Below are positions 1 through 56,973 of a stretch of DNA of 56,973 nucleotides, in pieces (position 1 is the first letter of the stretch; each line of letters opens with the position of its first letter). The notes below the pieces were generated by a model. That model ran no database searches. It was not told the DNA's origin and was given only the letters and a program-made list of their open reading frames with translations. This DNA comes from Cochliopodium minus (lineage: Eukaryota > Discosea > Himatismenida > Cochliopodiidae): assembly GCA_024220525.1 (NCBI GenBank), contig JAMYWO010000093.1, forward strand, positions 91,026 to 147,998, in the 5' to 3' direction. The translations under genes and the position numbers were made by a program.

Positions 1-1539
1 CAATACTCCTCCGACTATCTTCTGACTCTTGGAACTAACCAAAATGAAAACATGGACAACAGTGGAATTAATTTAAACACAAGTATTAACACAAGTTTCA
101 ACGGAAGTTTCAACAATAACAATAACAATAACAACGAAGAATTTTTATCGGATCAGATGACGAGATTAGAATTGGAAAAAAAACCAGATTTTCAAAACTA
201 CTCGAAGGAACAAGTGCAAAACCTCACCTCCTCCAAAGAAAAAATCTCACGTGACATCACCAACTCCAAGTTGAAGAGATCCATCCAGGAGGCGATGTAC
301 TACTACTTTCAACTCGAAAAGTTTTACATGGAGAAAATGATTAAGAATTCTCTCAAACCTAGCAAGTCTGAGAACCAACACTTTTCTTTCATTGACATCG
401 ATGGCTTTTTTTTCGTTTTGAGCAGCTGTTGTCGCAGGGCTATCTCTGCTTCCAACTGTAATGTTGCTTCTTCTGTCATCACGTTAGTGGAATCTCATCT
501 GAACTTTGAACTCATGGATGTAATAAAAAATATTTTACATTTATTTTTAGTTTATTATTATTTAGTTTATTTTATTTTTATTTTTTTTAATTTTTTGTTT
601 ATTATTCAAAAATTTATTTAATTTTATCAATAATTTTTTATTTTAACGAACAATTTATTTTTATTTATTAATTATTTTTAATTTTAGTCTATAACTAAAT
701 TATCGGAAGGAGAGGAGTATAGTGAAGAGGAAATTTGTGAGGTGGTGAATGACATATGTACTTGTAGTGAGAACATAATAAAACTAAAGTGCATTCTGGA
801 ACAAGAATCCAAAAAGTTTTTTTCTAAAAATCCCAAAGACATTGAAAAAATAAATTCTTGTTTGGTTGGTTTCTCTAAAATCTCCAAAAAACTAAAGTCT
901 ATCGTGGAAGAACATTTCAACAAATTTGGTTTTGTTGAATTCAACGAAACAAAACAACTTTTAGAAGCTTTTGATCAGCTTACTTATGTCTTTTCTGAAG
1001 AACAATATCAATATCTCCAAGTTAATGATAGGCAATTTTTTTTTTTTATTTTTATTTTTATGTTTGATTGATTTTTGTTCAATATTTTCGTTTTTACTCA
1101 AAATTTTATTTTTTTTAAAAGATACATGGGGAAGTTGATTAATTCTGTTAAAAAACAAATTTCCTTCTTTTCACAACTTCTTTCTGAATCAAACTTTGAG
1201 GATCTCAAGCAACTTATCTTCAAATACGTCATTTCCAGCTTAGAAAACTCTATCTTCTCTATCCGATTCAATAACCTCGGAGCTGTCCAGTTGGAAAAGG
1301 AGATAAAGAGATTACAGCAAAGCTTTCACTCTTTTTCTAATAAAAGTGTTCGTGTTTTGTTTACTAAATTAATTCAGATGTGTTCAAATATTTTAACTAT
1401 TGAAAATCCTAACGATATTCTGGATCTTTGGAATAATGGTCAAGGTTGGGTTTTGAATAAGGCTGAAGTTAGAAAATTGTTGGCTTTGAGAATTGAGAAT
1501 CAATTTCATCCTCAAGCTATTGCTAACATTAAATTGTAA
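1..1539 (+). CDS. COG4: Conserved oligomeric Golgi complex subunit 4, C-terminal part
   Basis: Golgi tethering complex subunit (lobe A of COG), acting in retrograde vesicle trafficking. The gene is cut by the left edge: the frame is open from base 1. Three exons are visible: about 1-528, 688-1031 and 1124-1539. The last residues (LNKAEVRKLLALRIENQFHP, then QAIANIKL) match the conserved COG4 C-terminus, and the middle part fits the helical COG4 legs. Intron 1 is GT-AG. Intron 2 only keeps frame if it starts with GC at 1032 (exon ends GATAG), giving a GC-AG intron and the join QVND|RYMGK. An Asn run (CAATAA repeats near 110-135) is a low-complexity insertion. Identification is from family knowledge and is confident for the C-terminal third. 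Confidence 0.85.
1032..1123 (+). other. GC-AG intron in COG4
   Basis: Splicing at the nearest GT (1021) leaves the next exon out of frame. Using GC at 1032 and AG at 1122-1123 gives exon phase 2 to 2 and restores the COG4 reading frame. GC-AG is the known minor variant of major-class introns. Inferred from frame and homology only. Confidence 0.6.
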
Positions 1540-1663
1540 AAAAAAGAAATTTTTAGTTTCGTTTTTTTCAAGATTTTATTAAAAAATTATTTATTTTCAA
1601 CAAAAAAATAAAATTAAAAAATTAAAAATAAATGGTGTCAAAAATAAAAAAAAATTTGAGAGG

Positions 1664-1949
1664 ATGAAAAAAATACTGTTATTATTCTTTGCAATGATGA
1701 TATTAATTGCATTCTCACAATCATCTAGTCAACAACAAAGTGCATTTTTGGGAGTATCAAAAACTTTCAATATTATCTTGGTAATCATCCTCCCTTTATT
1801 TTCTCACTTCAAAATTAAATTTTACTTGCAAATAGCCTGATTATTTAGGTTTATGTAAAGTAGGAAGAGTTGATAATAGTAATACAAATAGAACAATTTT
1901 GAATATAAAAGTTAGACCTTTAAATTCCACCATATTGACAAGAAACTAG
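1664..1949 (+). CDS. Small predicted secreted protein (76 aa, two exons)
   Basis: Two exons, 1664-1780 and 1836-1949, join in phase 0 through a 55-base GT-AG intron and end in TAG. The product starts MKKILLLLFFAMMILIAFS, a classical signal peptide (basic N-region, hydrophobic core, small residue before the probable cleavage site). The mature part is about 55 residues with one Cys and two possible N-glycosylation sites (NRT, NST). I do not recognise a family. It sits on the same strand between COG4 and PIGB. Support is moderate: good start context (AT-rich leader then ATG), clean intron, signal peptide; no homology argument. Confidence 0.5.
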
Positions 1950-2023
1950 ATCAAATTGAAGGATTGCATAAAGAAACCTCTAATTATTTTTTGAAATAAA
2001 AATTTTTTAAAAATAAAAAAAAA

Positions 2024-4207
2024 ATGAAAGAATATACCATTTTTTTGCTCATAATATTGTTCAGGATTTTAAATTCTGTTTGTTTGAAGACATATTTTGT
2101 TCCTGATGAATATTGGCAAAGTTTGGAGGTTGCACATAAAATGGTTTTTGGATATGGACATTTAACATGGGAATGGACAAGAGATCATTTGAGGAGTTAC
2201 ATTCATCCTTCCATTTTTGCCATTTATTTTTATATTTTGAAATTTTTGAATATCGATTCTTCTTACTTGGTGGTATGTAAAATAATTTTAATTTAATAGA
2301 AAATTTGAGAATATATCCACATAGCCAATAATGGTTTACAAACAGATTTATAAGAGATTATATAAAATATTCTTATATCACCAAATTTATTGAAAAGAAT
2401 CACTAAATAATGTATATTTAAGTAACAATAAACAAATAGAACTATATCATTAAATATCATGCTATAGGTCCAATCATAAAGAATATTATAAAGAAAATAA
2501 AACAATTTTTTTTTTCATTCAAAAGATAATAGGACCCAAAATAATTTGTGGAGCATTTTCATCCATAGGAGATATTTATGTCTATAAACTTTCAAGTAGG
2601 TGGTATGGAAGAGAGATAGGATCATTTAGTCTTTTCCTCAATTTGGTATCATGGTTTAATTTTTATGCAGTCACAAGATCACTATCCAACTCCATGGAAG
2701 CAGTTTTAACAATTTCTGCTCTATATTATTGGTTCAACAAAAAGGGAGAAAAAAGTATTTTTTATTTTTTTATTTTTTTATTTTTTTTGTATTTTTTTTT
2801 TTATTTTTTTGTCTTTTTTTGTTTTCATAGAAAATAATTCTGATCTGATCATTTCTTTGAGTTTGGCAGCTTTTTCTTGTTTAATTAGGCCCACCAGTGG
2901 AGTATTATGGGTTTATTTGGGTTTGATCAAAGTAATCTATCTCTTCCTTTATTCCAAAAACAAATTGCCTCTTTTTCTTTTCTTCACTTTTTTAACAACG
3001 TAAAATTTTTATAAAAAATAAATAAAAATAAAAAAAAAAAAAATAAAATAAAATAAAAATAAAATTAATAAAATAAATAAATAAAAAAAATAAATAAAAA
3101 ATTCTAGAATAATCAGTGTGGCAATTGAAGGATTGGTGAACAGATTAGGATATGGGGTGTGGGTTTTTCCTATTTTCAATTTTTTAAAATTTAATTTCGT
3201 AAGTGGACTCAGCGAATTTTATGGCAAAAACTCATTTATTTGGTATTTAACTAGTGGCATTCCTACTCTTTTATTATCTAACATACCTTTTTTCATTTAT
3301 GGAGTGTATTACTATTTTTTTCAAATCAAAAAAAATTCCAAGAAAAAAATTTTCAACAAAAAATTCTTTTTTAACGAAAAATTGATTTTGTTGTCTTCAA
3401 TGCTTTGGATGGTGGGTGTTTATAGTTTTGGAAAACACAAAGAATTTCGTTTTCTTTTCTCTTTGTTACCTATTTCCAATCTTTTTGGTGGATTGGGTCT
3501 TTATTATCTTTTAAATGTAAACAATAATGATAATAATAACAAGAATGACAATAAAATCAAAGAAAATATCAACAAAAATAAAAATAATAAAAAAACTTTC
3601 AACAAAAATAGAAAAAGAGATATTTTCACACTTAAAAATGTTTTCATCTTCTTTTTGATTTCCATAAACCTAATTTTTGCTTTTTATTTTTCTTTTGTCC
3701 ATCAAAGAGGAACACTGGATCTGATGGAACACTTCCGCAATGATCTAGATAAAAATCCTCCGGAAAACCAGAGCAACTATCTCAGTTATCACATTCTTTT
3801 TCTCATGCCTTGTCATTCCACCCCATTTTACTCACATTTGCACCATAACATTAAAATGGTAATCTTTTTTTTTTCAACAATTAAAATAAATTTAAACATC
3901 TTTTAATTTTAAACAGGAATTCTTGGATTGCTCTCCTCCTTCAAAGACTGAAGATTTGTTGGATTACAAAGATGAATCCGATCTCTTTTTTGAAAATCCA
4001 TCTCTTTTTTTGAAACAATACTTTGATAAAAAGACTTCAAGTCGAAAAGACTTTCCTTCTTTCATTTCTCTCTTTTCTCCCGTCAACCAAACTCTATTTC
4101 CAATTCTTTCTCTTCATCACTACTCTCTAGAAAAACAGTTTTTCCATTCTTACACTTACGTCGATTCAAGGCATGGGACCATTCTCCTTTACAAGAGAAA
4201 TTTGTAA
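2024..4207 (+). CDS. PIGB: GPI mannosyltransferase 3 (PIG-B / GPI10), GT22 family
   Basis: Adds the third mannose, from dolichol-phosphate mannose, to the GPI anchor precursor in the ER membrane. Five exons (2024-2272, 2526-2754, 2831-2999, 3108-3858, 3917-4207) sum to 1689 nt, 562 aa, a normal length. The N-terminus has the GT22 lumenal motif after the first membrane helix (YFVPDEYWQSLEVAH, with the D-E pair thought to be catalytic), then HLTWEW. The C-terminal part holds GKHKEFRF, VHQRGTLD and MPCHSTPFYSHLH, all characteristic of PIG-B rather than of ALG12 or PIG-Z. A Lys/Asn-rich low-complexity loop (about residues 390-420) is an insertion. Multiple hydrophobic helices. Strong identification. 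Confidence 0.93.
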
Positions 4208-4314
4208 ATTTGGGATGTTTAAATCAAATATTTATTCAATTAAAAAATAAAAAAAGAAAAAAAATTGAAAGAAAAATTCTATCTCTTTTTCTCATAGTTT
4301 TTGGATAATTCATA

Positions 4315-5155
4315 ATGCAAAAATATTTACCTTCTTTCTTGGGTTATAAGGTAATATACTTTAATTTTACTTTGATTTTTAAAATATAAATATTACAAAA
4401 ATCAATATAAAAGATACATCCAGAAATAAAACATCTTCAAAAAATATGGAAACAAGTCGATATCAACAAATTTAAAGCAATTCTTCAATTCAATGCAAAA
4501 TATTTAATTGATAATAAAAGTACATCCCAAGAAGAGTTTGAAAGTATATCAAAAGGAATGGATCCAACATTGGCCAAAAAGATTTTTGCTGGTATGTTAC
4601 AATAATTGCATAAAAAAGTGAAATATAATATTTATTTTTATTTTCAAAATCATAAAGGTTCTCTTTTGATTATGAGAAGTGCTATCAGAAGCAAATATGA
4701 ATCAAAAACAATTATTGAGCAACTTCAACAAGAAATATTGATGCCAAGTGAATTAGCAAATCTTATTGGTATCATGGTTAAATCTGCGTAAAAAATTTTA
4801 TTGAGATATAACACATCAAAACAAATTATCAAAAATGATTTCTGCTATTTTTTTTTTTATAAACAAATATATTTATCAAAGAGGAGATAAGATAAAGAAT
4901 AATGAAGTGGAAAATAGACATAAATATCCAACCATTGAAGAAATGGATTGGAGGGTGGATGTTACTATTTCAACAGGATCAATGAGCAGAGTATTGAAAC
5001 CATCCATTTTGATGCAATTAGATCTTTCTGATGGAAATAAGACTTTATTTCAATTAAATTTGGAGAAATTCCAAGAACTGAGATATCAAGTTGCAAATGT
5101 ATTGAAAGAAATGCAAAATATCGAAGCAAATCCAATTTTAAAACTCGATCATTAA
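4315..5155 (+). CDS. COMMD5: COMM domain-containing protein 5
   Basis: Subunit of the COMMD/CCDC22/CCDC93 (CCC, Commander) complex that works with Retriever in endosomal cargo recycling. Four exons (4315-4350, 4414-4591, 4658-4787, 4882-5155) sum to 618 nt, 205 aa. The first exon is only 12 codons. The helical N-domain is followed by the COMM domain, about residues 130-205: MDWRVDVTISTGSMSRVLKP, then LMQLDLSDG and KFQELRYQVANVLKEM. This wording is closest to COMMD5 among the ten COMMD paralogues, as I remember them. TAA stop. Confidence 0.85.
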
Positions 5156-5252
5156 AATCAAGAAAAATTAAAAATGATCTTTTTATTTTAAATTTGAAAT
5201 CTCAAAAAAAGAGTTTGGAAGATTTTGATTTATAAATATTTTATTTTACATT

Positions 5253-6524
5253 TTAATCATCTTCATCGTCGACATAACCCAATACTATTTCATCATCATC
5301 ATTTCCCTTATTCTTATCATCATCTTTTTCTATAGGTTCTGAATGTGAAACATCAAGTTTTTCTTTGCTCTCATCCAAATTCTTATCACCAAACAAACTA
5401 ATTCTGCCAAGATTGACGTAAGAGGATTCAGAATTATCATTATCAGTTGTTTTTTCAATTTCTGAATTTGCAAAATCATCAAGATCATTTGTTGATAATC
5501 CAATAGGAAGAGAGGATGTGGAATCAATAGTTGAATTACTTGGAATGTTGTTACTATTTAAATTATCCTTTTGAACTTCTTGCTTTTGTCTATTATATTC
5601 TTCAAGATTGATAGGGATGGTATTGGTGAGAGCAAATTCAATTTTTTCAGGATTAAGTTTTTCTTCTCTTTTGTATTTATTTTTGATGTGATTTCTTGTC
5701 CTTCCTTCCATAAGAGAGGAAATTACACCAAAATCAGGACCATATTTTCTTAATAAATCATAGAAAGTGCTTGTTTCAAATTCATTCCATCTTTTTTTGC
5801 TTATTTGTTTTTTTCTAAAGGTGCTGTTGTTTATCAAATGAGTTCTCACATCTATTAAATCATGTTCACTCCTTATATTATTCTTATTTGCTAATTGTGT
5901 TCTTGCTTCTTTATTCGTTTCCATTGTTGCTCCATCTTCTGTCAAAACAATCTTTGTGAAATTGAAAATTCTTTTGTTTTTATTTGGAGTATCCTCTTCA
6001 TCATCTCCAACGAATTCATCGTCTAATTCAATCGATTTATTCAATTCATCCTCTTCATTATTTTCACCAAGTATTATTTCTTCACTTTCATCTGATTGAT
6101 GAAGAGGCATTGGAGCAGAATTAGGAAGAGATTGATGAATCAAATCTCCCATCGTTAATACTTGACCATAATCAAAATTTTTATTTTTTGCATCCAGCAT
6201 TTTTTGTTCAACCTGATAAGATTTGCTATTTTTATTTGGTGCATTTGTTGTTTTCTTTTTTTTGGGAGTGATCTCTTTAATTTGTTTGTTAATTTTCTCA
6301 GTTTTTTCTCTATTTCTTTTTTTCGATTCTTTTTCTCTTGGTTTTATTTTTTCTACTTCAACCAAATCTTCATTCACATCATCCTCATCCGATTCATCAT
6401 TAGCTATTATTTCTTTATTTGAAGCATTCAATTCCATATTGTCTTCATTTAATACAATTTTGCTCAAATGCATTGGTTCTTCATCATCATCTAAATCCCC
6501 AAGTATTATTTCTTCTGATTCCAT
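5253..6524 (-). CDS. BDP1: TFIIIB subunit B double-prime (BDP1), SANT/Myb domain
   Basis: RNA polymerase III initiation factor subunit, acting with TBP and BRF1 at tRNA and 5S promoters. Single exon, 423 aa, much shorter than animal BDP1. The SANT domain is at about residues 237-295: ISKKRWNEFETSTFYDLLRK, then YGPDFGVISSLMEGRTRNHI and KNKYKREEKLNPEKI; the DFGVI..L..GRTR..IKNKYK..E pattern is diagnostic of BDP1. Around it the protein is acidic and low-complexity. The motif [DE]EI[IV]LG recurs near the N-terminus, in the middle (about residue 150) and at the C-terminus. The start codon lies 82 bases from that of the divergent ataxin-10 gene. Confidence 0.88.
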   Translation of the reverse strand: MESEEIILGDLDDDEEPMHLSKIVLNEDNMELNASNKEIIANDESDEDDVNEDLVEVEKIKPREKESKKRNREKTEKINKQIKEITPKKKKTTNAPNKNSKSYQVEQKMLDAKNKNFDYGQVLTMGDLIHQSLPNSAPMPLHQSDESEEIILGENNEEDELNKSIELDDEFVGDDEEDTPNKNKRIFNFTKIVLTEDGATMETNKEARTQLANKNNIRSEHDLIDVRTHLINNSTFRKKQISKKRWNEFETSTFYDLLRKYGPDFGVISSLMEGRTRNHIKNKYKREEKLNPEKIEFALTNTIPINLEEYNRQKQEVQKDNLNSNNIPSNSTIDSTSSLPIGLSTNDLDDFANSEIEKTTDNDNSESSYVNLGRISLFGDKNLDESKEKLDVSHSEPIEKDDDKNKGNDDDEIVLGYVDDEDD

Positions 6525-6606
6525 TGATATCTTCTTTTGGATTAAAGAGATCTCTTCAATTTTTTTATTATTTGTTCATGATCTTTTTTAAGAAAAAAAA
6601 AAAAAA
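6525..6606. promoter_or_regulatory. Short divergent intergenic region between BDP1 and ATXN10
   Basis: Only 82 bases separate the two start codons on opposite strands, so a shared bidirectional promoter is likely. It contains A and T runs next to both ATGs; no defined element is recognised. Confidence 0.4.
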
Positions 6607-8234
6607 ATGAAAGAAAACAATATGCAGATGAATAATGAACAAACATTTGATAAAGATAGATTCAGATATTATTTGGATTTATCTTTAAAAGGAAATAATG
6701 AAAGGGAACTTATTTTCAAAGAAAAAATTGTTTTGCTTGAATCCCTTTTTGAGGAGAATCTAAAATCATTTTTGGAAAATAAGGAAGATGGCTTTCTATT
6801 GAATTTGACTCTGATGATCAGATTATTCAGAAATTTATGTGTGAAAAACAATAAAATACAACATCATTTCAATGAGAACAAGACAATAGAATTATCCTTT
6901 CAAATACAAAATAGATTAATTAAAGATTCGATAGAAAGAAAAGAAGAATTCGATTTTTTGAATGCATCTATCCAATTTTATTTGAATAGTATCAGCGAAA
7001 ATGAAAATACAGCCAATATCTTTTGGGAGAATCATTATAAAACTCTCATAGAAAATATTGTCTCCATAAAAGAAAGCAACATCATAACATACAAATTTTC
7101 ACTGATTCTTTTCTACAATTTGATTAGAAAAAACGAAAAAAGGAGGAAAATCTTTCTTAACGAAGAAATAAGTCAATCTTTTTTCAAAAAAATGTTCTCC
7201 TTTTTTATTGAAAGTGAAGAAAACGAAAACAAAGAAAGCAAAGAGTTTGGAGAATGGATAAATATTTTCACAGATTGGTTGTTGAAAGACAAAGAATATT
7301 CTCTTAAATTATTATTGGGATTGTTTTCTGATTTTCCTCTTAAAATAGAATCTATAAAAAACGAACAACTAGAAATTCTTAATCTTTTTTTGCAAAAATC
7401 TGAAAATAATTTTTCTTTTCAAAACGAGTTTTCACAAATCGAGGAAGACATTTTCAATGAAAATAACTTTAAACATTTAATTTATTTATTTACTGAAACA
7501 GTATCTATCATTTCAAATTCTAACAAGGAAACACAAAAGGAGGGAGGTGTATTAGAATCTTATTCTATTTATTTGTTGGATGTGTTGAGAATTATTTTAA
7601 ATTCTTTTTTGAATCTTTCTTCTCATCCAGTTTTTTGGGAAAAATCATGTGAGCTTCTCTCTTCTTATGAAAGTATCACTCTTTGTTCTCTTCATCTTTT
7701 AAAACATTTATCTATAGTCTACCCTCCTTCTCCTGCCAAATTGGTAAATTTTTGTTTATAAAAAAGAAACATATAATCAATTCTTTGTTATTTTATTCTT
7801 ATCATCTTTTATTAAAGGATACCAAATCTTTTGATAATCTTGAAACTTCTCCTGCTTTTGGAATAAAGCGAGATCTCATTGGTCTTCTTGCTAATCTTAG
7901 TTACCAAAACAAAAAAGTTCAAGATACTGTAAGAGAGTTAAACGGGATAATTCTTATTTTAAATGAATGTAAAATTGATGACCAAAACCCTTTTATAAAA
8001 GAATGGTATTATTATTATTTTTTAAATTTTTTTTTTTTAATAAAAATATTAACTTTTTTTATTAAAAGGTCAATACTTGCTTTAAGGAATCTTTGTGAAG
8101 GAAACTTGGAAAATCAAGAAGTAGTTAACAGCTTAAAAGTAGAAGGAATTCAAGACAGTCCAATCCAACAAGAATTGGGATTGAGGTTAGAGCTCAACAA
8201 TGGAAAAATTAACATTAAAAAAAGGGAAAACTGA
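6607..8234 (+). CDS. ATXN10: Ataxin-10 homologue (armadillo-like)
   Basis: Three exons (6607-7743, 7818-8005, 8069-8234) sum to 1491 nt, 496 aa. The C-terminal exons encode the Ataxin-10 domain signature: FGIKRDLIGLLANLSYQNKK, VQDTVRELNGIILILNECKI, then DDQNPFIKEWSILALRNLCE. The longer N-terminal region is helical and compatible with armadillo-type repeats, with weaker identity. Ataxin-10 homologues work in cytokinesis and cell survival; the yeast relative is Ctr86 (Copper Transport protein 86). Likely cytosolic. The 3' end overlaps no other gene; about 240 AT-rich bases separate it from the eIF4E-like gene. Confidence 0.85.
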
Positions 8235-8472
8235 GAGAAATTAAAAAAAAAATCTTGGATACAGAATCTTTAAATTATAAATAAAATAAAAAATAAAATA
8301 AAAAAATATAATATTATAAACTGCTTTGTCATTCAAATTTAATATACAATTATATGAATCAGATTATCAAAATTAACAATTTATTTTTGAAGGATGAAAA
8401 AATTTAAGGCAAAAAATATTTCATTTAGGAAAATAATAAAAAAAAATTGGTTTTTCAACTTTAAACTCATTT

Positions 8473-9955
8473 ATGGACAATAAAGAAGACATTTTTGATT
8501 CGTCATATAAATCTGAAACTGATGATAGCAGTTATGACAAATCAGAGAAATCTGAAAAATCTAAAAAAACTAAAGATTCCCATGAAAGGGTTGATTTTAA
8601 TTCAAATTTAGAAGAATTACTTTCGAATGAAATACCATTATCCCATGAATGGTCAATATGGACAACGAATTCTCAAAAAAATTTCATCGAATCATTAACT
8701 GAATGTTTCAAATTTAAAACATTGAAGGTACAAAAAACGAATCTCTTTATATATTCGTTGATATAATTATCATTTAATACGTCATTTTTTTAAATCAAAG
8801 GAAATGAAAGATGAATTTGATAGGAAAGAGTATTTTACAGAAGGAAATAGCATTTATATCTTCAAATCAGGTATCAAACCAATGTATGAAGATGAAAAAA
8901 ATAAATTGGGTGGTAAATTCATAATGGGATTTCCAATCTCTGACCAAGATAAATCGAAACAATATTTTCAGATTTTGTTATTGAACATCATTTATGGTTA
9001 TTTTGCATCGCCTTCCAATGTGGTTAGTTGAAACAAAAAAAAAGAAAATTCTTTGTAAAATCAAAATTTTTTTTTTTTAAAGTTAGGGGCACATTATTCG
9101 AAAAAAGAATGGGGAATTGCATTGACGATTTGGAATAAAGATGCAACACATCTCAAGCAAATCTACAAAATCAAAAAAAAATTAATTTCAATATACAGCC
9201 TCACAAAGCTGAATTATCAACCTCATTTCGAAGTCACCCAGAAAGATGTGAGCCCATCTGCTTCACCATCTGAATCACCAAACAATGAAGCGAATCCAAA
9301 TGTAGTGGCAAAAGGGAGAGGAAAATACGGAAAATTGGAAAACAACAAGGGTCTCTTTGTGAAGAATATAGGGAGAGGAAGATCAAAGAGTGTGGATGAG
9401 AAAAAGAAATTGATCAAATTTAATCCCAGAATCAAAAATCTGATGCCCTCTTATTTGAATAATCCCGGCAGAAAGAATAATCCTTATTCCAGCAGTCAAT
9501 CTGTCACCTATGACAAAAAAACTACCATCAAATCTCTCAACAAGGATTTGGGATTGAATAACAACAACATCAACACCACTGAAGTGATAGACAGCGAAAG
9601 TGAAATTGATTCAGAGGAATCTGAGAAAGAAGGGAGTAGTGCCTTACCTCAACAACAACAACAAAAACAACAAAACCAACAAAACTTACAAAAACAAAAA
9701 CCCAAAAAAAATAAACTAGTCACCTTCAACATCCTCCCTCCTTCCAATTCTAATCCTTCTTCTTCTCCTTCTCACTCTTCCAAGCCTTCTTCTTCTATTA
9801 CTCCTTACACCCCTGCTTCCTCCTTCACTGATCTTTTCTCTCATCCAAATAAAAACAATAATAAGAATGAAAATAATAAAAATAATAANGTATTCTACCG
9901 CTGTAACCATTGCCTGTATTCCCATTCTCATTCCCATTTTCACCAAATTTTTTAA
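8473..9955 (+). CDS. eIF4E-family cap-binding protein with long C-terminal tail (3' end uncertain)
   Basis: Three exons (8473-8727, 8801-9022, 9083-9955). Residues 1-50 are acidic and Ser-rich. The eIF4E fold follows: PLSHEWSIWTTNS, then GNSIYIFKSGIKPMYEDEKN, KLGGKF, and LGAHYSKKEWGIALTIWNKD. This fits strand order and spacing of eIF4E (cap binding, translation initiation). Where canonical eIF4E has the cap-stacking Trp in MWED, this protein has Tyr (MYED). The expected FW..YN motif is weak, suggesting a divergent 4EHP-like or class-specific member. About 250 residues of tail follow (GRG, SR-like patches, Gln runs, Ser/Pro-rich), unlike ordinary eIF4E. The frame crosses the ambiguous base at 9889, so the true C-terminus is not known. 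Confidence 0.7.
9889..9889. other. Ambiguous base N, probable assembly join
   Basis: The only N in the window. Left of it is the tail of the eIF4E-like frame; right of it, in a different frame, the first membrane helix of a FUSC-like transporter starts at once with no start codon or promoter. This looks like a filled gap or contig join in AT-repeat DNA. Confidence 0.6.
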
Positions 9956-12900
9956 TGTAAAAAAAAATTATTTTTATTTTTTTTATTTTTTATTTTTATT
10001 TATATTTATATTTATTTTTTATTTTTTCATTTTTTATTTTTTATTTTTATTATTTAATTTTATTATTTAATTTTTATTATTTAATTTTTATTATTTTTTT
10101 ATTTTATTATTTTATTATTTTATTATTTTATTTTTAAATATTTTTTATATTTGTTTGTTATTTGTTATTTGTTATTTTTATTTTATTTATTTACTCTTTG
10201 ATAAACTATTTTATTTTCAAAAGGACAAATTTCCATACGGGATAGCTGGAACAGTTATTTTCGTGTTCGCAGGGTCAACAGGGTCATCTTTCCACTTGGC
10301 AAAAGTGAGAATCGGAGGAACCCTCATTGGAAACTTATTCACTTTTCTCGTTCTCAAGTTTTCTTTCTCGTCTCCCTATTCCATTACTGGTACCTCCAAA
10401 AAAAAAATTCTATTTATTTTTTTGTATTTTTCTTTTTTTTTTGAAATTTTTTTTTTTATTTGTTTAAAATATATTATTATTATTTCAATTTTGAAATTTT
10501 TTTTTAGTTTAAAATATATTATTTTAATTGTTTATTTGGAAAATTTTTTTTATTTTTAAAATATTATTGTTATTGTTTATTCCAAAAAATTTTTTGCAAA
10601 TATTTTTTTGTTTTTTATTTCAATTAATTTTTTTTTTTATATTTATTTTTTATTTTAATTAATTTTCAATATTTTTGATTAATGTTTAAAGTATTATTAT
10701 TTTTTTTTATTTGTTTAAAATATTATTATTATTTTTATTTTGAAAATTTTTTTTGCAGTAATTTTTGTTTTTTATCTTTAATTTTATATTTATTTTTTAA
10801 TTTAATTAATTTTTTCATTATTTTTAGCGTTTGGTACTGGGTTCGTCACATTTATGGCGTTGATTTCAACAGATTACGGCGAAATAGCGGGAGTGGCAAC
10901 ATACGTGGGCATCTCCTCCCTTTACACTCGTATCGGCTCCTCTCAAAACTTGGAAGTCTACATCGTTGTTTCTCTCTTAGAAACTTTTTTGGGTAAAATA
11001 AATAAACAATCGAAAATTATTTTAAAAATCAAACAAAAAATGAAAATAAAAAAAAAATCCAACAAAATAAAAAATGAAACAAAAATAATTAATAAAAAAT
11101 GAAAAAATAAAAATAAAAATAAAAAATATCCAATAAACAAAAAATAAAAGAATATATAAATAAATTTAAATATAATTTCTAATCAAAAAATTAAATAAAT
11201 ATAATTTAAAATAATTTAAAAATAAAAATAAAAATAAAAATAAAAATAATTTATAAACAATTTAACAATATTTTATAAACAATTTAACAATATTAAATTT
11301 AAATATAATTAAATAATATTTATAATAAAATACAATAAAAAAAAAAAAATAAAAAATAAATAAATAATTTTTGTTTTGGTGATGAACAGGAGGGATGATA
11401 ATTTTGTTTGTTTATTCTTTCAAGTGGTGGACAACTTCTGCGAGAAAGCTCCTCTGCCAGAGATACAAAGAGTCCATGTCCCTTATCAGACAATCGATCA
11501 TCTACTGTAAAATAAAATAAAAAAACAAAAAATAAAAAAATAAAAAAATAAAAAATGAAAAAATGAAATAAAAAAAAATAAAAAAAAAATGAAGATAAAA
11601 AAAAAATAAAAAATAAAAAATAAAAAATAAAAAATAAAAAATAAATAAAAAATAAAAAATAAAAAAATGAAGATAAAAATAATAAAAATAAAAAATTAAT
11701 TTAAAAATAAAAATAAATAAAGATAAATAAAAAATAAAATAAAAAATAAATTAAAAAATAAAAAAATAAAATATTTTTTAGGTGCATTTGTTGTGGATAA
11801 TATTGGAGGAGAAAAGGCGGAAATTTTGTTCGACCATCACAGTGTTTATCCAAATATCAACTCCATCAAACAAAATTTGGTTGTTCAAAATGCTCTCCTA
11901 AGTGATATCCAAGAAGAAGTAAAAAAAAAAAAAATATTAAAAATTATTTTCATTTTATCCTTTTTTTTTTATTTTTTTAATTTTTTATTTATTTTTGTTA
12001 TTTTTTTATTTTTTATTTTTATTTTTTTATTTTTTTATTTTTATTTTATTTTTAAAAAAAAAGCCTTTGATTTACCGTCCTAAAATGAGAGTGGAAGAAA
12101 ACCATATCATTTTCACAGAGTTGATGAACATTTCCGACTACATCCAGTGGTGTTCACATGCTGCCAAAACCCTCTCTGAAGAAAAAGAAGGTAAAAATAA
12201 AAAAATAAAATAAACAAAAAATAAAATAAAAAATAAAAAATAAAATAAAAATAATAAAAAAATAACAAAAATAATAAAAAAAAAAATAACAATAAAAAAT
12301 ACAAAATACAAAAATACAATAAAATAAAATAAAACAAAAAATAAAATAAAAATAAAAATAAAATAAAAAATAAAAAAAAACAAAAAATTTTAGAAATAAA
12401 ATTAAAATTGTTTTTATTTTTTTTTGTAGGTTGTGAACAGCTTTTTCCTCCAATTAGGGATGTTGTGCATAGTTTGGTAAATGATTTGAAGAGCTGTCTT
12501 TTGGAATCTGAGAAGGCCATTTTACAGTTTGACGATTCAGGACTTGACAGAAAATTTATGGTAAAAATAAAAATAAACAATAAAATAAAATAACAATAAA
12601 ATAAAATAACAAAAATAAATAAAATAAATAAAATAAATAAAAAAAATAAAAATATAAAAAAATAAAATAAAATGACAAAAATAAATAAAATAAATAAAAT
12701 AAATAAAATAAATAAAATAAAATAAAAAATAATAGAATAATAAATAAAATATTATAAATATTATAAAATATTACATAAAATATTTTTTTTTAGGGAAGAA
12801 CAAAAGAAATTTACAAAAATATTAATCTTTTGGAAGAATACTCCATGAAAACTCTAATCAAGGTTCTAAGAGACAGATCTGAAAACAAGTTGGACAACAA

Positions 12901-13024
12901 AGTTTTGAGTTCTTTTTTGTCTTTTGTTTTCACTTTTAGCAAAATTGCAAACTCTGTTGATAATTTGTGGGAAACAATTTTCAGATGGAAAGTCACTTAT
13001 TATCTTGACATTTCTCATTTTTAA
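9891..13024 (+). CDS. FUSC/ALMT-like membrane transporter, 5' end missing
   Basis: Eight exons (9891-9956, 10224-10389, 10828-10992, 11390-11506, 11782-11918, 12064-12190, 12430-12560, 12794-13024) sum to 1140 nt and stay in frame, about 379 residues. The first part has about six membrane helices, for example AVTIACIPILIPIFTKFF, YGIAGTVIFVFAGSTGSSFH, VRIGGTLIGNLFTFLVLKF and AFGTGFVTFMALISTDY. The R-x-GGT-L-G pattern after an AGSTGSS turn is typical of the fusaric-acid-resistance/aluminium-activated malate transporter group, which exports aromatic acids or conducts organic anions. The C-terminal half is a soluble helical domain. There is no Met start: the gene begins at the N at 9889. Introns reach 440 bases and are almost pure A/T. 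Confidence 0.65.
9957..10223. repeat. T-rich low-complexity intron
   Basis: Intron of the FUSC-like gene made of TTTTTATT / TTATTTTATTA units on the plus strand; no gene content. Confidence 0.7.
11507..11781. repeat. A-rich (AAAAATA)n intron
   Basis: Intron of the FUSC-like gene, nearly all AAAATAAAAAAT units on the plus strand, opposite in strand bias to the intron at 9957-10223. Confidence 0.7.
12191..12429. repeat. A-rich low-complexity intron
   Basis: A-rich AAATAAAAA repeat intron between two FUSC-like exons; open frames here on the minus strand (poly Phe/Tyr/Leu) are composition artefacts. Confidence 0.7.
12561..12793. repeat. (AAATAAAT)n intron with phased repeat
   Basis: Intron of the FUSC-like gene. 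The plus strand carries AAATAAATAAAA units in two similar blocks, each preceded by an AACA or GACA variant, suggesting local duplication. Confidence 0.65.
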
Positions 13025-13105
13025 AAAAAAAATAAAAAATAAAAATAAAAAATAATTTAATTATATTTTTTTTAAAAAAAATAATAAATTTTGAGCGAGA
13101 ATTTG

Positions 13106-14753
13106 TTAATTTTTCTTGACAGTGTCAATTAAATCAACTGGAAATTTTTCCAAAAATTGATCAAGTGTATTTCTTGCTACTATGTGAAAAGAATCAGTTC
13201 CTACATAATCTTCTGGATGAGCCAAATTTGTGGCAAAAAATATTTTTTTGGTTTCGTGAAATTCACTAAAAGAAAATTCTTCAGTCTCTATAAATAAAAA
13301 AAAAATAAGAATTACTTTGAAAAATTAATTGAAAAAAAAAACTATTTACTTTCTTCACCGTTATTGATGTAGAGTATTCTTTTCACCAAATCAACAAAAA
13401 TGATCAAATTTCCTTTTTGTTTGTTGTATCCATACGCAAAAGTATATTTTTTTTCTTGTGAAGCTAAATTTAATAAAAATTGATTATCAAAAAAAAATTA
13501 AAAAAATATTTACAAGTTCCCCTGTGACCATTCAAACAAATTCCTCTTCCAGTTTTAAAATGGTTTAAAAATGAATAATTTTTTGGATATCCTTGAATGA
13601 TCCCGATGCAAACACGTTGAAGTTCTGTGCAATCAAATTTTAATTCCACTTTTAATAAATAAATAAGAAAAAAATAATAAATAAAATTTTCTTTAAAAAA
13701 TTTTTTACATTTGTAAATTTGATCATTTCGAAATGGATTCTTGCTTCTGCACTCTGTCTTTACATGGTAGTAATATCTAAACAAAAATAAAAAAATTTAA
13801 AAATAAATACAAAATACAAAATAAAAAATAAATAAATAAAAAATAACAAAAAATAAAAAATAAACAATAATAATTTTAAATAAAAAATTGAATTAAAAAA
13901 AATAAATATAGAAAATAAAAATTTTAATAATAAATAATAAATAAAAAATAAAAATAAAAAATAAAAGTAATAATAAATGTAAAAAAAAAAAAAATGTTTT
14001 TATTACTTTTTTTCATGCTCACTTTCTGGTATGAGTTCGAGGTATTTATTGTTGTTAGAAATTTTGAAAAGAGATTTCTCATCTTTATCCATGTTCTTGT
14101 TCAAAACCCACTCAAAGCGTCCTTCCTGATAAAACTGCTTCCAATCACTTATCTTTTTTGTGATCTCCATCTCCTCTTCTTCGTTTTTCACAAAAATTAA
14201 TTCGTCTCTAAAACTTAGTTTTTTCCAAAGCAGATCCCTTTTGCAAAAAAAAGAAAAAAAAATGTAAAAAAAAAATTGTTATTAAAAAATGAATATTAAA
14301 TTAAAACAATTGATTCAAGGGATTGCAAATGAAAATAATATTTAATAAATAAAAATTATATTAAAAAATAAAAAAAATAATAAAATTAAAAAAGAATTGA
14401 TTCATTAGATTGTAAATCGATATGATTCCTTTATAAATCAAATATCACAATATATCTTTATGATTCAAATTATTTTCTGATTTATTTGATTTTATTTGAT
14501 TTTATTAATTTTCTTACGAATCAGCCAGTTTGTTACATATTTTATTGCATCTCGAAAATCTCCCTATTGTCTTGATACTGCAAAAAGATAGCATATATTC
14601 AACGACTGTCTTGGGAAGTTTTTCCAAAAGTGTGATTTTCACCTTATTTCTCGGTTTCTTTTTATTGAGATTATTATTCTTTTTATTATTTGCTTTATTG
14701 GCATTCTTGTAAGAGTTCAAAAGATTGATATTAATGGTGTTAGTGTTCGACAT
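13106..14753 (-). CDS. F-box protein with SPRY-like C-terminal domain
   Basis: Six exons on the minus strand (14518-14753, 14007-14239, 13709-13776, 13514-13648, 13350-13463, 13106-13287). Residues about 40-95 are an F-box (ITLLEKLPKTVVEYMLSFCS, then RCNKICNKLADSDLLWKK), the Skp1-binding module of SCF ubiquitin ligases. The C-terminal exons read like a SPRY domain: IGIIQGYP, GRGICLNGH, KYTFAYGYNKQKGNLIIFVD and RILYINNGEE (the D...G-like pattern of B30.2/SPRY), then KKIFFATNL. Likely a substrate receptor. Oddity: the A8 run near 14219-14226 puts the F-box frame one base out; a ninth A would give WKKKLSFRDEL, and the exon sum (968) is one short of a multiple of three. A different acceptor (just before AGACGAATT) would also keep frame but lose the end of the F-box. 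Confidence 0.7.
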
Positions 14754-15033
14754 TTTTTTTTTTTATTAATTCTCTTTTCACTTGTTAAATTTTTTCATGT
14801 TTATTCATCTTTTTCCAATATCATTCTCAAATTTTGAAATGACTCACAATCATTTCCTTTTTTTAAAAAAATACAATATTTTTTTTGTTTGATCCAAAAC
14901 ATAGATAATTTTAAATTTTCACTCAAAAATTAAAAATTCGAAATTGAAAAAAAAAATTTTAAAATTAAAAAACAAAAATAGATTTTAAGATTAATCCCAA
15001 TAACTACTTCAATGACCAAATAAAATTAAAGTT

Positions 15034-16263
15034 TCATTTACAAATCAAAGAAAAAGATAAGGGATAATGATCAGACAACAAAGGATCACCCTGATTAACA
15101 TTCAAAACATCAAAAGAAACAATCTCCAAATCTAAAAACTTGGTATCATCCAAAGACTGAAAAAAGAAACAATAATCAATCGTCCTTTCGGGAATTTCAA
15201 AATAATTTCCTCCGAAAGTTTTTAGTTGATCTTTTTTGCATCTTTGCTGGATATTCACCGCACCCTCCCCCAAAATCTCCGCCATTTCGTTGTACAAAGA
15301 AGTTTTGTAGTCTATGTTGAGATCTCCCATTAGCAACACACCCACATTCTCGTAATTGGTGTCATTTTCCGAAACATATTTCCTTATCATATCTCTTATT
15401 TGTGTTATTTGTTTTCTTTTGTTTCCCTCATTAAATGGATCTTTTTTTTTTTTTGTTTAAATAGATAAAATAAAATGAAATAAAAATTTTTGTTAGAAAT
15501 TCTTACCTGTGTGAGTATTTAAGAGAATTAATTGTTTTCCTTCTCCCCAATAAGATGAAACATCAATATGTGTCAATTGAATTCCTTTATTAGAACTTGA
15601 TTCTATTCCAATTAAAAATTGAAAATAAAAAAAAAATTTTAAAAAAAAATAAAAAATAAAAAATAAAAAATAAAAAATTCTCCTCTTTCTTTACCACTTA
15701 CTGAAAAGACTTCTCTTTTTTCATTAATTAATTTTATATCGTTTTTCCATGAAGTAAACAACCCCCCATTCTTGCTTTTGAAGCAATGATAAGAGTAAAG
15801 AACTTTGAAAAAATCAAATTTTTTGAAAACACTATTTTCCTTGTCAATCTGATTGATGTCGAGGTATTTATGTGTTGTATGTGTTTTCCTAATATGTTGT
15901 GATACAATATCATATGAAGGTCCTTTAAAATAATTAAAAATGAACAAATATATAAAGATATAACAAGATGAAACTTTAATAAATGAAAAGATCAATAATG
16001 AAAGGATAAATTAGAATACACAAATTGCATATTATTGCATATTTAAATATTTTATATAAGGGGAATTCAAATATTTTCACTTTGTTTTATAAATTGATGA
16101 ATAATTTACCCCAATTTTCTTGGAGAGTTATGATATCTGTATTTTTGATCAATTGGGAAATGAGATTTGCACGTTCATATTTTTTGGTGCATTTATAACC
16201 AGATAGAACATAATTGGGAACGAGATAACAATTCAAACTGAAAAAAGATAAAGGTTTCTTCAT
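15034..16263 (-). CDS. Endonuclease/exonuclease/phosphatase family enzyme, neutral sphingomyelinase-like
   Basis: Four exons (16110-16263, 15695-15922, 15507-15602, 15034-15440) sum to 885 nt, 294 aa. The order of catalytic motifs is that of the EEP (DNase I-like) fold: SLNCYLVPNY at the start, DIITLQENWG (metal-binding Glu), GGLFTSW, ILLNTHT (Asn/His), MGDLNI (Asp, Asn) and LLSDHYPLSFS (Asp-His). NTHTDPF..GN..RKQITQI resembles secreted and neutral sphingomyelinases more than DNase or IPPase relatives. Predicted role: Mg-dependent phosphodiesterase, probably acting on sphingomyelin or ceramide phospholipid. No signal peptide is evident; ATG at 16263 is the first in frame. Confidence 0.8.
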
Positions 16264-16341
16264 ATTCCAATTTTTCTTTCAGTGAAATCAATTTTTTTTT
16301 ATTTTTTTATTTTTATTTTTATAAATAATTTTAATTTTTTA

Positions 16342-18263
16342 TTATTTCTTTTGAAGATCAAGTTTTCCAGTAAATCTATCATAAACAGCTTCGACTTCAA
16401 GAACTTTCTCATGAATGAGAGAAATGATACAAGATTCCAAAGGAGAATCAACATCACCAGAATCTTTCTGAGAATGGTTTCTGTCAGACCGATTAAAATG
16501 AGGTTGTCTGTTATTAGAAGAAGGAAGATTTCCAAGGAAAACTCGAAGAAAAAAAGCAGAAAGACTAACAAGAGTACAAGGCTTACATCTCTGAACTACA
16601 TCAAAGCTTTTAAGGGAGACATAGTTCAATTTGATCCCATAATCGTTTTTAAACTTGTTTGCTTCCCAGTTACTAAGTGTAACGAAACGAATCACTTCAG
16701 AAGACAAAATGTCGGAGAGTTCTTTTGGGACACTGTAGTTCCATTTGGAGATGTTGAAGACAGCGGTGGTGGTTTTGTTGGAGATCTGCAAGTTTTTGAT
16801 TGGCGCGTCGTCTTGGTTGTAACTCTTTTGGCCTCTTTGTTCTTCCACTTCAAAGGAGAATCCGATGGCCAGAGAACTTCTTTTTATTAGCGTAGAAAAA
16901 TCCTCTCCCAGCACTCTTACAAGAGCTAAAGATAAAAGTTTATAAATAAAAAATTAATAAAAAAAAAAGAAAGAAAAAGAGTTTTAAAATTTTTTCAAAT
17001 TGAACAACAAAAAATTTATAAATAAATGTGAAACAAATATAAAAATAAATCTAGATCTTTTTAAAAATTAAAGAAATAGTATTAAATTAATAAAATTGAT
17101 AAAAGCATTATAAAAAAAATTCAAAGAAAATAAAAATGAAAACAGCTCTTCTTTTTAATTTAAAAAATAACCTTGAGGTAAATCATCAATTTTGTTGACG
17201 TAAATTTTTTCAGTCTTTGGAAGGGTAGATACACTTGGCAATTTCCTCATTTCTTTCATTGTAGAGTTGAACAATGGAGAGAGAGATCTGCTGTCCACTC
17301 TGACAAACTTGTATTTCAACGAGGAGACTTCTTCGTTCTCAGAAAAGATGGTCAGAAGATTTTCTCTTTTGATTTTGGTTGTTTCGCTGAAAAGATCGTT
17401 CTGTGATTCGAATGAAAGATGAATTCTCCTTATTATTATTTCTTTCATTTTCATTGCAGTCGTTATCTTTTCTTTTGTGTAGAAGATGAAATCTGCGAGG
17501 TTGTTTAACTTGTAGATGATGTGATTATATGCATCTGACAGATTGATCTCCACCACATCTGGGATATTTATCACCAAGCAGTTTTCCATCAATCTTTCTT
17601 CGTTGAAATAGGGATTACCTTTGATATCAATCAATGCATCTTCCTTTAATATTTCCACTTGCAATTTATTTTTATCATTATCCTAATTTGTTCAATAATT
17701 AAAAGTTAATTAAACCCTTTCAAGAAAGATATGTTTTTTTTTTTTACCACTTCATCTTCATTAACTTCTTTTTCCACATCTTCCTTCTCTTCTTTCTTTT
17801 CTTTTTTTACATCTTCTTTCTTTAGATTTATTTCCTCTGTTGTATTTTTTGTTTTTTCCAATAATGTTTTCAACTTTTTGTTTTTTTGTGATTTTTGAGA
17901 TATTTCTTTATTTTTTCTCTTTTTCTCAATTTTTGGCTTTAAATTAGAGGATGATTCAAGACCCATAATTACTTTATCTCCATATTTCAAACACAATTGT
18001 TCTTTCCATAATTTTTGAACCTCCTCTTTCACTTTATCTTCCTTTTTATCTTCTTTTTTCTTAATTTCTTTTACGGTTTGTTTTGTTGAGAATAATGAAT
18101 CAAAATCCACATTCCTATCAACAGATTTTGTTTTCCTCTTTTGAATTTGTCTATTTTCTTTAATATTTTTTTTTGTTTCGGTAATTTCAACTTTATCAAC
18201 TTTTTCTTCTTTATTTTTATTTGATGAATCCTCATATTCTATTTTAACAACAAATTTGCTCAT
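16342..18263 (-). CDS. Lysine-rich protein of unknown function (536 aa)
   Basis: Three exons (17748-18263, 17172-17682, 16342-16925) sum to 1611 nt with consistent phases. The first 180 residues are highly charged (Lys/Glu runs such as KKEDKKEDKVKEE and KKRKNKEISQKSQKNKK), rich in nuclear-localisation-like stretches. Residues about 180-350 and 350-536 are better ordered: LVINIPDVVEINLSDAYNHI, YKFVRVDSRSLSPLF, LVRVLGEDFSTLIKRSSLAI and IRFVTLSNWEANKF. I do not recognise a domain. A nuclear or nucleolar role is a guess from the basic N-terminus. The splice joins (DEV|DNDK and LPQ|ALVRV) are good evidence that this is one gene. Confidence 0.6.
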
Positions 18264-18812
18264 TTTTACCTCAATGTCTTTTCAATGAGGAGATCAACTT
18301 TTTTTTTTTATTGTTATATTGTTTTTTAAAAATTAAAAATTAACAAGATTATCAAACAATAATGTGAAATTACGAGTTGTATTAGAAGGATTAGTTTAAT
18401 GTAATTTAAATATTCTCAAATATTTATAAAAAATAAGAATTATTTCAAAAATAAATATAATTTCTTGAAATTGGGTTGGTATGAATACTATTTTTTTAAA
18501 TATTCATTCCATTCTAATCTCAAAAGTTTTTGTTGCAAGTCTTTAATTTATTCATTCCATAATAAAGTATAGAAGAACCCATAAGTAATTGCGTGGCATC
18601 TAAAATATCTTTATTCTTTTCGAAAAAAAGAAGTGATGAAAGAGAATATCAGTTTTATTTTTATTATAATTAATTTGTTTTTATGAGATTTGTTCAAAAA
18701 AAAAAAAAAAGAAAAAACGATCTGATAATTAAACACAAGGCATAATCTATTCTCAATTATTAATTTTGATCAGTCTAAATAATCAATTATATAAAAAAAT
18801 AGAAGTTCAAAT
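18264..18812. other. Intergenic, no gene seen
   Basis: About 550 AT-rich bases between a minus-strand start and a plus-strand start; stop codons in all frames, an A15 run near 18696. It must hold the promoters of both genes; no defined element is seen. Confidence 0.6.
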
Positions 18813-18818
18813 TTGTGC

Positions 18819-19672
18819 ATGGACATATTGGCTACACAATATGCCATAAATTTGGCAATATTATTCTTACAGATATATAAAGGTTATCATACTGCCATTT
18901 TACCTTTTGGGATCTTAAGAAACAATATTCTTGGATTCTCCAATTCATTTGGATTGTTAATATTGATAAATTTCTTTTGTTATTGCTATAACTTCAAAGA
19001 ATTGGTAAAAATAAATCAATTAAACTAATCAAAGAAATTATAAACCAAAATAAAATCAAAACAAAGAATAAATCATATCATCTTATGGCTCTATTGAGTG
19101 GAATATTATTCATACTATCAAACATCTTTGTAGATTTGCACATGATCAATGAAAATAAGGAAGATAAACTATTATGGATGTATATGAGCTTTGATATATT
19201 GCTCATTGTAGTGATAATCCTATTATTTGGATATATCTTCCATCATAGATCAGAATTGGTGTTTGATAGGGAAAGAAATTACAATATCTTCATCAGAATC
19301 TTTCTATCATTGGAGATAATGGCCTCTGTATTAGGAATACTCTTTTCCATCTATTTATATCTAACCAAAATCTCTACCTTTTATTTTTTATTTCATTCAC
19401 TATTCTTTTACATTGGAATGATTTTTTTGACAACAACACCCATCCACTTTATCTACGACAATACTTTCAATTTGATAGAAATCAAAATTCTCACTATGAT
19501 GCTACTTTACAGCCAATCTTTTTTCTCTATCGGAGAAATAAGCTACCATAAAACCATCTTTGCAATAAGTTACAACTCCAACAAACTAATTTACATCACT
19601 CAATTAGCAATTGACGTTTTGATTGCTACTATTCCTCCTCTATGTTCTGTTCTTTTCTTGTACGTTACTTGA
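18819..19672 (+). CDS. Multi-pass membrane protein, unknown
   Basis: Two exons, 18819-19004 and 19067-19672, joined in phase 0 (NFKEL|NKSYHL). The product is about 264 aa with roughly eight hydrophobic helices, including LLILINFFCYCYNF, MALLSGILFILSNIFVDLHM, FDILLIVVIILLFGYIF and IMASVLGILFSIYLYLT. Short charged loops (HMINENKED; HHRSELVFDRERN) separate them. No catalytic or receptor motif is recognised. It could be an orphan receptor-like or small transporter-like protein. TGA stop. It lies just upstream of the LRAT-like array, on the same strand, with no sequence similarity to it. Confidence 0.65.
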
Positions 19673-19882
19673 CTTTGAAAGATACTTTGGGTTGATTGAT
19701 TGACGTTTAACTTTGTTCCCTCCTCGATTTTGACTTTTTTTTTTTTGGCTTGTTCTAAAACTTTTGTTGAATTGAGCTTTTAAATATCGATATTCTTTCA
19801 ATATAATTAAACACATTTTTTTTACTTAGTAGAATTCGCTTTCATTTTTAAATTCATAAAATTATGAAAGAAAAAAAAAAAA

Positions 19883-21294
19883 ATGGGAAATTTTTTTGAA
19901 TATTCCAATTGGAGTTCAACAAACGGACGTAAACAAACTCCTCCAAATGCTTTAAAAAATACTTTGAATCTAACAGACAGAGAATTAAATTATCCTGAAG
20001 AGTATAAGAGTAAATTTTGTTTATATTCTTTTTTTATGTTTGCAATTATTCTCCAATTTGATAAATAGATACCACAAAAGATATCCCATATTATTTGAGA
20101 GGATTTTATGATTTTAAAGAAGATGAAAGCATTCAATCAGCAGTAAATATGCATTGCAATTTGGAAAGGATTGAATCAACTATATTCAATACATTACCTA
20201 AAAATGCCGATCATTTTCCAGTTAGATTATATATTGGGTAAAAATTTTTATTTTTAAAGAAAAAGTTGAATTCAAAGAAGATAAATTTATATAGCGCTCA
20301 AATACCCAAAAATCTATTCGGTAATCTCAAGATTTTTTAAATTAATGTTGATCTTTTTTTTTTTCTGAAAAAGTTGGATTAGCTGCTCATTTCACCCAAG
20401 AAATAGGAACAAATCATCTAGCAGTACAAGTATGTGATAAAATAAGTAATACAAAAATTTCAATTTTAAATTTCAATGAAAACATTAATTAATTTTATTA
20501 TTAATTAGTACATTGGTTGGATAACAGCTTAGTATTAGTTCACGAATTTTCAGGTAGTAATTGTATTGCAGTGTTTTATCCACAAAAAGAAAAGAAAGAA
20601 TACCCGAATATCCCGAATACAGAAGAAAACAGATTAAGAATTTGTCAAGTGATTCAAAAATGGAATTGTAGCAAAATTTATTCTTCTTTAAATGCGAATT
20701 GCCAAAATTTTACAGCGGAAATTTTTGGGGCTTTGTCTCTTGACTTTAAATTTTCTAATATGGGCGGACCTGTCAAGGATTTCATCAATTTCATTTCTAG
20801 ACCAAACAATACTCAAACTCTTCCTGTAATTTTAATTTAGTAATTTTAATTTAATAATTTTAAAATTATTAATTTATAATTAATTTTTTCAAAAATTATT
20901 TAAAAAGAATTTTTTTTTGTTTTATTTTTTTAAGTATATTTAAACTTTTTTTTTTATTCTTTTGTAGTGTTTTGTAAAAGAGGGTAGCAAGATTCTCGAA
21001 TGGACATCTCACTATGAGTTAGATCAATGGTCTAAAGAAAACCCCCAAGATTCTTACAGCGAGTTATATTATCTAATCAAGGGATTTCACAGAGGGTTTC
21101 AAGTTAAAAAGGAAGTAGGTTTCAGGTATTTTCTTTCAATATTTTTTTTTATTTTTATTTTTTATTTTAGTGAATGTCCTTATGGTGTTGCTACTTTGTT
21201 GGACACTAAAAATAATGAAAATTCTGTGAATGATGAATATTGTAATGTTTCCAATTTTGATTACCATTCAGGAAATTTTGGATCTAACAACTGA
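19883..21294 (+). CDS. LRAT/H-rev107-like protein, array copy 1
   Basis: First of seven tandem paralogues. It starts MGNFFEYSNWSS, a predicted N-myristoylation signal (Gly2). After an RQTPPNALKNTLNLTDRELN box shared by the family comes a helical domain, then the LRAT-like core: GTNHLAVQVCDKI|VHWLDN (first His and VH), and NANCQNFTAEIFGALSL with the candidate catalytic Cys. A conserved C-terminal block follows: GPVKDFINFISRPNNTQT, HYELDQW, LIKGFHRGFQVKKEVG, CPYG. LRAT and H-rev107 enzymes use His/His/Cys for phospholipid acyl transfer or hydrolysis. Introns are short. Unlike most copies, the first intron sits after EYK(N) rather than before it, and the next intron is missing. TGA stop at 21292-21294. 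Confidence 0.7.
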
Positions 21295-21449
21295 TCCTCC
21301 AAAAATTAATTTTTCTTTTTTTATAAAATGATTGTATTAAATTCTTGTTGGAAGTAAAAATAAAGATTTCATTATTCTTCCACTTATTGGTTGAATTAAT
21401 CATAACATTCAAAAAAATTTAAATAAAAAAAAAATAGATTAATTAAATT

Positions 21450-23183
21450 ATGGGTAATAAACAAGAGAATTCCTCTTTTTCATGTCCAGTTGGAAAGAAA
21501 AATCCTCCCAGTGGAATTGAATATACACTTAATCCTAACGACAGGAAATTAATTTTGCCTGAGGTAAACTAAAAAAAATTTATTTTTTTATTTGAATCAA
21601 TTTAAGAACAATATATTCAAAATGATGAATACCATACTTTGATTTTTTCAGATTTTCTCTCAAGAATAATCTAATCTATTTTATTATTCTCAATAAAATT
21701 TTTTTTTGAAAGGAATTTAAACTCACAAAGAAAGATATTTGCCAACATATAAGGTAATGAAATTAAATTCGATTCTGATTGGATACCAATTTTTTCATTT
21801 TGATTGATATATTTATTTTATTTGAATTTAACGAAAAAGAAATCTTTATGAATACAATTATGAGGATTCTTTACAACCAGCCATTAATTTACATTGTACT
21901 CTGGAAGGGATATATAATTCAATTTTCAAGGATTTGAAAGATGAAGATGAATTCTTTCCTTTAAGATTATACATAAGGTAAATAAAATAGAAATATTGTT
22001 CATTGAAGATCTATTCTTGACAATCTTTTAAACATATCCATAAATCTTTTAAATTTCAAATTGATTAATAATTTATTAATTCAAAAATTTTAATTTTTAA
22101 TTCTTAGTACACAATTCCCAAAAAATTACTTTGGTAAACTTTTTATCTTTTTTTTTTTTAAAAAAACCATTATCTTTACATGTTTAATTTTCAACAGTTG
22201 GAGTAGCAGCAAAATATTTGAATGAGTTAGGATTCAATCATCTCGCAGTACAAATTGGGAATAAAATAGGTTTAAATCTTTTTTTTTTTCGAAAAAAAAA
22301 TAAATAAAAAATCAAACATTATTAAGTTCATTGGTTCGATTCAAGGTAACTTTATAATTTATTTTATTTTATTTAAAATTTTTTTTTTTATCAATAGCTT
22401 GGTCTATGTTCATGAATTCCACGCAAAAAATTGTATTGCGATCCTGTACCCACAAAAGGATGGAGAAGAAAAACCTCAAATAGAAAACACCAAAGAAAAC
22501 AAATTGAAAATATGCAAAGTTATTCAAAAGTGGAACTGTAAGAAATCGTACTCTGGTTTTAATAGTAATTGCCAAGATTTTGTACAAGAAATTTTTGAAG
22601 ATCTAGGATTGGACAGCAAATTTTCTCAGATGGAAGGTCAAAAAATATTTTTTATTTTTTTATATTAAAAATTAAAAATATTTATTATCCAAAAAAAAAA
22701 TAGGACCTGTCAAAGACTTTATAAACTACATTTCTGATCCAAATAACAAGCAAAAATATCCTTGTAATTTTTCATCTTTCTTATTTTCATTTGTGAATCT
22801 TAAATTTAATTTATTTAAATAGTAGTTATTTTTTTCTTTGAAAATTTTTAAATTTTTTTTTTTTTTTTAATCTTATCATTCAAAAAGGTATTGTGGAGGG
22901 AAAAAAAAAATTAGAGGAGTGGAAAACCCATCATGAATTGGATGTCCATTCTCTTAATCATCTTCAATATCTCCATGACAGCAAATTCTTTTTTTTAATC
23001 AAAGGTTTTCACAGGGCTTTCCAAGCCAATCTTGAAATTGGCCTGGCTCAGTGTCCTTATGGTGGTGTGACTCTTAATTATGAGAAAGCCAAAGGGGATG
23101 TTGTTGAAGAAAAAGTTGAAAACGAAAACATCTTTTCCAATCCTGAATTTGTTAGTAGCCAATCTGGAATGAATCACAAATAA
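21450..23183 (+). CDS. LRAT-like protein, array copy 2
   Basis: Starts MGNKQENSSFSCPVGKKNPP (Gly2 myristoylation signal). Family order is kept: NPPSGIEYTLNPNDRKLILP box, then EFKLTKKDICQHIR and YEYNYEDSLQPAINLHC, GFNHLAVQIGNKI|VHWFDS, a long exon with WNCKKSYSGFNSNCQDFVQE (candidate Cys; the usual His after NCQ is Asp here), GPVKDFINYISDPNN and FHRAFQANLEIGLAQCPYGG. About ten exons, introns mostly 50-250 bases with T runs. Closest in wording to copies 1 and 7. Membrane-anchored phospholipase/acyltransferase is inferred. Confidence 0.68.
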
Positions 23184-23634
23184 AAAGATATTTTTTAAAA
23201 TTTAAACGAGATTAATGACATTCAAAAATATTATTGGTGTGTTTTCTTTTTCAATTGAAATGGGAAAAAGTTCATCATTTGATTTTTTGAGAGTATTGGG
23301 GAAATAAATCCCACACTTTTATTTTTAGAGTCCCAACTAATCTTAAGAGATCAGAAGTTTCAATATTTTAAGGATTATTCATAAAGAAATGAATGAATGG
23401 TTAAATTTCCAAAAAACATTTTATGAATACGAACTCATCGAAAAGAAATCTTACAATTTCATCCAATAATTGAGTATTAAGAAACTGAATTCCTTTTTTT
23501 AAAAAGCTGTTATTATTCTAACAATTCTTTGTAATTTAATAGTTCATTGATTATTATATTTGTTTTTGTTTTTTAATATTTCACAACATAATAAATTATA
23601 ATCAAAAAAAAAAAAAAGGGTTTTTTGAATTAAA
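23184..23634. other. Intergenic between array copies 2 and 3
   Basis: About 450 AT-rich bases with stops in all frames; no further gene copy or repeat recognised. Promoter of copy 3 should lie here. Confidence 0.5.
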
Positions 23635-25550
23635 ATGGGAAACAGCTCCAATCTTCCAAAAAATACAAAATTTGTGGGTAAAAGACCACCACCTCCTGGA
23701 ATTAATAATACAAAATTGGTAATAGATAGGAAAATTGAATTGCCCAATGTAAAATATGAACATTTGATTTATATACATCTGAATTAAAAACCATTATATC
23801 TCATATGAAGGAATATAAAAATACAAGCAAGGATATTTGTCAATGTATAAGGTATAAAAAAAATATTTGTTTCTATTTGTTCATAAGGCTTTAATGTTGG
23901 CAGAAATGTTTATGCATACGATGAAAATGCATCTATCCAACCTGCAGTGAATTCGCATTGCAATCTTGGATTGATAGAACTATCCATATTTGAAAACTGG
24001 AATAAACAAGGAAGAACAGATTTTCCTGTCAGGTTATATATAAGGTAATTTGGCAATCCTAAAATATAATTTGATCATTGTATTTTTAATGAATTCATTT
24101 CTATTTATAAAGCTCCATTCTTCCAAAGAACATTTTTGGTAAAAAATAAATTTTTTTTTGATTTTTTTTTTTATCATAATAAATCTTAAAGCCGGATTTT
24201 ATGCAAAGAAGAAGATGGAGGTTGGAACTAATCACTTGGCTGTACAAATTTGCGACAAAATAAGTTCTATTTTAAAACTTTTAAATCTGTTTTAAAAAAA
24301 AAAATATAAAAAATTTTTTAAATTAGTTCATTGGTATGATAATAGGTAAGAATTTTGAATGAAAAACCTTTTTTTAAATTTAATTTTTTTTTTTTTTTTG
24401 GAACTCTTTAATTAAAAAAAAAAGACTCATTTTTATTTATTTTTATTTATTTTTATATTTTATTAAAAAGTTTGGTCAATGTTTGCAACTATTCAGGGAA
24501 AAAAGCACTGGCTATTTTTTACCCTTTTAAAGCAAACAAGGAGATGGAGAAATATTATACCAACACACCCGAAACCAGAAAGAAAATTTGCGAGGTAATT
24601 CAGAGATGGAACTGTACTTTAACTTATTCTTCTACTGATCGTAATTGCCAACATTTTGCGTCAGAGATGTTTGGGGTTTTAGGTTTTGACAACAATTTTA
24701 AAGAAGGTTAATTTTGTCTTCTTCTTTTTTATTCTTAAAATTTTTTTTTATTTTTTTTTTAATTTTACACCTACAAATTCAAATATTTATTTAAACAGAA
24801 TCTTTAAATGGGTTTATTTCGCTAATTGAAATTTTTTAAAATGTTTCACTTGAATATTTTTTATTTCTTCAAAAAATTTATTCTTTAATTTATATAATCC
24901 AATTTTTTTAATTTCTTTCTTTAAAGGCCCTTTTGGAGAATTCATAAAATTTATTTCAAACGCAACTAACAAGCAAACCAACCCTTGTATTGTTGAAAAA
25001 GGAAAAATAATAGAAGAATGGAAAAATCATTACGAGTTGGATGATTGGACCAAAGAAAACATGGAAATAATCACTGCAGACATCAATTATTATTTATTGA
25101 TTAAAGGTTTTCATAGAGCATATCAAGCAAGAAAACTGGCATTTGAAAAAGGTATTATTCCATAGATTTTTAAATTCCCCAAATTTTTTTTTTTCTTTAA
25201 TTTTTTAATTAATTTTTTATTTAAATGAATATGTTCATTAGAGAAAGAAGAAATAAAAGAGGAAGGTGAAGAAAATGTCGAGGGAGAACTTAATAAAAAA
25301 GGAGAGGAAATTGGTCATCCACACTGTCCAATGGGTGATTTTCTTTTTTTTTTTTTAATTCATTTACATTTAATCTTTTCATTCAAATATTTAGGAGAAC
25401 CTGTAATTTTTTTTTTTGATTCTTCTTTCTTTTTTAAATTTTTTAAAGACTGGTTTGGCTGAATTAGATACTGATACAAATCAAGGACAAGGAAGTGGTA
25501 GTTCTTCTGGTTCTTCTGAATCCAATATTAATGGATCTAAATTTGGATAA
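23635..25550 (+). CDS. LRAT-like protein, array copy 3
   Basis: Starts MGNSSNLPKNTKFVGKRPPP (Gly2). Then EYKNTSKDICQCIR, NSHCNLGLIELSIF, VGTNHLAVQICDKI|VHWYDN, VNVCNYSGKKALAIFYPF, WNCTLTYSSTDRNCQHFASE (complete NCQHF, the usual LRAT Cys-box) and FGEFIKFISNATNKQT, HYELDDW, LIKGFHRAYQARKLAFEKG. The tail is Glu-rich then Gly/Ser-rich, split by small introns around PHCPMG. The C-terminus (SNINGSKFG) is near-conserved among copies. The gene is about 1.9 kb because introns after the Cys-box exon are long. Confidence 0.7.
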
Positions 25551-25827
25551 TACATTAAAAAAATCTTTTTAATCTCAAAATAAACTTTATTAATTAATAA
25601 TTTTGGATTTTTTATTAATTTTGAGAATTGTCAACAGATTATCCAAGGCAAATCTAATACATATTTTGAACCATAATATCCTTCCACCATGAATTCTTTT
25701 TTGGTTTATTCATTACTGAATATCCAATCGGACAATCCATCGCAAGATTTTTCAATTTTTCTTTAATTAAGAAAGATTGAAAGTGTCGTTATTAAACAGA
25801 AAAAAAAAAAAATTTGGATTGATTATT

Positions 25828-28437
25828 ATGGGTCAACTATCATCACAAGAAAAATCAGAATCTTTATTTAAAAAACAACCTCCTTCAGCTCTCAAGAATA
25901 CACATTGTAAAGTGGACAGAGAAATTATTTTGCCTGAAGTAACAAAATTTTATCATTCATCCTTCCTTATGCAATTAATTGAGTACCTGATTCAATATCT
26001 CACCAATTATATTTTTATTTGAAAGGAATATAAAGATACATCTAAAGATATTTGTAAATGTATAAGGTACATATTCCCTTTTTATGAAAATAACCTCTTA
26101 AAAAATTTTACTCACTTGATTATTCAAAGGGATCTGTATGATTATGAAGAAAATGCATCAATCCAACCTGCCATAAATTTGCATTGTGATTTGAATGATA
26201 TAGAGACTTCTATTTTTGAAAATTTGCCATCATCCGAATCTCAATTTGCAGTAAGATTATACATAAGGTAAAAATGGAACAAGAAATTAATAAATTGAAA
26301 TCGAATTTTTCATATTTTCTTGTAATACAGTTCACAGCTTCCCAAAAACTTTTTATGTAAAAATTTAAAAAAAAAATTAAATAAATTTAAAAAATAATAT
26401 AAATTTAAAAAAAAAATAATATAAATTAATAAAAAATTAAAAAATTTAATTTAAAATTAAAAATAATTTAAAATTAATAAAAAATCAAAAATAATGTTGA
26501 AAAAGTACTTTTATTTAAATTTTATTTTTACAGTTGGGCTAATAGCAAAAATAAAGATGCCTGTTGGAACAAACCACTTGGGTGTACAAATATGCGACAA
26601 AATAGGTGTGAATTACCTTTTTTTTTTTTGACTTTATTCTTTTGTAAACTAAAAATTTAATCTTAAAATAGTCCATTGGTTTTCAAACAGGTTAAAATTA
26701 AAATTTTTTTAAATAAAAATAAAATAACTTTTTTTCAAAAAAAATCAAAAAAGATAAATATTTTTTTCTTTTAAATTAAAATAAAAATAATTTTTTTATT
26801 AAAAAAAAATCAAAAAAGATAATATTTTTTCTGAATAAATTTATTTTCTATTTAAAATAAAATTAATCCCTTATTAAATAATCCTTTAATAAAATAAATT
26901 AAATGAAATAATTTTTTTTAAAATCAAATTATTAAAAAAAAATTAATAAAATTTAAATTAAATGAAATAAAATAAATTATATATTTTAGTATGGTATCAA
27001 TAACGGATTTCTCAGGTAAAAATGCAGTTGCAATTTTTCCACCACACAAACAAGGAGAGGAATGTTTGTCCATAGAGAACACACGTGAAAACAGATTGAA
27101 GATTTGCAAAATTATTCAAGAGTGGAACTGTTCGAAAACTTATTCTGTCACTTACAACAACTGTCAACAATTCGCTTCTAAATTGTTTGATACATTGGAT
27201 CTGGACAGTAATTTTAGTGAAGGTATATTAATTTTAATTTTTTTACTCTTATTTATATTTTTTATTTTTTATTTTTTTGATTTATTTTAATTATTTTTAC
27301 ATAGTTAATTTTATAATTTATTTTCATTATTTTTTTTTTCAAATTATTATAATCATATTTAAATTTTTTTTTATTACTTTATTTTTTGAATTATTTTATT
27401 TTTTATTTTTTATTTTTATTTTTACATACTAGACATGTCCAAATAATATTACAACTTTGTTAGCGGATATAAAAAATTTTCTTACAAAATTTAAACTGTT
27501 GTAATATTTTTGGACATCCCTATTTACATACTCATTTTTTATTTTTTGATTTATTTTCACTATTTTTTTTTCAAATTATTATTTTAAATTTCTTTAATAT
27601 TTTTTTTTTTTTATTATTTTTTTTATTTTTATCATTGAGACTATAAGATTATTTTTATTAATTTTTTATTATTTAAACTGATTTTTTGTAATTAAAATCC
27701 TTTATTTAAATCTCTGATTCCATTATTTTTTATAATACTTATTTTTTTTTATTTTCATATTTTATATTTTATTTAGGCATTTTTGGAGAGTTTATAAAGT
27801 ACATTTCTAACGCAAACAATACTCAATCAATACCATGTCTTGTTGAAAAAGGAAACAAAATTCTTGAATGGCAAAATCATTACGATTTGGACGAGTGGAC
27901 CAAAGAAAACATGGAACAAATCAATGGGAACAGAAGCTTATATTTGTTAATCAAAGGTTTTCATAGAGCATACCAAGCAAGAAAATTGGCATTTGAAACA
28001 GGTTTTATTTTTTATTTTTATTATTTTATTTTTTATTTTTTATTTTTTATTTTTTATTTTTTATTTTTTATTATTTTATTATTTTATTTTTTATTTTTTA
28101 TTTTTTATTTTTATTTTTATTTTATTTAATAACAAAAGATGACAAAGAAAAGTCTGATGGAGAAGAAATTGGCTTTGGAGAATGTCCAATGGGTGCAGTA
28201 AAAACTCTTTTTTTTTTTTTTTCTTGCAAATTTAACTTATTTTCATTTTAATAGGTAACTGGTATATTTTTTCTTAAATTAGTTTTTTGATTTTTTTTTT
28301 TTTTAAATGATTATTTCTTTTAATAGGTTTGTATTATGTAAAAGGGAGAAAGAATGAAGGTGAAAATGGTTCTGGTGGGTCAAATGTTGTAATTAATGAT
28401 TCTAATGCATCAAATTTTGATAGATCTGATTATTAAA
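25828..28437 (+). CDS. LRAT-like protein, array copy 4
   Basis: Starts MGQLSSQEKSESLFKKQPPS, keeping Gly2. Family blocks in order: EYKDTSKDICKCIR, YDYEENASIQPAINLHCDL, VGTNHLGVQICDKI|VHWFSN, MVSITDFSGKNAVAIFPPHK, WNCSKTYSVTYNNCQQFASK (NCQQF: Cys kept, following His replaced by Gln), then IFGEFIKYISNANNTQS, HYDLDEW, LIKGFHRAYQARKLAFETG and GECPMG. The largest member at 2.6 kb, owing to a roughly 300-base intron before the SLV exon and a roughly 560-base intron after the Cys-box exon that contains a small inverted-repeat element. TAA stop at 28435-28437. Confidence 0.68.
27430..27521. mobile_element. MITE-like element with mariner-type terminal inverted repeats
   Basis: Within an intron of array copy 4. 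Left end ATGTCCAAATAATATTACAA (27435-27454) and right end GTTGTAATATTTTTGGACAT (27498-27517) are inverted repeats of about 20 bases with one indel; extended outwards both ends read TAG[AG][CG]ATGTCC, flanked by TA. TGTCCAAA-type ends and TA target sites are typical of Tc1/mariner elements. Total about 90 bases, no coding capacity. Confidence 0.6.
28000..28134. repeat. (TTTTTTATT)n intron in array copy 4
   Basis: Perfect or near-perfect ATTTTTTATTTTTT repeats filling an intron between the FHRAYQARKLAFETG exon and the next small exon. Confidence 0.7.
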
Positions 28438-28689
28438 CTTTTTAATTTTGCTTTTTGCTTTTTGCTTTATTTTTAAAATCAAAGAAAAGTCCCTTTAATT
28501 AAAATAAATAAATGGGAATGAAGAAACAAAAACTAATTCTTAATTTTATCTCTTTTTTTCACAATTATTCTTATCCAAAAAGGAAAAATTAAAAGAAAAG
28601 GAAATATTTGGACAAATGGTTCTAAACATTAAAAATATTTTGTTTTTCTATTTTCCTTATCTAAAAATTTTAGTTATCCAACTTTCATT

Positions 28690-29400
28690 TAACTTCTTCA
28701 GTAAAGAATTTTCATCTTTAGTTAAATTTTTTTTTTTTAAAAGATTCAAAATTATAAGTAGGAATAAACTATTTGGGAGTACAAATTTGTGACAAAATAG
28801 GTACGGTCTGAGAAGAATTAATATTTTTAATTTTAATTTTATTTTCACTAGTTCATTGCTTTGACAACATGTAGAATCCATTTTTTGTTTGAAAAATCAT
28901 TTTCTAAAATTCTGTTTATTGATCGTATTTATCTTTATGAATAAGGGTACAGAGGGCATTTCTGAGCTTGAGGATTCAACAATAACACAACAAACAGATT
29001 AAAATAAATTTGGTATTTGATTTTTTTGAACTTTGGTTCAATTTTTTTTAATTTTTGAAAAAGTTTGAGTGTTGTAAGGTAATTTCCAGAAAAAGTACTC
29101 GAAAAATCCCTTCTGGTAGAATTTAAGGAGAGGAAGAATAAAGAAAAAAAAGAAATAGAACAGAAATATATAAATGAAAATGAAAAAAGGAAGAAGGATA
29201 ACCAAAGAAGAAAAAGTATTGAACATTAAGGATGAACTCCACAAAGATTAGGAAAATAAAGAAGAAAATAAAGAAGAGGAATACAAAAGATGGAGATGAG
29301 ATTGGTTTTGGTTAATCTTAAAATTGCATTTTTGAGGAGAAACCAAAAGTTAATGACATTAATAACAGCATAAATAATAGTGAAGGATCTGTTTCTTAAA
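28690..29400 (+). pseudogene. Decayed LRAT-like gene copy between copies 4 and 5
   Basis: Recognisable family pieces in the usual order without the N-terminal half: VGINYLGVQICDKI at 28757-28798 followed by a donor GTACGG, VHCFDN after an acceptor at about 28850, a Lys/Glu-rich stretch (about 29100-29230), and a C-terminal-like tail with GDEIGFG near 29297. The Cys-box exon and start are gone and frames are broken by stops. The first catalytic His of the family is Tyr here (NYLGVQ) and VHW is VHC, so activity was lost. Clearly non-functional relic. Confidence 0.65.
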
Positions 29401-29593
29401 ACTGGTGGATCTCAGAATTAAAAGCCAAAATAATTTAAAAATAATTTTAAATAAAATTTAAAGAAAAAATTTCAAATCCCAAATCTTGTCTTTATTTTGA
29501 TACAGATCCCTGAATTTCCGAAAAGAAAAATAAGTTGGATTATCAATTCAAAAAATTTTTGATATCAAAATTAAATTTAAAAAAAAAAATTCA

Positions 29594-31316
29594 ATGGGAA
29601 ATAGTCCAAATAATACCAATGATATTCAACCACAAAAACCTCCACAAGAAGAAATCACAAAAATCACAAGTTGTGAAAACTTATTTGGAAAAAAGAAAGC
29701 ACCTCCCTCAATAATGAATTCAAGCCTTGAAATAGATAAAAATATAAAGCTTCCAACAGTAAATTTTAATGAATCATCAAATATTCATAAAATTAAAATA
29801 TAATAAAAATATAATAAATATATTTTTCATTTGAAAAGAAATACCAGGATACATCTAAAGATTTATGTGCAATCTTGAGAAAATTATATGATTATCAAGA
29901 GAATGATTCTATTCAACCTTCCATTAATTTGCATTGTGATTTGAAATGTATCGAAAAATCAATTTTCGGGAATTTATCTCCCGAAGAAAAAGAATTCACA
30001 GTAAGATATTACATCAGGTAATCAGAATTTTTTATTAAATCTAACAACAATTCTAATTTTTTAATTAGTTCCCAACTCCCAAAATACTATCTCGGTAAAT
30101 TAAAGACTATTTTTGAGGCTTTTTTTTAAACATTTTTTAATAATTTACATTAAGTTGGTCTTTATGCTAAATTGATAATGCAAGTTGGAACAAATCATTC
30201 TGGTGTTCAAGTGTGTGACAAAATAAGTAAAAGTTTTTAATAAAGGTTTTATAAAATTTTTTTTAAAATTTTCTTTTGGAAAGTTCATTGGTTTGATAAC
30301 AGGTAAAACATTATGTTTGAAAATATTAAATAGCTTTTATTTTAATGATTTTATTTTTATTGTTTTATTAATTTATTTATTTGTAATTTTTTTTATTAAA
30401 AGTTTAGTTGCTGTTTCAGATTTTTCTGGAGAAAAAGCATTGGCAATAATCCCACCTTATAAAGATGATGATGAGTGCTTAACTGTTCCCAACACCCCTG
30501 AAATGAGATTGAAAATCTGCAAATTGATTCAAAAGTGGAACTGCACTATAACTTATTCTTCTATGATTAATAATTGTCAAAAATTCTCTTCTCAATTATT
30601 CAAGAAAATGGGTTTAAACAATGATTTTACTGAAGGTCAAAAAACAAATTTTTAAAATAATTTTATTGTTTAATTTTTATCATTTTTTTTATTTTTATTT
30701 TTATTATCATTTTCTTCTAAATTGAAAGGTCCTTTGAAGGAATTCATAGATTTCATTTCGAGAGCAAACAATACCCAAACAAAACCTTGTTATGTTGTCA
30801 ATGGGGAAATTAAAAAGTCATGGGAAAATCACTATGAATTGGACGAATGGACAATACAAAACCAACCTTTTATAGGAAGAAAATACCAAGCTTTGATAAA
30901 GGGTTTTCACAGAGCATACCAAGCTAGATATTTCGCTAACAAAAAAAGTTTTTTTTTTAAAACAATTTTAAATTGTTCTTTTGAAAAATGATATTTTTCT
31001 TAGAAAAAAAAAGATTGGAAGTATTGGAAAAAATTTCTCTTCAGTTCAAAGAAGGGAGAATTTCTCTAAAAAAAGAAGACGAAGAAAAATTGGGAAAAGA
31101 AATAAGCCATTTGAAAAATACTATTGACACAAGCCCCACATTTGGTTTAGCTGAATGTCCCTTGGGTAAGAAAAATATTTTCTTCCGAGAATAATTCTTT
31201 GAATCTTTGTTTATTTAATTTTAAAAGGAAAACCCACCGGTTTGTATGTTAAGATTCCCCAAAGTGGATATTATTCATCTGATCATTCATCAAGCAATTT
31301 TGATCTAACCAACTAA
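29594..31316 (+). CDS. LRAT-like protein, array copy 5
   Basis: Starts MGNSPNNTNDIQPQKPPQEE, with a longer N-terminal region than its neighbours (KAPPSIMNSSLEIDKNIKLP box). Then EYQDTSKDLCAILRKLYDYQ in one exon: the intron that splits this block in copies 2, 3, 4, 6 and 7 is absent. VGTNHSGVQVCDKI|VHWFDN, AVSDFSGEKALAIIPPYKDD, WNCTITYSSMINNCQKFSSQ (NCQKF), PLKEFIDFISRANNTQT, HYELDEW, LIKGFHRAYQARYFANK, AECPLG. The C-terminal linker is strongly charged (about 31010-31130). Ends SSNFDLTN, TAA. Confidence 0.68.
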
Positions 31317-31384
31317 AATTAAAAAAAATTTAAATAAAAAATTAAAAAAAAAATTGTTGATTTAATTTCATTTTCCTTGAAAAA

Positions 31385-33661
31385 ATGGATAATTGGGTGA
31401 AAGATGAAGATAGAATAGAGTGTCAAATATGCCAATCCAAATTTACAACATTTAAAAGAAGACATCATTGTAGAAAGTGTATTTCATTTCAATTGGAATT
31501 ATTCTAATCTTATTAATAAATTTTAATCATCCTTTTCAATCCTTTTCATTATTATCAGGTGGAGAAATCTTTTGTGGTTAGAGAAAAATATACATAACAT
31601 AAAATTTATTATCCAAATTTTCATTTAATCAAACAATAATAGCTGATTGCTCTTCAAATAATGTAATATTTACTTTCTCTGTAATCCTTATATTTAAATA
31701 TTTTCAATTCAGTTGTCGATAAATGGAAGCGCCCAAAGAGCATGTTCGAAATGTTTTGATCAATTTCAGAATGATCCTAATTATTCCATCAACAAAGGAA
31801 GCAATAGTTCAAAGAGCCATGATTCTAAATATACAAAAAAACCACCCCCATCTTCAGTCATTTTATCAACAAATCAAATAGATAGAAATATCATCCTTCC
31901 CAAAGTAAAATAAAAAAAAAAGGAATCTCCAATTTGAAACAAAAAGTTTTTATAATGCAAATAATTTAAAGGAATATCAGAATACAAGAAAGGATATATC
32001 TGCATGCATCAGGTATTTAAATATTTCTCATTCCTTTCTTTTCAATCATCTATTTGTTTTTTGAATAAAGGAATACATATGATTATAAAAAAGATGAATC
32101 GATACAACCTGCCATTAATTTGCATTGTGATTCAAATTGTATAGAAAAATCAATTTTCGGGAATTTGCCTCCTGAAGAAAAAGAATTCACACTAAGATTA
32201 TACATCAGGTAAAAATTAAATTTTTAATTTTTAAATTAATTTTAAATATTAATCCAAATTTTTAAAAAAATTTTTAGTTATCAACTTCCAAAGAATTTCA
32301 TAAGTAAAGAAAAATAATTTCTTTTTTTTAAAACACTAATTTCCTCTATTGATTTTTTTTCAAAATTATAAAGCTGGTCTTGTTGCCAATATTTTGATGA
32401 AAGCAGGGACAAATCATTTAGGTGTACAAATATGTGACAAAATAGGTCTCTTATTTTTTAAACTTTTAATTTTTTTTATTACAAAAATTTAATTTTTAAA
32501 AGTTCATTGGTTTGACAACAGGTAAACAATTATAAATATCAAAACTTTATTTCAAAGTTTTTAAATATTTTTCACATTTTTTTTTAATAATAATATTTTT
32601 ATTTTATTGTATTTGTAATTTTTTTTCTCAACAGTTTGGTGGCAGTCACAGAATTTTCAGGAGAAAAAGCTCTAGCCATTTTTCCACCATACAAAGGCAA
32701 TGAAGAATGTTTGTCAATTCCCAACACAGAAGAAAACAGATTGAAAATATGCAAGTTGGTCCAAAAATGGAACTGTACTGTCACTTATTCTCTTAGTGAT
32801 AATAATTGTCAAAAATTCGCTTCTAATTTATTTGAAACATTAGGATTGAACACTGATTTTAAAAATGGTAAAAAAAATTTTTTTTTGGAAAAATAATTCA
32901 AAAAATTTAATTTAATTATAAAAAATACTTCTCACAAATTTTTTTTTTTCAAAATTATTTAAAATAAATTTCTGTTACTTATTTCATTAAAGTTTCTTTT
33001 TGAAAAAATTTCTTCTATTTAAATTTGCTTTTGAAATTTTTTTTTGTTATTCTTTTTTCAAATTTTTTATGTTTCTTAATTGATATCTACTAACAAAGTT
33101 TTTTTTTGATAAAATTTTTTTTAAAGTTTCAATTTTCATAAAAAAGGTCCATTTGGAGAATTTATAGAGCACATTTCGAAACCAAATAATACAATCACCA
33201 AACCTTGCTATGTCAAAGGTGGGAGAATAGAACATACCTGGGAAAACCACTTCGAATTGGACGAGTGGACTGAAGAAAACAATGATTTTATTGTAGAACA
33301 CAGGAGCTTATTTTTATTGATCAAAGGTTTTCATAGGGCATACCAAGCAAGAACTATAGCACATGAAAAAAGTATCTTCAAAAAAAAATATTTGATTCAT
33401 TTTTAATTTATTTTTTATAACTTCAATTTTTTTACTTTTAAAACATTAAACTTTTTATTTTTTTTCATTTAATTACTTTTTTTTAAAGAAGAGGAAAAAA
33501 ATGAAGATCCATCTGTTAAAAGAGATGATCTGGGCTATGGACAATGTCCTATGGGTAATGTTACTGGTCTTGAGATAGGAATACCAAAGGATAAATATGA
33601 TCGAAACACCAGTGGTACTGATCCTTCCAGTTCAAATTACAGTGGATATTCTCAGAATTGA
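31385..33661 (+). CDS. FYVE zinc finger fused to LRAT-like protein, array copy 6
   Basis: Instead of MGN, this copy starts with a FYVE finger: MDNWVKDEDRIECQICQSKF, RRHHCRKCGGEIFC, ADCSS, then RACSKC. All eight zinc Cys (CxxC four times), the WxxD and RRHHCRxCG ligand motifs are present, so PI3P binding at endosomes is predicted. The finger is assembled from four exons: 31385-31478, an 18-base exon 31559-31576, a 20-base exon 31643-31662, and one from 31713. The rest is the family: PPPSSVILSTNQIDRNIILP, AGTNHLGVQICDKI|VHWFDN, SDNNCQKFASNLFETLGL, FGEFIEHISKPNNT, LIKGFHRAYQARTIAHE, GQCPMG. TGA stop at 33659-33661. Only 68 bases separate it from copy 5. Confidence 0.75.
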
Positions 33662-33955
33662 ATCAATAAAGGGAATAAAAATTGAAAAACTTTAATATAT
33701 CTGTTTGGTTATTATTCATACATTTTAAAAATAGAAATGATTAAAGAATTTTAATTCATTTTTTTACCTCTTTATCCTTTTAAGTAAAAATTCTTTCTGC
33801 TCCATCAAAGGCATTGAAAAAAACATTTGAAGAATAATTTTGTTTTCTTTTAATCATTTAATCATAACATTTTAAATAATAAAAAAATTGGATTATTCAA
33901 AAGTAACATCAATTCCATTTTCCAAAATTTTCATTTTTAATCATTTTTCTAAATA
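33662..33955. other. Intergenic between array copies 6 and 7
   Basis: AT-rich, no coding frame seen; probable promoter of copy 7. Confidence 0.45.
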
Positions 33956-35762
33956 GTGGGAAATGAACAATCATCCATTTCTTCTGTAGATCCCAAAAGT
34001 ATTATGGGAAAAAGACCTCCCCCAAGTGCAGTCAAAAATACATCAAATGTTAATGATAGAAATATAATTCTTCCATCAGTAAATATAAGAACATCCAAAT
34101 CTTAAAATATTTTTATTTTCCCCTTCAAAATTTAAAAAGGAATATGCCAATACTTCAAAAGACATCTGTCATTATATTAGGTAAAAAAAAAAACCCCATA
34201 TTCTTTATTCTTATTTTTATCCCTTAAAAACATACTTTGAATCTCCAGAAATATCTATGATATAGAAGAAAATCAAAGCATACAAACTACTATCAATTAT
34301 CATTGTCAAATAGATGGGATAAAAAAATCTATATTTGATAAATTAAAAGATGATGAAAAAACATTTCCAGTAAGATTATATATAAGGTAAAAAATAAAAG
34401 AAAACCATTGATAATAATCAAATTTATATCCTAATTTCAAATTAAATCTTTCTCAATATTGATTTTATATCTTCATTTACAATAAAATTCTTTTATATTT
34501 TCTTCTTCCATAAAAGTTCTCAAGCACCAAAAGACTTTTTTGGAAAATTAGTGGGTATGACTGCAAAATTTAGCCAAGAAGTAGGTGCACATCATCTTGC
34601 TATTCAAATATGTGATAAAATAGGTAAAAAAGGGATAAAAAAAAAAAGAAATCTTTCAGAGAATTAAATAAATCAAATTTCTTTGAAAATCATAAATTTT
34701 TTTATAATTAGTTCATTGGGTTGGAGCAAGGTGAATTTTCTTTTCAGAAAATTATTTAAATTTAATTTAATTTCTTTTTAAAGTTTGGTGATTGTCAAAA
34801 AATTTTCAGGAAGTAATTGTTTGGCGTTGTTGTACCCTCAGAAAGAAGGGAAAGAGTTTCCAAGCATAGAAAACACCAAAAACAATCGTGATATCATTTG
34901 CCAAATCATCCAAAAGTGGAACTGCACAAAAATATACAGCGGTTCTAATCATAATTGCCAACATTTCACCTCTGAAATTTTCGAAGCTTTAGGATTAGAT
35001 TTTAAATTTTCTAAAATGCAAGGTAAAAAAAAATTTTTTTAATTATTTTTTTTTTTAAATTAATTTAAATTGAATTTTATTTATTATAACTATTAATATA
35101 TTTTTTTTTTGAATTTTTTTAATTATAATTTTATTTTATTTTATTAATATTTTTTTTTTAATTAATTAATTATAATTTATTTAATTTTAACTATTAATAT
35201 TTTTTTTTTGAACTTAATTTTTGAATAATAAAATATTTTTTTGAATTTTAAATATTTTTTTTAAAGGTTTTAATTTATCAATTTTTTTTTACTTTTTTAA
35301 CATTATTTTTTTTGGAGGTCCTGTTGGAGATTTTATAAAATATATTTCTCAATATTCCAATGAAGAACTTTTTCCATGCATTGTACAAGATGGGGAAGTG
35401 TTAGAGGAGTGGAAAACTCACTACGCTTTGGACGACTGGTCGCAAGAGTATGTCGACAGAGAATCCAAATATTATTATCTAATAAAAGGTTTTCATAGAG
35501 GGTTTCAAGTAAAACAAGAAGTGGGATTTCCAAGTAATTATTATTTTTATTAATTTTTATTAATTTTTATTTATTTTTTTTAAAAAAATATTTTAAAAAT
35601 TATTGATAAAAAAATTTATTTTCAATTTAAGCTTGCCCTGATGGTGATGCTACTTTGTTGGAGAAAAAAGTTAATGGACCTCAAGAACAAGAATTTGCCG
35701 AAGAAAGTACTAGTGGAGTTAATGAATCTAATGAAATTTCTAGTTTTTCTCAAATTAATTAA
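33956..35762 (+). CDS. LRAT-like protein, array copy 7 (start codon altered)
   Basis: The family N-terminus is present but the expected ATG is GTG at 33956 (GTG GGA AAT, in place of Met-Gly-Asn). The first in-frame ATG is at 34004, giving MGKRPPPSAVKNTSNVNDRN, which still places Gly at position 2. Alternatively AG at 33955-33956 is an acceptor for an unseen leader exon supplying the A of ATG. Downstream the gene looks intact: EYANTSKDICHYIR, VGAHHLAIQICDKI|VHWVGA, GSNCLALLYPQKEGKEF, SNHNCQHFTSEIFEALGL (full NCQHF), PVGDFIKYIS, HYALDDW, LIKGFHRGFQVKQEVGF, CPDG. Closest to copies 1 and 2. TAA stop at 35760-35762. Confidence 0.65.
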
Positions 35763-36421
35763 TAAAAACACCTAATTGTATTACTTTTTTTTATTTCTTT
35801 TTTTTAATTTTTTATTTTATTTTTTTAATGATTTATAAAACAATTTTCTTTTTCGAACATCAATCTTCTCCTCACTTTGTCATTTTCACAGTATATCCTT
35901 CTTTTCTTCGATGATTTTTCTTCTTTATTCTTTTTGTGCAATTCCTTTACTTTTCTTTGATAAATTTCTTCGTGTGATGGTTTATCTCTTATTCCTTCCA
36001 TTATTCCTGCAAGTTCCCCAAAGATTTATTTTTTACTTTTTTTTTTATTTGTTTTATTATTCTTTAAATTTTTATTTTAATTTCTTGAAAGAATGACTTT
36101 ATGAGATTATATCTTCTTATAAAATGAATTTATGAAGAACTAAATCCAATTCGTTTAATTTTGATTATCATTCTTTCGCTCTTGAACGAAAATGAGATTT
36201 AAAAAATGTTGAGAGAGTAAAAAGTAATTGAATTTAATATAAATTTTAAAATTAAAATTATCTCCAATCTTTACTTTAACCAAATTGAATTATGGTAAAT
36301 TGAAAATAAAGTGGTATCTAATCTTCAAAGATATTAAATTACCTCATTTTCAAAATTTTTTAAAAAAAAAAATAAAAAAAAATTTAAAGAGAAGCCCTTG
36401 ATTTAAACCATCTTTATTTGG
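35763..36421. other. Intergenic, no gene seen
   Basis: About 660 AT-rich bases at the right boundary of the LRAT-like array. A frame at 35911-36096 is poly Phe/Leu and has no coding character. No repeat of the array unit is found here. Confidence 0.5.
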
Positions 36422-39400
36422 ATGGATTTCTTCATATTGTATTCAAAATTGAAAAACCTCAAAAAGAAAATAGATAAAACATCCATTTCAATCAAAACCT
36501 ATTTTACATTGGATAATAATCTTCTTACTGAAGAAATTCCTGGAGAAATACTATCTATAAGAAAATTGGCCGCACAAGATCTTTTAAGAATATTGGAGAT
36601 CTTCCAGAAATATTACAATGAAAAATTTCCTCAAGAAATAGCAAAGGAGATTGTAGAGTTTATAAATCCTAACAATATCAGCAGATGGAAAGATAAATTG
36701 GAAGAATTGAGTAAATTCAAAAATCAATTGGAAGAATCTATCGTTAGAATATTGATCATCTCAAGAGATTCTATTGAAAATTATATCACAACTTTATTGG
36801 AACATATGGCTCTGATGGTCAATTATTTGATCGAGAAAAATATTCAATGGATCATACATGGTAAAAGTATGGTGGAACATTTGTCAAAGATCTTGAAATA
36901 TGAAGACAAAAATATCAATGACGAAATATTAAATTCTTCCAAATTATTATTTATGGAGACAAAGAAGTATACCAATGGTGAAAAAGATTCTCATTTATCA
37001 TTATTTCTCAAAATAGGCTCTTTTCTCGATAATATTTCACTCTTTGTTGAATCTTTGAAGGATGAAAGATTAACAGAAATAATTCAAGATAAAATGAGAA
37101 GATGTTTATTGTCCATCAAGAAACAATTGGATAAGGTAAAAATTTTTTTGAAAATCCTCAAATAATTAATTCAAATTAGAAGATATTCCTTCTTATTTAT
37201 CTATTCTTAAATAAATACAAATATTTACCTTAAAATTCGAATATTAAAATACCCTGTCTCATAACCTATACATTTAGTTCTTATATGACTATATTCAAAC
37301 AGATTTGAAATTTTTTTTGAAGATTAATTTTTAAATAATATTATATTTCACGGAAATTACTCATTTCCTCCAACATAATCAAACATTGTTTGTTATCTTG
37401 AAGAATATATAAATTTGAATAGATATTAAATTTTTAATCATTTTTAGTTTAATCCTCCATCAAGCGAAAGCGATCATGAAGAATCAGAATCATTTGATAC
37501 AGAAAACTACGTCTCGGAACACATCGTGGAAACAATGACAGTCAAAAAGGAGACTCAATCATTAGGAGAACTCCCAGTGACAAACATTCCCATCACCGCA
37601 ATTAACAACGAAAACGGAAACGGAAACACAGAAAAAAAGATGATAACAAACAACAAAGTCTCTTTCAAAATAAATGAAAATAATCTAAAGTTAGATGATG
37701 ACGGTAACAACGACAAGAATAAAACAGACAGAATATTATGTCCTAATGATGTCCCTGATCAGTATTTGCTTCACAGTACTGGTAACAGAAGCAATATTAA
37801 TGGATCTAACAACAAAACAAAATTCATCAGTGTTGATAACCACGAGAAACCTGTTGAGAGGAGGTCCCGCTTGGAGAAGCTCAAGAGAGATTTCCAAAGT
37901 AAGGGGGCAACTAAAGAGCCTGAAAAGCGAATGTCTTTCAACAAACTCGTTAGTGGGTCTGATGAACTCAAACTCAAAAATAAAGTAAAATAATTTTTTT
38001 TTATTAATTTGTTTTTGAAATTTTTTTCATTTCATTTATTTATTGCTTATTTTTTTTTGAAATTTTTTTCATTTCATCAAATTTATTTCTTAATTTTTCA
38101 TTTAATTTTTTTATTTATTTATATCAATTTATTTATTTTCTAATTTTTTAATTTATAATTTTTATAATTTTTTTATAAGATTGTGGAAATGAAAAAGAAA
38201 GAAGAAGAAAATGTGAAAAACAAACAACTCTCACCTCCACCCACTTACCCAAGAAGATTGTCACTTTCTGTTTACCACATGGACAAATTGGTTCAAAAAA
38301 AGAAAGCAGCCATGAAAGTCCGTTGCAACTCTGAGCCCTCTTTGTATTCTTATGTTCACAAGAAAGCTCCTGAGTTGGATGGAAATACTCAAGACAAATT
38401 AATGAAAAAAATGCAACGTAGGTTTTCTATGAAGGTAAATATTATTTTAAATATTTTTTTTTAACATGTTAATTAATTTTATTTACAATATTTTCTTTTC
38501 TTTCATTTCAAAAATAATCAATTTTCTTTAATTAATCCTTTAAATAATATTTTACTTTTTTCGTTTAATTTTCTTTTTTATTTCAAAAATTTAATTTTGT
38601 TTTATTTTAACATAACTCATTTTCATTAAATTCTCATTAAATTGTTGTTTTCCTTTAAAATTTTGTTTTTTTTCTTTTTTCAAATTATCAAATCTGATTT
38701 CTTTCTTCAAATTTCGTTTAATTTTACTTAAATTTTAAAAAAAAGGTTTTGGACGAATTGGTGAAAAAAAACGAGGGAAACAATTCTCTTTTAAGCGACA
38801 CGGCAAGTGCAATAGACAATCTCAATTTGATAGCAAACCTCTCTAAAGATGACATCAACTACAAGTTGGAAAACGGAAAAATTATAATCACCTCTGCTTC
38901 CATTGCTGGACTTCTATCTTATTTGGTCGGTATGGGACTCAATGTTGTGGACACCATTTTTATGAAAGATTTTTTGACAACTTATCGTTATTTTTTGACT
39001 CCTCCCAATTTCTTGTCCGAACTCATATCAATGTAAATTTAGTTTTTTAGATTTTAATTTTAAAGTTTAAATATTTTTACACATTTTATTTTCTTTGATT
39101 TAAAATTTAAAATTTAATTTTTTCATCATCTTTAATGACACTTCATTTTCTTTTGATTTAAAATTTAAATCTTTTTTTAAATCTTTTTTACAATCTTCAT
39201 TATTGAATTTTTATTTTAAGCTTTATTATTTATTTTAAACTTTCATTATTTTAAACTTTCATTGAATTTATTTATTTTATTTATATTTTTTCAAACCAAA
39301 GTTATTTTTTGTTTTAAATATTTTGATCTAATTTATTTTCAAAAGAAAATTTAAATTTTATTAATTTTTGTTTTAAAATAATTTTTAATGATTTTTTTTT

Positions 39401-40114
39401 TACTTAAAACAGTTGGAACAGAGAAATTCAGACTTCAGAAAATAACTCATTGGAAAAATGGCAGGTTCCTATCAGACTGAGAACGGTGAATGTGATCAAA
39501 CAATGGGCTTTGCAGCATCCCTACGACTTTGAAGACAAGGAACTTTTGAGCAACCTCTCTTCATTCATAGACAAATGGGACGACAAAAACTTCAAAAACT
39601 GGAAAAATTCCATTTTAGAAGCTTTAAATGTAAAAAAAAAAATTTAATTTAATTAATTTTTTAAATTTCGACATTAGTTTTTTTAATCTCAATATCTTTA
39701 ATATTTTTAAAGTTTAATAATCTTTTTTTTAAATTTTTTTTGGATTATTTTTTTTTTGTTTAAAGATGAATTTATTTTTATCGTTGAAAATTTTTTGATA
39801 ATCTCAATTTAAATTTTTTATTTTTTTTAAAGATTTATTTAAAATTAATAAATCTTTTTTAATGAATTTGAAAAATTTTTTGATTTTTATTATTTTATTT
39901 TATTTTTTTGATTAGACAACAAGCGTGAAACCAAGCAAAAATCTGAAAACGATTATAGTGATCTCTATGATAAAAGCTCCCGAAGCACAACTCATCCAGA
40001 AAAAAAACAAATTTGTTATGGAAGCAGATAGTCTTATCACTTGGCTCATTAAACATCTCAATTTGTCCAACAGAAACGAAGCTGTTCAAATTGCCTCCAA
40101 AATTGCGAAAAAAG
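36422..40114 (+). CDS. Ras guanine nucleotide exchange factor, N-terminal part (RasGEF_N, DEP-like)
   Basis: Exons: 36422-37135, 37448-37984, 38180-38434, 38746-about 39032, about 39413-39630 and about 39916-40114. Residues 1-240 are helical and unrecognised. A polar linker follows (NENGNGN, RRSRLEKLKRDF). RasGEF_N: LENGKIIITSASIAGLLSYL, FMKDFLTTYRYFLTPPNFL, then EKWQVPIRLRTVNVIKQWAL and QHPYDF. The last exon looks DEP-like: AQLIQKKNKFVMEADSLITW, LIKHLNLSNRNEAVQIASKI. The catalytic CDC25 domain, which every RasGEF needs, is not in the window. The frame ends at a donor at 40115 and the following exons belong to a different family, so the 3' part is missing. Confidence 0.7.
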
Positions 40115-40206
40115 GTATTAATGAATCTGTTTCTTTTATTTTTATTTTTATTTTTTGTTTTTATTTATTTTTATTTTTATTTTTTATTTTTTTAAAAATT
40201 TTATAG

Positions 40207-41506
40207 GGGAGTTCAGAATTTGTGGTTTGTTGATCCTTATGAAATGAAAAGAAAGAACAACTGGATAAGAAAAATATCAAAGGGAAAAGAAGGTAAAATA
40301 AAAAAATAAAAATTAAAAAAATATTTTAAATAATTTAAAAATAAATCAAACAAAAATATGTTTATTAAAAAAAAATCAAACAAAAATATGTTTCTTAAAA
40401 AAAATAAAAAAATTGAATAAAATAAAAAAAAATTAATTAAAGGATAAAAAAAAAATTAATTCATAAAAATAGATTGGGTAACTATCAAACATTTCAAATC
40501 AACAACGGAATGTATAGAAGCACTTCGCAAAGATAACAGAAGTAAATCATAAATTTTTTTGTTATTATTATTATTCCTTTGAAATTCATATTTATTTTAT
40601 TTTTTATTTTATTTTATTTTTTTATTTAGCATTGTGGGTTACAGAATTGGGTAGAACATCTGTTTCATTGGAAGAAAAGGGATTGGAATTGCCTGATGTA
40701 AAAATATTTTAATCTCAATTTATTTTTCCAATTAATTTTATTTTTTTTAAAAAAAGAGGATGGCTCTTGGTATTATTCATTAAATTTATTTTTCAATTTA
40801 TTTTATTTTTTTTAATTTTATTATTTTTATTATTATTTTTATTATTTTTATTTTTATTATTTATTATTTTATTATTTTTTATTATTTTTTATTTTTTGTT
40901 TAATTTTATTTTTTTCGAAAATAGTTATTGGAAGAGAATCTGATGGAGTTTCAAAACAAGTACCAATCTTTATTTTATTATTTTATTATTTTTTGTTTTT
41001 ATTTTAATTTTATTATTTTATATTTATCATTTTTTTTTTATTTTTGGAAAACAGTTTATTGAAGCAGCCGACAAATTGGTTTATCTTCCCATGTTTGGAT
41101 TTTCAGAAAGTCTCAACATCAATGTAGCGACAGCTCTATGCCTCCAAAGACTCTTCACAATTTGTCCAGAATGTAGAGGTAAAAAGAATAATAATTTTTA
41201 TTTTCATTTTTTATTTTCATTTTTATTTATTTTTTATTTTTATTTTTTAATTTTTTTGTTTTTATTTTAATTTTTTTTTAAATAGGTGATCTTTCTGAAT
41301 CAGAAAAAACAGAAATACGTGAGGATTGGTATGGAAGGCTAGGCAAAAATCCACAACAGAAAAAACTCTACAATCATTATTTAAGAAACCCTCCTTCTCA
41401 CATTGACGTGGATTTAAGAAGACCTGAAGAGCTCCGAGTGCCTTACGTCCAAAAGAAAATAAGAAACAGAACCAAAAACAATGATATTATACTTGAAAAC
41501 AAATAA
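40207..41506 (+). CDS. SpoU/TrmH-family RNA 2'-O-ribose methyltransferase, C-terminal part
   Basis: Alpha/beta-knot SAM-dependent methyltransferase of TrmH type. Exons from 40207, then one from about 40473, 40629 on, a 13-base micro-exon 40757-40769, then from about 40924, 41056 and 41286. They encode GVQNLWFVDPYEMKRKNNW, EDWVTIKHFKSTTECIEALR, TLWVTELGR, MALVIGRESDGVSKQ (SpoU motif 2) and YLPMFGFSESLNINVATALC (motif 3, knot), then LSESEKTEIREDWYGRL. Motif 1 (N..R, catalytic Arg) should lie just upstream but is absent. The natural frame needs a phase-2 intron before 40207, while the upstream RasGEF exon ends in phase 1. This is therefore a 5'-truncated gene, not a RasGEF domain. Confidence 0.78.
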
Positions 41507-41591
41507 AAAAAAAAATTTTTTTCAAAAAATCAATAAATTATGTTTGCATCTTTAAAAGAAAAAAAAAATTAGTTTTTTTGAAGTTTTATTT

Positions 41592-42549
41592 TCATTTTTT
41601 TTTCCATTTCAACTTTACAAATTGAGGTACTTTTATACCAGTCTTCTCTTCAGATTTTGTAGCAATAAAATTAATAAGAGAAGAAAACCTCTTTGCCTCA
41701 TCACTCGTTATTCTTAGAGTAGATACACATACAAACACCCCAGTGGGGACTTTATGAATGTACTTGTTTATTTCTTTTTCTACGAAGAGGGAGACTCCCA
41801 AATGAAATACATCGTCAGAGAAATCTGTGGTGTAGTCTGTGGATGGTAATTGATAAACTCTCAATGTTTCTGCTTCTTTAAATATTTTTTCAAATTCTGT
41901 TTTGCTTATTTTTATTTCTTTCTGTTTTTAAAGAAAATTCATTTTTTGAATAAAAGCTTTCTTTTTTTCGAGGAATTACTAAAATAACAAAAAAATCAAT
42001 ATTAAATCTTATTCTTTACTCAAAATTAAATCTATCCATTCTGTATAAAAAATATTTTGATTCATTATAAATATAATATTAAAATGTTTATATTTTGTAT
42101 TGATTATCTAATCGATAGATTCTATAGTTGATATATAATGACATTGACAAATTTTATGATTGATATATCCAATATCTTTTGATGAATAAAGAATATAAAA
42201 AGAATTTCCATTTCATACATTAATATCATATGAACAAAATTAAGATAGTGGTTTTACCCTTTAGATTTCCAGATATCACAAAAAGAGTGGGAGCATTATC
42301 TTTTTTGGAAATATAAATTCTTACTCCCCAATACAAATAATACAAATAATTTCCATATTCTGCCTTCAATTCCAATCTGGGAGTATCCTATAAATAAACA
42401 AAAAAAAATAAATTGCTTTTCAAAATTTTCGCTTTATAAAAATATAATTTAATTACTTCTTTGCAATCCCATTCTGGATCAAAATCAACACCATAAACAA
42501 CATCATCAGTTTTTTCTAGAGTATTAGGTAAATTATACTTGTCATTCAT
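41592..42549 (-). CDS. Hypothetical protein, about 170-185 aa, three exons
   Basis: Minus-strand exons at 42457-42549 (MNDKYNLPNTLEKTDDVVYG..), about 42243-42387 (TPRLELKAEYGNYLYYLYWG, VRIYISKKDN) and 41592-about 41923 (KISKTEFEKIFKEAETLRVY, FHLGVSLFVEKEINKYIHKV, FVKLKWKKK). Exon 1 to 2 joins in phase 0. The exon 2 donor is uncertain: the obvious GGTAAA is phase 2 but exon 3 needs phase 0, so either GTGATA just upstream is used or a small exon is missed. I do not recognise the family. It lies tail-to-tail with the methyltransferase fragment and head-to-tail after the NADAR gene. Confidence 0.5.
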
Positions 42550-42646
42550 TTTTTTTATTTTTTTATTTATAATTTTTTCAACGAAAAAAAAAAATCATTT
42601 TGTTTTTTGTTTGACAATCTTTGTTTTTTGTTTTATAAAATTGTTT

Positions 42647-43809
42647 TTAATTATTCAAATTCTCTTCCTCCAACAAAACAGATCGAACTTCCATCAAAGC
42701 TTGGCCCAACAAATTAAGACCCTTCCAGTTGTTTTTATTCTGAGCTTTTTAAAAAAGAAAAATTAAAATAAAACAAAAGAATTTTTTTTTTTTTTTTCAC
42801 CTTTTGGATCATCTCCTTTGAAATTAATTCAAAAAAATTTAATTTATTATTTAAAATTTGTTAAAATTTTTATGGATTACCTTTGAGTCCAATACCCCAT
42901 ATTTTGTCGTAAGGACTTGCTTCTACCATTGTCTTGTTACCTGTTTTTTTAAGAGCTTTCCACAATTCAGGATTCTGTTTAAATTTCAACATATTTCCTT
43001 TAAAAATAAAAATAAAAATGATAATAAAAATAAAAATAAATAAAAATGAACAAATGAAAAATAAATTAAAAAATATTTTCACCATCTATTACGATCGAAG
43101 ATCTGTTTTTCTCCCAAACAGGATCAGAAAAATTCTTTACTTTTCTTCCTAGCTCTCTTTGGATCTTTGGATCTGCTGTCTCCAATATCTTTTCTGCCAT
43201 TTCTTTGTCGTTGAACAATAAAGCCTTTCTCCACATCACTTTCAAATAAAAAAATAAATTATTTCAGTTATTGAGTATAATTGTAACGTTATATCATTAT
43301 TCTTTTGTATAAAAGATTATTCATTTACATTTAAAATATTTTTGAAAATTTTTTGAAATTTCTTAGAATTAAATTTTTGTGATCTGTTTATATAAGATGA
43401 TTTCAAGAATGATGGATCATATGATCGATAACACAAATATCTTCATAATTCATTCAGATGATTTCAAATAATTTTTTTTGGGGTTGTTCTTTGTGACCAT
43501 GATAAACAAATCTTTATTGGAAGAGAAAAATTTTATTTTTTGTTTGCATTTCGATGCAATACATTGTTTATATGAAGATTTATTTCTATATGCTCAATTA
43601 ATCTTATTTATTCAAACAAAATATAAACTCATTTTAATTTTATATGAAAGGGATTAGATTTTCTCTTTACTGTATTGTTCTGCTGTCTTGAATTGATATA
43701 CTTTATCATCTCTTTCCTCAATGAATTCTGATTCATACCATTGCCCAAACAATCCATTATGATCTTGAGGCCTCCAAAAAAATACAAATTCTTCTTTTTC
43801 ATTATCCAT
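42647..43809 (-). CDS. NADAR/YbiA-like N-glycosidase
   Basis: Five exons (43671-43809, 43083-43238, 42881-42997, 42801-42815, 42647-42744) sum to 525 nt, 174 aa, the usual length for the family. One exon is only 15 bases. Key motifs: EFVFFWRPQDHNGLFGQWY at the N-terminus, FKTAEQYMMWRKALLFND, MAEKILETADPKIQRELGRK, VKNF..PVW, MLKFKQNPELWKALKKTGNK, MVEASPYDKIWGIGL, then NWKGLNLLGQALMEVRSVLL. YbiA removes damaged riboflavin-pathway intermediates; NADAR-domain proteins can also act on ADP-ribose conjugates (DarT-type DNA or guanine marks). Bacterial-type enzyme, but with spliceosomal introns, so long resident. The first intron is about 430 bases. Confidence 0.85.
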
Positions 43810-44182
43810 TTTTTTTAATTAATATTTTTAAAAAATATTTTTTTTTTAAAAATTCTGACCAGTGAAACAAGCTACTCTTCCTTGTAGATGTACTGAAAAA
43901 ACTTTTTCTTGAGAAATAAATTGTTTTTGAATGCAGTCAATTTTTGAAATTAATTTTTTTATTTAATTTTTTAAAAACCTCAAGATTGATTATTTTAAAA
44001 TAAAATTGAGATTCAGATTTCATTTAAATTTTTTATTTTAGTCAAACTAAATGATACAATAAAATTTCTTAATAAATTCGTGGTTATCATAAACCATTTC
44101 CAAACTTTAAAATGAAGAAATAAAAATCTAATTTGTAAAGATTTTTGAAATATTTATTGTGAATTCATTTTTATCGTGCAAA
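43810..44182. other. Intergenic, no gene seen
   Basis: About 370 AT-rich bases upstream of the NADAR gene; all frames interrupted. Confidence 0.45.
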
Positions 44183-44446
44183 TTAATTATCTAAATGACA
44201 ACCTCTTTTCTGTGCTCCATATGTTGTCAGACAGCAATAGTTTTTTCCATTGGTAATAAAACCTATTTTGCTATCATAAGAAAATCTTCCATGGTTATAA
44301 GTTCTTTCTACATGGGCACGTTTATCTCTTCCTTCCCAATCATTAAAAAAAATGATATATTCTTGATTTTCAATCATATTTCCTCCATTCAAAATAGTGT
44401 TTATAAAGTCATTATGATCAAATTTATTATTGTTTTGTGCATTCAT
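44183..44446 (-). CDS. Small hypothetical protein (87 aa)
   Basis: Single open frame MNAQNNNKFDHNDFINTILN, then EYIIFFNDWEGRDKRAHVER, NHGRFSYDSKIGFITNGKNY and CCLTTYGAQKRGCHLDN, TAA. Charged, soluble, no signal peptide, three Cys near the end. Codon choice and amino-acid mix look coding rather than AT-noise. Family not recognised; an intronless small gene or a 3' fragment. Confidence 0.45.
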   Translation of the reverse strand: MNAQNNNKFDHNDFINTILNGGNMIENQEYIIFFNDWEGRDKRAHVERTYNHGRFSYDSKIGFITNGKNYCCLTTYGAQKRGCHLDN

Positions 44447-45430
44447 TTTTTTTTTATTTAAAATTATATATAAATATTTAAAATTAATTTAAATTAAAAT
44501 ATAAAAAACTTATTTTTTTTCAAGAAAGTGCTTTCTTAAAAAGACAAATCAAAATTTAGAGATTGATGAAAATAAATTCACAAAAGAATATAAAGAAGCA
44601 TTAACAAACAAAGATGGATTTTATGATAATAAAAAATTTCCTAATCAAGTTCTTTAAAAAACCAGCCATTAAAAAAAGTTGTTAGAAAATAATATGAAAT
44701 AAATTTCAATCAATATTTATCTTTTCATTTAAAAATAAAAAATATTGAAAATATTTTATTTATTGAAATTTTTTATTGAAAAATATCATAACATGGGGAA
44801 CAGCTAAATTATAATTGTTATTTGGATCATTTCTCAATTGAATAAAGAGAAAGGAAAAAAAACAAGAAATAACATTTATTTTTATATTTATTTTTGATTT
44901 ATTGATACTTCCTTTTTGATTATGTCTATATTTGGGAAAAGTGATTAAATAGATTTTATTTGAGAGGGATCTCATTTTTGGGAAGATATAGACTTTCATC
45001 TTGCTTCAATACCATCAAAAATGGTTTGAAGTGATTAGAATAGGTTAGGGGATTGGATAATTGGTTGCAACCTTTTGATTGTGATAGCCATTTTTCTCAT
45101 AAAATAGGGGAATGCAAGGATATTTATCTTTTTTGCCTTCAAAGAAAATACGAAATGAAGAGTATCCACCCAAATCAGTTCCATTTAGTTATGATTACCA
45201 ATCTTCATTTTTTTTATTTTATTAAATTACAAATTTTTAAAAAAAAAAGATAAAGAGAGCATGATAGTCAGTCAATGAAGTGCGATGAGGAATATATCAA
45301 TGGCTAAAAAAAAGTGTGGTTGAAATTTTAACATACTTTTTTTTTCTGATTCTCATCAAAGTAGAGGATATTAAATTATCTTTATTCAAAAAAAAAAGTT
45401 TATTTTGTGGAAATTTTTTAATTAATTTTA
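44447..45430. other. Mostly non-coding, with a coding-like relic
   Basis: AT-rich stretch. A frame at 44526-44657 (NLEIDENKFTKEYKEALTNK, DGFYDNKKFPNQVL, stop) has protein-like composition and resembles the entry of a calpain catalytic domain (F-x-D-x-x-FP). No intact gene surrounds it. Another short Met frame at 45053-45253 has unclear status. Treated as gene debris. Confidence 0.35.
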
Positions 45431-48400
45431 TTATTTTTTAATTTTAAAGATAGAAATTGCTTCACATTCACATATCTTCCACTTTTTAATCAGTTCAGTT
45501 ATAAATTTATCAAGGCCTTCATCAAATTTAGTATCTTCTCCCATGTATTGTTTGAAAAGAATCAAAAACTCTTCTTTTTGAGATTGGGAGAGAATTTCTT
45601 TGCTTCTTTCATTAACAAAGTTCATTTCATTTAATAATGATTCTATTTTAATTTTGAAAATGTTTATTTGTTCCACAACATTTTCTAAATCTAGATTGTA
45701 CTTTTTTTCTTTGAAAATTCTCTTTGAAACATTTCCTTTTTCAATTACTTCCCTTTTCTTTTCAACTTGAGTTACAATTTTGTCGACATAAGGTATTTGC
45801 CTATTTTTTTTTTCTTTTCTGGTTTTATTTTCATATCTAAAGAGTTCAAATTTGTCATTTACTTGATCATAAACCCAACCAATTTGTATTAAATCATTTT
45901 TCCACTTCAATAGTTGTTCATCGTAAGTATTTTGGTCAAATATTGTTACATTTCTTGTCTTTGTAACTTTTTCTCTTATTTGTTTAATCTTTATTCCCCA
46001 TATCTTTTTCATTGGAAATTCATAATAAGTTTCCACAATAGTTTTGTTATGAGAACCATGAACAGGTTTATTTGGGGGGTCATTGGAAACCAAAATTTTA
46101 TCGACAAAAGGAACATCCTCCTCATACTCTTCAATTCTTATTTTGTTTTCATATGTAACTTCATCTTCGGTATAATTTTCTATTTTGATCCCAACAGGTT
46201 TTATTTCAAACTTTATTTTATGATAAAGATCAGAATCTTTTGATTTTTCAATTTCTTTTTTTTTATTTGACAAAGAAATTAAAAAAATGATGTTCTGTTT
46301 CATTTCCATTGACTTTTCTCCAAAACAACCAGAAGTTTTAATAACTTTCTTTTCAACGAATAATGAAAACAAATCGTTTTTAGTTAGAGAGGTTTCATAC
46401 ACTTGTTTACATTCATGAATTAATTGAGAGAAGAGAGAAGTCAAGTCCAACAACTTTGGCCAGTTAAATTTCAAATTTTTTTCATTGGAAAATTTTACCA
46501 AATATTCCAATCTTGAATGTATCTTCTCAACTTCATTTGACAATTCAATTTGGAAAACTCCTTTTTCATTAAGATCGCTGATAAAGTCAAAAATGTTCAT
46601 ATTTCTTTCGTTCAAGCAAAATGTTTCCAAAAATTCTACAACATTTTTCATTTCCAAAGAGTAGAATTCAATCTTGTTTTTGATTATTTTTTTGATAGTA
46701 TTTTTAACTTCAAAAACAAAATAATCTAAAATTAAATGAATCATTTTAGATATTTTTTCTCTTGTTTCAATCGAAGGTGTTGCCTTGAAACATTCCTTTA
46801 TCTCCACATAATTTGTTCTTTTAATCAATTCAATGATGGATTTTTTTTGATCTTTTATTTCATCATAAGGCATATCTACCTCCATTTCTTCACCAAATTT
46901 TGAAAAAATAGAGATTTTATTTTCAGAGAGAATGTGTTGAATGAAAGCAGTATGTTCTCCTTTTTTAGATTGTTTCAAAAAGTCTTCTAAATGTGATTGT
47001 ATCGATTCCATTACCCTATTCGTATTTCTTCCTGCATGAGTGACAATGAGGGCCACAAATTCTTTCAAATCACCCAAATTTCCAAAAGAATTTGATAGAA
47101 TTTCCAAAATCTCATTGAAATTTTTCAAGTAACTTCCAGAAGCCGAAAAAAAAGTTTCGGGGATGCACCAAAGAACTTTAATTGATGTTAATTTTTCAGA
47201 AAGCGTTGTGTTGACCATAGCATTAAAAAAATCCATCTTTAAATTAAAAAAATTTAATTTTAAAAGTATTATTTTAATTTTTTAAAAAAATCTTCTTACC
47301 AGAAAACCAGAAGAATCAAATGAACCTGCCATGTCAATAAAAGTACTTTCTCCAAAATCAGATTCTTTTTCAGTTACCCAAATATTAGCAAATGAAGTAG
47401 TGGAACCCAAACCTTTCCCAACACTTGCAATTTTTTCCGTTTCGTTTGGAAACAAGCAAAATTTACGATCAAATTTTTTGACATAAAGATTCACACCGGC
47501 CAAGAAATTCAAAATAGTACTTTTTCCTTTTAAAAATTAAAAATAAAACAAAAATTGAATTTAAAAAAAATTTTTTTTACCAGCCCCAGTTGGACCTATC
47601 AATAAAATTCCTTCTTTTGTCGGAATGGTCTTGGAAGAATTGTTTATTTCTAGAAAATCCAATATTTTCAAGATTTCTTGAAACTTATGGCTTATCAAAG
47701 TACTATTGTCTTCGAAATATTCTGTTAACAAATCTTGTTTTTTGAGAATTTCTTCTTTGAGATCAGAGTCGTTACTACATTTGTCAATTTTTTGCTTGGA
47801 AATCAAAAGCTTTACTTGATTCAGCTCTTTTTGTGTTTCAATTAGATTTTCTTTCATTTCTATCACTTCTTGAATGTGAATATTCTCGCTTTCTTCCTTT
47901 CTCAATCTGTATAAATTTTTGGAGTCTTCTATATGAGCTTTTGTTACATAAATAGAATAGTCATTGATGTGATGAGCAATTAAAGGGATTCCCAACAAAT
48001 TGATTTTATCTTTTATCAAGCTTCCAAATCTTGGATAGTTGATCTTTTGGATTTCTTTGTCTTCAGACATTTTATTTCTGATTAGATCAGTTATTTGCTG
48101 TGGAGATAAAAGAGTCTTGTGGATTTGTTCTTTTAAAACTATTTCAAGAAAATGAGAAAAGATTCCTCTCCAAAGTCCTCCAAATTTTCTTTCAAAAGAG
48201 AGTTTATTATGAGCACCAGAAGATATACACTTCAATCCCCTATATTTAGAATTTTCAACATAATTCGTCATTTCAAAATTGATTGGAACTTCTCCTAAAA
48301 TATTTCCAGAGAAACAAGAGTCAAGAATAAGTAGGAAATGTCTAAAACTTTTTTTCAAAAGTAACTCCCTTAGCTCTGAAAATTCAATACCCCCTTCATC

Positions 48401-49273
48401 TGCTTTTTCTTTTTGAAAATCAGCAAAACATAAATAACCTTTCCCATCTTTAACATAACCGTGTCCTTTATTTTTTTTTTTAAAAAAAATAACATAAAAG
48501 AGAAATAAAACAACTATAAATATTACCCGCAAAGTATACAACTAAAAGTTCTCTTTCATGCTCTTTCTTTTCTCTTATCTCTGTTTCCCCAAAACTTTCC
48601 AGGAACTGTTGCTTGTTAAAATCAAAAAGAGAGCAAGAAACTTCATATCCCTTTTTCGAGGACACATTCTCTATAGCTTTACCATCGTTAATAGCTCCTT
48701 GGAGTTGATCAAGATGTTTGTAATTATTAATACTATAAATTTTCACTTCAACTCTTTTGTACAGTTTGTATTCTTCTGTCTATTTAATAAATTTATTTTC
48801 AAAGTTAATGATAAATTTAAAAATGAAAGTAAATTTACATCTTCTATTTTGAGTGCTGATTTAATGTTGGAATTTTCCTGCTCTTTGATTATCGGAAAAT
48901 ATTCATCCTGAAATAAAATAGAAAATTAAATATTAATTGAATGTTGTGATTTTGATTTTAATTTTATGATTACATCTTTTTTTTTATCCAAATTTTCTTC
49001 AATATCTTGTTTATTATCATCTATTTCTTTTGAAATTATTTGATAATTCAAACCAGAGTTAGCTTCCTCCTCACTAAATTTATCTATCAAAATTTTAACA
49101 AGCAATTCATCATTCTTTATTATTTCCCATTCATTCATTGTTTCCTTATTTAATTCTGATTCATTGATCAAAGATATAAGTTTATCCTGTGTTATATTAT
49201 CCTTATTGTGATCAAAGATAACAATCTTTCTCAGCATCTCTATAAATTCATTTACAATTTTTTCTTCATTCAT
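45431..49273 (-). CDS. Caspase/metacaspase-like protease fused to a P-loop GTPase
   Basis: Six exons (48974-49273, 48839-48907, 48527-48779, 47581-48465, 47300-47526, 45431-47236) sum to 3540 nt, 1179 aa, every join in phase. Residues 1-125: acidic helical N-region. About 130-330: caspase-like (C14) domain with IYSINNYKHLDQLQGAINDG, KKGYEV, VVYFAGHGYVKDGKGYL (His209) and HFLLILDSCFSGN (Cys258), the canonical HG / DSCxSG dyad. About 385-485: coiled coil. About 490-700: G domain with ILLIGPTGAGKSTILNFLAG (P-loop, Lys504), TTS, STFIDMAGSFDSSG (D-x-x-G) and ALIVTHAGRN in the G4 position. The remaining 480 residues are helical with repeated VPFVDKI / IPYVDKI blocks. Predicted cytosolic nucleotide-switched protease, as in death or defence pathways. 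The active-site residues are intact. Confidence 0.8.
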
Positions 49274-49408
49274 TTTTTTTTTTTTATATTTTTCATACAA
49301 TAATGTTTTTTTTTTGAACTTTTCAAGTTTTTTTGGAATGAATAAATAAATAATTTTATTATTCATAAAATTAAATTAATAAATAATCTTTACATAAGCC
49401 AATCCTTC

Positions 49409-50607
49409 TCAAAAATTAAATTTCCACAAAGAACAATAATGATCGTAAAAAGAACAACTGGCAATCAAATTGATTTTATCATTATGACACCAATCAACAC
49501 CATATCCCAAAGATTTATGCTGGGTATAATTGAGCAACACCTCAAAAGAATTATCCACATATTTGACAACATGATAGCCACCATGCATAGTAGCAGTGAT
49601 GATTAAATTGGGAATATAAGGATGATATTTGACCCTCCATACACCATTATCCAATCTGATCTGCTCAAGAGGATTGGCGATATTTCTTGTATCAAAGATG
49701 CTCAAAGTCTCATCATAGCTGCCAACAGCAAATTCATATTCAGAATGGATGCTCTTCTGTATAGTGGTGACACCCATCATATAGGTCCTTTTATTGATTT
49801 GAGAGGCCATCTTCTTGTTGGATCTGCAATCCCATACCTTGAGGGTACAATCATCAGATCCAGTGAAGAGGATATTGTTATTATGATAATCATAAGAGGT
49901 GATCCATGCTTCATTATCATGTGCTTTCCACTTTTCCACCATTTCTATCTCATTTCCTATCTTCCACAATGATATCCCTCCATCAGAATGACTGATGCAT
50001 ATATTTGGTTCGCCTTCATCATGTATTTTATTATTCCAATCCAATGAAAGACATACATCTTCCTTTTTGGTTTCCATATACCTTTTGCGAAAAAATATAA
50101 AAAAATTTTTAATTTATAGTGATATATAATGTGATGTGATTTGATAATGATCTATATATACCATCAACATTCCATTAATTACTGTTATGACAATTAATCA
50201 TATCCATATAAAACTTTATTATCATACCTCAATTCCTCTAAACCTACAGATTTTTCTTCCTTCTCCTTTAATTCTATTAATCTTAATCCTCCACACTCCA
50301 CCTGGACCAATGTCTTCTTACCCTCCTTGCTTTTTTTGTTGTTCCATTTGATATCCAAGATTGCCTCTGTATTAATTGAATTCAATGGCTCCATCTTTAT
50401 CAACTCTTCCTTATCCATATACTTTGATGAATCCATCAGATCAATCCTCCCATATTTCTTGTGTATTTTGGTCTCCCCTTCTTCTTTAAGCTGATAAGTT
50501 CCCACAACAAAATAATCTTTGTTTTCTTCAAATGGACAAAATTCAATTGAATCAGCTGAATAGATAGTATCATATTCTCCAATCATTTTGAATTGATCTT
50601 CTTTCAT
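49409..50607 (-). CDS. DPH7: Diphthine methyltransferase (WD40 repeat), DPH7/WDR85
   Basis: Works in diphthamide synthesis on eEF2: removes the methyl ester from methylated diphthine before the final amidation. Two exons, 50228-50607 and 49409-50081, sum to 1053 nt, 350 aa, joined EELR|YMETKKED. The N-terminus EYDTIYSADSIEFCPFEENK and FVVGTYQL is the DPH7 signature; WD repeats follow, including AHDNEAWITSYDYHNNNILF, TGSDDCTLKVWDCR, FAVGSYDETLSIFDTR and NGVWRVKYHPYIPNLIITAT. The ATG lies 139 bases from that of divergent PPIL1. Confidence 0.88.
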
Positions 50608-50746
50608 TTTTTTTTAAATAAAAATATTTCTAGAAAATATCACCTTGATCTTCATCTAATGAAGATATCAGTTTGAACAATATGATCTATTCTTTTTTTA
50701 AAAAAATTGAAATCTAATCAATTCACAACGAATTTAAATAAAAAAA
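50608..50746. promoter_or_regulatory. Divergent intergenic region between DPH7 and PPIL1
   Basis: 139 bases between two start codons on opposite strands; probable shared promoter. No named element seen. Confidence 0.35.
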
Positions 50747-51553
50747 ATGAGTGAGGATAAAAAGACTGTAACTTTTACAACCAATGTTGGGGAAATCACA
50801 TTCGAATTGTACTGGAATCATTCTCCAAACACTTGCAAGAATTTCTATGAATTGTCCAAAAAAGGATATTATGATGGAACTATCTTTCACAGAGTTATCA
50901 AAGGTAAAATTTAATCAAATCATCAAATAATTGATCCCAATCAAATCTAAAGAATGTTCTCAAAAGAATTTATATCAAAGAAAGAAAATTTAATAATTAT
51001 TCTCATAAATCAATGTTGGATATCTTGATTTATCAAGATGCTTGAAACAATACTTAATTTAATTTAATTTATCTACTTATTTTTAGCAAATCATAAAGAA
51101 GATGAAGGGATATTAAACTAAAATGATCTATTCAATAATTTCACTTTTTTGATTGAATAATTTAATATCTATCATCTTTATAGATCAGAATATCCTTTTC
51201 AAACTTTAATTTCTTTTTTTTTTTTTCAAAAAGATTTCATGATTCAAGGAGGAGATCCAACAGGAACAGGAAGAGGAGGAGAATCGATCTTCGGAGAAAA
51301 ATTCGGAGACGAAATCACAAAAGAACTCAAACACGTAGGAGCAGGGATTTTATCGATGGCGAACAGTGGTCCAAACACAAACGGAAGCCAATTTTTCATA
51401 ACTTTGGCACCTTGTCCTTGGTTGGATGGGAAACACACTATCTTTGGTCGTGTTTTGACTGGAATGTCTGTCGTGAAGAGAATGGGTAATGTTAATGTAA
51501 GTGAGAGGGATAGACCAACCGAAGATTTGAAAATCATAAAAGCGGATATTTGA
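50747..51553 (+). CDS. PPIL1: Peptidyl-prolyl cis-trans isomerase-like 1 (cyclophilin)
   Basis: Spliceosome-associated cyclophilin. Two exons, 50747-50903 and 51234-51553, sum to 477 nt, 158 aa, typical for PPIL1. Active-site and family motifs: [20 protein letters not shown] (catalytic Arg, Phe, Met, Gln), [40 protein letters not shown] (Trp and His of the proline pocket). The C-terminus [13 protein letters not shown] fits PPIL1 rather than CypA. The 330-base intron holds stop-rich AT sequence and no other gene. TGA stop; tail-to-tail with HAP40, about 100 bases apart. Confidence 0.93.
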
Positions 51554-51651
51554 AAGAAAAAAAAAAAAGACTTTTTTTGAAAAAACATATTATTTATAAA
51601 AATAAAATAAAAAATAAAAAAATAAAAAAAATGCATTTATTGTTATTTCAT

Positions 51652-53220
51652 TCAAAAATCAGATAGTTGATTCATTTTGATTGAATGAGACAAGTTTTTG
51701 ACCAACAAGTTGAGGATGATGGTCTCGATCTTGGTGGTCAAATAATTGGAGAGATCATCCGTCAACAAGCGGACGTTTTTCTCGAGTTTCTGAGTGCCAC
51801 GATGATATTTACACAAATACAAAAGATCCGAAAGGAGATAATAAAAGTCGTTACAAGTAGAAGTAGGAGAGATCTTATCGATATACTTGCTTTTAAGCAA
51901 AATTTCCAAGTTTTCTGCGTCTTCATACTCTGATAGGTAGATTTGGAGGAGGAATAAGCACACAGTGAATCTTCCTACAAGAGTTTTGCTTTCAAAGTTT
52001 TGTGGTCCATCCAGTCCAGTTATTCCCAAAAATTCTTTTAAAAATAAAATATTATTCACAACAAACACAAATAAATAAAGCGAAAATAAATTGAATAAAA
52101 ATTAAAAATTTAAATTAATAAAATTGTTCAACAAACATGCACAAAACAAAGTGTAAATAAAATTAGAAGATCAAATTGAATAAAAATTAAAAATTAATTT
52201 AAAAATTGAAATTTAAAAATTAAAAATAATAGTTTAAACATTGAAAAATGTAATTTAAAAATTAAGAAGGTTGATTACTTATGGGATTTATTTTGATAGC
52301 TTGTGCTAATTCGATGAGTTCAGCCAATACTCTTTTACACTCTTTGAAATTTTGTTTGATGAGATAACACTCTAAACATTTTTCATAGAAAGGAATTTTT
52401 TCGAGAGCAAAGTCATCCTTGAGCAACTGTGCTCCTGATTCAAAATATATGGCTGCATCTTCCTCTCTGTTAATTCTCAATAACAATGTACCCAATTCAT
52501 AATAGAGCATAGAAGATAATTCGATTTTGTTTTGTTTGATGTAGATCTGAATTGAATTTTTTTTATTTTTTTTTTTATATTTTTTTTCATTTTTTATTTT
52601 TATTATTTATTAAATATTTTTTACATCTATTGCTTTTATGTATGCATTTGTTGCTTCCAACAAAAGATTGTCGAATAAATTATGTTGCATTGATAGTGAT
52701 TCCAAATATGCATCCCACTGTTAAAATAAATAAAAAAATTATATTCTCCAATAAGTTTAAATCTATTGGAATGAGTGGATAAAGAATGGATATGTTTCAT
52801 TCTTTATATAATTCATTTCTCCAAATAATAAATTGGATGAAGAATAGGCGATAAAAACAAAAATATTTCGATTTTTCTCTTTTACCAATAAAGATGCGGC
52901 CTCATAATAAGAAAATGCTTCAGGTACCAATGTTGGATTTTTCAATTCTTCTTGATATTTGGCGATTGCCAATGCACAGAAGGCAGCATAAGGTTTATTT
53001 CCATTGGATTGGGCCTCTTGCATCAATTTTTTAAAATTGGAGATCACATCTGACATTTTGGGCTTTCCAAATAGCCTATATCAGAAGGTATAATTTAATA
53101 TATTGGATAAATGGCAAGATAATGAGATTAAATTTACTTCTTTTTGAATGATGTGACTAATTTTGAATATTTTTCAATCAATTGTTCTGATCTGATAGGT
53201 GGATTTGTTGGTTTCTCCAT
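51652..53220 (-). CDS. HAP40 / F8A homologue (huntingtin-associated 40 kDa protein)
   Basis: Multi-exon minus-strand gene, ATG at 53220: MEKPTNPPIRSEQLIEKYSK, LVTSFKKK|RLFGKPKMSDVI, FKKLMQEAQSNGNKPYAAFC, ALAIAKYQEEL, then EAFSYYEAASLLVKEK. The order YSKLV..FKK.RFLxKPN.. and PYAAFC.LAIA..Q followed by TPR-like SNAP-type helices (ELGTLLLRINREEDAAIYFE, ECYLIKQNFKECKRVLAEL) and a C-terminal helical end (LSDLLYLCKYHRG, IILNLLVKNLSHS) matches HAP40. In animals HAP40 is the obligate partner of huntingtin and an RAB5 effector on early endosomes. Alternative: an alpha/gamma-SNAP relative, less likely given the N-terminal motif. Exons include 52262-52510 and about 52625-52720. Confidence 0.72.
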
Positions 53221-53375
53221 TTTTTTATTTTAATATCATCAAGTTAATGTGAATTAAAAGTTGGATGTAACTATAGTGAACCTATTAAAATTAAAATCCC
53301 ACTGAATCTTGCAATATTAAAGAATAGAATGTATTGAATATCTTTTTTCAATATTTCTTTTAAAAAAAAAAAAAA
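53221..53375. promoter_or_regulatory. Divergent intergenic region, HAP40 and F-box/LRR gene
   Basis: 155 bases between two start codons on opposite strands, AT-rich, with an A15 run just before the plus-strand ATG. Confidence 0.35.
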
Positions 53376-56300
53376 ATGAGTGAAAGAATTTTAGTATTGC
53401 CCACAGTTCCCCTTTTCATAATCTTCAATTATCTTGATATTAGCTCTTTATTCAAAGCATCAAAAGTTTGCAAGAAATGGAGGTAAAAACACGCCAATAT
53501 AAATTGTTTTAATTTTTCAATTCAAAAATAATAAAGATTATTGGCATTCAAGCTCGATAAGATGATTGATCATCTTCATGCTGAGTTGAAGAAGGATTTC
53601 TCAAAAATTGTTTTGGGAGATATCTTGAGAAATTCAGATAAAAAGAAACTAGAAGGATCCATCTTTTCAACATTAACAAGATTGATCAAAGGAGAAGATG
53701 TAAAAAAGTTCATTTCAATAAATTTCTTTTTTTTTTGTAACTAAATCAAAATTTCATATGAAAATTATAAATTTTTCTTTTTTTTTTTTCAAAGATACCA
53801 AACCACGAATTAGTGTTAAGCAACAGCCTCAAAAAAAGAGAAATTTCGTTTTCAAAACTCTCCTATTTCATAAAAAGAGTTATTGATCCAAAGTGTATTC
53901 ACAAATTGAGAATAAGAGAAAACATGAGCGAAAATCGGATGATTGAAATCATCTCGGGATTGACTGAACTGAAAAAAATTACTATTCAACAAGGATATTT
54001 AAGTTCAAATAATTTTGTGAAACTAAATGAGGAGATAGTAAAAAGATGTCCTAAAATCGAAAATTTAAATCTTGAAAATTGGTTTGTGCTTCCCTTTTCC
54101 TTGGACTTGTTATTGAATGGGTGTAAACATCTCCGAAAAATATTCATTAATTCTAAAAATGAAAATATCTTCTCTTTTCTTTCCGAACACCCTCAAATAT
54201 CAAAAATAGAGGAATTGAAAATAGAAATAAATAATTCAAAAGAGGAAAATTTTAAGTACAAAAATTTATTTTGTAAGATAATCAAAAATTGCGGCAAATC
54301 TTTGAAATCACTCGATCTATCCTGCAATTTTATTGATGAATTTTTGTTGGAAACCATTGCAGAGCATTGTCCAAATTTTCAATCATTAATAATTAAAAAT
54401 GGAATAGGGGAAGTGAAATTGAAAGTTTCTTCTTTAATTAAAATGGCCGAAAAATGCAGAAATTTCCCAAAAAAACTATACGTTAATTATTATGACCTTT
54501 TGTTCGTTGGTGAAGAAAATGAAAAAATAGAATTAATGAAATTGTGTTACAAAAGAATTGAAAAATTCACGATGAATACAAATTATCCCGATAATAACAA
54601 TTTATTTGACATTTTGTATTTCGACCCTCTAAAAATAAAGTTGATTGATGCGAAAATAAACACTTTGGATTTTTTTGAAAGAGGAATTGAAGACATGGTG
54701 AATTTGAAAACTCTTAATTTATTAACTTCATTTAATTTTTGTCTTGAAACCCCCTACAATTTAAAGTCTAATTATGTTGAACATTTTAGACACAGAGATT
54801 TTTATAAAAATTTCTCCCTTACAACTGATTTCCCAAACCTAAAAAACAAAAATGATTATATCACTTATTGTACTCAAAGTGACATTTTGGATATTGAAAA
54901 GGAAAGACCTTCAAAGGTATATTTCGAAAGATTTTTTTTCAAAAATGAGGAAGATTTGAGAATTATTGAAAACATATCCAATTTCACTAAAAGAATCTCC
55001 ACCCACGACATGAAATTTGAAATCCCTTTTTTGAATTTATTTGTAGAAAGAGAAGAACTCCCAGAATTATTCAAAATATTTAAATATTTGAACCTGAAAA
55101 TTGTGGATGACTCTTCAATGATTAAAGTATTGAAAGCTCTTCCTAAAATGTTTCCTAACCTATATAAAATACAAGTTAGTGAATCTAATGATGGAGATCC
55201 ATTTGACCAAGAACATTTGGACTTGTACTTTGCTTTGCCTGCCAAAGAATTGTTTTTTAGCTATAATCTTGTTTGTAGTGAATATAACTTCAATATTGAA
55301 AATGATAACATCGAGCACATATATTTGTGTTATTGCTTGGCTGAAAATATTTCAATAAAATGCAAAAACTTGAGAATTTTGGACATTCTCCACTTTCCTT
55401 CTTATCAACCAAATTTTAAAAATGTAATCGTTCTTGAACAAATGATTCTCCAAATATCAGACCCCACCTATTCTTCTCATCTAAGATACTTATCAGTTGA
55501 ATATTCAGATTGTAATATTCAAAAGCCTCACCAAAAAATGAACATCAAACTAAGAAATGGTACTTTTCCTTTTCTTAAACAACTTTTTCTTTGCCAACTT
55601 TTTTCTATTGTGACTCTCAACATTGAAAATGATTCCCTCGAGAAAATTCAATTAGAACTGAGATTTCTTTTTAAACTTTCTTTGAAATGTAAAAATTTAG
55701 AGAGTTTAAAATTGAAAGATTGTAAAAATCTGAGAGATCTCAAAATTTCTAATTCTCCTTCTCTCTTAAACTTCGATGTAGAGAAACATGTTTTCCAAAA
55801 ATTTAGGATATGTACACCAAACATTCAACATTTCGATATCAATTTCTACTGCAAAACTTTTGATTTAATTAATTCTCTTTCTAAATGCACTAACCTCAAA
55901 AGTTTGGTTCTTTCGAGCATATCTTGTACCAACAAATTTGTTTACTCTATTCCAAAATTATTTCCTTACTTACAAGTATTGCATCACACTAATAACTCTC
56001 CGAACGTCTCCAATTTTTATCTTTCATACGTCAAATCTGAATTTTTAAATAAGAATATAGATTTTTATCTGTTTTCAGATAGAGGGGAAATCCAAGATTT
56101 TAGATCAAAAGATTTTGACAAAATGTTGAAATTAAACACAATTCTCAAATGGAAACACGCCCAAAAATGGAAAATCTTCTCTTCTTGGAGATTTTTAGTT
56201 AACAAAACCAATACGAACTGTTACAAGAATGATCTTCAAGATTTGACTCCTGAAAAACTTTCCAAAGATAAAAAGCCTTCTAAAATTCACAACAAAACTA

Positions 56301-56467
56301 CAGAGATTTCAAAAATAAAAAATGATATAAGGTCTTCCAAAACATCAAAAAATAAAAATGATCTTTCATTTATAGAAGAAGAAAAAACAAATAAGCCAAA
56401 GATTGCTAAAAACAAAAAAAATAAGAAATACATTAACACCAACATCTTTGATCTTTTAAAGAATTAA
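53376..56467 (+). CDS. F-box protein with leucine-rich-repeat-like body (980 aa)
   Basis: Three exons (53376-53482, 53537-53699, 53795-56467) sum to 2943 nt, 980 aa. Residues 1-45 are a short F-box: LPTVPLFIIFNYLDISSLFK, ASKVCKKWR. The body is made of degenerate leucine-rich repeats of the RNI/AMN1 type: GLTELKKITIQQGYL, RCPKIENLNLENWF, NCGKSLKSLDLSCNFIDEFL, HCPNFQSLIIKNG, KCKNLESLKLKDCKNLRDLK, KCTNLKSLVLSSIS. Ile/Leu spacing of about 25 residues. The last 90 residues are Lys-rich and disordered. Likely an SCF substrate receptor; the target is unknown. Confidence 0.75.
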
Positions 56468-56571
56468 ATCAGCTTTTTACTCTCTTCAATTACATTTTTA
56501 TAAATTTCAAATAAATTTATTCAATAAAAAAATTATAAAAAAAATTGTTTTGTATTCTCTAGATAAAAAAA

Positions 56572-56973
56572 ATGAATTTTGGAGGAGATAATACTTTCAC
56601 ATTTGATTTCAATGCCAATACTAATAACACCAATAATAATAATAATACCACCAATCAAAATCAAAACACTAATACTCAAAATCAAAACACAAATCTTAAC
56701 CAAGAACCTACAGAGATCAACGAGAACAACTGGCAGGAGAAGATTTCTTTGTGGGAGAGCGAATTGCACGATATGAAGAGAAAATTTGAGGAAAAATATC
56801 AGACCCTCATACAATGGAACAAGAAGATCGAGACCAATGAGGGGATATTGAATCAAATCAAATTCAAATCTAATCAAATCAAAGAGGGACAAAATGTAAT
56901 TTTAGGTAAAAAAAAATTATATTGGATCAAAGTATGAAAGAAATAATGAAAATGTCATACTCTTCATGATCTA
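56572..56973 (+). CDS. Nucleoporin Nup62/Nsp1-like, 5' part, cut by window end
   Basis: Starts MNFGGDNTFTFDFNANTNNT, an FG-like then Asn/Gln/Thr-rich head (about 50 residues, much reduced compared with the long FG region of Nup62/Nsp1). A coiled coil follows: NWQEKISLWESELHDMKRKF, EEKYQTLIQWNKKIETNEGI, LNQIKFKSNQIKEGQNVIL. The I..W...L....F.......W...I..N...I pattern is that of the Nup62/Nsp1 C-terminal domain that pairs with Nup54 and Nup58 in the central channel. A donor GTAAAAAA at about 56906 begins an intron that runs to the window end, so the rest is outside. Confidence 0.6.

Follow-up and report, generated by a model that had tools for sequence, protein, structure and literature searches.

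A caspase-like C14 protease and a divergent P-loop GTPase in one predicted gene of Cochliopodium minus

The presence of a C14 (caspase-like) protease and a P-loop GTPase in one predicted gene of Cochliopodium minus was confirmed by sequence analysis of a 56,973-nt window of contig JAMYWO010000093.1 (the window being the whole stretch of DNA analysed, to whose positions all coordinates refer). Because the C14 half fits a C14-NACHT family of the same genome and the P-loop domain fits a GTPase family of that genome, the gene is read here as the product of an exchange of the NTPase module within an NLR-like family, which joined a C14 protease to a GTPase switch in one chain; we give this reading about an even chance. 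Exchange in the direction from NACHT to GTPase is the parsimonious course and is not proven, because the tree obtained has no root and has long branches.

Gene model and coding signal

The gene occupies 49273-45431 on the minus strand, where, as the preliminary description had proposed, six in-phase exons encode one polypeptide, in a frame of 1179 codons and a stop codon. The five introns (66, 59, 61, 54, and 63 nt) are all of the GT..AG type. Exon 1 (48974..49273, aa 1-100) encodes an N-terminal region with a W-E-I-I-K motif, exon 2 (48839..48907, aa 101-123) a charged linker, and exon 3 (48527..48779, aa 124-207 and one further base) the start of the C14 domain as far as the GHG motif. Intron 3 (48526-48466) lies inside the span of this domain. 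Exon 4 (47581..48465) begins at base 2 of codon 208 and ends at base 1 of codon 503; it encodes His209, Cys258, the remaining C14 domain, the linker, and the first half of the P-loop. The remainder of G1, a switch region (SxT), and DMAG (47335-47324) are encoded by exon 5 (47300..47526, aa 503-578), and the end of the G domain with a long C-terminal region by exon 6 (45431..47236, aa 579-1179).

Introns have a G+C content of 9-15% and exons one of 24-33%, computed with two exon ends one base off. Scored with codon frequencies trained on five paralogue frames, the frame described here outscored the other two on its strand and was positive in all six exons, with introns and the 3' flank scoring at most 0.13; in exon 2 (69 nt), one frame of the reverse strand scored above it. 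The motifs start at aa 208 (GHG), 256 (DSCFSG), 498 (GPTGAGKST), 567 (DMAG), 953 (VPFVDKI), and 1059 (IPYVDKI), and the P-loop and DxxG box noted beforehand are both present as the third and fourth of these. The P-loop GPTGAG|KST (aa 498-506, 47516..47596) spans intron 4 (47527..47580), a phase 1 intron within a glycine codon, and is restored exactly when this intron is spliced out. A two-gene model was rejected, as the catalytic Cys of the C14 domain and the start of the P-loop share exon 4, which is a single unbroken open frame.

The protease half and its C14-NACHT relatives

The Peptidase_C14 domain (Pfam PF00656) covers aa 139-353 (48029..48734, intron 3 included) and scored 44.9 bits in the whole protein, against a cut-off of 21.4, and 48.6 bits as a separate piece. 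The intact HG...DSCFSG dyad that had been reported for it was recovered as His209 and Cys258 (DSCFSG, aa 256-261, 48305..48322; Cys codon at 48316-48314), and the GHG, D, and C columns are invariant in an alignment of seven sequences (A5), which places the catalytic His and Cys in register. Among solved structures searched with the whole protein, the best match was human MALT1 (E 8.8e-4), over the C14 part.

Searches of the C. minus genome with the C14-GTPase protein returned E values down to 1.8e-59. In a genome scan, 14 of the 24 Pfam C14 matches had a NACHT match downstream on their own strand, detected with a profile that is little specific in such scans: 11 of the 14 control prokaryotes gave matches as well, 3 of them over the cut-off. 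Nine of these 14 C14-NACHT loci have C14 and a P-loop in a single open frame (locus C108 left out), and the five long paralogue frames that were scanned all encode NACHT-ankyrin proteins. The C14 domain in the window is 33-40% identical to those of the seven best paralogue frames and 37-40% identical to those of three C14-NACHT genes, and it clusters with eight C14-NACHT relatives in the unrooted, long-branched tree (support 84/85, under the firm-support mark of the tool). Homology extends into the linker that follows (aa 354-399, 47891..48028), for which blastp searches against 15 paralogue frames gave two matches (E 3.7e-9 and 1.0e-8). Sequence comparison thus indicates that the C14 domain and ~46 linker residues derive from the C14-NACHT family.

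In the paralogues the NTPase module stands at an equal place in the chain, but it is a NACHT domain, with ankyrins in addition in the five scanned, whereas the gene in the window has an intron-split GTPase domain and no ankyrin match was listed in Pfam scans of the protein and its pieces. A NACHT identity of the P-loop domain was rejected, no PF05729 match being found at E up to 1 with the whole protein or up to 10 with the domain. The preliminary contrast with STAND ATPases was apt, as the nearest C14 relatives in the genome hold NACHT, a STAND module, in the place of the GTPase. Behind a constant C14 half, the partner in this family varies (NACHT-ankyrin, ankyrin without NACHT, or GTPase); its members are diverged, and two copies are catalytically broken.

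The W-E-I-I-K motif of exon 1 recurs in the probable first exons of three paralogues. Similarity of the N terminus to these exons was not significant, with 26 of 2000 plain and 94 of 2000 motif-kept shuffles scoring as high, and aa 1-123 had no Pfam match near the cut-off. When compared by eye with the exon ends of some paralogues, intron 3 (YFAG|HG) looked unshared.

The GTPase half and its same-genome family

The part of the G domain encoded in exon 6 extends from aa 579 to ~705 (46856..47236) and has THAG (aa 644-647, 47041-47030) at the place of G4. An HMM built, with the window gene excluded, from a family of four GTPase genes of the same genome (contigs C294, C100, and C2, the last with two genes) gave the window G domain 49.1 bits, compared with at most 9.0 bits among 1000 plain shuffles (945 scored) and at most 28.1 among 1000 shuffles that kept the P-loop. 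With the P-loop removed, the score was 24.9 bits versus 7.8 for the best of 1000 shuffles (947 scored), and hhalign of the domain against the family gave a probability of 97.9. Intron 4 agrees in position and phase with an intron of the C100 gene; both split the Gly codon of the P-loop at the same point. In an alignment of the five domains (A1), GKST, S-x-T, D, and the T of G4 are invariant, whereas the Gly of DxxG and the His of G4 are each found in four rows, the window gene having both; identity of the other domains to that of the window is 19-27%. The second half of the protein therefore appears to be a divergent member of this family, with G1, the G2 Thr, and G3 DxxG kept and a TH-type G4. 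Canonical N/TKxD is absent at G4, and its replacement by THAG leaves nucleotide specificity unproven. The genome scan showed no C14 match on C294, C100, or C2; it also overlooks C14 domains that are split by introns, as is the one in the window. The sequence examined 5' of the G-domain match was ~1.5 kb for C294, 0.3 kb for C100, and 0.6 and 0.2 kb for C2.

AIG1/GIMAP, IRG, VLIG, and dynamin GTPases had been named beforehand as possible kin, and of these an AIG1/septin-like kinship holds by way of the same-genome family. Four of the five A1 members match AIG1 (PF04548; best E 2.8e-4; C294 20.0 bits, cut-off 27), the window domain being the one without a match, at E up to 10. No Pfam GTPase profile reached its cut-off with the window domain, and nearly all matches below cut-off include the P-loop. 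A dynamin-type identity was rejected (Dynamin_N scored 15.4 bits against a cut-off of 27, over the P-loop and with no support beyond it), and Pfam listed no profile of GBP, IRG, or VLIG type for the domain. The DO-GTPase profiles PF19993 and PF19975 gave no match to it at E up to 10. NCBIfam searches with A1 returned P-loop matches below cut-off, searches of solved structures with the G domain and the A1 profile likewise returned P-loop matches, and of 600 stretches in viral contigs that fit a pattern for G-domain relatives, none was confirmed.

A search with one member of the same-genome family yielded fish proteins at E 8.6e-4 and 4.0e-3, one of which scores 56.3 bits for AIG1 and 65.2 bits for Septin, both over the cut-offs. 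Among the fish proteins, P0003 and P0005 exceed the Pfam cut-offs for AIG1 and Septin. These uncharacterised fish GTPases (P0003 to P0006) share the order of the G motifs (P0003 and P0004 aligned) but differ in that no protease is seen and in having two G domains or a RING/B-box N terminus (P0005). The window domain itself is linked directly to these proteins only weakly. Its match to the fish profile is no better than the P-loop alone explains: shuffles that retained the P-loop reached its score in 13 of 1000 cases, and shuffles of the domain lacking it did so in 37 of the 817 cases scored.

Pro and Gly are scarce in the long C terminus, with the exception of the part around aa 901-1000. Pfam gave no match near the cut-off for aa 773-1179, a search of the rest of the genome with the terminal repeats (aa 919-1092) gave no E value below 1.4, and comparison with P0001 and C294 gave nothing better than E 3. 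Both xPxVDKI motifs, VPFVDKI (aa 953-959, 46094..46114) and IPYVDKI (aa 1059-1065, 45776..45796), lie inside a longer two-copy stretch (YENKxRxE...), whose score was reached by 7 of 1000 shuffles.

A possible nucleotide-gated protease and its alternatives

Control of caspase-type proteases lies mostly with adaptor proteins or with STAND assemblies driven by ATP. Under the module exchange proposed here, GTP binding would lead to pairing or oligomerisation of the G domains, in the manner of septin and AIG1-type domains, and this assembly would bring the C14 domains together and activate them by proximity, in parallel with the NACHT oligomerisation expected in the paralogues. We infer in this way that GTP may gate the protease, and dimerisation linked to protease control is suggested by analogy. 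The C-terminal region, which holds the two xPxVDKI stretches, could take the sensor, adaptor, or location role of the paralogue ankyrins, and the setting would probably be cell death or defence. In its full form the proposal is that a eukaryote has a death or defence switch in which a single caspase-like chain is gated by GTP: in an NLR-like C14 protein, an AIG1/septin-type GTPase would have taken the place of the STAND ATPase, and proteolysis would be triggered by GTP-driven assembly rather than by ATP-driven apoptosome-like assembly. This is tentative, and we hold it somewhat more probably wrong than right.

Retention of the C14-NACHT protease and linker with a GTPase swapped in suggests that the switch is an exchangeable module, and the genome offers a natural experiment in which one kind of protease is combined with two nucleotide switches in the same cell. 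GTPase-controlled caspase activation becomes testable in a single purified chain, outside animals, and the C14-NACHT-ankyrin set is a useful protist case for early NLR-like history.

One copy of the C14-GTPase architecture was found in the genome, and no eukaryotic equal was found in the protein database by searches sensitive only to relatives that share short exact words: the whole protein had no match at E <= 0.01 among the 8000 candidates sharing most words, and the G domain (aa 466-702) none at E <= 1 among 2270 candidates. The principle has precedent in bacteria, where caspase-GTPase chains exist, one of them already published (PMC7159879). Nocardia takedensis encodes a C14-DO-GTPase2 protein of 902 aa in one frame (L133:3698-6403), with both domains over the Pfam cut-offs; here too an N-terminal C14 domain is followed by a GTPase domain later in the chain, but DO-GTPase is another GTPase family, and the protein is taken for an independent fusion. 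C14 precedes a nucleotide switch in one chain in the bacterial metacaspase-NACHT proteins described in passages of PMC3501461 and in C14-nSTAND1 proteins of our own bacterial sample, the switch in both being a STAND ATPase and not a GTPase. The claim of an undescribed system is therefore not supported as it was made, the protein being a variant of a C14-NTPase layout known in bacteria, where caspase-GTPase single chains occur.

STAND-type switches usually control their partner and seldom serve it. The protease could instead serve the GTPase, with C14 cutting its own linker on a signal and freeing the GTPase and C terminus as an effector. The constant C14 half and varying C-terminal half of the family would fit this, as would the EACC1-caspase systems, for which passages of PMC7159879 describe a caspase at the N terminus joined to as many as 50 different C-terminal domains, sometimes an elongation factor Tu domain, and propose effector deployment by autoproteolysis. 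As described there, these systems are bacterial, membrane-linked, and two-gene. No cleavage site is known for the C. minus protein, and the partner at 14 of the 24 C14 matches is a switch of the controlling type, so that we consider effector release unlikely.

A working C14-GTPase could also act in an ordinary process (membrane traffic, cytoskeleton, cell cycle, or stress) and not in death or defence, since metacaspases and septin/AIG1-type GTPases have such roles too. Two neighbouring frames look ordinary by eye: 49409-50077, which we take to be a WD-repeat protein, and 50738-50914, presumably cyclophilin-like. However, the nearest C14 kin are the NLR-like C14-NACHT-ankyrin proteins, whose divergence and partial breakage form a pattern common among defence or self-recognition families, and an ordinary role is judged improbable to a similar degree. 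That the locus is a decayed gene or two genes misassembled together would fit an architecture seen once in the genome and the lack of relatives in the word-sharing searches, but it is very improbable given the long open frame, coding signal in every exon, the exactly restored P-loop, the intronless exon carrying both Cys and P-loop start, the intron position common to the separate C100 gene, and the retained dyad and most G motifs.

Gene structure and the protease domain

The gene lies on the minus strand of the window, where six exons between positions 49273 and 45431 are joined by splicing into a single frame of 1179 codons. All five introns are of the GT..AG type and 54-66 nt long, with a G+C content of 9-15% against 24-33% in the exons. 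Under a codon model trained on five paralogue frames from the same genome, the predicted frame scored positive and above the other two frames of its strand in every one of the six exons, with one reverse-strand frame scoring above it in the short exon 2; scores in the introns and 3' flank did not exceed 0.13. The single polypeptide of six in-phase exons put forward in the preliminary description is thus borne out, as is the placing of the catalytic cysteine and the start of the P-loop in the same exon: exon 4 is an uninterrupted open stretch that carries both residues of the dyad (His209 and Cys258) as well as the first half of the P-loop. Because this one stretch spans both domains, the protease and GTPase could be two genes only if the contig were misassembled. 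Intron 4 splits the P-loop between GPTGAG and KST, and splicing rejoins the motif. Retention of this intron (47580-47527) would introduce a stop shortly past GPTGAGK, so that a protease-only product lacking the GTPase is a possible second form. Elsewhere in the window, positions 53771-56467 on the plus strand hold an open frame of 898 aa that is leucine-rich-repeat-like by eye.

The Pfam Peptidase_C14 profile matched residues 139-353 with 44.9 bits (cut-off 21.4), in agreement with the caspase/metacaspase-type domain described earlier, and the nearest solved structures by sequence were those of the MALT1 paracaspase (E 8.8e-4). The domain is closest to the C14 family of its own genome (E down to 1.8e-59), and this likeness extends approximately 46 residues past the Pfam domain into the linker, which matched two of 15 paralogue frames with E values of 3.7e-9 (45.1 bits) and 1.0e-8 (43.9 bits), where 50 shuffles reached at most 26.2 bits. 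In a tree of 14 C14 domains, the window sequence grouped with eight C14-NACHT rows with a support of 84/85, which is below the tool's firm mark. No Pfam match near cut-off was found in the N-terminal 123 residues. A W-[DE]-I-I-[KR] motif is present there and in the probable first exons of three paralogues (20 loci scanned); a profile of these three exons does not single out the window N-terminus, with 26 of 2000 shuffles scoring as high.

Relatives of the GTPase domain

Pfam searches with the window G domain returned sub-cut-off matches alone, nearly all covering the P-loop, and no relative was found among word-sharing candidates in a protein database. A weak match within the same genome led to four multi-exon genes on contigs C294, C100 and C2 (twice). 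A profile built from these four genes, with the window excluded, scored 49.1 bits against the window G domain; the best scores were 9.0 bits among 1000 plain shuffles (945 scored), 28.1 bits among 1000 shuffles that kept the P-loop and 1.5 bits among 33 other long frames from C14 loci (14 scored). With the P-loop removed, the domain still scored 24.9 bits, against 7.8 or less for shuffles, and hhalign gave a probability of 97.9%. The aligned columns preserve GxxGxGKST and SxT, together with the Asp of DxxG and the Thr of a G4 of TH type. In the C100 gene, an intron interrupts the P-loop glycine codon at the very base where intron 4 does so in the window gene, a coincidence hard to account for other than by common descent; this intron was not seen in the other three family genes.

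With the C294 protein as query, six proteins were found in a large database at E <= 10 among 5974 candidates: an unnamed 1276-aa protein with its G domain near the start (E 4.4e-14), a SecA-domain protein and four proteins from fish, of which two had E < 0.01. One fish protein (P0003) passed the cut-offs of two Pfam profiles, AIG1 at 56.3 bits and Septin at 65.2. The score of the window domain against the fish profile was equalled by 13 of 1000 P-loop-kept shuffles and, with the P-loop removed, by 37 of 817 scored shuffles, and so this match is no better than the P-loop alone explains. By sequence comparison, the kinship of the window domain with the own-genome family is firm, and that of this family with an AIG1/septin-like clade fair. 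Of the GTPase types named earlier (AIG1/GIMAP, IRG and VLIG), kinship with AIG1 through this family stands and a direct match beyond the P-loop does not; the domain is not filed as AIG1. Beside the four genes, seven AIG1 matches above the Pfam cut-off are present in the genome (C130, C4, C108, C29, two on C122, and C148), some of which may be other GTPases, because the AIG1 scan gave matches in 14 of 14 control prokaryotes (above cut-off in 8).

The C-terminal region, with its VPFVDKI and IPYVDKI motifs, remains without a known match, as first reported: residues 773-1179 gave nothing near the Pfam cut-off, residues 721-1179 no match in the C-termini of protein P0001 or the C294 protein, and residues 919-1092 no second copy in the genome. 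Two YENKxRxE...xPxVDKI stretches lie there 106 residues apart, with a local alignment score equalled by 7 of 1000 shuffles.

Paralogues, origin and proposed mechanism

A C14 profile search of the genome (44.65 Mb in 598 contigs) gave 24 matches at E <= 0.001; of 14 control prokaryotes, one also gave a match. These 24 do not include the window gene itself, an absence attributed to the splitting of its domain by introns. The NACHT profile gave 26 matches, 25 above cut-off, and rang in 11 of 14 controls (above cut-off in 3), so that a lone weak match carries little weight. For 14 of the 24 C14 matches, a same-strand NACHT match lies no more than 2.5 kb downstream; the one for C461 is a borderline case, with 26.9 bits in one scan and 24.2 in another (cut-off 26.7). 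All five long paralogue frames examined with Pfam contain NACHT and ankyrins above cut-off, and four also C14; the fifth (L040) reached only 20.2 bits for C14, probably because its frame was taken from the first Met, inside the domain. Partners were inspected for four of the 10 C14 matches without NACHT: C14 adjoins ankyrin frames on C116 and C390, two C14 domains share one frame with ankyrins and a sub-cut-off STAND-like match on C42, and C14 occurs with ankyrins and a sub-cut-off AAA match on C111. Taken together, these C14-NACHT-ankyrin proteins of a microbial eukaryote form an NLR-like family that merits separate study.

Many of these proteins lie in long open frames, and one (L034) ends in TPRs. 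By eye, the catalytic residues are lost in two family members, one on C116 and the other a frame on C39. The copies at L045:2118-2921 (SGKV/DGVYDG) and L044:2384-3016 (SADS/DTVFED), in which no catalytic His/Cys was seen by eye, are likely pseudoproteases of the family. A repeat of approximately 139 nt, which may be a small intron-borne mobile element, is present in at least 41 copies that are 92-100% identical (40 of 482 candidates scored), for example at C46:118025-118163, C129:91062-91200, C80:34857-34987 and C2:221596-221729. Copies lie directly upstream of C14 matches on C46, C129 and C80, and one sits between two exons of a C2 GTPase gene.

The simplest history of the window gene, with its direction set by parsimony, would be a module exchange in which an NLR-like gene of the C14-NACHT-ankyrin layout was stripped of its NACHT domain and all that follows it, and gained the GTPase module together with one of the module's introns. 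STAND NACHT domains gather effector domains by ATP-driven oligomerisation; pairing of the G domains of septins and AIG1-type proteins depends on the nucleotide. On these grounds, the best-supported reading is that GTP-dependent pairing of the G domains would assemble and switch on the C14 protease, with the C-terminal region acting as a sensor or adaptor; as a proposal, this mechanism is clear. The main rival reverses the command, with the protease releasing the GTPase rather than being controlled by it, and one study (PMC7159879) already proposes such release for bacterial EACC1-caspase proteins, conflict-system caspases with variable C-terminal partners.

Precedents for the architecture

The C14-GTPase architecture of the window gene is real and unusual. 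No eukaryotic C14-GTPase single chain was found among the papers listed in searches of the open-access literature, which is weak evidence of absence because subscription journals fall mostly outside it, and a term search of an amphioxus caspase paper (PMC3196919) gave no hit. Other sources describe C14-NACHT chains in bacteria (PMC3501461), AIG1 domains fused to DD-CARD domains in a snail (PMC7053062), GTPases of the AIG and AP types that occur both in conflict systems with caspases and in animal fusions (PMC7159879, PMC8195603), and caspases of the EACC1 type whose C-terminal partners include elongation factor Tu domains (PMC7159879).

A C14 alignment was used to scan bacterial and archaeal genomes by way of a single pattern surrounding the catalytic Cys; 221 of 408 stretches were confirmed, and 78 distinct loci were kept. 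A P-loop motif was found inside the C14 frame at 25 of these, although some motifs look like chance. Pfam searches of 10 of the 25 frames matched nSTAND1 in five, FtsK/SpoIIIE in two, NB-ARC in one and DO-GTPase2 in one, with no match in one. The DO-GTPase2 frame, from Nocardia takedensis (L133:3698-6403), joins C14 (53.5 bits) to this domain (38.6 bits) within 902 aa; it resembles the window protein as a single-chain C14-GTPase but differs in that its GTPase belongs to another family. Such a chain is therefore not new as a principle, and, given also the Tu-domain partners in print, the earlier suggestion of an undescribed system is not supported as worded.

In five other Nocardia loci (L065, L067, L107, L108 and L113), several P-loop motifs lie downstream of C14 within one frame. 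The two that were scanned (L065 and L107) matched FtsK/SpoIIIE, a domain also seen in type VII secretion ATPases.
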